Translations under genes and position numbers: made by a program
In this document: positions 1-37,220 of the stretch, piece by piece
How positions within the stretch are numbered: the stretch's first letter is position 1
Layout of the letters: each line of letters opens with the position of its first letter
The notes under the pieces: model-generated
Seen by the model: the letters and a program-made list of their open reading frames with translations, nothing else
Database searches by the model: none
What the model was told of the DNA's origin: nothing
From: a virus
IMG/VR virus record: IMGVR_UViG_3300033151_000213
Coordinates: 1-37,220 of that record
DNA: 37,220 nucleotides
Reading direction: 5' to 3' (one strand)

Positions 1-278
1 TGGCCAGAGTTACCGCCCGTCCGGGGCCAGTTCTTATTACGCCACTGTTCTACGTGCGGGCCCCTAAACGACCGGCTAACCCGGTGGCCCTGGTACCAGT
101 TGATCTTAGACGTATAGTACCGCCACCATACCGCGTCGGTGGCGAACAGGTATTCAGCCCAGGGGGCGTAGAACACCCCACAGTTAACCGCGACCGTTAT
201 ACCGGCGGGCCGTAGCGCCCTAACGTCCTTGCATTGCAACGAGGGCCCGGTGGCGATAATTATGTACCACTTACTCAA
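1..278 (-). CDS. MptE-like / DUF115-type protein, cut by window edge
   Basis: Partial reading frame that runs off the left edge; about 92 residues are visible. I place the start at a TTG at 278, which overlaps the upstream gene by 8 bases and gives a protein beginning MSKWYIIIATGPSL. The glycine-rich GPSL motif near the N-terminus, the AVNCGVFYAPWAEYLFATD stretch (hydrophobic strand, APWA, then an acidic turn) and GGNSG at the cut end resemble the MptE-like (6-hydroxymethylpterin pyrophosphokinase-like, DUF115) proteins that phages often carry in structural operons. Their role in phages is unclear; some related proteins act in glycan metabolism. The gene lies at the distal end of the head-neck operon. 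The family call rests on motif memory only. Confidence 0.55.
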   Translation of the reverse strand, partial: MSKWYIIIATGPSLQCKDVRALRPAGITVAVNCGVFYAPWAEYLFATDAVWWRYYTSKINWYQGHRVSRSFRGPHVEQWRNKNWPRTGGNSG

Positions 279-705
279 AGCCGACCGCCGCGCCCTTGGC
301 GGCCCTCTTAACGATCTGGTCCCAGAGCTCTACGGCGCTGGATAGATAGGAGTTCTGGGCGTCCATATGGCGAGCATAGGCGGCCGTCCAGCCTACGAAA
401 AAGCGATCGGAGGTAGTGGGGTCGTATCGCAACAGCGCCACGGCTACGGGCTCCCCTGCGGCCTGCTTGGTATACTTTTCCTTTTTCTTACCCTGAGTCG
501 GGCCGGCCGGCATAGTATGGAGGCCTGCCTGGACACTGGCCCGTAGGAACCCGGTGTCGATCGGCATACGGCCGCCGTCGCCCTTGGGGGTCTGAGCGAT
601 CTCGATAACGTCCTGGATCGACGTCCTGGCCACAGCCCGGAGTCGTTTCTGGTACCGGATCCCGAACCGCTGGACGTCGCCGCCGAAGTCGCTACCGTAG
701 GCCAT
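271..705 (-). CDS. HK97 gp10-like neck / tail-completion protein
   Basis: 144 residues, the usual length for the HK97 gp10-like family that joins the tail to the filled head. Visible family marks are the basic amphipathic N-terminal helix (residues about 10-40), PIDTGFLRASVQA at about 49-60, and GWTAAYARHMDAQNSYL late in the protein, which matches the family pattern of a short strand, Y-A, then a helix. The ATG shares one base with the stop of the preceding gene (TAATG), so translation is probably coupled. It follows the connector genes, as expected for a neck protein. Function is inferred from motif and position. Confidence 0.75.
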   Translation of the reverse strand: MAYGSDFGGDVQRFGIRYQKRLRAVARTSIQDVIEIAQTPKGDGGRMPIDTGFLRASVQAGLHTMPAGPTQGKKKEKYTKQAAGEPVAVALLRYDPTTSDRFFVGWTAAYARHMDAQNSYLSSAVELWDQIVKRAAKGAAVGFE

Positions 706-893
706 TATCCGACCACCTCGGTCGTAGCCAGGACCACCGCCGCGCCCTCGTAGTAAATATCGAAGTCCTTACGGAACCCCGCCGGCGTCTCTGCCCTCAG
801 AGCGTCGAGGCGCTCGACCAGGTTAATAGGATCCTCCGCCCGTAACAGTTCGGCGGCTTTCTCGAATGTGTCCGGCCATACTGTGTTAGTCAT
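705..893 (-). CDS. Small hypothetical protein in neck operon
   Basis: 62 residues, acidic and mostly helical by composition, with no motif I recognise. The start ATG overlaps the stop of the 35-codon gene upstream (ATGA at 890-893), and its own stop overlaps the next ATG, so it sits in a tightly coupled string of genes between the MuF protein and the gp10-like neck protein. A structural or assembly role is possible from position alone. Codon use matches its neighbours. Confidence 0.6.
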   Translation of the reverse strand: MTNTVWPDTFEKAAELLRAEDPINLVERLDALRAETPAGFRKDFDIYYEGAAVVLATTEVVG

Positions 894-997
894 GATCCAA
901 AGCCTTTTTTAGGGTCATAGCGGAACCGCGAGCGTGCCATAGCGGCCTCCAGTGTATCCTCGATAAACTTAGCGATCTCCGGGTACAGCTCTACCAT
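890..997 (-). CDS. 35-residue ORF, possibly detached C-terminus of the MuF-zincin protein
   Basis: A 35-residue frame with an AAGGA ribosome-binding site about five bases before its ATG and an ATGA overlap with the next gene. It begins MVELYPEIAKFIEDTLEAA. That looks like the last helices of a MuF-linked zincin domain rather than a free-standing protein. In the same frame, just before the ATG, the DNA reads PLDKDT, which would continue such a domain. The upstream MuF gene stops only 8 bases earlier, soon after its HEMGH motif. I infer that a frame-breaking deletion may have separated this piece. It could instead be a genuine small gene. Confidence 0.45.
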   Translation of the reverse strand: MVELYPEIAKFIEDTLEAAMARSRFRYDPKKGFGS

Positions 998-1004
998 TGT
1001 ATCC

Positions 1005-2675
1005 TTATCCAGGGGTTAGCCTCGGGAAGTCGGCCGGTATGGCCTTTTTCCCCGCTCTAAAATGGACCTGGTGTCCCATCTCATGTAAGAACGTAACGAA
1101 CTCCCGGCCGCCCTTGCCGGCCGTGTCGGCGTGCATTGAGATAAACCGCGAAAAGTTTATCTCGTTAGCAAAATTCCCTTGTAGCTTGTACTCCCGCATT
1201 ACCTCGCCGACGAGCTCGCGGATCCGCGGTATGTTCGACTTAGCCACAAAGTTCCGGACCTGGGGGCTAACCCGGACCGTGACAAAGTTCCAGACGTCCG
1301 AGGTAACACCGCCCGCCTTCGGGGACTGGGCGAGTATATGGTTAGGCCAGGCGCCGAAGATAGACGACTGGCCGTTCGGTGCCGCCTCGAGGGATACCGC
1401 CCACTCGGTATAGCTATTATCCACCGACGTCCCGAACCTCCGCCCGACCGTATCCGACTGGCGTAAAAAGGTCGCGGAGGTTCCGTGCTGGTTCATAAAG
1501 TTTTTAACGTCCTGGCCCTGTTGTCCGAGCGTCGAGAGGGCGCCGTCTATGTCCGCCATGGTCGTCCCACCCTTAAAGGACGTATAGGCCTCGGGGACGT
1601 TTAGGGCGGCCGTGCTGGTCATGCTGGCCGGCTTGGGCGCGTCGGGCCCTGGTCCCTCGCCGGCGAGTTCCACGGCCACAAAGTCGATTTTATGTTCGAC
1701 AAAACACCTGCACGAAATTATTTCCGACGCGGGGCCGGCGCCGGGGTGCATTAGCGAGGCGCCGGTAATCGGGTTCGTAAACGGCTCCTCGATACCCCGC
1801 GGCTGGCCACTCATAGCCAGGTGGCCTGGTCGTTCGTTACCGGCGAAGCTGTGGCGCCAGATCCGGGTAACCGCGTTAGCAGGCGCCAGGCCCTCGTCGA
1901 CGATCTGTCGCAGGGCCTCGTCGCTGGCCTCGTTTAGGGCCTGCAGCGTCTCGGTCCTGGCGATCGTGTCGCCGCGGTACTTGGTCATACGGTTTTCGTA
2001 GCTCTGTACGATCTTGTTACGCTGGGCCTGGGGTAACACCCGGCCCTCTTGCATGGACTTTTTAACGACGCCGTCGAACCGTCTATCGCGGAGGACCCGG
2101 CTCTTATACCTGGCCCAGTTGAGGTCCTGCAGATCGTCGCCCATGTTAACGACCCAGCCGGCCTGTGCATTGGTTAGCCCGAGGACGCCGCCGCTACGTT
2201 TGCCGTTCTTACCTATCCGGCCGACGATATCCAGGGCCGTGGTCCGGGGGTTCTTACCCTTTAACATACCGTTCGTTAGCATGGTCTGGATCGCGGCCCG
2301 CTGTTCGGGGTACAGGCCTCCGCCGACGGCCTTACCCCAGATCAGGCCGGAGGAGTTCTTAGTTAGCCAGGCCTGGGACCGGGGGTTATTGATATCGAAC
2401 TCCATACCGTAGGTCTTAGGGACGTCGCCGGCGATACGAGCCTTACCACTTACCGCGTACACGTTACGGATACTCTCGGTAAGCGTGGACCACATACCCT
2501 CGCGGACGCCGGCGGCGATCATAATGGTATCGAGATCCCCGAGCTCTATGGCGCGGACCAGGGCGGCGATCCTAGCCCGACCCCGTGCGGATTGTATGGC
2601 GACCACGAAGTCGCGGCGTACAGGTCCCTCTAGTTTCCTAAGTAGGTCGTTAAGCTGTTTTCTACTTAGCGCCAT
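1005..2675 (-). CDS. MuF/SPP1 gp7-like minor head protein fused to a zincin-like C-terminal domain
   Basis: 556 residues. Residues about 160-330 match the Mu F/SPP1 gp7 head morphogenesis family: ARTETLQALNEASDEAL at about 239, a W-R-H segment, HPGAGPASEIISCRC at about 310-324. A Pro/Gly/Ala linker (331-355) leads to a C-terminal part ending in FLHEMGHQVHFRAG. The HEMGH at 531-535 is a classic HExxH zinc-peptidase motif, with a further His at 538. MuF proteins sit inside the capsid near the portal, and many carry polymorphic toxin or enzyme tails, so the peptidase may enter the host with the DNA. The protein ends 18 residues after His538, before the third zinc ligand such domains usually have, so the enzyme may be truncated. 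No clear ribosome-binding site precedes the ATG; the gene overlaps its upstream neighbour by 14 bases. Confidence 0.85.
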   Translation of the reverse strand: MALSRKQLNDLLRKLEGPVRRDFVVAIQSARGRARIAALVRAIELGDLDTIMIAAGVREGMWSTLTESIRNVYAVSGKARIAGDVPKTYGMEFDINNPRSQAWLTKNSSGLIWGKAVGGGLYPEQRAAIQTMLTNGMLKGKNPRTTALDIVGRIGKNGKRSGGVLGLTNAQAGWVVNMGDDLQDLNWARYKSRVLRDRRFDGVVKKSMQEGRVLPQAQRNKIVQSYENRMTKYRGDTIARTETLQALNEASDEALRQIVDEGLAPANAVTRIWRHSFAGNERPGHLAMSGQPRGIEEPFTNPITGASLMHPGAGPASEIISCRCFVEHKIDFVAVELAGEGPGPDAPKPASMTSTAALNVPEAYTSFKGGTTMADIDGALSTLGQQGQDVKNFMNQHGTSATFLRQSDTVGRRFGTSVDNSYTEWAVSLEAAPNGQSSIFGAWPNHILAQSPKAGGVTSDVWNFVTVRVSPQVRNFVAKSNIPRIRELVGEVMREYKLQGNFANEINFSRFISMHADTAGKGGREFVTFLHEMGHQVHFRAGKKAIPADFPRLTPG

Positions 2676-2895
2676 GGGGAGTGTCGGAAGGCATACCGGT
2701 TACTCGGAAAGTAGCGCGGTAATACTTCACCCGGTTCGCGCCGTGTCCTACGTGGTAGTAGTGTCCCTCGCTGGCGATCTGGTGTCCGATCATCTCGCCG
2801 GCCTGCGTGAACAGCACGCCGTCGCCGTCGATGTTTCGGATCTTTAGTTCTACCGTCTCTATGCCGTCTATTACGACGGGCCTCCAGTCATTCAT
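2662..2895 (-). CDS. Small hypothetical protein in head-neck operon
   Basis: 77 residues rich in beta-prone stretches (WRPVVIDGIETVELKIRNI) with a Tyr/His-rich middle (SEGHYYHVGHG). I recognise no family. It lies between the head-closure candidate and the MuF gene and overlaps the MuF start by 14 bases, which fits translational coupling within the operon. It may be a small virion or assembly component, but only position supports this. Confidence 0.6.
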   Translation of the reverse strand: MNDWRPVVIDGIETVELKIRNIDGDGVLFTQAGEMIGHQIASEGHYYHVGHGANRVKYYRATFRVTGMPSDTPHGAK

Positions 2896-2897
2896 TT

Positions 2898-3260
2898 TTA
2901 TTTCCTTGCGTGTATATACCAGAACATTATCACGGGCCCCGGGACCAGCGGGTCGATCCGGACTACCTGGTAGGTAACCCCGTCGACTATGATCCGGTCC
3001 GCCAGTTGGGGGTCGATCGCGACGCCCTGGGTACTAACCAGGTACAGTACGTCGCCGGCCTCTACCAGGGTCCCTCTGTTATCTGCTTTTTTAAATCGTG
3101 TCTGGACCAGGCGGACCGGGTGTAGGGTCTCGTCGTCCAGCTGTGAGTCGTAGGGGGCGCCGGTGAGAGCCACGTTTACGGATAGCTGGCCGTCCTTACC
3201 GAACTCGTTAATAAGGGGTTCGACTGTCTCCAGCCGCATAGCTGTATAGTCGAAGGCCAT
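2898..3260 (-). CDS. Probable head-closure / head-tail joining protein
   Basis: 120 residues. The C-terminal half (AGDVLYLVSTQGVAIDPQLADRIIVDGVTYQVVRIDPLVPG) has the order of beta strands seen in small head-tail joining (stopper) proteins, where a hydrophobic strand ending in a D-G-V-x-Y turn is followed by a strand and a V-x-P-G loop. Its place directly after the adaptor candidate and before MuF and gp10-like genes fits the usual connector order. I see no catalytic motif. The assignment to a precise stopper family is inference. Confidence 0.55.
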   Translation of the reverse strand: MAFDYTAMRLETVEPLINEFGKDGQLSVNVALTGAPYDSQLDDETLHPVRLVQTRFKKADNRGTLVEAGDVLYLVSTQGVAIDPQLADRIIVDGVTYQVVRIDPLVPGPVIMFWYIHARK

Positions 3261-3812
3261 TTATGCCACCCAGGGCCAGGGTACGGTCCTACCGTCCGGG
3301 ACTGTCGCCATACACCGCAGTAAGTCGTAGACCGTCGTTAAGACAGGCCGTAGCGTCTCTATGGGGTTAACGGATCCCGTTACGCCCTGGTCCACCGGGG
3401 TCATATAGGACTCGGCGATAACGTCGACCTTTACGCTCTTTTTCTGTTTGCCCGGGGTGATCGTCGGAGACAATACTCCAGGGCTTACGATCTCGGCCAT
3501 AGCGGCCACGTAGGTCGACTGCTTGACCTCGATCGGGACCTCGTCGCTGGGTACCGTGTCGTCGTTACAGTCGGTAACGCCCGAACGTGGCCAGGCCAGG
3601 CCCTGGAGGCCTCTCCCGCACGTCTGAGACCCATCCCACTCGGGGTACGACGATAACCATAGACTGGCCCGCATAATGCCGCCGTCCGTGGTCTCGTCGT
3701 CCTCGACGGTAACACTGGGGTAGAAGTCGGCCGCGTACGCGATCAGCTCGGCCCTCGTTACGAAGGCGTTCGCTGTCGGTACACAGGCGCCGGTCTCGAC
3801 GACTATGGCCAT
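3261..3812 (-). CDS. Head-tail adaptor-like protein (DnaT-like phage family)
   Basis: 183 residues. The pattern of an N-terminal MAIVVETG strand, A-N-A-F-V-T-R-A-E helix start, a helix ending LWLSSYPEWDG, then GLAWPRSGVTD and VPSDEVPIEVKQSTYVAAMAE matches the phage family often annotated as putative DnaT-like ssDNA-binding protein. From its fixed place after capsid genes it is taken to be the portal-proximal adaptor of the head-tail connector. The ATG shares one base with the upstream stop. The DnaT name in databases should not be read as a replication role here. Confidence 0.65.
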   Translation of the reverse strand: MAIVVETGACVPTANAFVTRAELIAYAADFYPSVTVEDDETTDGGIMRASLWLSSYPEWDGSQTCGRGLQGLAWPRSGVTDCNDDTVPSDEVPIEVKQSTYVAAMAEIVSPGVLSPTITPGKQKKSVKVDVIAESYMTPVDQGVTGSVNPIETLRPVLTTVYDLLRCMATVPDGRTVPWPWVA

Positions 3813-4234
3813 TACTTGTACTCGGCCGCGACGTCGTTGGCCTCATCCTTACGGACGTTCGTGTCCGTAACTTTGAACCCGTTTACATAGACCTCGTACC
3901 ACCCGCCACCTTTATGGTGCACCTCGATACCCTCGCCAGTTACGCCGTCCGGTAATACCAGCTCCTCTCGTTTATCTGTCCGACCTCCCACGCGTGGGCG
4001 TACCCGTTGCCGTGGTGGTGCAGATCGTACGATTCTAGCCGGCGCCGGATCTGTGGCGTCGCTGTCTCGGGTGGTCAGTACACCGCGTTCCAGCCAGCGG
4101 GATACGGTTCTATTACGTTCCATATCTGCCAGCTGAGCGGCGGTAACCGGTACAGAGTCTCCCGGTGCTAAAATGATCGCCGGGCGACCCGGAATCCCGA
4201 GTCGCCTGGAACCACTATTCCTTAATACTTTCAT
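3812..4234 (-). CDS. Hypothetical protein downstream of the major capsid gene
   Basis: 140 residues in two parts. The N-terminal part (about 1-55) has GIPGRPAIILAPGDSVPV followed by a helix and WLERGVL, a small fold common in genes just after phage major capsid genes. A basic Pro/Arg-rich linker (about 62-88) leads to a C-terminal domain with GGGWYEVYVNGFKVTDTNVRK, which looks like a short beta-hairpin repeat. Role unknown; a capsid accessory or connector function is suggested only by its place between major capsid and adaptor genes. Confidence 0.6.
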   Translation of the reverse strand: MKVLRNSGSRRLGIPGRPAIILAPGDSVPVTAAQLADMERNRTVSRWLERGVLTTRDSDATDPAPARIVRSAPPRQRVRPRVGGRTDKREELVLPDGVTGEGIEVHHKGGGWYEVYVNGFKVTDTNVRKDEANDVAAEYK

Positions 4235-4255
4235 TTCATTTACTCCAGTGGAGTG

Positions 4256-5179
4256 TTAGATCCCGTCCACGTAGCTGATCTCGTTCGGGAGGCGAATATC
4301 CAGGCCACCCAGACGCATAACACCAGGTACGTCCCAGCGTAACGGGCCAGTCTGATAGACAGGCATGAAACGGTGAGGCATAGGCATATGCAGTTTCAGG
4401 ACTTCGGGAGAACGCCTGTAGGCGATCATACGAGCGTCGCCACTTACGCCGGCGTCGTCCAGGTTACGTTCCGCTCTAATAGTCAGCGGGGCGCCAGTCT
4501 GGGCGGTGTAGACGTTGTTCTGGCGGATAAACTCCAGGATAGTCATAGAGGTATCAGTCAGACGTCGCGAGGCGATATAGTTCCAGGATCCGAACGGCAG
4601 TAGCAACGTGTCCGCGAGGACGATATTGTTAGTCGCTGTCTGGACATTGGTTAACGCGCCGTTAACGTCCTGGATAATCTCGTCGGGCGTAGTAACACCG
4701 CCTTCCCAGTCGCCATTCGTAGCGCCACTGGCCGGGACAGCTGAGTTATCGAATAACCCCTCCATACCCTTGGTAGCGTCACCCTCGAGAGCGATCCTGT
4801 CGACCATCTCCTCGGAGGCACGACGAGCCGCGGCGGCCTTATCGTTAGCGAGGTTAATACCCAACATTTGAGCCTGGTTGATCTCCTCCCAGCCGTAACC
4901 GTAACCAATACCGGCAGTCAGGACGGGCGTCTCGTACTGAGTATGCCCGACATCTGCCATGGGGATATCGTCGGAGTTGCCATTAATCCAGTCAGCCTTA
5001 CCCGCCTTATCGGAGGAGAAGTACGTAACCGTCTTAGCGAAGGGGTGCGCGGACGTGTCTACCGGGATCAAGTTCGGATACTGGATATCGCCGTAGCGGA
5101 TCGCGTAAACCGAGGCCTCGATATGGGCGGTCTGTGCAATGATGAAGCCTAGCGCGGCTTGTGCGTCAAAAGTTCTCAT
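4256..5179 (-). CDS. Major capsid protein (DUF2184 family)
   Basis: 307 residues. The sequence has the features of DUF2184 capsid proteins: an N-terminal helix, IPVDTSAHPFAKTVTYFSSD, the YGYGWEEINQAQMLGINL stretch at about 94-111, DRIALEGDATKGMEGLFDN, LLLPFGSWNYIASRRL, and a C-terminal PHRFMPVYQTGPLRWDVPGVMRLGG strand region. These proteins adopt the HK97 fold and build the icosahedral shell. The gene follows the protease/scaffold and decoration genes in the usual order and overlaps the decoration gene by 4 bases (ATGA). High confidence from sequence and context. Confidence 0.88.
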   Translation of the reverse strand: MRTFDAQAALGFIIAQTAHIEASVYAIRYGDIQYPNLIPVDTSAHPFAKTVTYFSSDKAGKADWINGNSDDIPMADVGHTQYETPVLTAGIGYGYGWEEINQAQMLGINLANDKAAAARRASEEMVDRIALEGDATKGMEGLFDNSAVPASGATNGDWEGGVTTPDEIIQDVNGALTNVQTATNNIVLADTLLLPFGSWNYIASRRLTDTSMTILEFIRQNNVYTAQTGAPLTIRAERNLDDAGVSGDARMIAYRRSPEVLKLHMPMPHRFMPVYQTGPLRWDVPGVMRLGGLDIRLPNEISYVDGI

Positions 5180-5631
5180 GATTCTACACCCCCGCCGACT
5201 AACCGAAGTTGAGCAAGGACACCAGTTAACGCGGTGGTATCCCAGCGAGCATTAGCGACAAAACTACCGCTACTGTCTGTCCCCAGGGCGCCGTCTGCTA
5301 ACAGGACCACGGGGTCGCCGGCACTAACGCCGCCAGAGTTCTCGATCCAGATAACGCCCTCGGTCATGATACGAGCGTTAGACATATACTCGAACGTATC
5401 CGGAGAGGCAGGATCGACCGACTGGTCGCGTACTGTTACGCCCAAAAAGTCGGTGCCGTCGCCGACCACGATACCTTTGTCCTCGGATCCCTGCATAACT
5501 GCAAGACCGAAGTCCAGGCCACCAGAGTCCTCGACGTTCCTGGAGATCAGGGTACGAGGCTCCTCGTTAACGATTGCACCGACGTATCCCACGGGGAGGG
5601 TATCGGCATAGGTTGTTTGTACGGTAGGCAT
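5176..5631 (-). CDS. Capsid decoration / cement protein (DUF2190-like)
   Basis: 151 residues, beta-rich, with no charged patches typical of enzymes. It starts MPTVQTTYADTLPVGYVGAIVN and carries the alternating pattern of DUF2190-type capsid stabilisation proteins: LDFGLAVMQGSEDKGIVVGDG, FLGVTVRDQSVD, MTEGVIWIENSGGVSAGDPV and a final ALTGVLAQLRL. Such proteins bind the outside of the shell after expansion. It lies between the DUF2213 protease/scaffold and the major capsid gene, which is the standard place for this protein. Confidence 0.75.
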   Translation of the reverse strand: MPTVQTTYADTLPVGYVGAIVNEEPRTLISRNVEDSGGLDFGLAVMQGSEDKGIVVGDGTDFLGVTVRDQSVDPASPDTFEYMSNARIMTEGVIWIENSGGVSAGDPVVLLADGALGTDSSGSFVANARWDTTALTGVLAQLRLVGGGVES

Positions 5632-6737
5632 TACGCGCCCTCCCTGTTAGCGCCCTTGTAGGCGTTCTGCATGTTGTCGATCATGGCCGTGTGGGCCTGT
5701 TCGACGCTATCGCCTACGGGTGGTACGTTACCCCGGACTACCCGACGTACGGGATCCTGGTTAGCGTCCTCGGACAAAATATCGAAACGAGCCGAGATAT
5801 AGTCGTCGGACTTGCCGTCGACGGTATCCTGGCCCAGTTTAGCGGCGACCGCCGTCTTACGGATATCCGTATCAGACAGGCCGGTGTAGTCCTTATCGGC
5901 GACCTGTTTGGCCACGGCGATAAGATCCGCCCGATCGTTAACCTTTTTATCGAGGTCGTCGTCGGACAGCTGAGAGGCCTTAAGGGTGTCGATCTCGGCG
6001 TCCTTCGACGCGAGCTCCGTATCCTTGGCGGCCAGTTCCGTCTGGTGGGTGGCTCCTGTTGTTTCCACAGTATTACGAGCGTCGGCTAACTCCGTTTGAA
6101 GTTTAGAGATTGCCTGCGCTCCCGCGTCCGTGGTTTCAACAGAGAGGCCGTCCACCGTTACGGTAGTTAGCTTAGTATCACTCATAATTTTAGAGTTCTC
6201 CATATGGTTGTCTCCCAGTTTTAAAGCAGATCCACCCCTGGCCAGGGAGACGAGAGCCAGGTGGTTCATACGTAAATTAGTCTGGACGGCGTCGTACTGC
6301 TCGCCCTCCGGCGTGGTGCCGGCGGTGGTGTCCAGGTCCATGGTGTAGCCCATTGACAGCTGGCGTTTACCGTTCGAGTGGTCCGCGATCGCCGCTTTAT
6401 CCATTAGCATAATAGGCACCCGGACGAACTCGCCGTCGCGTAGCACCTCGTCGCCTGTCTGGCCCTTGGCGTACTGTTGCCAGTTGGACGCGTCGACCAG
6501 CTCTGTCGGGTGGTCGGACGTTATCGGGCGGTGGGCGTAGGAGGCCATGGCGTCGGCCGCGAATACCTCCTCGGGCGGCCTGTAGACGCGTACGACCCGG
6601 GCCTGTTCGCCGTCCATACCCAGCTCGCCGGCGCTATACAGTTGGATCCCTGTACGTGCCACACGGGCCTCGGCCACCAGGTAGCCGTCGTTCGTAATCC
6701 GGATCCCGTCGGTCTCGACGGCGTCATATAGCATCAT
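5631..6737 (-). CDS. DUF2213 protein: prohead protease fused to scaffold
   Basis: 368 residues. The N-terminal half (1-175) resembles the HK97-type prohead serine protease in DUF2213 form: HRPITSDHPTELVDASNW holds the likely catalytic His76, and QLSMGYTMDLD the likely Ser128. The C-terminal half is a charged coiled coil (about 205-260, LQTELADARNTVETTG and repeated ELAAKDTELASKD) followed by a tail ending near the C-terminus in a short helix, as in scaffold domains. It overlaps the portal gene by 4 bases. An internal ATG at about residue 187 could give a separate scaffold, but I see no well-spaced ribosome-binding site for it. Confidence 0.8.
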   Translation of the reverse strand: MMLYDAVETDGIRITNDGYLVAEARVARTGIQLYSAGELGMDGEQARVVRVYRPPEEVFAADAMASYAHRPITSDHPTELVDASNWQQYAKGQTGDEVLRDGEFVRVPIMLMDKAAIADHSNGKRQLSMGYTMDLDTTAGTTPEGEQYDAVQTNLRMNHLALVSLARGGSALKLGDNHMENSKIMSDTKLTTVTVDGLSVETTDAGAQAISKLQTELADARNTVETTGATHQTELAAKDTELASKDAEIDTLKASQLSDDDLDKKVNDRADLIAVAKQVADKDYTGLSDTDIRKTAVAAKLGQDTVDGKSDDYISARFDILSEDANQDPVRRVVRGNVPPVGDSVEQAHTAMIDNMQNAYKGANREGA

Positions 6738-8569
6738 AGCGTTATCTCCTCGATATCGTTCTGGTTACCGTGCTGGATCTCCTCGAAGATCTCCGGCCCC
6801 AGGACGATCGGGCCCTGGTACGGCTCGACACCCTCGGGGATCTCGCCGTAGGTGATCGTAATGTGGGAGTTGTAGTCGTCGTACTCCCAGACGGCCCCGC
6901 TGGCCACCATGGCCTCGTGGCGCCACTGTAAGTCGTTGCTAACGAACTGCAAGACCTTGGCGCCGCCCTCGAACTCCTCGAACGCCCTGGCGCCGCCTGG
7001 CTTAATCCGTAGCCGGCCCCGTTCGTCGCTGGACCAGTCCTCGCCCATACGTAACCAGTCGACCGGAGTCTCGCTGTAGGCGATCGTTACGTGGAGATCC
7101 GCGGCCGGTAACATCTGCTCGATCCCTTGGCTCTTAGCCCAGGCTATGATCTCTTTAGCGTTAAGGACCCGGCGGTGTACGTATAGTGTCTTAGGTGTAG
7201 CGTCCAAGGAGGTAACCCCGTCCTCTAGTTCTCGTTCGTTATCGGGTAGCTCGCCCGTAAGCTCGAAGCCTGGGAGGATCGAGTGTTCGACCAATAGGTT
7301 AGCCGAGGCCTCGGCCAGGGCGTCCTCGGGGAACAGGTTCGTACCTACCAGTATGTCGATCGTCTCCGCGGTCTCTTTACTAATCTTAGACTTTTCCGCG
7401 TCGGTCATTTGCCATAGCGACGCCCACTCGTAGTCGATATCGTCCGGGACAGTGCCCAGGGCCGAGCGGACCAGGGCGTCGTCCAGGCGCCGTAGCGCCG
7501 GCGTAACGACCAGGGCCTGCATACTGTTAACACTGTCGTAGTAGTTCTTAAGGTCGGCCTCGCCGGTACTGGTAAGCCCTGCCGGCGACTGGCCCAGGAA
7601 CCTCGTTATAGGGATATCCGCGGCGCCCGAGACGGCCTGTAGGGCCTGGTAGCTGATATCGGGCAGACCGGCAAACGTGAATTGTTTCTGGCTATACTCC
7701 TCGTCCCCGTCGATCACCAGCATACCGTTGTTGCCTTTTAGCTGGGCGCTGAGCTCGACACGCTCCGCCAATAGCTCCCGGTGGCGCGGGTTCGCCATAA
7801 TGCTACCCAGATCCGGGATCTGCAGGACGTCGACCTTAGCCTCGTACACCAGCGACGATATGTTCGACGCGGTGGAGTCGGCGTTCCGGACTGCCTCGTA
7901 GGCGGACTGCAGGACGCTATCGCCCCAGCCCTGGTTCTGGCCGACGAGCTCCTGTGGGGTCAGTACGTCGTTACCGGTAAATATGGCCAGCCTGGAGCGG
8001 TGGATCTTAGTCTGGCCCGACTCGGCGCCGCTAACCTCGTACCACTGGGGGAGCCCGTAGTCCTCGGACATAGGGTCCAGCTCGATATCACCGGCGACCA
8101 GGACGCCTTTAGGGAACACGGTAACAAAGTCGAGGGCGCCCTCCTTAACCGTCGACAGGTCGAGCGGTAGCTCGGGGTCGTCGCCTTCGATACTAAAGTA
8201 GATCCCGGATCCGCCAAACAGCCGGGATTGCTGTAGGGCCAGTTTTACTTTCTGGGGCAGCTGTAGGCGCTTCTCGTCGGCCTCTATCAGTGCGATCTGG
8301 TCCGCCTCGGCCTGCCACTCCCGCCACTTGCGGGTCGCATCCTTAGCCGGTATGTCCACGACCTTACGGCCCATCCAGGAGGTGCGGTATATGACCGACC
8401 ACTGGGTATCTGTGAAGGCCAGGAGGTAGTAGTCGCCGCTGGACTGCTTGTCCCGGCCGGTATTGAGGTTAGCGATAAAGTTCTTAAACGAGTCGGTGAT
8501 CTGTTGTACCTTGCTCACTGTTCGCGGCTCCATAGTTCGGCGGCTGGGATCCTCATAACGCCGAGCCAA
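6734..8569 (-). CDS. Portal protein (DUF1073 type) with C-terminal Acb1-like 2H phosphodiesterase domain
   Basis: 611 residues. Residues about 30-435 form a DUF1073-type portal: DIPAKDATRKWREWQ, LALQQSRLFGGSGIYF, SRLAIFTG, and GAADIPITRFLGQSPAGLTS. From about 461 (TLYVHRRVLNA) a second domain matches the Acb1 anti-CBASS family of 2H phosphodiesterases. Its two HxT motifs are His493-Val-Thr495 (LHVTIAYS) and His569-Ile-Thr571 (SHITITYG), 76 residues apart. Phage T4 Acb1 cleaves cyclic oligonucleotides made by CBASS defence. Portal-Acb1 fusions occur in databases, so the fusion itself is not unique; activity in the virion is inferred. The start is TTG at 8569 behind a G-rich stretch; the ATG at 8533 is an alternative. 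Confidence 0.85.
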   Translation of the reverse strand: MARRYEDPSRRTMEPRTVSKVQQITDSFKNFIANLNTGRDKQSSGDYYLLAFTDTQWSVIYRTSWMGRKVVDIPAKDATRKWREWQAEADQIALIEADEKRLQLPQKVKLALQQSRLFGGSGIYFSIEGDDPELPLDLSTVKEGALDFVTVFPKGVLVAGDIELDPMSEDYGLPQWYEVSGAESGQTKIHRSRLAIFTGNDVLTPQELVGQNQGWGDSVLQSAYEAVRNADSTASNISSLVYEAKVDVLQIPDLGSIMANPRHRELLAERVELSAQLKGNNGMLVIDGDEEYSQKQFTFAGLPDISYQALQAVSGAADIPITRFLGQSPAGLTSTGEADLKNYYDSVNSMQALVVTPALRRLDDALVRSALGTVPDDIDYEWASLWQMTDAEKSKISKETAETIDILVGTNLFPEDALAEASANLLVEHSILPGFELTGELPDNERELEDGVTSLDATPKTLYVHRRVLNAKEIIAWAKSQGIEQMLPAADLHVTIAYSETPVDWLRMGEDWSSDERGRLRIKPGGARAFEEFEGGAKVLQFVSNDLQWRHEAMVASGAVWEYDDYNSHITITYGEIPEGVEPYQGPIVLGPEIFEEIQHGNQNDIEEITL

Positions 8570-8796
8570 GCCCTACCCCCACAGGTCATACACTTACCTC
8601 GCATAACGATAGCACCTCTCGCGGTCTCTACGTCCCAGGCCCGTATATGGCGGGGCCTCCGTTGTGGCTCGTCCGCGATCGTCTCGAGGACCAGGCCGTT
8701 AGCGTCGAATACCTTTAGGCGCCCATCGTACCACAGCACGCGGGCCCTGGCGGAGGAGAACGCGCCTTTAATGCTAACCGAGCGGTAGTTCTGCAC
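8515..8796 (-). CDS. Small CxxC protein upstream of portal
   Basis: 93 residues from a GTG at 8796, which lies two bases after the stop of the peptidase gene. Longer frames upstream overlap the peptidase and were not used. The N-terminal part is beta-rich and basic (RSVSIKGAFSSARARVLWYDGRLKVFDANGLV). The later part has CMTCGGRAWLGVMR, a single CxxC knuckle that may bind zinc or form half of a dimeric ribbon. It overlaps the portal start by 55 bases if the TTG start of the portal is right. I recognise no family. Confidence 0.55.
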   Translation of the reverse strand: MQNYRSVSIKGAFSSARARVLWYDGRLKVFDANGLVLETIADEPQRRPRHIRAWDVETARGAIVMRGKCMTCGGRAWLGVMRIPAAELWSREQ

Positions 8797-8797
8797 C

Positions 8798-9145
8798 TCA
8801 GTACACCCAGGACGTCTTAGTGGCTCGTCGGTCGACGTGGACAAAGCCCTCGCCTGCAGCGATACCATGGAACCCCAGAGCGTAGGCCTGTTCCTGGATA
8901 ACATACAGCTGGTGGCCGTTGTGGGCCCGGACGTCCGCCGCGGCCCTGTTGTGCTCGCCTGGCTCGTCCTTCGCGACCTCGTCGGGGTGTTTCTCGCACC
9001 TCCAGCCCGAGGTTATGACCAGGGGGAACCCGCAGGCCTGGCGGAGGTCGTCCATATCGTGGATAAACTCGTCGGGGATCTCGTTACGCTGGCAGCCACA
9101 GCGACAGGCGAACTCGTCGCGGGTGAAGTACCGGAACGTGGCCAC
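8798..9145 (-). CDS. M15-family D-Ala-D-Ala carboxypeptidase-like endolysin
   Basis: 115 residues from a GTG start with GGAGG about 9 bases upstream. It matches short phage peptidases of family M15 (VanY/M15_3 type): ITSGWRC at 44-50, HNRAAADV with His65 and Asp71, and GFVHVD with His103 and Asp105. The two His and the Asp are the expected zinc ligands. The enzyme would cut the peptide cross-links of the cell wall at lysis. A Cys-rich FACRCGCQRNEIP sits near the N-terminus, as in many family members. It lies next to the lipoprotein gene in a lysis cassette. No signal peptide is seen, so release needs a holin. Confidence 0.8.
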   Translation of the reverse strand: MATFRYFTRDEFACRCGCQRNEIPDEFIHDMDDLRQACGFPLVITSGWRCEKHPDEVAKDEPGEHNRAAADVRAHNGHQLYVIQEQAYALGFHGIAAGEGFVHVDRRATKTSWVY

Positions 9146-9147
9146 GG

Positions 9148-9597
9148 CTAGTCGTCCTCCCTGGGGCCGTTAAAGGCCTCGGTCTGGATCCGCCGGCCCT
9201 CCAGTATGCCGGCCTCGTATATGTCGTCCTCGGATAGCTGCAGGCCTGGCGCCGGTGGCGTCACCCCCTGGCCGCCGTCGAAGCCTGGGACCAGTACGCC
9301 CAGCATGGCCCGGAACATACCGAGCATCTCGATTAAAACGCCGGCCTCGGCGTCCTTAGTAGTGGCGGATCCGAGGTCTATCTTATACCCGTCCCCGTCC
9401 CTCTCCATAGTAAAGCCGTTCTCCACCTGGTAGTCCGTATCGACGGTTACCTTTTTGGAGGCGTTGGCGCCCTCGCCGGACGTCTCGACCTCTACCTGTA
9501 GGCCCTTGCCGGCACAGCCGGCCAGGAACACCATGGCGATAAGGGCGACCAGTACGAACAGCGTGGCCAGTAGGTTATTACGTAGTCGGTTACTCAT
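9148..9597 (-). CDS. Lipoprotein, candidate outer-membrane spanin subunit
   Basis: 149 residues with a textbook lipoprotein signal: basic MSNRLRNN, a hydrophobic stretch to residue 25, and the lipobox LAGC with Cys28 as the lipid-modified residue. The mature part is acidic and partly low-complexity (GGQGVTPPAPG), with a helical segment around KDAEAGVLIEMLGMFRAMLGV. It stands beside the M15 endolysin and near a membrane protein gene, so an o-spanin-like role in disrupting the outer membrane is plausible, although Rz1-type proteins are usually shorter and Pro-rich. Overlaps the DUF1353 gene by 4 bases. Confidence 0.6.
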   Translation of the reverse strand: MSNRLRNNLLATLFVLVALIAMVFLAGCAGKGLQVEVETSGEGANASKKVTVDTDYQVENGFTMERDGDGYKIDLGSATTKDAEAGVLIEMLGMFRAMLGVLVPGFDGGQGVTPPAPGLQLSEDDIYEAGILEGRRIQTEAFNGPREDD

Positions 9598-10061
9598 GTC
9601 TCTAGTTTCCTTGTTTTACGGGCCTTACCCAGGAGGATAAGGCGTTCGGTATTAGCCCGTACGGCCCAGTACATAGGGTACCGCTTCCAGCGGGAGACGC
9701 CGACCAGGGCCATACACTCCAGGAATATAAGGTCGGCCAGGCGCCGCGGGAACGCCTCGAGGGGATCCTCGTAGTCTGCTACGTAGGACTTCCGGCATAG
9801 GTAGTCGTGGGGGACTGCAGCCGGGCGGTGTCGGCCGTTCTTTAGGAACAGCGTACGGAGTAGAGGGGGGAACCTGGGTATAGACGCCAGGTCCGTCGGG
9901 TACTTGTCGGGGACCTCGACCAGGACCGGCTTACCGTCCTCGCCTAGTAGGTCGCTCTGGTAGACCAGGGGGCCGTCTAGCCACCACTGGTCGGAGTCGG
10001 CCCACTTACCGGTCTCCTCGTCGTAGATATCGAAAGTCGGGAACTTTAAGAACGCGGCCAT
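9594..10061 (-). CDS. DUF1353 family protein
   Basis: 155 residues from the ATG at 10061, chosen because CAGGAGA lies about 8 bases upstream; an upstream extension reads through a likely terminator hairpin. Family marks are VEVPDKYPTDLASIPRF, the HRPAAVPHDYLCRKSY core with a His-Asp and Cys, and a helix DLIFLECMALVGVSRWKRYPMYWAVR. DUF1353 proteins are common near phage lysis genes, but their function is not established. The His/Asp/Cys set suggests a metal site or catalytic site. It is transcribed ahead of the lipoprotein and endolysin genes. Confidence 0.75.
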   Translation of the reverse strand: MAAFLKFPTFDIYDEETGKWADSDQWWLDGPLVYQSDLLGEDGKPVLVEVPDKYPTDLASIPRFPPLLRTLFLKNGRHRPAAVPHDYLCRKSYVADYEDPLEAFPRRLADLIFLECMALVGVSRWKRYPMYWAVRANTERLILLGKARKTRKLET

Positions 10062-10132
10062 ATCGGTATCTCCTGTATTAGTGTCCGTCCCTGGACGTGG
10101 TCGATCCTCCCTGGATCTCGTAAAAGGAGGGA

Positions 10133-10155
10133 GGGAGGGCCAGGGAAGCCCTCCC
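10133..10155 (-). terminator. Hairpin, possible terminator before the DUF1353 gene
   Basis: An 8-bp perfect stem (GGGAGGGC with GCCCTCCC) around a 7-base loop. Read on the minus strand, the stem is followed after seven bases by TTTT. The tail is short and offset, so it may be a partial terminator or attenuator between the low-complexity protein gene and the lysis genes. Confidence 0.4.
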
Positions 10156-10193
10156 CCTAATGCTACCGTGTAGGCGGTGCCCACAGTAGCGGT

Positions 10194-10712
10194 CTACTCC
10201 TCGCCCTCGGCCCCCTTGCCCATGGACGCTAACACGGCCGCCGTAACGGTACCAGCGATCGTCGCGTACAGGTCGGTCTCGTTTACGTTCCACTGGCGGT
10301 CGTGGGCTAGATCCCGGTGATCCTGGGAGGCCTGTTGTACGAGTCCCATATGGTGGGTCGCGGTCAATGTAGCCAGGCCGAGGGCGGTCGCCGTAACGTC
10401 GTATAACTTGGCGTTCGACTGGGACTGGCCGACCAGGGCCTTATTGACCAGGACGGCGTCCTTTAAGGCGTGCAGGTTAAGACTCTCGGTAAGCTCGGGT
10501 ACACTTACGTCATTCTTATGGGCCGCGCCTGTCTGGGTGGCCTGGGAGGACTGGCCGGCCTCAGTAGACGCGCCGCCGGTAGTACCCTGGGCGCCTGTTG
10601 TAGCCTGGGCGGATCCGGAAGCCGCGCCGGCACTATCGGCCACCGCTCCAATAACCTTAATGATCGCCTCGCTTAGGGCCTTTTCGATCGGGCTTACTTT
10701 ATCGTTGGTCAT
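10194..10712 (-). CDS. Unknown low-complexity protein with hydrophobic C-terminus
   Basis: 172 residues with AAGGA before its ATG. The N-terminal third is a helix followed by a long Ala/Gly/Ser/Thr/Gln-rich stretch (about 24-65). The middle is helical (LNLHALKDAVLVNKALVGQS), then comes HMGLVQQASQDHRDLAHDRQWNVNETD, and a short hydrophobic segment near the C-terminus (YATIAGTVTAAVLASMG) that could enter a membrane. I do not recognise the family. Its place between the coiled-coil membrane protein and lysis genes allows a lysis or virion role, neither shown. Confidence 0.55.
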   Translation of the reverse strand: MTNDKVSPIEKALSEAIIKVIGAVADSAGAASGSAQATTGAQGTTGGASTEAGQSSQATQTGAAHKNDVSVPELTESLNLHALKDAVLVNKALVGQSQSNAKLYDVTATALGLATLTATHHMGLVQQASQDHRDLAHDRQWNVNETDLYATIAGTVTAAVLASMGKGAEGEE

Positions 10713-10798
10713 AATCCTTTATCCTTACTCTAGGGGTACCTGCTGTTCGACGTGGCAGGTAATCACGTTAGCACTTTTTTCTCGCGTATACATTCGTT
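10713..10798. other. Intergenic gap with weak inverted repeat
   Basis: 86 bases between two minus-strand genes. It contains an inverted repeat ACCTGC/GCAGGT with an 11-base loop at about 10737-10759 and a run of six T on the plus strand further on. Neither has the spacing of a convincing terminator, and I see no clear promoter. Confidence 0.3.
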
Positions 10799-11257
10799 TC
10801 ACGGGAGGGCCCTGTGGATGCGGTTGTTGGTCCGTTCCTCTAGCTTCTTTATCCATTCGATGTCGACCGCGTGGGTCGCTGCCTCTACACTGTTTTTAGC
10901 TATATCATCCCGGAACCACATATGCAGTTGCATATTGCGCTCGATATCCAAGGCCTGGTGGGCCTCGATATTGTCGATGTTATCTTTTAGGTCATTGATA
11001 ACCAGGCCCACTACCATGAAAATAACCGCGGCGAACGTCCCGAAGATACCCCAATTCGCGGGGCGGTTGAGCCGCTGGAACATGCTTTTTTGATTGTCCA
11101 TTAAGGTCTGGACGTTGGCGGTAAGGGCGCCTACATTTGAATTAATGCTGGATATGGCGTCTGTGAGGGTGTTTATCTTATCGCGGTCGGCCTCCTGCTC
11201 CCGCTCATAGTGAGTAGTCCATTCCCTGAACCCCAGTTTTTCTTGTTCATCAACCAT
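10799..11257 (-). CDS. Coiled-coil protein with one membrane segment, holin candidate
   Basis: 152 residues. The N-terminal 80 form a charged then heptad-like helix (DRDKINTLTDAISSINSNVGALTANVQTLMDNQKSM). One clear membrane segment follows (WGIFGTFAAVIFMVVGLVI, about 89-107), then a second amphipathic helix and a basic tail. The topology resembles hemolysin XhlA-like and other single-span phage membrane proteins linked to holins. It lies between terminase and lysis genes. A virion or membrane-anchoring role is the alternative; holin function is inferred from topology and place. Confidence 0.5.
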   Translation of the reverse strand: MVDEQEKLGFREWTTHYEREQEADRDKINTLTDAISSINSNVGALTANVQTLMDNQKSMFQRLNRPANWGIFGTFAAVIFMVVGLVINDLKDNIDNIEAHQALDIERNMQLHMWFRDDIAKNSVEAATHAVDIEWIKKLEERTNNRIHRALP

Positions 11258-11272
11258 ACACCACCCTATTGG

Positions 11273-12913
11273 CTATCCGCCCAGGAACCGTACCAGATCG
11301 TAGCCGCTCCGTAGCGGCCAGTAACACATCATAACAGCGTCTCCGAGGTTCGGCGACTTAGTACCTGGTGGCGTCTTGTCCACCATTAATTTTAGCCGGG
11401 CCCCGCGTCCTGCCGTCACCTGGCATAGCTCCTTTTCCAGTTGTCGTAACCGTTCCATACCCGGATCCAGGCTTATCAGGGTGTCGACGTCATACTCGGC
11501 GCCCTGGGTAACCGCCCTCCAGGTCCTGTAGAACCGGTTCCGTAGCTCCCACCAGCCCTGTGCCTTCAGGTTGGTATAGAAGTCTTTGTTAAGGGGGCTC
11601 TCTTTATCGCCCTCGATCACTCGTTTATCGGGGTTCTGTACTGCAGCCCCGGCGTCCCATGGTACCAGCTTAACGCCGGCCGGCATACTGTTGGAATCCT
11701 TAAGGTTGTTTACTTCGGACTTAACACTGACCCCGACACCGATACAGTCGTACTGCAACTCGATCGGGCCCAGCTGGGCGACGTTGGCGATAGCCTTCCG
11801 GGCGGTTACTGCCGGATCCCTGGCGCCCCACTCGTCCACGTCCCGGAGGATAACCCCCCGGCGAGTGGCCAGGGCGTTGGTGTCGCCTCCACTGTCCGCC
11901 ACGTCCAGGGCGGCGCCCCACATACCCCCCTCGTCCAGGCCGAGCTTAGTATGGGCCCCTATGGCCGCCTGTACCCACTCGTTAGCGATTAACAGCCCCT
12001 CGACAGACGCCGAGTAGCTCCGGTCGACCTCCTGGGCGAATATGTGGGTAAGCCCGTCGAGCTCGGCCTTTTCCTTACGGGCGTCGTACCAGGCCTGGGT
12101 CTTAGCCGGGTGGTCCCGCCAGTCCATGATAAACACCTGGGTCCTGTTCGGGACGATCTCCCCGCACCACAAGGCCCCGGCCTCTCGCCGGCGGTGGAAC
12201 ACGTTACCCAGGCCATGGACGGACGACAGGTCGATCGGGATCCGGGTGTTATCCGATAAGGCCGCCTCGATCCCCTCGGGCCGTTCGTACCAGGCCGACT
12301 CGTCCTTAAAATAAATCAGCTTACGGCCACCCCGCCCGATATTATCGCCGGCCTCGCCGGTTATGGTGGCGCCGTTGGCCGGGTTAATGATCCGCATATA
12401 GGACGCGTGCGACTTGTCGTTCCACCCCTGGGGCAGGAACTCGGGTGGCAGGCCGTCTATCAGCATACGTATTTTCTCGAATATAGAGTCGGGATCCCCG
12501 AGCTTATCGACCAGCTGTTCCTTACGGGATCCCCAGCCGATCGCGGCGCCGTTCCAGAACAGCCACAGCCAGACCGAGAACGCGCTACAGACCCAGGTCG
12601 CCCCCATGTCCCGGGACTTCTCTACCAGGCCGGCCGCCTCGCCCTTAACACAGGCCAGGAGGAACTCGACCAGCTCCGCCTGGCGCTGGAACAGGATAAA
12701 CGGCATACGGGTAGCCCGGCCGTCGCCGGCCAGGCGAGGATCGTACGTATCGCACCAGTGGTTTATAAACTCGACCGGGTGGGTCCTATAGAACTCGAGG
12801 GCACCGACGGCCAGGTCCGGGATCTGTCGCATAAGGATAACCTGACGCTGTCTCCAGGCCAGGACAGCCGTATAGTCGACCGGCCAGTTATCGGTCGTCG
12901 AGGGTGTGAGCAT
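11273..12913 (-). CDS. terL: Terminase large subunit
   Basis: 546 residues. The ATPase has a Walker A variant EKSRDMGATWV (about 98-108) and Walker B LIYFKDES with Asp204-Glu205. The nuclease half shows ALDVADSGGDTNAL with acidic residues at about 337-344, a central YDCIGVG strand and a late NLGDAVMMCYWP acidic motif, the usual RNase H-like arrangement. This motor cuts concatemeric DNA and pumps it through the portal. It overlaps the small-subunit candidate by 26 bases. Length and motif order are complete, so it looks functional. The packaging mode cannot be read from the sequence alone. Confidence 0.93.
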   Translation of the reverse strand: MLTPSTTDNWPVDYTAVLAWRQRQVILMRQIPDLAVGALEFYRTHPVEFINHWCDTYDPRLAGDGRATRMPFILFQRQAELVEFLLACVKGEAAGLVEKSRDMGATWVCSAFSVWLWLFWNGAAIGWGSRKEQLVDKLGDPDSIFEKIRMLIDGLPPEFLPQGWNDKSHASYMRIINPANGATITGEAGDNIGRGGRKLIYFKDESAWYERPEGIEAALSDNTRIPIDLSSVHGLGNVFHRRREAGALWCGEIVPNRTQVFIMDWRDHPAKTQAWYDARKEKAELDGLTHIFAQEVDRSYSASVEGLLIANEWVQAAIGAHTKLGLDEGGMWGAALDVADSGGDTNALATRRGVILRDVDEWGARDPAVTARKAIANVAQLGPIELQYDCIGVGVSVKSEVNNLKDSNSMPAGVKLVPWDAGAAVQNPDKRVIEGDKESPLNKDFYTNLKAQGWWELRNRFYRTWRAVTQGAEYDVDTLISLDPGMERLRQLEKELCQVTAGRGARLKLMVDKTPPGTKSPNLGDAVMMCYWPLRSGYDLVRFLGG

Positions 12914-13208
12914 AGGCCTCGGCGGCCTCCTGTGGCGTCATGGTGGTGGATATGACCCGGATAGGCCCGCCACCTGGTCCAGACAGCTCGGTCGGCAGCA
13001 CGCGACCCAGGAGCGTACAGAACGTCCGTGGGTCATTCAGTGCGACCATGACCAGGTAGTTGACCCCGCCACACGTCTCGAAGGCGTTAAGGATAGCCTC
13101 CTTGACCTGTACGGTCGTCTTGTTCGGCACCCCCTTTAGCCGGCCGCTGTTCGCCGACCTGGGTACTCCCTTTTTAAATTGTGTGGCCTCTGAGCCTATC
13201 CCAGCCAT
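12888..13208 (-). CDS. Probable terminase small subunit / DUF5681-like protein
   Basis: 106 residues from the ATG at 13208; a longer TTG-initiated form reaches 13256, but AAGGGA upstream of the ATG and the promoter-like sequence favour the shorter one. The motif FKKGVPRSANSGRLKGVPNKTT is the basic GRxxGxxN-K-T arm of DUF5681-like proteins that precede large terminases, followed by a helix (VKEAILNAFETCGG). The C-terminus is an acidic helix. It should recognise phage DNA for packaging. Small-subunit function is inferred from the motif and from overlap with the large-subunit gene. Confidence 0.65.
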   Translation of the reverse strand: MAGIGSEATQFKKGVPRSANSGRLKGVPNKTTVQVKEAILNAFETCGGVNYLVMVALNDPRTFCTLLGRVLPTELSGPGGGPIRVISTTMTPQEAAEAYAHTLDDR

Positions 13209-13242
13209 AACCGTTAACGTTCCCTTAGTGTGTGGGATCCCG

Positions 13243-13251
13243 AATATACCA
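13243..13251 (-). promoter_or_regulatory. Candidate extended -10 promoter for the late head operon
   Basis: Read on the minus strand the sequence is TGGTATATT, a TGn-extended -10 element, about 35 bases before the ATG of the terminase small subunit. No good -35 box stands 17 bases upstream, which is tolerable for extended -10 promoters or for an activated late promoter. Transcription would run left through the head genes. Confidence 0.35.
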
Positions 13252-13274
13252 CACAATTCGCCTAAAATCGTCTC

Positions 13275-13298
13275 ACTACGCTACTACGCAAACTACGC
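13275..13298 (+). repeat. Iteron-like cluster A, three ACTACGC copies
   Basis: ACTACGC occurs at 13275-13281, 13283-13289 and 13292-13298, spaced 8 and 9 bases start to start. It is the reverse complement of the heptamer in cluster B, so the two clusters face each other across an AT-rich core. Confidence 0.6.
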
Positions 13299-13433
13299 AT
13301 ATTTGTCTATATGTTACTGTTATATTTTACTACCTGTATATATATACACCTTTTAACCTGCCAGTACCTTTTCGGGGAATAGTGTAGTTAGTGTAGGGAG
13401 TTAAGGCCGGCGGGGCCTCCAAGCCTAAAACGC

Positions 13434-13473
13434 GCGTAGTCCTTAGCGTAGTGGTAGCGTAGTTACCGTAGTT
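13434..13473 (+). repeat. Iteron-like cluster B, three GCGTAGT and one CCGTAGT
   Basis: GCGTAGT occurs at 13434-13440, 13446-13452 and 13457-13463, and a one-base variant CCGTAGT at 13467-13473, spaced 12, 11 and 10 bases. The near-helical spacing suggests binding of a protein to one face of the DNA. Confidence 0.6.
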
Positions 13474-13478
13474 GCCCC

Positions 13479-13500
13479 TTATAGACACCAGTGACTATTC
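13479..13500. promoter_or_regulatory. Operator-like palindrome O1 (degenerate copy)
   Basis: Matches the 22-bp palindrome O2 (17845-17866) at 17 of 22 positions: left half TTATAGACACC, right half AGTGACTATTC. It lies 54 bases before the GTG of the primase-helicase gene. Weak promoter elements TTGCCC and TATTCC could flank it, so it may control that gene, but the promoter is uncertain. Confidence 0.45.
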
Positions 13501-13554
13501 CTAATCCTACGCTTCTCGGCTACACTCCATAGCGGAGCGTTTAGGAGGATAAGA

Positions 13555-15915
13555 GTGTTAATACCCAATGAATTAATGGCCGCTGGCCTTAAAGTTTTCC
13601 CATGTAACATAAAGAAAGAACCGATCGTACCGGCCGGCGTGAGCTGGAAGGACCACCCGCCAGAATTACAACAGTGGCCCGCCCCCCTGATCGGGTTACA
13701 GATCCCGGTCGGCGTGGTTATCGTCGACGTCGATCGTTATAAGGGCGTAACGCCCGAGGACATAGATACCCTCCTGGGGTGTAAGCTACCCTGGTCCGAG
13801 GCCCTGATCCAGACCACCACCAGGGGCGGCGAGCATTACGCGTTTAGGGTCGACTACGACGTCCGCCAGGGCTCGAACCTGCATAAGCTGGCCGGCTTCG
13901 ATACCCGTGTCGGCGGTAAAGGCTATATCTGTACCGGCGCCCCGAGCTATACTAGTTCTGGCTTCGGCGTGTTCCGACTGGCCCAGCCGGCTCTATTGCC
14001 GGCGCTCCCCCTCCTTGCCAGGCCTATGCTAGAACACGTCGAGGCTACCTCCCCACCCACCGCCGGCGCCGCCTTGCCGGCCGATATGAACGACGTTATA
14101 GAGGCCCTCCGGCATATCCCGCCCGACTGTGGCCGGAGTGTCTGGCTTAAGGTCGGCCTGGCCCTGAAGACAGTAACCGACGACGTGACCCTGTTCGACC
14201 AGTGGTCCAGCGGCCAGCTAACCGGCACCGACGCGCCCCATAATTACGTCTCCGAGCACGTACATAACCAGTGGCCAGGCTTTAAGCCGGTCGGCGACAC
14301 GACCATCCAGTCGCTCTACTGGGAGGCCATACAGGCCGGCTGGAAGCCGTCACCCCGGGTCGATACCGCGGCGGCGTTCGGATCCACGGCGGGTACGACG
14401 ATCGACGAGATCCTCTCCCACGGTGCGGACCCGAAACATACCGACGAGCTTATTACCCTGGCCGCCGGTAACCCGATCCTCCTGGCCGTGCTTACCCGAG
14501 AACTTAAGGAGGCCGGCCTGTTGACCAAGGCGGTTAAACAGCGCCTCGATCTACTCGCCACCGGTACCCACGCGCCCAGGGCCAGCGACGACTATGGTAA
14601 GAACCATACCGAGAACGCGACCTTATACCTTAACCGGCACTACCCCGAGGGTGGCCTTAGACGTAGCGACGAGACCTGGTATCGCTACGACGGTAAGGCC
14701 TGGCACGAACTCCATAACGACGACGTGAGTCACGCCCTAACCCTCGATATGTTGAAGTCGCTACCCCAGGACAGCACGGTCGGGGGTACCTACCGGATCC
14801 TCGGCCGGCTATGTCATAACCCGGGCGTACGGATAAACGAGATCCCGGATAACCTGATCCTGTACCAGAACGGCGTATTAGATCTCTCGACCGGGGCCCT
14901 AATGGCCCACGACCCGGGCTACTTCACGACCAACATACTCCCCTACGACTACACCCCGGCCGCGGTGGCGCCCCGCTGGCATACGTTCTTACATGACATA
15001 TTTGAGGGCGACCAGGAGCGGGTCTCCCTCCTCCAGGAGTGGTTCGGCTACATGATCGCGAACTCTAACCGCTATCATAAGATCCTCTTTATGCTCGGCC
15101 CTGCCCGCTCTGGTAAGGGTATTATCGGTAAGGTCCTGGAACAGATCGTCGGCCCGTATAACTTCTCTGGCTGTGAGCTCCACGCGTTCGCGTCCGACTC
15201 GTTCCTGGAGTCGCTCCGGACCAAGTCAGTGGCCTTTAACGGCGACGTCGCCCGGAACACGGGTAGAGCGTCGACCGACATAGTGATCGCCCGCCTAAAG
15301 GGGATCTCAGGCGGTGACGCGATATCCTTCGACCGCAAGTATAAAGGGAACATATCCCAGGTCCTGCCGACCCGGATCACGCTAAGCGGTAATAATGTCC
15401 CGAACCTGTTCGACGATAGCGGGGCCCTGGCCTCCCGTATGCTGATCCTTAATTTTAATATCTCTTATTTGAACCGCGAGGACCATACGATCTACGACCA
15501 GGTCCAGCACGAGCTGGCCGGGATCGCCTCCTGGGCCCTGGTCGGCCTGCAGCGGCTAACCGCTAACGACCGGTTTACCGTACCCGAGGCCGGCCGGGTC
15601 GAGGCCGAGTTTATCGCCGACACGTATAGCCCGCTGAGGCAGTTTGTTAACGACCGCTGTTCGGTGGGCCTGGACGAGGCCTGTAAGGTATCCTGTACCA
15701 CCCTGTACGACCGCTACCGGGCCTGGGCGATCAGCGAGAACGATAACCCCCTCTCCCGGCGCCAGTTTATCGTCTCGTTTAAAGACACGACGCGAGGGGC
15801 CGGCGTACGCTATGGGGTGTTCCAGATCGACAAGCCTAGCGAGCGGGGTTTCTGTGGCCTAACGGTATTACCCCCCACCTCCTCGGCGTTCCAGCCGGCG
15901 GTGGTGGCGTCATGA
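13555..15915 (+). CDS. Primase-polymerase / SF3 helicase
   Basis: 786 residues from a GTG with AGGAGG six bases upstream. Residues 1-165 are a bifunctional primase-polymerase (PrimPol) domain with VVIVDVD (Asp58, Asp60) and the GGEHYAF segment holding His94. A PriCT_2-like helical region follows (IPPDCGRSVWLKVGLAL). The C-terminal part is a D5/DUF5906-type SF3 helicase with Walker A GPARSGKG at about 516-523, a following SFLESLRTKSVAFNGDV B-type segment, and PTRITLSGNNVPN as motif C. It would prime and unwind DNA at the fork, feeding the family A polymerase encoded at 24371. Its neighbour, the iteron-bearing region, is a likely origin. Confidence 0.88.
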   Translation: MLIPNELMAAGLKVFPCNIKKEPIVPAGVSWKDHPPELQQWPAPLIGLQIPVGVVIVDVDRYKGVTPEDIDTLLGCKLPWSEALIQTTTRGGEHYAFRVDYDVRQGSNLHKLAGFDTRVGGKGYICTGAPSYTSSGFGVFRLAQPALLPALPLLARPMLEHVEATSPPTAGAALPADMNDVIEALRHIPPDCGRSVWLKVGLALKTVTDDVTLFDQWSSGQLTGTDAPHNYVSEHVHNQWPGFKPVGDTTIQSLYWEAIQAGWKPSPRVDTAAAFGSTAGTTIDEILSHGADPKHTDELITLAAGNPILLAVLTRELKEAGLLTKAVKQRLDLLATGTHAPRASDDYGKNHTENATLYLNRHYPEGGLRRSDETWYRYDGKAWHELHNDDVSHALTLDMLKSLPQDSTVGGTYRILGRLCHNPGVRINEIPDNLILYQNGVLDLSTGALMAHDPGYFTTNILPYDYTPAAVAPRWHTFLHDIFEGDQERVSLLQEWFGYMIANSNRYHKILFMLGPARSGKGIIGKVLEQIVGPYNFSGCELHAFASDSFLESLRTKSVAFNGDVARNTGRASTDIVIARLKGISGGDAISFDRKYKGNISQVLPTRITLSGNNVPNLFDDSGALASRMLILNFNISYLNREDHTIYDQVQHELAGIASWALVGLQRLTANDRFTVPEAGRVEAEFIADTYSPLRQFVNDRCSVGLDEACKVSCTTLYDRYRAWAISENDNPLSRRQFIVSFKDTTRGAGVRYGVFQIDKPSERGFCGLTVLPPTSSAFQPAVVAS

Positions 15916-16277
15916 TTACCGTACGCGAGGCCGTGGCCGAGATGAAAGCCGACTATCCCGGTCTGTGTGTGCACGGCCTGGCCGATATGGGGACGCCGGC
16001 ACCGGCCACCCTGAAGGAGGTATATGCCGAGGCTAAGCGGTGGACCGTCCTTACCCAGTTATGCCGCGCCTGGCTTACCCAGTGTCCCCAGATCGCGAGT
16101 ATACGATCGGAGGAGGATACCTACAGCTATAAGAACGAGATTGAGATCTGGAGTGGTGTGGCCTGGGTACCGCATATCGCGGTACTGGTCGCGGCTCGCC
16201 AGCTGGGTATCCGTATGGAACAGAACCCGAACCGGCCGTACGCGGCGCTATTACCGCTGGGGGCTAAACGGCCTTAG
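15912..16277 (+). CDS. Hypothetical protein coupled to the primase gene
   Basis: 121 residues, overlapping the primase-helicase stop by 4 bases (ATGA), so translated from the same message. The N-terminal half is helical (VREAVAEMKADYPG, TLKEVYAEAKRWTVLTQLCRAWL); the C-terminal half has YSYKNEIEIWSGVAWVPHIAVLVAARQLG. No motif I recognise. Coupling to the primase suggests a replication accessory. Its stop codon interlocks with that of the convergent gene at 16274. Confidence 0.6.
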   Translation: MITVREAVAEMKADYPGLCVHGLADMGTPAPATLKEVYAEAKRWTVLTQLCRAWLTQCPQIASIRSEEDTYSYKNEIEIWSGVAWVPHIAVLVAARQLGIRMEQNPNRPYAALLPLGAKRP

Positions 16278-16477
16278 AGGCGTTCCAGCATAGCCGTCAG
16301 GAACATATCACAATCGGCAATCGTCCACTCGGCATAGTCCGCCGGTGTTGATTCCTGCCAGAGTTGGATATCTTCGGGTGTGAGGGGTGCGACGTGAGGA
16401 TCCTCCTCTTTAACACCCCATCTTAGGCCACAAGTGCACGCTATCTCGTCCTGCTCTCTTGTGTGTCGATGTTTCAT
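16274..16477 (-). CDS. Small His/Cys-rich hypothetical protein
   Basis: 67 residues from the ATG at 16477; the ATG nine bases upstream is too close to the GGAG site. The N-terminus has a run of His plus CTCGLRWG, so HxH and CxC may bind a metal. The remainder is acidic and helical with DCDMFLTAMLERL at the end. It follows the XRE regulator gene after one base. Function unknown. It is the last gene of the leftward early operon and meets the plus-strand operon stop to stop. Confidence 0.5.
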   Translation of the reverse strand: MKHRHTREQDEIACTCGLRWGVKEEDPHVAPLTPEDIQLWQESTPADYAEWTIADCDMFLTAMLERL

Positions 16478-16478
16478 T

Positions 16479-16739
16479 CTACGCATACTCCGGTATAAAG
16501 CCGCCGATCAGGTCGCGATAACGGACCAGGCCGTTAGTCATACGGACGATCTCATTGGCTTTTTGCATGTTGAAGTTAAAACCCTGCTCGTAGCGGTAGT
16601 ACGTCGCAACGGACACGCCGAGCCGGTTGGCCGCCTGTTGGTGCGATATGTGACGGGCTAACCGCCACCGTCTCAGGGCCGTGAAGCCGTTATCGTCTAC
16701 GTCGGGAAGAGCGAGGGGCTTGTCTGTCAGGGGCGTCAT
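16479..16739 (-). CDS. XRE/Cro-like HTH regulator
   Basis: 86 residues from the ATG at 16739, which overlaps the previous stop (ATGA). The helix-turn-helix is LRRWRLARHISHQQAANRLGVSVATYYRYEQG: first helix, HQQAANRLG second helix, VSVATYYRYE recognition helix. The rest is a short helical tail (NMQKANEIVRMTNGLVRYRDLIGG). This is a compact Cro-like repressor with no extra domain. With the TetR-type protein at 18449 it is one of two candidates for binding the shared palindromic operators. It lies downstream in the same leftward gene cluster, which would allow autoregulation if transcripts run through. Confidence 0.75.
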   Translation of the reverse strand: MTPLTDKPLALPDVDDNGFTALRRWRLARHISHQQAANRLGVSVATYYRYEQGFNFNMQKANEIVRMTNGLVRYRDLIGGFIPEYA

Positions 16740-16921
16740 GATAGTGCCAGCCAGGCCAGGCCGACCAGGGAGGCCAGACAGACCACGACGACGATACGGT
16801 CCGCCCAGGTCCGGATCCGGAGCCACCGGTCGACCTTGCGACAGTACGGACACGGCTTACCGGCCGCCAGCTCCCAGGACCAGGCCCGACAGCCTGGCGT
16901 CCTACACTCGCGGGTCCTCAT
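16736..16921 (-). CDS. Zinc-ribbon membrane protein
   Basis: 61 residues. The N-terminal half has two Cys pairs, CRTPGC and CPYC, that would form a zinc ribbon. The C-terminal half is a single membrane segment (DRIVVVVCLASLVGLAWLAL). The protein probably sits in the inner membrane with the ribbon in the cytoplasm. Both ends overlap neighbours by 4 bases (ATGA), so it is translated as part of a chain of small genes. Function unknown; small phage membrane proteins of early regions often act in host takeover or exclusion. Confidence 0.6.
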   Translation of the reverse strand: MRTRECRTPGCRAWSWELAAGKPCPYCRKVDRWLRIRTWADRIVVVVCLASLVGLAWLALS

Positions 16922-17205
16922 CGTCCTACCTCCCGTAGTGGGGTGTACCTGGTATGGTCTGGGTCTGTCCCGTTGTTAATATACACCAGGAGCTCGACCT
17001 CGTTCTCGACCAGGGGGATATTGTCCGTGTCGATAAACATTATCGGGTAGCCGTTTATGTCGATACCGAGGTCGACCACGACCTTAATGTCCGTCTTGGG
17101 TAGACGCATGGTCCGGCGGATCTTAGGCCGGATCCCGGTCCCGTGCTTTTCTACGTCCGCCGGCGGGGCGATCATAGCCGGGCCTCCTCGGCTCTGGGTG
17201 GTCAT
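16918..17205 (-). CDS. Hypothetical early protein
   Basis: 95 residues. A disordered start is followed by a basic patch (KIRRTMRLPKTD) and a beta-rich part (IKVVVDLGIDINGYPIMFIDTDNIPLVENEVELLVYINNG). I recognise no family. It overlaps both neighbours by 4 bases in the leftward early cluster. An internal ATG at residue 11 is possible, but the first ATG has the coupled position. Confidence 0.6.
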   Translation of the reverse strand: MTTQSRGGPAMIAPPADVEKHGTGIRPKIRRTMRLPKTDIKVVVDLGIDINGYPIMFIDTDNIPLVENEVELLVYINNGTDPDHTRYTPLREVGR

Positions 17206-17444
17206 GACTCCAGCCTCATAGGCTGGGTGGGGTGGTTGTGACAGTTGTCCGCCAGGTCGGCTATACAGGCCCGTATCGCCCGTATAACGAGCTCGGCGTT
17301 CTCGACGGACACGGTAGACGGCAGAGCTATAAAGCCGTGTCTGGTGTCGTTCCTGTCGTCCATGACCAGGGCCGCGACCCGCATACCCTCGGTATCCTCG
17401 TCGTCGGTCGGTATATTAAATTGTACGTGCTCGTTTAGTGCCAT
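17202..17444 (-). CDS. Hypothetical early protein
   Basis: 80 residues from the ATG at 17444, chosen because GGGAG stands about seven bases upstream; a longer frame starts at 17471. Beta-rich start (NEHVQFNIPTDDEDTEGMRVAALVM), then a helix with two Cys/His (VIRAIRACIADLADNCHNH). No recognised family. It lies just downstream of a GC hairpin at 17473-17490 and overlaps the next gene by 4 bases. Confidence 0.55.
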   Translation of the reverse strand: MALNEHVQFNIPTDDEDTEGMRVAALVMDDRNDTRHGFIALPSTVSVENAELVIRAIRACIADLADNCHNHPTQPMRLES

Positions 17445-17472
17445 GTTGTACTCCCGGTGGTTGTACCCCAAA

Positions 17473-17490
17473 GGCCCCAGTTAAGGGGCC
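17473..17490 (-). terminator. Short GC hairpin between early genes, possible attenuator
   Basis: A 6-bp perfect stem GGCCCC/GGGGCC around a 6-base loop. On the minus strand it is followed by TTT and then GGGG, so it is a weak terminator at best. It sits between the gene at 17515 and the gene at 17444 and may lower transcription into the downstream chain. Confidence 0.35.
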
Positions 17491-17514
17491 AGGTGGGCGG
17501 GTGGCGTGGGGCGG

Positions 17515-17700
17515 CTAGATCCGGATATCGTCGAACTGGATCTCGGAGAGGGCCATAACGCCGCCGTCTACCATGTTGACCGAGGCGGTGCCGTCGCCGT
17601 GGTCGTGGATCGTTTCGATCTGGCGGATCCGCTCGTCGTCCATGTTGTCGACTACGTGGTCGCCTTCAAATATAAGGGTGTTAATGTCGTTCGTTTTCAT
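17515..17700 (-). CDS. Small acidic hypothetical protein
   Basis: 61 residues with AAGGAG eight bases before the ATG. Very acidic (DGDH, DDER, FDDIRI) with a pattern of short strands (TLIFEGDHVVDN, TASVNMVDGGVMALSEIQF). It may be a small beta-barrel of the kind seen in phage inhibitors or DNA mimics, but no family is recognised. It is the second gene of the short leftward operon whose promoter is covered by operator O2. Confidence 0.55.
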   Translation of the reverse strand: MKTNDINTLIFEGDHVVDNMDDERIRQIETIHDHGDGTASVNMVDGGVMALSEIQFDDIRI

Positions 17701-17717
17701 GAGTGGAGCTCCTTATC

Positions 17718-17810
17718 TTACGAGTTGTAAAAGTTATAAATTACTGAAAAATAACCGCTGTATCTGGAAACGACTATGGCTACGAGGAGGTAGCTGGCGG
17801 CGTGTATCAT
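17718..17810 (-). CDS. 30-residue membrane peptide, first gene of the O2-controlled operon
   Basis: A short frame from the ATG at 17810 with AAGGA five bases upstream, encoding MIHAASYLLVAIVVSRYSGY and a Tyr/Phe/Asn-rich end. Residues about 3-15 could cross or enter a membrane. The same frame begins at an ATG at 17828, which falls on the predicted transcription start, so a leaderless 36-residue form is possible. Expression would be directly governed by the operator at 17845-17866. Small size leaves it uncertain. Confidence 0.45.
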   Translation of the reverse strand: MIHAASYLLVAIVVSRYSGYFSVIYNFYNS

Positions 17811-17834
17811 GTTGATCCTTGATTCCATGCTGTA

Positions 17835-17863
17835 AGTATACGCCCTATAGACACTAGTGTCTA
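17835..17863 (-). promoter_or_regulatory. Leftward promoter overlapped by operator O2
   Basis: On the minus strand TAGACA (17863-17858), a 17-base spacer and TATACT (17840-17835). One mismatch to the -35 consensus and one to the -10. The -35 and most of the spacer lie within the O2 palindrome, so a bound repressor would block polymerase. Predicted start of transcription about 17828. Confidence 0.65.
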
Positions 17864-17866
17864 TAG
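17845..17866. promoter_or_regulatory. Operator O2, perfect 22-bp palindrome
   Basis: The half-site CTATAGACACT is followed directly by its exact reverse complement. It is the best copy of a motif also seen at 18409-18430 and, degenerate, at 13479-13500. It overlies the -35 region of a leftward promoter. A dimeric HTH protein, either the XRE or the TetR-type regulator encoded nearby, is the likely ligand. Confidence 0.75.
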
Positions 17867-17886
17867 TAGATTGTAAATAAAACCGA

Positions 17887-18189
17887 CTATTTTAGTAACG
17901 CCAGCATAGCGAGCGCGTTGTCCTCCTCGCCGTCGTTGCTAAATCGTTTAGCCGATGCTATTTTCTCGAGGTTGGACATACGAGGACGACCAGGCGATAG
18001 GTAGTCGCGACGTTCGGTCGCGAAGTGGTCCCGACGGTAAGGCCTAAAGGCCAGCTCCCGGTCGGGCTCTATAAGGTACGACCCACCCCAGGTCGGGAGG
18101 GTCCGGCTTATGGCCCTGGGGCCGCGATACACTTCGCGGCCTTGCTTGTCGAATAGGACCAGTACGTGTAGGTCGCCTCCCAGATTCAT
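17887..18189 (-). CDS. Hypothetical early protein
   Basis: 100 residues from the ATG at 18189, which overlaps the upstream stop (ATGA); longer upstream frames run through the neighbouring gene and were rejected. The first part is beta-rich (DLHVLVLFDKQGREVYRGPRAISRTLPTW), the middle strongly basic with Tyr/Arg (RPYRRDHFATERRDYLSPGRPR), the end a helix (LEKIASAKRFSNDG and NALAMLALLK). The basic centre could bind nucleic acid. No family recognised. Second gene of the operon under O3. Confidence 0.6.
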   Translation of the reverse strand: MNLGGDLHVLVLFDKQGREVYRGPRAISRTLPTWGGSYLIEPDRELAFRPYRRDHFATERRDYLSPGRPRMSNLEKIASAKRFSNDGEEDNALAMLALLK

Positions 18190-18362
18190 GATGCTACCAT
18201 CTGTTTGGCTTCGCCGCCGTGCTGTTTGGCGTAGGCTTCGGCGCGTTCCTGAGAGATACCGAACATTCTCTGGCTTTCCCACTTCCCGATCCACTGCCAG
18301 CTCTGGTCGGGAAACATCTGGTCGGCGATGCTACGGAAGTTTTCGAGTTGCTGGTTGTTCAT
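18186..18362 (-). CDS. Small hypothetical protein, first gene of the O3-controlled operon
   Basis: 58 residues from the ATG at 18362, with GGAG about five bases upstream. An in-frame ATG at 18392 lies on the predicted transcription start and would give a 68-residue leaderless form. The sequence is a helical, polar protein with aromatic residues (FRSIADQMFPDQSWQWIGKWESQRMFGISQERAEAYAKQ). Unknown family. Translation is coupled to the next gene by an ATGA overlap. Confidence 0.6.
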   Translation of the reverse strand: MNNQQLENFRSIADQMFPDQSWQWIGKWESQRMFGISQERAEAYAKQHGGEAKQMVAS

Positions 18363-18398
18363 ATCGGCTCCGGGGTTGGTAGGTAAGTTCATGGTTTA

Positions 18399-18427
18399 AT
18401 ACTAACCACTATCGACACTAATGTCTA
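18399..18427 (-). promoter_or_regulatory. Leftward promoter overlapped by operator O3
   Basis: On the minus strand TAGACA (18427-18422), a 17-base spacer and TAGTAT (18404-18399). The arrangement relative to the palindrome is identical to that at O2: same -35 hexamer inside the operator and same spacer length. Predicted start about 18392. Confidence 0.6.
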
Positions 18428-18430
18428 TAG
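18409..18430. promoter_or_regulatory. Operator O3, near-perfect 22-bp palindrome
   Basis: Matches O2 at 20 of 22 positions and the palindrome extends by one further base pair on each side (A...T). It overlies the -35 box of the leftward promoter serving the genes at 18186 and 17887. Confidence 0.7.
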
Positions 18431-18448
18431 TAAATGCGACGAAGCGAG

Positions 18449-18757
18449 TCACCCGATCAGGGACTCCAGAGCCCGAGCCTGCAGATCCGCCGGCGCCTTT
18501 AGGGCGTGCGGGTCCTGGTTAGCGATACCCTGGCCGATAATATCCAGGCGTTCGGCCGTGATCGCCGCCCGCATAATCTGGCGTCTCATTTTCTTAACCG
18601 TGCCGAAGTGCCACTGGACTACCGAGCCGGCCACGCCGACCGCGTCCGCGATCTCGTTACGAGTAACCCGGTAGTACGGCTTATGCCTGGCCAGCTCCAG
18701 GGCGGCCTCGATACACTGCTCGCGGCGGTCGTCCGCCGTCTTACGTATTCTGCTCAT
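18449..18757 (-). CDS. TetR-type HTH protein without ligand domain
   Basis: 102 residues from the ATG at 18757, with GGAGAG about eight bases upstream and an ATGA overlap with the nuclease gene. The N-terminal half is a TetR-like DNA-binding domain: REQCIEAALELARHKPYY, then VTRNEIADAVGVAGSVVQWHFGTVKKMRRQ, where the V-x-x-H-F-G-T segment is typical. Only about 40 residues follow, too few for a TetR ligand-binding domain, so it should act without an inducer pocket. It lies directly upstream of O3 in the leftward direction and is a candidate to bind the shared palindromes. Confidence 0.7.
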   Translation of the reverse strand: MSRIRKTADDRREQCIEAALELARHKPYYRVTRNEIADAVGVAGSVVQWHFGTVKKMRRQIMRAAITAERLDIIGQGIANQDPHALKAPADLQARALESLIG

Positions 18758-19230
18758 AGTTCTATCTCTCCAGTTGTAAACCGGGCGAAGCCGCCCAGGC
18801 GTGATATTAGGGCCAGCCAGGCGGCCTGTCCGGCCTCCCGGTCGGTGCCGGTGTATTTCCAGCCCGCCCGCTTGCACTCAATGGCGGCGAACTGGCCGAT
18901 AGTGGTCCCGACCATGGCCGGGGTAATTGTCCGCGGTATGCAGCCGATCAGGTCCGAGGACTTGATCCTTTTGTTTAGTCGGCTCGAATCGTTGGCCAGG
19001 CCGAACCGTATAGGCACCTGGGGCGCGTTACAGTCCGGACACCTGGCAGGGGTGGCCCCGACGTTGTTACGCCACGCCATGGCGCCCTGGTCGGCGACAC
19101 TGATCCGGACCCGTTGCTGGACCAGGGCCTCGGATCCGCCCCGGTGGTGCGTTGCGTCGGTACATAGGATCCGCGTAAGAGCCGCGGCGGCGATCGGGTG
19201 GGCCTGGGCCCAGTCGGCGTAGGTAGTCAT
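18754..19230 (-). CDS. VRR-NUC-like endonuclease
   Basis: 158 residues. The core of a PD-(D/E)XK nuclease of VRR-NUC type is visible: SSDLIGCIP (catalytic Asp), then IGQFAAIECKRAGWKYTGTD with the ExK pair, followed by a helix QAAWLALISRLGGFARF. A Cys pair in RCPDCNAPQ may bind zinc. Phage proteins of this kind are thought to cut branched or flap DNA during replication and recombination. It is coupled to the SF2 helicase operon and the TetR-type gene by 4-base overlaps, giving a helicase, small protein, nuclease and regulator order. Confidence 0.75.
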   Translation of the reverse strand: MTTYADWAQAHPIAAAALTRILCTDATHHRGGSEALVQQRVRISVADQGAMAWRNNVGATPARCPDCNAPQVPIRFGLANDSSRLNKRIKSSDLIGCIPRTITPAMVGTTIGQFAAIECKRAGWKYTGTDREAGQAAWLALISRLGGFARFTTGEIEL

Positions 19231-19424
19231 TTACCTAACAAAAAGGCGAGGTGGGTCTTAGTCCGGTACTCGTCGCGATCGTCCAGCCTGGCGCTACCGT
19301 CGACGACCAGCTGGAACAGGTCCGCGAAGTCCTGCTCGAGCTGGGTCGCCTGGCCCCTGGCGGCTCTTGTCTGGCAGGTCAGGCCGGTAGCCCGGAGTTC
19401 TAGTAGTCGTGAGTTCGTTAACAT
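19227..19424 (-). CDS. Small hypothetical protein between helicase and nuclease
   Basis: 65 residues, largely helical (QATQLEQDFADLFQLVVDG) with no recognised motif. It begins three bases after the helicase stop and overlaps the nuclease start by 4 bases, so it is probably co-translated with both. A role in DNA processing with these partners is possible from position only. Confidence 0.55.
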   Translation of the reverse strand: MLTNSRLLELRATGLTCQTRAARGQATQLEQDFADLFQLVVDGSARLDDRDEYRTKTHLAFLLGK

Positions 19425-19426
19425 AG

Positions 19427-21130
19427 TTACATATCCTCGGTGAACCGGGCCGCCATACGGTCGATCAGGGCGTCGGTATCTGTTGCGTTAAGAGTAAAGG
19501 CGGTCCCGATATCAATCCCGAACCGGTAATAAAATCGTCTGTGCTTTTCCGGGAGATCCCGGTCGGCGGGCTGCATACCCACCCACCACGCTACCAGCTC
19601 GCGGAGCACGGCCCGGCGGTACCGGCCGGCCTGGTGGGCCCGGAGCTGTCGCGGCTGGCCATACCTGGGTACGTGCCGGCGGATCATATCCGCCTGGAAC
19701 GCCTCGTCGTCCATCTCGGCCGCCTGTTGGGCCCGGAACAGGGCCGCCATGGCCTCGGTATCCAGCTCGAACAGATCCCCGGCTACGGCCGTTACGGTCC
19801 GCCGATCAGGTAGCAGGACCGGGGCGCCACAGTACGGACAGACCTTAAGGAACATATCGAACGGCTGGGTACACGCTAGACACACTGTCATAGGCTGGGT
19901 GTCCCGGCCGCCCCTGGTACCACGTTCTCGGCCGTCCAGGGACCAGGTCCGGGGCCAGTCTGGCAGGCCGTGGCCGCGTTCCCAGTTGCGGACCATGTCG
20001 ATAACCAGGGCCGCCGGCTTAGGTCCGGCCGCGATCGCCGCGAGGCGGCCCTGTACGGTCCCCAGGTCGTGCCCGGCCGCGTACATGGCTCGGAGGACTC
20101 TCCCGATCATTTGTAGGAACTTGGCCGTACTGTACGTCGGCCTGGCCATGATACAGATCTCCGCGGCGGGTACGTCGAACCCCTCGTCGAACAGATCCAC
20201 GTTAACCAGGATCCGCACCTCGCCCGACTCGAACCTCTCGAGGCCGGCGTCGCGATCCGCCTGGTGGCTCTTACCGTTTAGCGATATGGCCTTAATGTCG
20301 GCGGCGTTAAACGAGGCGGCGATCTCGTCGGCGGTCTCGACGTCGGTGGCGAATACGATCGCCCGGCCACCCTGGCCGTACTGTTGGTAGTGCTTGACCG
20401 CGTCGCCTACCAGGTGGGAGTCGACGACCCTCTTACGGAACTCTCTCGCGTTAAAGTCGCCCGCCTTGGTTAGCGGGATACTCTCCACGTTAAGGTCGCT
20501 CGCCGGCGCCAGGTAGGTAAACGGCGACAGGTACCCGTCGCGGATCAGCTCCCAGGTCTGGGGCCCCTCGACCATCTCCTGGGCGTAGCCGCCGGCGTGG
20601 GAGGCCAGGCCCTTACCGTCGGCCCGTTCGGGGGTGGCCGTGGTAAATAATAGTTTAGCGTGTCCGAACAGCTCGACCGCCCGGGACCAGAACCCGTCGC
20701 GGACGTAGTGGTGGCCCTCGTCGAACACGGCCAGGGTCACCTGGCGGATCCACCGCTGGAGGGTCTCGTTACTCTTAGTCCCCCGACTGGTTAGGGTCTG
20801 GACGCTAACCACTCCGACCCTGGCGTTAGGATCCACGAACGACTCGCCGAACCGTTTTAACTGCTTACGGCGGATCAGGGCCACGGTCTTAGGCGGTGCG
20901 ATAACGCGGTGTTTAATACCTAGCTCGGCCAGGCTACAGGCGATCTGGGAGACGATCTCGCGGCGGTGTACCACTGCAGCCGCGGCGCCGTTGTGCCGTA
21001 GGATCAGGTCGCAAAAGACCACAGTCTTACCCCCGCCCGTAGCGAGAACGAACAGTACCGCCAGGACACGGTCCCAGGCGGCCTGTACGGCCTCTCTAGC
21101 GGTGCTTTGATAATCGCGAAGGGTTAGCAT
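19427..21130 (-). CDS. SF2 DEAD/DEAH-box helicase
   Basis: 567 residues from the ATG at 21130, chosen for AGGA seven bases upstream; an in-frame ATG at 21166 lies within the promoter. Motifs in order: Q-like LRDYQSTAREAV at about 4-15, Walker A TGGGKT at 31-36, DEGHH (motif II), FTTATPER (motif III), AIVFATD (IV), LVNVDLFDEGFDVPAA (V) and QMIGRVLRA (VI). A Cys4 zinc knuckle (CLACTQPF and CPYCGAPV) follows the helicase core. Such phage enzymes aid replication, recombination or origin opening. It heads the leftward operon with the VRR-NUC-like gene. Confidence 0.85.
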   Translation of the reverse strand: MLTLRDYQSTAREAVQAAWDRVLAVLFVLATGGGKTVVFCDLILRHNGAAAAVVHRREIVSQIACSLAELGIKHRVIAPPKTVALIRRKQLKRFGESFVDPNARVGVVSVQTLTSRGTKSNETLQRWIRQVTLAVFDEGHHYVRDGFWSRAVELFGHAKLLFTTATPERADGKGLASHAGGYAQEMVEGPQTWELIRDGYLSPFTYLAPASDLNVESIPLTKAGDFNAREFRKRVVDSHLVGDAVKHYQQYGQGGRAIVFATDVETADEIAASFNAADIKAISLNGKSHQADRDAGLERFESGEVRILVNVDLFDEGFDVPAAEICIMARPTYSTAKFLQMIGRVLRAMYAAGHDLGTVQGRLAAIAAGPKPAALVIDMVRNWERGHGLPDWPRTWSLDGRERGTRGGRDTQPMTVCLACTQPFDMFLKVCPYCGAPVLLPDRRTVTAVAGDLFELDTEAMAALFRAQQAAEMDDEAFQADMIRRHVPRYGQPRQLRAHQAGRYRRAVLRELVAWWVGMQPADRDLPEKHRRFYYRFGIDIGTAFTLNATDTDALIDRMAARFTEDM

Positions 21131-21149
21131 GGTGTTCCTAAACTGCCTA

Positions 21150-21179
21150 TTGACAGTGGAGATCATAAGGGCTTATAGT
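21150..21179 (+). promoter_or_regulatory. Rightward sigma70 promoter for the replication operon
   Basis: Perfect -35 TTGACA (21150-21155), an 18-base spacer and TATAGT (21174-21179); TTATAG with 17 bases is the alternative -10. A GGAG site precedes the ATG at 21214. It should drive the DUF2800 nuclease, DUF2815 and polymerase genes. Confidence 0.7.
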
Positions 21180-21191
21180 CGTCAATGTCAA
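21162..21191 (-). promoter_or_regulatory. Leftward sigma70 promoter for the helicase operon
   Basis: On the minus strand, a perfect -35 TTGACA (21191-21186), an 18-base spacer and TATGAT (21167-21162). It overlaps the rightward promoter almost completely, so the two probably compete for polymerase. Confidence 0.65.
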
Positions 21192-21213
21192 CAACCGACA
21201 CGGAGTAAATGCA

Positions 21214-21927
21214 ATGAGAATACGAATAGAATTTGACGACTCGAATAAAAAGCTAGCCAAGGCTATCGGCCTGGGCCTGGCCTACTACGCGGATCCAGCC
21301 GCCGCCCTTAAGCTGATCCCTATCGAGGGTAAGCCGGCCGACGAGGATACCCCCATAGAGACCGCCGCAGTCACGGAAACCGTTACAGACGAGCCGGTGA
21401 TCGGTACCTCCGGTGGAGAGCCCGCAGACCTGCCCGACGAACGACAGGCCGAGCCGGTTAAGACGATCACGCCAGACAACAAAGGGCCCGAACTGATCCC
21501 ACCAGGACCGGTCGAGACCGACGAGCACGGGGTCCCCTTCGACGCGGCGTTCTGTGTTAAGTCCGATAAGCCGTTCTACGCGACCGGCCCCCGTACTGGC
21601 CAGTGGAAAAAGAAACGAGGGACAGACCAGGACGAGTACGATCTCTGGTACGACGGCCAGCGGCCGACTAATAACGCCGCCGCGGATCCCGAGAAAAAAG
21701 TCGACACGGCCGCAGCGTTCGCTACCGAGCCGGCCGCCGCTACGACGGATCTCCCCACCACCCCGGGCGACCTTATGAAATGGTGCGCGGAACAGACCGC
21801 CGCCGGCGCCATGACGACCGAGCAGGTTACCGCGGCGTACGCGGCCTGTGGTATCACCGTCGCCGATATGTTCGGGGCCGAAGGCGAGACCCACGTCCAG
21901 GCGATCCTGGCCGAGCTCACGAAATGA
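21214..21927 (+). CDS. Hypothetical protein of the phage DUF2800/DUF2815 replication module
   Basis: 237 residues. Residues 1-35 form a small basic domain (RIRIEFDDSNKKLAKAIGLGLAYY). A long acidic disordered linker follows, then DEHGVPFDAAFCVKSDKPFYATGPRTGQWKKKRGTDQDEYDLWYDG, a conserved-looking segment with basic patch that I associate with proteins found next to DUF2800 genes. The C-terminus is a small helical domain. Function is not known; gene order suggests a replication or recombination accessory. First gene after the strong rightward promoter. Confidence 0.6.
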   Translation: MRIRIEFDDSNKKLAKAIGLGLAYYADPAAALKLIPIEGKPADEDTPIETAAVTETVTDEPVIGTSGGEPADLPDERQAEPVKTITPDNKGPELIPPGPVETDEHGVPFDAAFCVKSDKPFYATGPRTGQWKKKRGTDQDEYDLWYDGQRPTNNAAADPEKKVDTAAAFATEPAAATTDLPTTPGDLMKWCAEQTAAGAMTTEQVTAAYAACGITVADMFGAEGETHVQAILAELTK

Positions 21928-23096
21928 TCACAGAACACGCCCCCCTCGCCCCTAGCAGTGCTGGTCAGTGGGGTAAGTGTTCGGGCTCGGTGGTCGCTAA
22001 CCGGGACGCCCCCGACCTGGTGTCGGAACGTGCCGAGAGCGGCACCGCGTCACACTGGGTCGCCGAGCAACTATTCGAGGCCAGCCATAAAGGCCCCCGG
22101 GTTACGCCGGAGAACTGGCTCGGCCAGACTGCCCCTAACGGCGTCGTGATCGACGAGGAGATGATCGAGGGCGCTACGGCGTACTACGACGACGTGCTCC
22201 GGATCTATAACGAGGTCGAGGATCCTGGCGGAGAACAGCTGTTTATAGAGAAGCGGGTCCATATGCCGCATATCCACCCGGATAACTGGGGCACTCTGGA
22301 CGCGGCCCTGTGGGTCCCGACCACCGATACCCTGTATATCTGGGACTACAAGTTCGGCCACCGGGAAGTCGACGCCGTTCTTAACCTGCAGCTGATCGAC
22401 TACACGGCCGGCATTATGCAAGAGTGCCACCTTATGAACACGACGACTAAAGTCGTTATGAGGGTGGTCCAGCCGTTCTGTTATCACGCGCCCGAACCGA
22501 TCCGGGAGTGGGTTACGACTGTCCAGGATCTACAGTTCTGGTGGGGTAAGCTGAGAGATAAGGCTAAGCAGGCCCTCGGCGATAACCCTCTTATGTCCTC
22601 CGGCACCCACTGTCGGGACTGTGCCGCGATAGCCCGCTGTAGGACCGCTAAGAGGACCAGCTATAGCGTAATCCAGTACGCGAACGAACCGTACGAGATA
22701 AACTCGCTCGACGGTGCGGATCTGGCGGCCGAACGTCACATACTCGAGACTGGCTTACGTATCATTAAGGCCCGCCTGGAGGCCGTAGACGACCAGCTAC
22801 ACGCGAACATAGCCTCGGGCGACATATCCTCGGGGCTGACCATTAAAGTAGGCCAGGGGCGCCTCGGCTGGTCCGCACCTGTAGACGTAGTTCTCGCCCT
22901 GGGTAGCCAGTTCGGCGCCGACCTGTCTAAGTCGGCCACCGTGACCCCCACCCAGGCGGTTAAGTTAGTACCTAGTCCGTTACGGAGTGCCTTTAGACAG
23001 GTCCTCCCGACGTTAACCTCGCGCCCGTCCACCGGTCTAAAGCTGATCCCAGCCGACGACAGTCCGGCGGCCCGCGCCTTTAAGAGCAAGGAGTAA
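21924..23096 (+). CDS. DUF2800 family PD-(D/E)XK nuclease
   Basis: 390 residues from the ATG at 21924, which overlaps the upstream stop by 4 bases; longer frames upstream are spurious. The fold is RecB/Cas4-like: AESGTASHWVAEQ (His44), NWGTLDAALW (Asp126) and TLYIWDYKFG (Asp141, Lys143) are the nuclease motifs, followed by a helix LNLQLIDYTAGIM. Two Cys pairs at CRDCAAIARC could bind a metal cluster, although the pattern is incomplete for an Fe-S cluster. DUF2800 nucleases stand beside DUF2815 ssDNA-binding proteins in many phages and are thought to act in recombination or end processing. Confidence 0.85.
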   Translation: MITEHAPLAPSSAGQWGKCSGSVVANRDAPDLVSERAESGTASHWVAEQLFEASHKGPRVTPENWLGQTAPNGVVIDEEMIEGATAYYDDVLRIYNEVEDPGGEQLFIEKRVHMPHIHPDNWGTLDAALWVPTTDTLYIWDYKFGHREVDAVLNLQLIDYTAGIMQECHLMNTTTKVVMRVVQPFCYHAPEPIREWVTTVQDLQFWWGKLRDKAKQALGDNPLMSSGTHCRDCAAIARCRTAKRTSYSVIQYANEPYEINSLDGADLAAERHILETGLRIIKARLEAVDDQLHANIASGDISSGLTIKVGQGRLGWSAPVDVVLALGSQFGADLSKSATVTPTQAVKLVPSPLRSAFRQVLPTLTSRPSTGLKLIPADDSPAARAFKSKE

Positions 23097-23101
23097 TAGT
23101 T

Positions 23102-23827
23102 ATGCCACGTTTCGATGATAAGCATGTAATGATAACCGGCTGTACGGTGGTCTGGGACGGCGTTACGCGTCCCGATACAGACCCCCAGACCGGTAAGGTC
23201 AAGTACACCCTAAAGGTCGTTATACCGCCTCAGAGCCCCGACCTGGCCCTGTACCAGGTACTCGCCCAGGAGACCCTCCAGGCCTCCAAGTTCCGCGGCG
23301 TGTTACCGCCGGGCGGCCTTATGCCGATCGGCCAGACAAAGCCGGGCGAGTTTAATAACCTGTTCCCCGGTCATGCCGTGGTTAGTGCTAAAACATTTTT
23401 CGCTCCGGACGTCTACGACGAGGCCGGCGCTAAAATGGATCCTATGCAGTACGCGCCGAGTATCTACCCTGGCCAGCGGGTCGACGTCCTCCTCCACTGC
23501 TACGACTACGATAAAATGGGTAACCAGGGAGTAGCGGCCGGCCTCGACGGCCTGCGGATCGTAGCCAGTGCCGCGGCGCCTAAGCTCGATATCGGGACCG
23601 GTGGCGTCGACACGGCCGCGGCGTTCGCAGCACCCGGCGCACCTGTAGCGGCGGCCGCTGTGCCCGTACCTGCTATGCCCGCCGCCGCTGTACCGGCACC
23701 CGTGCCCGCTGGCTACCCGGCCCAGGCGAGTAACTACTTACCGCCGGCGCCAGGCGTACCGGCACCCGCGGCACCGGGAACCATAACCGGCTACGACCCG
23801 GCCACCGGGGCACCGATCTACCAGTAA
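23102..23827 (+). CDS. DUF2815 ssDNA-binding protein
   Basis: 241 residues. The N-terminal 165 residues match DUF2815, an OB-fold single-strand DNA-binding family: GKVKYTLKVVIPPQSPD, MPIGQTKPGEFNNLFPGHAVVSAKTFFAPDVYDE, YPGQRVDVLLHCYDYDKMGNQGVAAGL. A long Ala/Pro tail with an acidic-poor end (PATGAPIYQ) follows, as in many ssDNA-binding proteins that contact partners through disordered tails. It lies between the DUF2800 nuclease and the polymerase gene. The tail DNA is repetitive in codon choice (GCX/CCX) but not an exact repeat. Confidence 0.82.
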   Translation: MPRFDDKHVMITGCTVVWDGVTRPDTDPQTGKVKYTLKVVIPPQSPDLALYQVLAQETLQASKFRGVLPPGGLMPIGQTKPGEFNNLFPGHAVVSAKTFFAPDVYDEAGAKMDPMQYAPSIYPGQRVDVLLHCYDYDKMGNQGVAAGLDGLRIVASAAAPKLDIGTGGVDTAAAFAAPGAPVAAAAVPVPAMPAAAVPAPVPAGYPAQASNYLPPAPGVPAPAAPGTITGYDPATGAPIYQ

Positions 23828-23842
23828 TACGTCGCCACCACC

Positions 23843-23864
23843 GGGCCGGCCTTCGGGTCGGCCC
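23843..23864 (+). terminator. Stable hairpin with UUCG tetraloop after the DUF2815 gene
   Basis: A 9-bp stem with one G-U pair closed by a C(UUCG)G tetraloop, 15 bases after the DUF2815 stop. There is no run of U after it, so it may protect the 3' end of the upstream message or reduce read-through rather than terminate fully. It separates the abundant ssDNA-binding gene from the HNH gene. Confidence 0.45.
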
Positions 23865-23882
23865 ACTTCTAAGGACGCCGAT

Positions 23883-24374
23883 ATGTTGACCCAGGCCAGA
23901 CTTAAAGAACTACTACACTATTTCCCCGTGGAGGGGATATTCGTGTGGCGCGTGTCGAGGGGCCGAGTAGCCGCGGGAAGTTTAGCGGGGCACCCGCACA
24001 CCGGGGGGTACTTGCGGGTCAAAATAGATCGTAAGGATTACCTGGCGCACCGTCTGGCATATCTATACATGAAAGGGTGGATGCCTGTCGAAGTCGACCA
24101 CGAGGATCATATTCGGGATAACAATAGTTGGGGGAACCTAAAGCCCGCGACACATATAATTAACGGACGGAACAAAGCCCTGACCTCAACTAACACTAGC
24201 GGAGTGTGCGGGGTCCACTGGGATAAAAGCCGGGGTAAGTGGCAGGCGGGGGCCATGGTTGACGGCAAAACCATACACCTCGGACGTTTCGATAAGTTCG
24301 AGGACGCGGTGGCCGCACGTAAAGCCGCGGACATAAAATACGGCTTTCACCCGAACCACGGTAAGTCGTCGTGA
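23883..24374 (+). CDS. HNH homing endonuclease with AP2 domain (copy 1)
   Basis: 163 residues. N-terminal adaptor (LTQARLKELLHYFPVEGIFVWR), then an HNH_3-type core AHRLAYLYMKG and VEVDHEDHIRDNNSWGNLKPAT with Asp72-His73, His76, Asn81 and Asn85, then an AP2-like DNA-binding domain from about 105 (GVCGVHWDKSRGKWQAGAMV, then HLGRFDKFEDAVAARKAA). Free-standing HNH-AP2 genes are selfish elements that cut phage DNA lacking them. It abuts the polymerase gene with a 4-base overlap (GTGA), and a paralog sits on the polymerase gene's other side. Confidence 0.85.
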   Translation: MLTQARLKELLHYFPVEGIFVWRVSRGRVAAGSLAGHPHTGGYLRVKIDRKDYLAHRLAYLYMKGWMPVEVDHEDHIRDNNSWGNLKPATHIINGRNKALTSTNTSGVCGVHWDKSRGKWQAGAMVDGKTIHLGRFDKFEDAVAARKAADIKYGFHPNHGKSS

Positions 24375-26599
24375 AAGTTACCCTAGATTTTGAGACCTAC
24401 AGCGAAGCGGGCTTCTACCTGGCCCCAGACGGCAAGATCCGCGGCTCGGCCCCAGACGGTAAGGGTGGCCTCCCGGTGGTGGGTCTCCCCGTCTACGCGG
24501 CGCACCCATCGACCGAGATACTGTGCCTGTCGTATAACATGCACGACTGGTATGGCCTGACCCAGATCTGGGTACCAGGGACGCCACCCCCACAGCCACT
24601 CCTCGACCACATAGCAGCCGGCGGCTCGATCAGTGCGTGGAACGTAACATTTGAGTACTACATATACAACCTGGTGGGAGTACGTAAATACGGTTGGCCC
24701 CCCTTGCTCCTCGAGGCCTGCTCTTGTGACATGGCGAAGGCCCGGCGCTACAGCCTGCCAGGATCCCTGGCCAACGTCGCCAAAGTCCTGGGCACCGCGC
24801 CGAAGGATCCGGAGGGCGGCCGACTCATTCAAAAGTTAACCCGACCCCATACCCCAACTAAACACCGGGCGGAGATCCGCTGGACCCCCTCCACGGCCTG
24901 GCCAGACTTCGTTAAGCTGTATAAATACTGCGACCAGGACGTCTACGCCGAAGACGAGGTTAGCCGCCTTATACCGGAGCTCACGGCCGACGAGCGGGCG
25001 GTCTGGCTGGTCGACCAGCGGGTTAACGCCCGCGGCGTCCAGGTGGATCTCGTAACCCTCGAGGCTATGCTCTCGATCCTCTCCCAGGTCGAGGACAAAT
25101 ATAACGCCGAGCTGTGCACCTTAACCGGTGGCGCGGTCCAGACCTCGACCCAGCTCCCGGCGCTAAAGGCCTGGCTGGCCGGCCAGGGGTGGCACCTACC
25201 GAGCATAACAAAAACCATACTCGAGGATACCCTGGACGACCCGGCCCTGGTCGGTCTCGCCCGCCGGGCTCTCGAGATCCGCCAGCTCCTCGGATCCGCG
25301 AACATTAAAAAGCTGCATAAATTCAAGCTGCAGACCTCCGACGACGGCCGGCTACGGGGCCAGTATATGTATAACGGCGCCGACCGTACCGGGCGGTTCT
25401 CGGCCGGCGGCGTGCAGCTGCAGAACATGACCGGCGACGGTCCCGACTCGTACGTCTGTAGCGAGTGCGAGGGGATCTTCGGGCTCCACCCGCCTGGTAC
25501 GTGCCCCCGTTGTGGCCAGTGGGCCGGCCTGATCGAGAAGCGGAACGACTGGGACGTCGAGTCGGCCACCGCGGCGATCGCGGATATCCGGAGCGGGGAC
25601 CTGGCCACCGTCGAGAGGTACTGGGGCGACGACGTTATGTCGGTGCTGTGTGGCTGCCTGCGGGCCCTGTTAACCGCGAAGCCCGGCCACGAGTTGATCT
25701 GTGTAGACTTTAGCGCCATAGAGGCCGTCGTGGCCGCCTGCCTGGCCCGGTGCCAGTGGCGTATCGACGTGTTTACGTCCGGGCGCGACATATACCTGGA
25801 GTCAATAGGCAGAATGACCGGCACAAAATACTCGGACTACGAGGCGCACCGGGTCGCGCACGGATCCCACCACTCCGATCGTAAACGTGGAAAAGTTGCC
25901 GAGCTGGCCGGCGCCTACGGTTGCTGGCTGGTGGGGTGGAAAGAGTTCGGAGCGGACGAGTATTACGAAAACGACGACGAGCTCAAAGCCGCCATACTTA
26001 AATGGCGTGAGGACTCCCCCGAGATCGTCGAGATGTGGGGCGGTCAGTACCGCTGGTGTGGCCCCGGTAAATGGGACTATCGGCCCGAACGGTTCGGCCT
26101 CGAGGGGGCGGTTATTGAGGCTATCCTTAACCCAGGTAAATGTTTCGCGCATATAGATATTGCATATACCCTCCGCGACGACGTCCTGTACTGCCGCCTT
26201 CCGTCTGGCCGATTCCTGTATTATCACCGGCCCCGGCTGGCCGTGGTGCGCGACAAACTCAACCGGGGCGACTGCTACCAGATCACCTTCGAGGGATACA
26301 ATTCGAACAGCCAGAAAGGCCCTATAGGCTGGTCTCGTATGGAGACGTGGGGGTCTAAATTATTTGAAAATGTATGCCAGGGGACAGCCCTCGATATCCA
26401 GGCCGGCGCTATGGTGCGGTGCGATAAAACGATATACCCTGTCGTTATGCACCTACATGATGAACTGACCGCCGAGGTACCCATAGGTATAGGCTCAGTC
26501 GAGCATATGACCGAACTAATGGTAGAACGGCCCGAGTGGGCCTCCTGGTGGCCGATACGGGCCGACGGTTGGCGCGGGGTCAGATACAGAAAGGGCTAG
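24371..26599 (+). CDS. Family A DNA polymerase with 3'-5' exonuclease
   Basis: 742 residues from GTG. Exonuclease motifs: LDFETYSE (Asp6, Glu8), SAWNVTFEYY (Exo II), YCDQDVYAE (Exo III). Polymerase motif A ICVDFSAIEA (Asp446), motif B KRGKVAELAGAYG, motif C VMHLHDELTAEV (His696-Asp697-Glu698). Between the thumb region and motif A is an insert with two Cys pairs (Cys363, Cys366, Cys378, Cys381; CxxC-N11-CxxC) that looks like a zinc ribbon, not usual for this family. With the primase-helicase and ssDNA-binding protein it makes up the phage replisome. All catalytic motifs are intact. Confidence 0.9.
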   Translation: MKVTLDFETYSEAGFYLAPDGKIRGSAPDGKGGLPVVGLPVYAAHPSTEILCLSYNMHDWYGLTQIWVPGTPPPQPLLDHIAAGGSISAWNVTFEYYIYNLVGVRKYGWPPLLLEACSCDMAKARRYSLPGSLANVAKVLGTAPKDPEGGRLIQKLTRPHTPTKHRAEIRWTPSTAWPDFVKLYKYCDQDVYAEDEVSRLIPELTADERAVWLVDQRVNARGVQVDLVTLEAMLSILSQVEDKYNAELCTLTGGAVQTSTQLPALKAWLAGQGWHLPSITKTILEDTLDDPALVGLARRALEIRQLLGSANIKKLHKFKLQTSDDGRLRGQYMYNGADRTGRFSAGGVQLQNMTGDGPDSYVCSECEGIFGLHPPGTCPRCGQWAGLIEKRNDWDVESATAAIADIRSGDLATVERYWGDDVMSVLCGCLRALLTAKPGHELICVDFSAIEAVVAACLARCQWRIDVFTSGRDIYLESIGRMTGTKYSDYEAHRVAHGSHHSDRKRGKVAELAGAYGCWLVGWKEFGADEYYENDDELKAAILKWREDSPEIVEMWGGQYRWCGPGKWDYRPERFGLEGAVIEAILNPGKCFAHIDIAYTLRDDVLYCRLPSGRFLYYHRPRLAVVRDKLNRGDCYQITFEGYNSNSQKGPIGWSRMETWGSKLFENVCQGTALDIQAGAMVRCDKTIYPVVMHLHDELTAEVPIGIGSVEHMTELMVERPEWASWWPIRADGWRGVRYRKG

Positions 26600-26619
26600 G
26601 TCATGCTAAGATACGAAAA

Positions 26620-26639
26620 CGGCCCGCGCTAACGGGCCG
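26620..26639. repeat. GC hairpin between polymerase and second HNH gene
   Basis: Perfect 7-bp stem CGGCCCG/CGGGCCG with a 6-base loop, 20 bases after the polymerase stop and 32 bases before the HNH gene. No U-tract follows. It may mark the end of the polymerase message or be a leftover of the endonuclease gene insertion. Confidence 0.4.
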
Positions 26640-26671
26640 CCCTCAAATCAGAACAGCGAGGTAACGCCGTA

Positions 26672-27184
26672 ATGACTGCGAAGATTTTAACACAAGACCA
26701 CCTAAAATCGTTACTCCACTACGCCCCCGATACTGGCGTATTTACTCGTCGGGTCACGGTAAACTATAACGCCGTGCAGGGCGACAAAGCTGGTAGCCTG
26801 AACGACCGGGGGTATCTGGTTATCCAGATCAACAGGGTACCCCATAAAGCCCACCGTCTCGCTTTTCTGTATATGACCGGGGACGTCCCGAAAGAGGTGG
26901 ACCACGTCAACCACATTAAAGACGACAACCGGTGGGCGAACCTCAGACCGGCAGACCGTACGGTAAACAATCGAAACACGTCACTCCGAAAAGATAACGC
27001 CAGTGGGTGCGTCGGTGTTCACCAGGACAGCCCGTCTGGTAAGTGGATCGCCCAGATTAATATCGACGGGAGACGCACTTACCTGGGCCGTTTCGACTCA
27101 ATGATAGAGGCGGTCTCCGTACGTCAAGCGGCGGCCGAACGGCACGGGTACCACCCGCTACACGGAGGGGCCCGCCATGGCTAA
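26672..27184 (+). CDS. HNH homing endonuclease with AP2 domain (copy 2)
   Basis: 170 residues, closely similar to the HNH protein at 23883 over its whole length by eye. Shared segments include LTQ-x-x-LK-x-LLHY, AHRLAFLYMTG, VDHVNHIKDDNRWANLRPAD (HNH core) and the AP2 part SGCVGVHQDSPSGKWIAQI with TYLGRFDSMIEAV. Both catalytic His/Asn positions are kept. The pair brackets the polymerase gene, a known favoured target of homing endonucleases. Amino-acid divergence argues against a very recent duplication. Confidence 0.85.
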   Translation: MTAKILTQDHLKSLLHYAPDTGVFTRRVTVNYNAVQGDKAGSLNDRGYLVIQINRVPHKAHRLAFLYMTGDVPKEVDHVNHIKDDNRWANLRPADRTVNNRNTSLRKDNASGCVGVHQDSPSGKWIAQINIDGRRTYLGRFDSMIEAVSVRQAAAERHGYHPLHGGARHG

Positions 27185-27350
27185 GACTGAGTTCGAGCTG
27201 TTCGAGGAGTGGGCTACGATAAAGCACCACTACCAGACCACCGCCGCTATCGCTCGGTTTAAGTTGTTGCGGAACTCGCGTAACGGCGACAAGCCTGTCC
27301 TGTCCGCGGCCACCATGGCCATGTTAGATAAACGACAGGACGAGGACTAA
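27177..27350 (+). CDS. 57-residue hypothetical protein
   Basis: Overlaps the end of the HNH gene by 8 bases, with GGAGGGG upstream of its ATG. Helical, charged sequence (KTEFELFEEWATIKHHYQTT, then ARFKLLRNSRNGDKPVLSAA). No family recognised. It is the last gene of the rightward replication operon, and its TAA interlocks with the TAG of the convergent sulfotransferase gene. Confidence 0.5.
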   Translation: MAKTEFELFEEWATIKHHYQTTAAIARFKLLRNSRNGDKPVLSAATMAMLDKRQDED

Positions 27351-27871
27351 TACCCGAACCGACTAATAGCCCCCACCTCACTAGCGGCAATTAGGCGCCT
27401 CGACTTGGCGCTTAATTGCGGACCCGGTACTGATTTATTGACGGCCTGCATACGCGGTACGTGGACCCCCACCCAGGCCAGGGCCTGTTCGAGTCCATCT
27501 TCCAGCCTAAATACTTTAATGTATGGCCACGCGATATGGGCCTGGTATAACGCGCCCACGTATCCGGGTCGTCCAGAACAAAGGCGCCATACGAACTCGT
27601 CCAGATCGTCCGACCAGTATCTCTGCAGGTAGCGGTCCTGTGTCGACGGGTTCAACCAGTACGACCGTATCCAGTCCGCCGGGTGACGTACCACGGTAAA
27701 GATACGTCTCGCCGGTCGTCTCGCGGGCATACGGTGTAGAGGGCTGAATATCGCGCAAGACTTACCGAGCGGCATAAGGGCCCCCACCTCGCTACCAGGT
27801 AGGTAGCTCCGGATAGCAGTACCCCCACACTTGGGGATATGAATAAAGGCCCAGCCCCTGCCGATCAGCAC
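27347..27871 (-). CDS. Sulfotransferase family protein
   Basis: 174 residues from a GTG. It shows both PAPS-binding signatures of sulfotransferases: the 5'-phosphosulfate loop HIPKCGGTAIRSYL at residues 11-24 and the 3'-phosphate site FTVVRHPADWIRSYW at about 58-72. The rest (YLQRYWSDDLDEFVWRL, YIKVFRLEDGLEQALAWVGV) follows the usual helical order, ending with a short basic region. It would transfer sulfate from PAPS to a sugar or protein. The target is unknown; it is the last gene of the tail operon, so a virion protein or a host surface glycan is possible. The protein is short compared with cellular enzymes. Confidence 0.8.
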   Translation of the reverse strand: MLIGRGWAFIHIPKCGGTAIRSYLPGSEVGALMPLGKSCAIFSPLHRMPARRPARRIFTVVRHPADWIRSYWLNPSTQDRYLQRYWSDDLDEFVWRLCSGRPGYVGALYQAHIAWPYIKVFRLEDGLEQALAWVGVHVPRMQAVNKSVPGPQLSAKSRRLIAASEVGAISRFGY

Positions 27872-27880
27872 CCCCGAGGC

Positions 27881-28915
27881 CTACCTGGTCTCCCGGATCC
27901 GGAACCGGGCCCGATACTCTGAGTCCAGGCCGTCCCGGTACTCGCCGACCTGGGTCTCCAGGGGATCCTCAAAGAACCCATAGATACTGTAGAAGTTCTG
28001 CCGGGCCGTGAGGTTTAACTGATCGACGGTATACGAGGACACCTCGACCAGGGGGATCGGGTACGGGTTAAGGAGCAAGGGGTAAGACGTGTTCGCCTTA
28101 ATCAGGTCGAAAAAGTTAGGCTTATTGGTCGCCACCACGTCGCCGCTTACGTCGGTTATCTCGGTTCCGATCAGGCTATAATTGTCTATTTTAATAACCT
28201 CACCGGTGGCCCGTTTAACCAGGGTACCGTCCGCGTTAATAGAGCCAAAGTCCCGCGCCACGAACCGCTCTCGCTGGGAGTCTAGCGTCCAGGAGAACGA
28301 CCGCGGGTCTATAACGACCGGGACGTCGACGCCGATAAACAGGTGGCCGACCTGGAGGACCGCGTGGGGCCGGGCTGCCACGTCGGCCGCGGTCCGTACA
28401 ATTTTCATATAGACGGTAGCGGTGGCGCCCGCCGTCGAGACACCCAGGCCGTTAAACATAATGTTAGCCTGGCCGCCGGAGATGATACTCGGCATAGGCG
28501 CCTGACAGAACGTATGGACCGTATCCTCGGAGTTATGGGCATAGCTGATCTGTTCGGCGACGACGGCCGTTATGTTGGCCGACATATGGCAGTTAATATT
28601 CTCCGAGAACTCGGTCGCCAGATCCGGGGACCCGCCGTCGTCCTCGTAAGTTAACAGGCTGCAGCCGATAAAGCCGAGCGACATATCCGAGTTAGCCAGG
28701 TGGGCGCCTTGCTTACTGAAATCAATTTTAACCGCGAAGTCGGAGACGCCCTGGGTGGGTTCGATCGTGGTGTAGTCCGAGAGATCGGGCGCGAATACGC
28801 CGGACCCGTTCTCGATCGTGGCGATATTGTTAAAGCCGACGATCGTACAGGAGGCCCCGATAAAATATGGCTGAGGTACATAACTAATAATACTATTTTG
28901 GTTCGTGTTAGCCAT
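27881..28915 (-). CDS. Tail protein of unknown type
   Basis: 344 residues, beta-rich throughout, with no signal peptide. Recognisable texture: SYVPQPYFIGASCTIVGFNN at the start, a middle part with ISGGQANIMFNGLGVSTAGATATVYMKI, and DPRSFSWTLDSQRERFVARDFGSINADGTLVKR. It begins three bases after the tail hub gene and is followed by the sulfotransferase. Position at the end of the tail operon suggests a tip or fibre-associated protein. I do not recognise a named family. Confidence 0.6.
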   Translation of the reverse strand: MANTNQNSIISYVPQPYFIGASCTIVGFNNIATIENGSGVFAPDLSDYTTIEPTQGVSDFAVKIDFSKQGAHLANSDMSLGFIGCSLLTYEDDGGSPDLATEFSENINCHMSANITAVVAEQISYAHNSEDTVHTFCQAPMPSIISGGQANIMFNGLGVSTAGATATVYMKIVRTAADVAARPHAVLQVGHLFIGVDVPVVIDPRSFSWTLDSQRERFVARDFGSINADGTLVKRATGEVIKIDNYSLIGTEITDVSGDVVATNKPNFFDLIKANTSYPLLLNPYPIPLVEVSSYTVDQLNLTARQNFYSIYGFFEDPLETQVGEYRDGLDSEYRARFRIRETR

Positions 28916-28918
28916 ATC

Positions 28919-30565
28919 CTAGCCCCAGCCCTCGACGGTGAGTAAGTTTTTAGAAAAGTTCATTTTTAGCTTACGAATAAATAAGTTTTTAGGTGTGCCT
29001 ATCAGTCGGAACCGGTCCGACTGGACGCTACAGAACTCGCCCAGCTGGGGGAGGACGACGTTAAACACGGGGTCGTTAAGGGTTACGTCGAACGTATAGA
29101 ACCGCCGCCGCTTCTGGTACAGCGTGGTCCACCAGCGATTTATCTCGTTCTGGGCCAGCTCGTACGAGCTGCAGTCGTAGTCGTCACAGAACCCGATCGT
29201 AAGCTCTACGGGGTCCGAGGTCCCGGCCCGCCAGTAGTACGACGGCACCGGATACGAGTAGGATCCACCGAACCCGTCGGCCGTGTGGTACACGTCGTCG
29301 GCTGTCCAGGAGGCGTCGTCGGCCGTCCATAGTGTCGGTATCGTAAACACGACCTCCTCGACCACGTAGTACCCGTTCGTTACGTTGGTCCTCCACAGCC
29401 CCTGTACGCCGCCGGCGATCTCGTCCTCGGTGTAGGCGCCCGGACTGAATCCGTAGGCGACCTGGGTACTGAGGCCGGGGGCCTTGTCGTCGTTTACCTT
29501 AATCCGCCCGACCATGTTGGAGTCGGTAAAATCAAAAGAGGGGGCGGACTCTACGTCCGGATCCGTGAGCCGGCCGAAATGGATCTCGGTTAACTCGTCG
29601 ACGTAGTACCAGCCGGTAACCCCGCCCAGGATCGTGTCCAGGAACTCCTCCAGCCGGGTGACTTTATTCGTGTGATACATGGGGTACTGTTCACCCATAC
29701 CCACGTCGTACTCCAGCGTCTCCAGCTCGGCCTGGTTAGCGTACTGCCAGATCCCGGCCCGGGTCATAGCCAGCCGTATAAAGGCGTAAAGACCTAACAG
29801 GTAGGCGCCGGTATCCTCGGGGTCCAGGGTTAGGATCCGGCCGCACGTGAGGCGCCCGGCGGGGTTCTGTAGCAGGGTAAAGCCGAACTGTTCCGCGGTA
29901 AAGTTCGTCGTCTCATACAGGGCGACGCCCCGGTCGTATACCTCGCCTTCGAACTGCTCTATAGGGATATCCGTAACGTGGTACAGGAGGGAGGTACCGT
30001 CGACCAGGGTGGTCGGCCAGAGCTGCATAGGGTCTTGTATGAGGCCCCAGGATATCGGGTACGGCTTGCCGGCGAGCTGGGGGTACTCCTCGCCGTAGTA
30101 CAGCTCGTTTATCGGGTTATCGAAGCCCTCCGCCAGGATAGAGTCTAGCCTAAATCGTATCGTGTTCTCGTTAGCGAACCCGATGTCGGCACAGGTGGCG
30201 GTCGCCAGGAGTTTAAGCTGGTCCGCTACGGTCGCGCCCAGGTCCACCTGGTAAAGGTCCACCCGTACGACGGTTACATTTTTAGCGAAGTCGATATACT
30301 CGTCGTCCTGGTCCTCGATAGCACAGTCGACATAGCCGAAGTCGATCCCCGACTCGTCCGCCCAGAACTTTAGGCCGATCTGTTTGGTAAAGATAATGTC
30401 GGACTTAACCCGGGCGTCGTAGTGTACCGGTAGGCCCGAGGGGTTAACCGTGTCCTGGTACATACCGCCGAACAGGGCTATACGTAGCACCGTAGAGGCC
30501 GGCTCCACGTCCCACTCGGTCGCGGTGAGCACGACCAGGATCTCGTTAGAAAACCGCTCAGACAT
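28919..30565 (-). CDS. Tail hub / distal tail tip protein candidate
   Basis: 548 residues, beta-rich and acidic. It carries FARILFGGM-like strands, a central region QLAGKPYPISWGLIQDPMQLW and KVTRLEEFLDTILGGVTGWYYVDELTEIHFGRL, the latter resembling the hub-type domain with a G-W-Y-Y turn, and a run of short WTADD/HTADG repeats near residue 410. It follows the tape measure gene with an 8-base overlap, which is where the tip hub protein of siphoviruses is encoded. The exact family is not certain. Confidence 0.6.
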   Translation of the reverse strand: MSERFSNEILVVLTATEWDVEPASTVLRIALFGGMYQDTVNPSGLPVHYDARVKSDIIFTKQIGLKFWADESGIDFGYVDCAIEDQDDEYIDFAKNVTVVRVDLYQVDLGATVADQLKLLATATCADIGFANENTIRFRLDSILAEGFDNPINELYYGEEYPQLAGKPYPISWGLIQDPMQLWPTTLVDGTSLLYHVTDIPIEQFEGEVYDRGVALYETTNFTAEQFGFTLLQNPAGRLTCGRILTLDPEDTGAYLLGLYAFIRLAMTRAGIWQYANQAELETLEYDVGMGEQYPMYHTNKVTRLEEFLDTILGGVTGWYYVDELTEIHFGRLTDPDVESAPSFDFTDSNMVGRIKVNDDKAPGLSTQVAYGFSPGAYTEDEIAGGVQGLWRTNVTNGYYVVEEVVFTIPTLWTADDASWTADDVYHTADGFGGSYSYPVPSYYWRAGTSDPVELTIGFCDDYDCSSYELAQNEINRWWTTLYQKRRRFYTFDVTLNDPVFNVVLPQLGEFCSVQSDRFRLIGTPKNLFIRKLKMNFSKNLLTVEGWG

Positions 30566-31715
30566 TAGCTATACGCCGTTGCTGCTCCGTTTGAGTCTTA
30601 AGGCTCGACTCCATATCCCGGCTGGTGGCCAGGTCCGCCTCCTGGTACCTCCGGTTCTGCTCCCGGATATCGACCAGGACGTTAAGGACCTGGGCCATAT
30701 CGCCCGACTCCTCGTTATCCCCGGTGCTTACGCTGAGGTTATCGGCGGTCTTAGTTACCACGAACTCGCCGGCGTGGAGCATAGCCGGGCCGGTCCTGTC
30801 GACCGCGCCACCGTCAGCGTAGCCGGGATAGGGCGGGATAATTATCGGCGGTATCACGATTACGATCGGCGTAGGTGGAGCCGGTATCATAACGACGAGC
30901 GGCTGTGCCGGCGGGATAGCCGCCAGGGCGTGGATCGCGTCCACCGTTGCCCCGGTATTAAATTCGATCCCGGTCAGTTTACCCAGCTCTGGGGACATCT
31001 CGTCGAACCCGATCAGATCCAGGAACGGTTTAAGCAGGACCTGCAGGTCGGCCGGTAGATCCAGGATATAGCCGCCGAGGTTACCGATCGCGAGGTTAGC
31101 GTCGGCCTCGTTGGTGGCGGTGCGTATGGCCTCCAGTAACGGGCCGAGGTCGGCCTGTATGGCCTCGGGTAGTTCTGCGATCGCTATGTCCAGGGCCTGG
31201 CTAAGCAGGGAGGTCGCCTCGGTAATTTTGCCTAAGCTGATCCCCAGCTCTATCGCCATGTCCGAGACACTGGCGCCCAGCGTCTCCGAAAAGGCGACCA
31301 GGGCCGCGAACTGTTCGGCGCTAAATGACTCGACACCTATGTCGAACGTCTTGGCCAATTCCGCGATCGAGATGTCCAGCTGTTTGACCAGCTCGAGGAC
31401 ATCTACGCCCAGCGTGGCGGCGAATACGCCCAGCTCCGCGACCAGGGCGGCGGACATAGAGTCGATACTCACGCCGGTAACGATCGCCAGTTCGCGCAAG
31501 GGGACACCCAGCTCCTCCATAAGCTCGAATATGTTGGCGCCTAACAGCGTAGCGACCTCGGACAGGCCGGCGGCTGTAGTTGTGGTAAGGCTCTCGAACT
31601 CCACGCCCAGTATGTTAACCAGCTCGCCCAGGGGGACGCCTAGCTCCGCCGCCAGCTGGACGACTGAGGTGTTAAGTACCTGGGACAAGTCGCGTAGTGT
31701 TGCCGCCAGATCCAT
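30558..31715 (-). pseudogene. Tape measure protein, C-terminal fragment (frame broken by 77-bp duplication)
   Basis: 385 residues that continue the reading of the gene at 31640-34666. The first 25 residues repeat the last in-frame residues of that fragment, because a 77-bp block is duplicated. Removing one copy restores a single 1343-residue product. Residues 10-170 are imperfect 44-residue repeats with the pattern L-G-V-x-L-x-E-L-x-x-x-L-G-V. Then come a hydrophobic Pro/Ile-rich stretch (VMIPAPPTPIVIVIPPIIIP) and a tape-measure-like end GYADGGAVDRTGPAMLHAGEFVVTKTA. I mark it as broken because the split is probably an assembly artefact rather than a real gene pair. Confidence 0.75.
31206..31688 (-). 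repeat. Protein-level tandem repeats of about 44 residues in the tape measure
   Basis: Four units by eye at residues 10-50, 51-94, 95-138 and 139-170 of the C-terminal fragment, each with a helix, an L-G-V/A-x-x turn and a second helix. Only the protein pattern repeats; the DNA is diverged, so this is old duplication. Confidence 0.6.
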
Positions 31716-31716
31716 G
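31640..31716. repeat. 77-bp direct repeat, copy 1
   Basis: Identical over all 77 bases to 31717-31793 and directly adjacent. Flanking bases differ on both sides (31639 c against 31716 g; 31717 c against 31794 g), so the unit is exactly 77. Since 77 is not a multiple of three it breaks the tape measure frame. Confidence 0.97.
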
Positions 31717-31793
31717 CTAGCTCCGCCGCCAGCTGGACGACTGAGGTGTTAAGTACCTGGGACAAGTCGCGTAGTGTTGCCGCCAGATCCATG
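31717..31793. repeat. 77-bp direct repeat, copy 2
   Basis: Second copy of the flush tandem pair. The exact length equals a standard k-mer size used by common assemblers, which points to an untrimmed circular-contig overlap. Confidence 0.97.
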
Positions 31794-34662
31794 GCCAGGA
31801 GGAACCGCTCGAGCTCGGCGATCAGTGCCGCGGCCTGGTCCGGTGGCGGCTCGGGCCCGTATATGGGCGGCTCGCTGTCGTCCTCCACTGGGATCGTCGG
31901 GCTTATGCCGGCCGGCATTTGTAGGTTATTAAGGGCCGCCGTTACCCGGTCGAATATGGCCGTATATTGTTCGCCGCTTGCAAACATGAAACGGGCCTCC
32001 TCGAGGAGGGCCTGGGCGGCGGCGGGTAACGCGGCGGCGGCGTCCACGTCGCCGGCCCTGGCGGCCTCGAGTAGCCGGCTAAATTGTAGATCCGCCTCGG
32101 CGAGCTGTTCCGCCGGTGTTAGCGTGGTCAGCTGTTCGTCGAGTAGTAGCGACTGGGTAAAGTCGTAGATGTCCTCGAGGGCACGCATCCAGTCCGTGAA
32201 CACGTCGTTAACGATCTCTCGTACCTCGTCGAATCCGCCTATCACCACCTCGTTTAGCTCGTCGCCGAACAGTTGCTGAGTCATGGACAGAACGCTAAGA
32301 GTAAGCTCGGCCGCCATACGTTTTAACCGGCGGTTAAATGCCGTGGCGATCATGGCGTACTCTTTCTGGGAGGCGCCCAGGTCGTCGGCCGCTTTCATGG
32401 CGGCGTTAAAATCGTCGCGGAGATCTAGCAGGCCACTAAATACCGTGTCGCCCATAAAGGCCCGGAGGCGTTGTACCTGGGCCAGGCGGTCCTCCTCGGC
32501 GTCCTCGAGTAACGCGTAATACTCTGCAGCTGTCGCCGAGATATTCAAGAGCATAGCGATCTGTGCCTGGCCCTCCTCGGTGGTGGCGTCCAGGGTCTGC
32601 ATAAGCTCCCACATACCGTCGGCAGTATTTGGAATCTCGAGTCCTACACTGGCGAACGCCCGCTCGACCTGGCTGGTAACAAACTCGAGTTGCTGCGCCT
32701 CGCTGGCAAACTTGTCAAAGAACGTCGTAAACTTGGAGATAAACTCCTCCACGCCGCCGGTAAGCTCGACCAGGTCGACCGACATATGGGCGAAGGCCTC
32801 CGGATCCATCTCGTCGACAGACAGGCCCAGGGCGATAATAGCCTCCTGCATAACCTGTACTGAGGTGGCCACTCGGACCAGGGTCTCGCCCAGCCCCTCG
32901 CCGACTTTCTGGAAGTCGTCTATAAACGGTACGACGTGGCCGGCCAGGCCGTCGAATATCTCGGAGAACACGGCCAGGAGTTCCTCCTGTTGCTGCTCGG
33001 CGGTTAGATCCATGGTGCTGATCTTTATGGTCTCGACTTCGAACGAGGCTAACCGGTCCTGGATCTCGTCCAGCGGGATCCCGATAGCGATCGCCGCCTG
33101 TTCGACGGTGTTAAATATGGACCGGAATACCAGGGCGAACTGCTTGCCCATCTCACCTTCAAGGTCGGCAAATTTTGTTTTTAGATCATAGTCGTCGAAA
33201 ATATGTTTTTTAATCTTGATATCAGCGAACGCCCGGACCAGAGTCTCGTTTAGTAGGTCGGTCAATTTGCCGCCTTCTATCTGGATCCCCGTGTCCAGTA
33301 GCTTGACTTTACCGCCTAAAAGTTTAGCCAGCCACTCGCCGATAAAATTAAGCCCTAAGATATTAAACGCGCCGGCGCCGGTAAACATGTCGATAATAAT
33401 ACTACCTGGGTCCTTCGGTATCTTTACGTCGGTATCGGTACCGCGGGCCAGTTGCACGACTGCACCGGTAAGCCCGGTCTGTAAGTTCGTAAGGGCGTGG
33501 AGCATACCCTTATTAATACCCACCAGCTCGCTCGTCGCGCTGGCGGTAATCTCCATAGCGTTAAGGATCGACTCGCTCTTGGCGTCGGTATCGCCCAGGA
33601 CACTACCGGTACCCTGGGACTCCTGTCGGGTACGGGTGGCCGTTGCACTACCGGCGGCACCGGTCTCCACGCCCATGGAGGCGATCAGGGCGGCGACCCC
33701 TATGGCTCGGGGTATGGCGGAGTACACGTCGCCCTCTGCCAGCTGTTTAATAACCGCCTGGACGCCCATTACCACGTTAAGGATCTGCATAACCGACCGG
33801 AGTCCCTCGGCGGCGGCGCTGTCCTCGTGGAACAGGTCGGCCACCTCGCCCAGGGCTGTAATAGAATCCTGGAGCATATTACGCCAGACACTATGGAGAT
33901 CCTCGAGGGCGCTCTGCATATCGTCGATACCGTCCAGGTACCGTTTTAACTCGTCCTCGTCGAGTAGTCCCTGGTCGAACCCCTCCTGGGCGAGCTCGCG
34001 AGCTTCGGCCAGGTCTCTAAGGCCGGCGGCGAGTGGGTCGAACTGTGCCTCCAGCCCCTGGAGGGCCTCCTCCAAGGCTTCGAGGCTATCGAGGTACTCA
34101 AAGTTAGCGTCGAGCTCGGCCTGGGTTATAACGGAGATACTCGTCCTACCCTTGGCGACCTCGCCGAAAGCGGTTAGGGCGAGGGTCGACTGTTGCAGTA
34201 ACTTTTTAAGTTTCTCGAGTTCTTTCGCGTCTATCTTCCCGAACTTGTGGGCCTCCTCCAGGAACGCCATGGCCTTTTTAAATTCTGCCAGCGCCTCGAT
34301 AGAGGGGTCGAGCATATCCCGCAGTTCGTTAAATGCCTTCATGTCGAAGGTGGGCGCCGCGTCGAGGCCGGCCAGCCAGGCCATGTTTTTAGCCAGCTCG
34401 GCCATGGTGTCTTTATACCTGGCCATAAGTTCGTCGTGGGCCAGGGACGCGTCGAGGTCCAGCTTAGCCTGGATCAGTTCCCGGAGCTGGTCTTTAAGGC
34501 GTTTACTCTCGGCCAGTACGGCCATTAGTTGGGTATTAAAGTGGTCGATCCGGCCGGTCCGCCAGGCCTCCTCCGAGATCCCCTGGGCGGCCATAAGATC
34601 GTTAAGGGTAAGGATAAGATCCTGGGCGATATCGTCCTGGGCGGCTATGGCCTCGTTTAGTT

Positions 34663-35187
34663 TCATAACCCCGACCTGGAGGCCGTCTTACCGAACAGCT
34701 TCATATTCTCGATAAGGTCTGCGATCTCGCCGTCGAGAGCGGTAGCCTCTCGCCCGGTGTCCCGCATAGCGATAGCCAGGAACCCCAGGGCCGCGACTCC
34801 GGCCATTATCAGACCGCCGACGCCGAATAGCAGTGGGAACGCGACCGCCATACCGGCCATACGGATCATAAACAGCCGGAGCGCCGGTAATAGTTTGGTA
34901 GATATCACGGCATATAGACCGACAAAGCCGGGGATCATCACGGCCAGCGTCCGGATCATACTACCCATAACGATAAGTACGGGCCCCATGGCTGCAGCTA
35001 TGGCGCCCCACTTAATGATAGACTTCTGTTGTTCCGGGGAGAGTTCACTAAAGGCCCGCGCCATGTTCTGGATACTCTTAGCCAGATCCAGGATAACAGG
35101 GAGGACGTCCCTCGAGATAAGGATCCCCATAACCTCTAGCTCTGCTTTCATCTGGGCGAACGCGAACGAGGGGTCCTGTTCCGCCAT
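34663..35187 (-). pseudogene. Tape measure protein, second segment (after frame break)
   Basis: 174 residues from the first ATG; the frame is open from 35250, where it reads AAIGTLDQRFEDMAEQDPSF. This and SELSPEQQKSIIKWGAIAAAMGPVLIVMGSMI are the second half of the TP901-type tape measure core, with membrane-like helices after it (VMIPGFVGLYAVI, AVAFPLLFGVGGLIMAGVAALGFLAIAM). It should continue the protein at 35148-36104, but lies in the -1 frame and lacks the usual connecting segment. It ends at an ATGA overlap with the next large fragment, which could be a true gene boundary or a further frame change. Confidence 0.65.
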
Positions 35188-36104
35188 ATCCTCGAACCGC
35201 TGGTCCAGCGTACCGATAGCCGCAGGTCCACGCCGAATTGTCGCGAGCGGTTAACCAGATCCTGGAAAGTTACAATGAATCCGTTTTCTTTAATCTCCCG
35301 GCGGACCTGTTCGATAGACGTACCCAGGGCGATAAAGGCCTCCTCGGCGTCCGGTGTCGGTTTCTGAATAGCGGCCAGGACCCCACGTAAGGAGGTCGCC
35401 GCCTCGTCGGCCTCGACGCCTAACAGAGTAAACGTAGCGATAAAGGCGCCGAGATCCTCGAAGGCCACGCCGAGCTCTGCAGCGATACCGATCACTCGAC
35501 CCAGTACCGGAGCCAGTGCCGAGGCCTCGAGGTTACCCTTTTCAATGGTACCGATCAGGACCTCGAGCGCCCTAGTGGAGTCCATGTTCGCCTTACCGTA
35601 GGCCTGGACCGCGGCGGTGGCCGCCAGGGCCACGACCCGGGTATCGCCCAGGCCGATCGCCGAGGCCTTAGCCGCTTTATTCAGGGTGTCCATAGCCTGG
35701 GCGCCACGCTGGCCGGCGGAGGTGATCGCGAACAGAGCGTCGGCCAGTTCTACCGGACCCCGGCCCACTGCAGGGGCGAGGGCTAGTATGTCTTTTCTAA
35801 AGGCGACGATCTCCTTACGGGAGACGCCTACCAGGGTGTTCATTTTCGTAAGGGTATGGTCGAAGCTGGTCCCGAGCTTGGCGGAGGCTGCAGCGGCAGC
35901 GAGTAGCGGCGCCGTGAGGTACAGCGTCATGTTACGGCCCATTGCTTTCATGGCCTTACTGGTCACCATGGCGGACTTAGCCAGCCGCTCCGAGGCGGTC
36001 GCGGCCCGCTTAGCGGATCCGGTTAACTTATCCAGTCGTTGTTTAGCGACCTCGGCCTCGAGACTCTCTACCCGGAACCCTAGCTGGGCGACATCAATCG
36101 ACAT
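35148..36104 (-). pseudogene. Tape measure protein, N-terminal TP901 core (3' end out of frame)
   Basis: 318 residues with AAGGG before the ATG. The TP901-type core is clear: KLGTSFDHTLTKMNTLVG, FRKDILALAPAVGRGPVELADALFAITSAG, LAATAAVQAYGKAN, LGVAFEDLGAFIATFTLLGVEADEAATSLRGVLAAIQKP and VTFQDLVNRSRQFGVDLR. After about residue 295 the sequence turns to Arg/Ser/Trp-rich residues typical of wrong-frame reading. In related proteins a P-x-I-R-A-L helix region of roughly 30-40 residues follows FGVDL; here it is missing and the sequence resumes in the -1 frame. A small deletion is the likely cause. No slippery heptamer is present. Confidence 0.7.
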
Positions 36105-36109
36105 AATTA

Positions 36110-36520
36110 TTACCCTTTGTTACGTTGCGACTCGTCCTTATCCCGTTCACGTTTAGCATTACGTTCCTCTGATATAACCAGTAACCAGGCGTTGTCCATA
36201 CCGATAAGCCAGTCGATCTCCTCGGGCGCCACGTGCTTACCTGTCAGTAGTAACCAGCTCCGGATCTCACCGTATGAGAGTGGGGCCAGGCTCTCGAACC
36301 CTGGCGGCCGGCGGGTATTGAGTTCCCACCACCAGGCCCATACATGCTGTGCACAGGCCGGGACGGTGGGCTGTTCCGGCACCTCGACCCCGGCCTGTTG
36401 GTTATATTGCGCCCGGGTAACCTCAACAGGTCCACCGCGGGCCGCTACTTTGTGGCCCCAGTTGAGCTCGTACCGGGCGTGCCACTTTAGACAGTCCCCG
36501 AGTTGTTCTCGGATCTCGTT
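36110..36520 (-). CDS. Tail assembly chaperone gpT part of gpG-T (made by -1 frameshift)
   Basis: The frame is open from the slippery site at 36520 to the stop at 36110 and has no well-placed start of its own; the ATG-like start at 36382 is a GTG without a clear ribosome-binding site. The frameshift product would keep 127 residues of gpG and add 136 residues, starting NEIREQLGDCLKWHARYELN and containing AQHVWAWWWELNTRRPPGFE, SYGEIRSWLLLTG and VAPEEIDWLIGMDNAWL, a typical gpT-like chaperone tail. gpG and gpG-T hold the tape measure during tail tube polymerisation. Six bases separate its stop from the tape measure ATG. Confidence 0.75.
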   Translation of the reverse strand, partial: NEIREQLGDCLKWHARYELNWGHKVAARGGPVEVTRAQYNQQAGVEVPEQPTVPACAQHVWAWWWELNTRRPPGFESLAPLSYGEIRSWLLLTGKHVAPEEIDWLIGMDNAWLLVISEERNAKRERDKDESQRNKG

Positions 36521-36900
36521 AAAAAATCGTCGAGACTCCCCACCTCCTCGTCGATAAATTGTCCCAGGTGCCAGCCGAGATCCTCATGGGCGAGGGCCGC
36601 TTTAAGTTCGGATCTACTAAATGCCGGGCGCCCGGCGTCGTCGTCGTCGCCGTCCTTCCATCTCCAGCCGGCCACCTGGACCATATGCAATTTGTCCGCG
36701 TGCTGGGCTGCCAGGCCCGCGATCGCGTTCGTTTTACGCTTTAAAGACAGGTCGCGTACCTTGGCGTTATACCTGCTCATAAAGGAGGAGTCATGCAGTA
36801 AAGTTAAAAACCAGCCGGTCTTTTTACCGGCGAATACGTACTCCACCTCGCGGGGCTGTGTCTTAGACGCCGCTTTAATATCGTTTAAATTCATGCTCAT
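36487..36900 (-). CDS. Tail assembly chaperone gpG-like protein
   Basis: 137 residues between the tail tube and tape measure genes. It starts with GAGG upstream of ATG and contains EVEYVFAGKKTGWFLTLLHDSSFMSRYNAKVRDL, LHMVQVAGWRWKDGDDD, and FSRSELKAALAHEDLGWHLGQFIDEEVGSLDDFL. The place, length and slippery sequence near the 3' end are those of lambda gpG-like chaperones. After the frameshift site it ends ten residues later in TRSENNSGTV. The slip ratio sets the gpG to gpG-T ratio. Confidence 0.75.
   Translation of the reverse strand: MSMNLNDIKAASKTQPREVEYVFAGKKTGWFLTLLHDSSFMSRYNAKVRDLSLKRKTNAIAGLAAQHADKLHMVQVAGWRWKDGDDDDAGRPAFSRSELKAALAHEDLGWHLGQFIDEEVGSLDDFLTRSENNSGTV
36520..36526 (-). promoter_or_regulatory. 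Programmed -1 frameshift site T TTT TTA
   Basis: On the minus strand the in-phase heptamer T TTT TTA (X XXY YYZ form) stands in the gpG frame at codons 126-127. A -1 slip enters the open gpT frame directly. This is the classic arrangement in tails of lambda type. Confidence 0.8.
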
Positions 36901-36926
36901 TTCATTACCTCATTACATTAGAGGAT

Positions 36927-36947
36927 CCCCGGCCAGGTAGACCGGGG
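36927..36947. repeat. GC hairpin between tail tube and gpG genes
   Basis: 6-bp stem CCCCGG/CCGGGG with a 9-base loop, 20 bases after the tail tube stop. No U-tract on the minus strand. It may stabilise the tail tube message or reduce read-through into the less abundant chaperone genes. Confidence 0.35.
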
Positions 36948-36967
36948 GTACCTCGATTACCCACCGC

Positions 36968-37220
36968 TTATACGGAGGGCGCCTCTACCACTTCGGGCGG
37001 CTGTTGCAGACCAAGCGTAAATATAACGTGCTTGAAGTCCTCATTACCGCCTTTAGTACGTTGCGGACCTGTTACCAGACCGCGGTTATACTCTTCAGAA
37101 GCGTCGGCCCATACGAACTTAAACGCGTAATTGTTCGTATTGTCGTAAGCGGCCGCGGCCTCGATCAGATCCCGACCCGCACTCGGGGTATCCTGGAACT
37201 CGACGTTAGGATCCCCGGCG
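36968..37220 (-). CDS. Major tail tube protein, C-terminal part cut by window edge
   Basis: The last 83 residues of a minus-strand protein that begins beyond the right edge. The visible end has AAAAYDNTNNYAFKFVWADA, NRGLVTGPQRTKGGNEDF and a final FTLGLQQPPEVVE strand, matching the C-terminus of siphovirus tail tube subunits. It precedes the gpG/gpT chaperone pair and the tape measure, the canonical order. The N-terminal domain is outside the window. Confidence 0.7.
   Translation of the reverse strand, partial: AGDPNVEFQDTPSAGRDLIEAAAAYDNTNNYAFKFVWADASEEYNRGLVTGPQRTKGGNEDFKHVIFTLGLQQPPEVVEAPSV

Follow-up and report, generated by a model that had tools for sequence, protein, structure and literature searches.

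The window, that is, the whole stretch of 37,220 bases from IMG/VR that was analysed, contains a minus-strand tailed-phage late module in which genes for a terminase large subunit, portal, head maturation protease, capsid proteins, adaptor and tape measure were recognized. Within this module the open reading frame at 6734-8569 (minus strand) encodes a product of 611 aa, in which a portal protein and an Acb1 domain are joined in a single frame (PHROG 146, portal, E 3.7e-145 over residues 19-598). As alternative TTG (8569) and ATG (8533, Met13) starts are present, Met13 is the likely start on the sequence, since MEPRTV is also kept in a relative, L018. The terminase large subunit gene (11273..12913, minus strand; PHROG 2, E 2.5e-17) lies upstream in the same late module. 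The stop of the portal gene overlaps by four bases with the next gene (5631..6737, minus strand), which encodes a head maturation protease of the DUF2213 type (PF09979, E 2.8e-51; PHROG 530, E 5.7e-106) and marks the late head operon. The tape measure region (30558-36104, minus strand) is distributed over overlapping frames at 31640-34666, 34663-35187, 35148-36104 and 30558-31715, a split that may be due to frameshifting or assembly errors.

The portal core, residues 58-404 (7358..8398, minus strand), belongs to the Phage_portal_3/DUF1073/HI1409 family (PF06381, E 2e-103; TIGR01555, E 1.8e-84). In a full-length model (pLDDT 80.8) this core superposed on the portal of Pseudanabaena phage Pam3 (8hds) with a Z score of 30.3; profile, fold and the position beside the terminase and head protease genes all place the protein in Phage_portal_3. 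The core is followed by a linker, residues 437-456 (7202..7261, minus strand), for which the pLDDT fell below 50 at model residues 425-444. This low-confidence segment, at about 437-456, is probably flexible or disordered.

Residues 460-601 (6767..7192, minus strand) matched the Acb1 profile PF23474 with an E value of 2e-35, scoring 122.1 bits against a cut-off of 27, and the portal C-terminus matched the solved Acb1 structure 7t26 at the sequence level (E 7e-7). An AlphaFold2 model of the domain, built on an alignment of 47 related domains, had a mean pLDDT of 95.1. Among the PDB matches listed for this model, the best was the Acb1 of Erwinia phage FBB1 (7t27; Z 15.6, rmsd 2.2 Å over 133 residues), followed by 7t26 (Z 15.2), a phosphodiesterase from Burkholderia phage BCSR5 (Z 14.0) and LigT (Z about 10), with enzymes of the Usb1/LigT 2H type matching at Z about 9-10. 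The first-pass annotation had proposed an Acb1-like domain at this position with catalytic pairs at His493/Thr495 and His569/Thr571; the profile, the 7t26 and 7t27 matches and the two HxT motifs, which fall at exactly those residues, bear this out. Structure prediction returned a 2H fold and not one unlike the 2H enzymes. Since about 6% of shuffled C-termini contain a pair of HxT/S motifs, the motif pair alone is no evidence, and the Acb1 assignment is carried by profile and fold. Chance occurrence of the two motifs was likewise ruled out by PF23474 and the fold, not by the motif count.

The first catalytic motif, His493-Val-Thr495 (7085..7093, minus strand), corresponds to H44/T46 of T4 Acb1 and was invariant in all 47 domains over which conservation was counted (pairwise identity below 80%). 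The second, His569-Ile-Thr571 (6857..6865, minus strand), corresponds to H113/T115; its histidine was likewise invariant, and position 571 was Thr in 38 domains and Ser in nine. The codons of both motifs were checked. Tyr463 (7181..7183, minus strand), equivalent by alignment to the base-stacking Y12 of T4 Acb1 (PMC9117128), was also present in 47/47, as were Gly525-Gly526, Arg528, Arg550 and Glu593. In a larger set of domains at 90% non-redundancy, a regular expression detected both H-x-T/S motifs in 137 of 139. One of the two misses (L301) was an incomplete match whose second motif is present in the full protein, and in the other (L291) His is replaced by Arg. Where dN/dS could be computed for pairs of domains it lay at 0.02-0.21, which indicates purifying selection in those pairs. 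Profile and model identify the C-terminal domain as a complete 2H phosphodiesterase of the Acb1 family, and its active site is intact and conserved.

The pocket is only partly that of the T4 enzyme. By alignment, Y12, H44/T46, F107, H113/T115 and E141 of T4 Acb1 have equivalents here, Y463, Y563 and E596 being the pocket residues that align, and W74 and W147 have none. Glu596 (6782..6784, minus strand) is the probable counterpart, by sequence alignment only, of the adenine-reading E141; this position was E in 31/47 domains and A, S or Q in the others. In the portal type the W74 position is occupied by a conserved GGxR loop. The lid Trp (W147) is absent from the protein of the window, which has the C-terminus FEEIQHGNQNDIEEITL, and is present in many relatives. 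Judged from these residues the chemistry should be kept, while the substrate preference may differ from that of T4 Acb1, since the pocket is unlike it at W74 and at the lid.

A scan of genomes by the portal core alone yielded 78 usable portals, of which 48 had the Acb1 domain and 30 did not. Twin portals with and without the domain were 98.1, 97.3, 95.7 and 90.2% identical in the core. L018 is 83-85% identical to the window at the DNA level on both flanks and 90% identical in the portal core, and its portal ends where the linker of the window starts. DNA alignment showed a clean indel with homology at either side in L102/L198 (526 versus 88 bp) and in L189/L195 (447 versus 24 bp), and the same was found between the window and L018; the size of the indel in twins was about 0.45-0.5 kb. 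Where the domain was missing from the portal, there was no separate Acb1 gene nearby in the flanks fetched, which were mostly 5 kb or less.

On a core tree of 99 portals 11 changes were needed, of which 10 were forced by well-supported branches, and the domain has thus been gained or lost at least 10 times on this tree. Because some of the portals were sampled by means of the domain, the proportion of fusions is inflated, but the existence of the twins does not depend on this. L078 and L127, which have long branches, cannot be placed reliably on the core tree, and L078 has a Mu-type portal. The core and domain trees rejected each other (AU p 1.5e-7 and 2.3e-6). L116 and L119 are 91% identical in the domain and 43% in the core; L120 and L152 are 54% identical in the domain and 85% in the core. 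Among related phages the Acb1 domain is an optional module that is acquired, dropped and exchanged between divergent portals. Such swapping is the pattern that an arms race would leave, and the existence of portals up to 98.1% identical with and without the domain shows that it is dispensable for heads.

The domain was found at 265 loci, 224 with the portal type of the window and 26 with a Mu-type portal (PF06074 where checked). At L299 it is part of a MuF-like head protein. Three large proteins of 1164-1651 aa combine Acb1 with NUDIX, two of them also with an ADP-ribosyltransferase (ART): L293:4770-9722 and L300:4128-8453 carry all three domains, and L302:4776-8267 carries Acb1 and NUDIX. Head morphogenesis genes stood upstream in both of the large-protein loci whose neighbours were checked (L293 and L300). 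Other enzymes are likewise attached to portal C-termini, as in portal-InPase (L030) and portal-PBECR fusions, but these belong to other enzyme families. Enzymes have thus been docked repeatedly on the portal C-terminus, and the swapping pattern marks it as a site for counter-defence enzymes. At L101:1830-4223 a portal with Acb1 continues into a PBECR3 nuclease domain. A different head protein of the window itself, a MuF-like head morphogenesis protein at 1005-2675 (minus strand; PHROG 3517), has a C-terminal extension with FLHEMGH, an HExxH motif of zinc-metallopeptidase-like appearance, and may be a second head protein with an enzyme tail. Free Acb1 genes were found in Roseobacter and T4-like phages. 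An apparent Acb1 on the prohead protease of Roseobacter phage DSS3P8 was rejected, as this is a free Acb1 of 150 aa that is misnamed in the record; the gene (L001:3989-4441, KT870145) is labelled 'prohead protease'. PHROG 755, the home of T4-type Acb1, bears the name 'RNA ligase'.

Fusions of this kind were published before Acb1 was described. Iyer et al. (2017) reported 2H domains joined to portal and MuF proteins, with the same architecture as here, and in the passages concerned made two proposals for the portal-fused 2H domain, RNase action or breakdown of host-defence nucleotides (PMC5512222). The first-pass annotation was thus right that portal-Acb1 fusions already exist. The portal-2H architecture has been known since 2017, and the protein of the window adds another case. 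The Pam3 portal has the same layout, matching over residues 25-603 with the same domain order (E 2.8e-134); its second motif is HIS, compared with HIT in the window. The 8hds sequence has 621 residues including the Acb1 domain, but the structure chain has 442, the core alignment ended at residue 431, and 8hds was not among the best 50 matches listed in the fold search with the isolated domain. The virion structure of Pam3 therefore seems to contain no model of the Acb1 domain, which is either flexible or has been removed. What is new here is the optional nature of the module, the twins with and without it, its repeated gain and loss, the conflicting trees and the fusion to Mu-type portals as well; relative to the text passages of Iyer et al. 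(2017) (PMC5512222), this applies to the twins and the module swapping.

Ten phage Acb1 proteins were shown to cleave CBASS signals, 3'3'-cGAMP among them (Hobbs et al. 2022; PMC9117128). The predicted fold and both catalytic motifs are common to the domain and to the Acb1 of T4 and FBB1 (gp57B; 7t26, 7t27), as are, by alignment, the stacking Tyr, the aromatic residue at F107 and a probable E141. Unlike the copy in the window, which is the C-terminal domain of a portal with a GGxR loop in place of W74 and no lid Trp, the T4 and FBB1 enzymes are free early proteins of about 150 aa. No paper testing an Acb1 fused to a portal came up in the literature search, in agreement with the first-pass statement that its role there is not settled; the Acb1 known from the literature is a free protein.

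From the profile and the models it is probable that the protein is a portal bearing, on a flexible C-terminal linker, an active Acb1-family 2H phosphodiesterase as an accessory module. With similar confidence, we infer that the domain cleaves defence cyclic nucleotides. Like T4 Acb1, it would hydrolyse adenine-containing cyclic di- or trinucleotides of CBASS or of a related nucleotide alarm, and the linear products would no longer activate effectors. The main action would take place in the cytoplasm of the infected cell at the time when late head proteins are made, the source of enzyme being the pool of newly made portal before it is enclosed in heads. Provided that the domain does cleave defence cyclic nucleotides, action by the newly made late protein is moderately favoured, and carry-over by the virion would be the lesser but still substantial prospect. 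Timing counts against this reading in one respect, as Acb1 of T4 acts early (PMC11722364) and the portal belongs to the late head module. At least one CBASS sensor has been reported to interact with a prohead protease (PMC12409349), which would make late action timely. More tentatively, and rather against the balance of our judgement, at least two portal families may share a freely exchanged, portal-tethered phosphodiesterase that destroys the alarm at the site and moment at which head assembly triggers it, or is cut loose in the head and delivered with the DNA. If true, phages would have an anti-CBASS strategy bound to the virion or its assembly, which would set it apart from the free early Acb1. 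The natural twins, portals up to 98% identical, allow a comparison of matched phages on CBASS hosts.

The domain might instead be packaged in the head, perhaps freed by the head maturation protease, and enter the cell with the DNA, so that cyclic nucleotides would be cleared before any phage gene is expressed; an enzyme placed in the virion and acting ahead of gene expression was the view of the first-pass annotation, and we regard such delivery as possible though doubtful. After ejection the portal does not leave the capsid, which is outside the cell, and its C-terminal end faces the capsid interior, so delivery would require release from the portal. The predicted disorder of the linker is consistent with such release, and the lack of a modelled Acb1 domain in the Pam3 virion allows for cleavage but is equally explained by flexibility. 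The first-pass claim that the enzyme stands ready on infection, ahead of all gene expression, is not supported. The occurrence of the same domain in the MuF-like protein of L299 and in the NUDIX/ART proteins of 1164-1651 aa, two of which (L293 and L300) have head genes upstream, also argues for delivery, since injection has been proposed for multi-domain proteins of this class (PMC5512222); the factor common to these carriers may, however, be just late expression. A structural role, in which the domain would help to assemble the portal, to package DNA or to gate it and would have its active site only incidentally, would suit the fact that it mostly sits at the same place, the portal C-terminus. 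This role is largely refuted by the twins, as portals up to 98% identical manage without the domain, and we consider it very improbable: the domain is swapped between divergent cores, it is joined to another portal family too, it is not modelled in the Pam3 portal, and its catalytic residues are nearly invariant.

What the enzyme acts on is a separate matter. Against a CBASS target it may be counted that the 2H superfamily also takes in RNA-processing enzymes, and the domain could act on RNA of the host or the phage, either as an RNase or in the processing of RNA ends. The 2H enzymes LigT and Usb1 were among its fold matches (Z about 9-10), and RNase action is one of the two proposals in the passages of Iyer et al. 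(PMC5512222); but Acb1 is closest in sequence and, among the matches listed, in fold, the stacking Tyr of Acb1 does not vary, and many members, though not the protein of the window, have the lid Trp. An RNA function is thus judged decidedly unlikely. It is also unlikely, though a little less so, that the same chemistry is directed at a signal other than that of CBASS, such as the cyclic oligoadenylates of type III CRISPR or another alarm. The differences from the T4 pocket at W74 and the lid would fit such a target, and the similar fold of the BCSR5 phosphodiesterase indicates that other phage enzymes make use of it as well. However, the equivalent of E141 is kept here and in 31/47 domains, and T4 Acb1 does not accept rings larger than three bases (PMC9117128). 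Cleavage of the cyclic di- and trinucleotides of CBASS, or of a related alarm, remains the preferred reading.

Outside the late genes, two similar ORFs resembling HNH-type homing endonucleases (23883-24374 and 26672-27184, plus strand) lie on either side of a DNA polymerase gene. A further ORF at 27347-27871 (minus strand), which was without a match in PHROG and NCBIfam searches, starts with IHIPKCGGTAI and has the look of a sulfotransferase-type P-loop protein.
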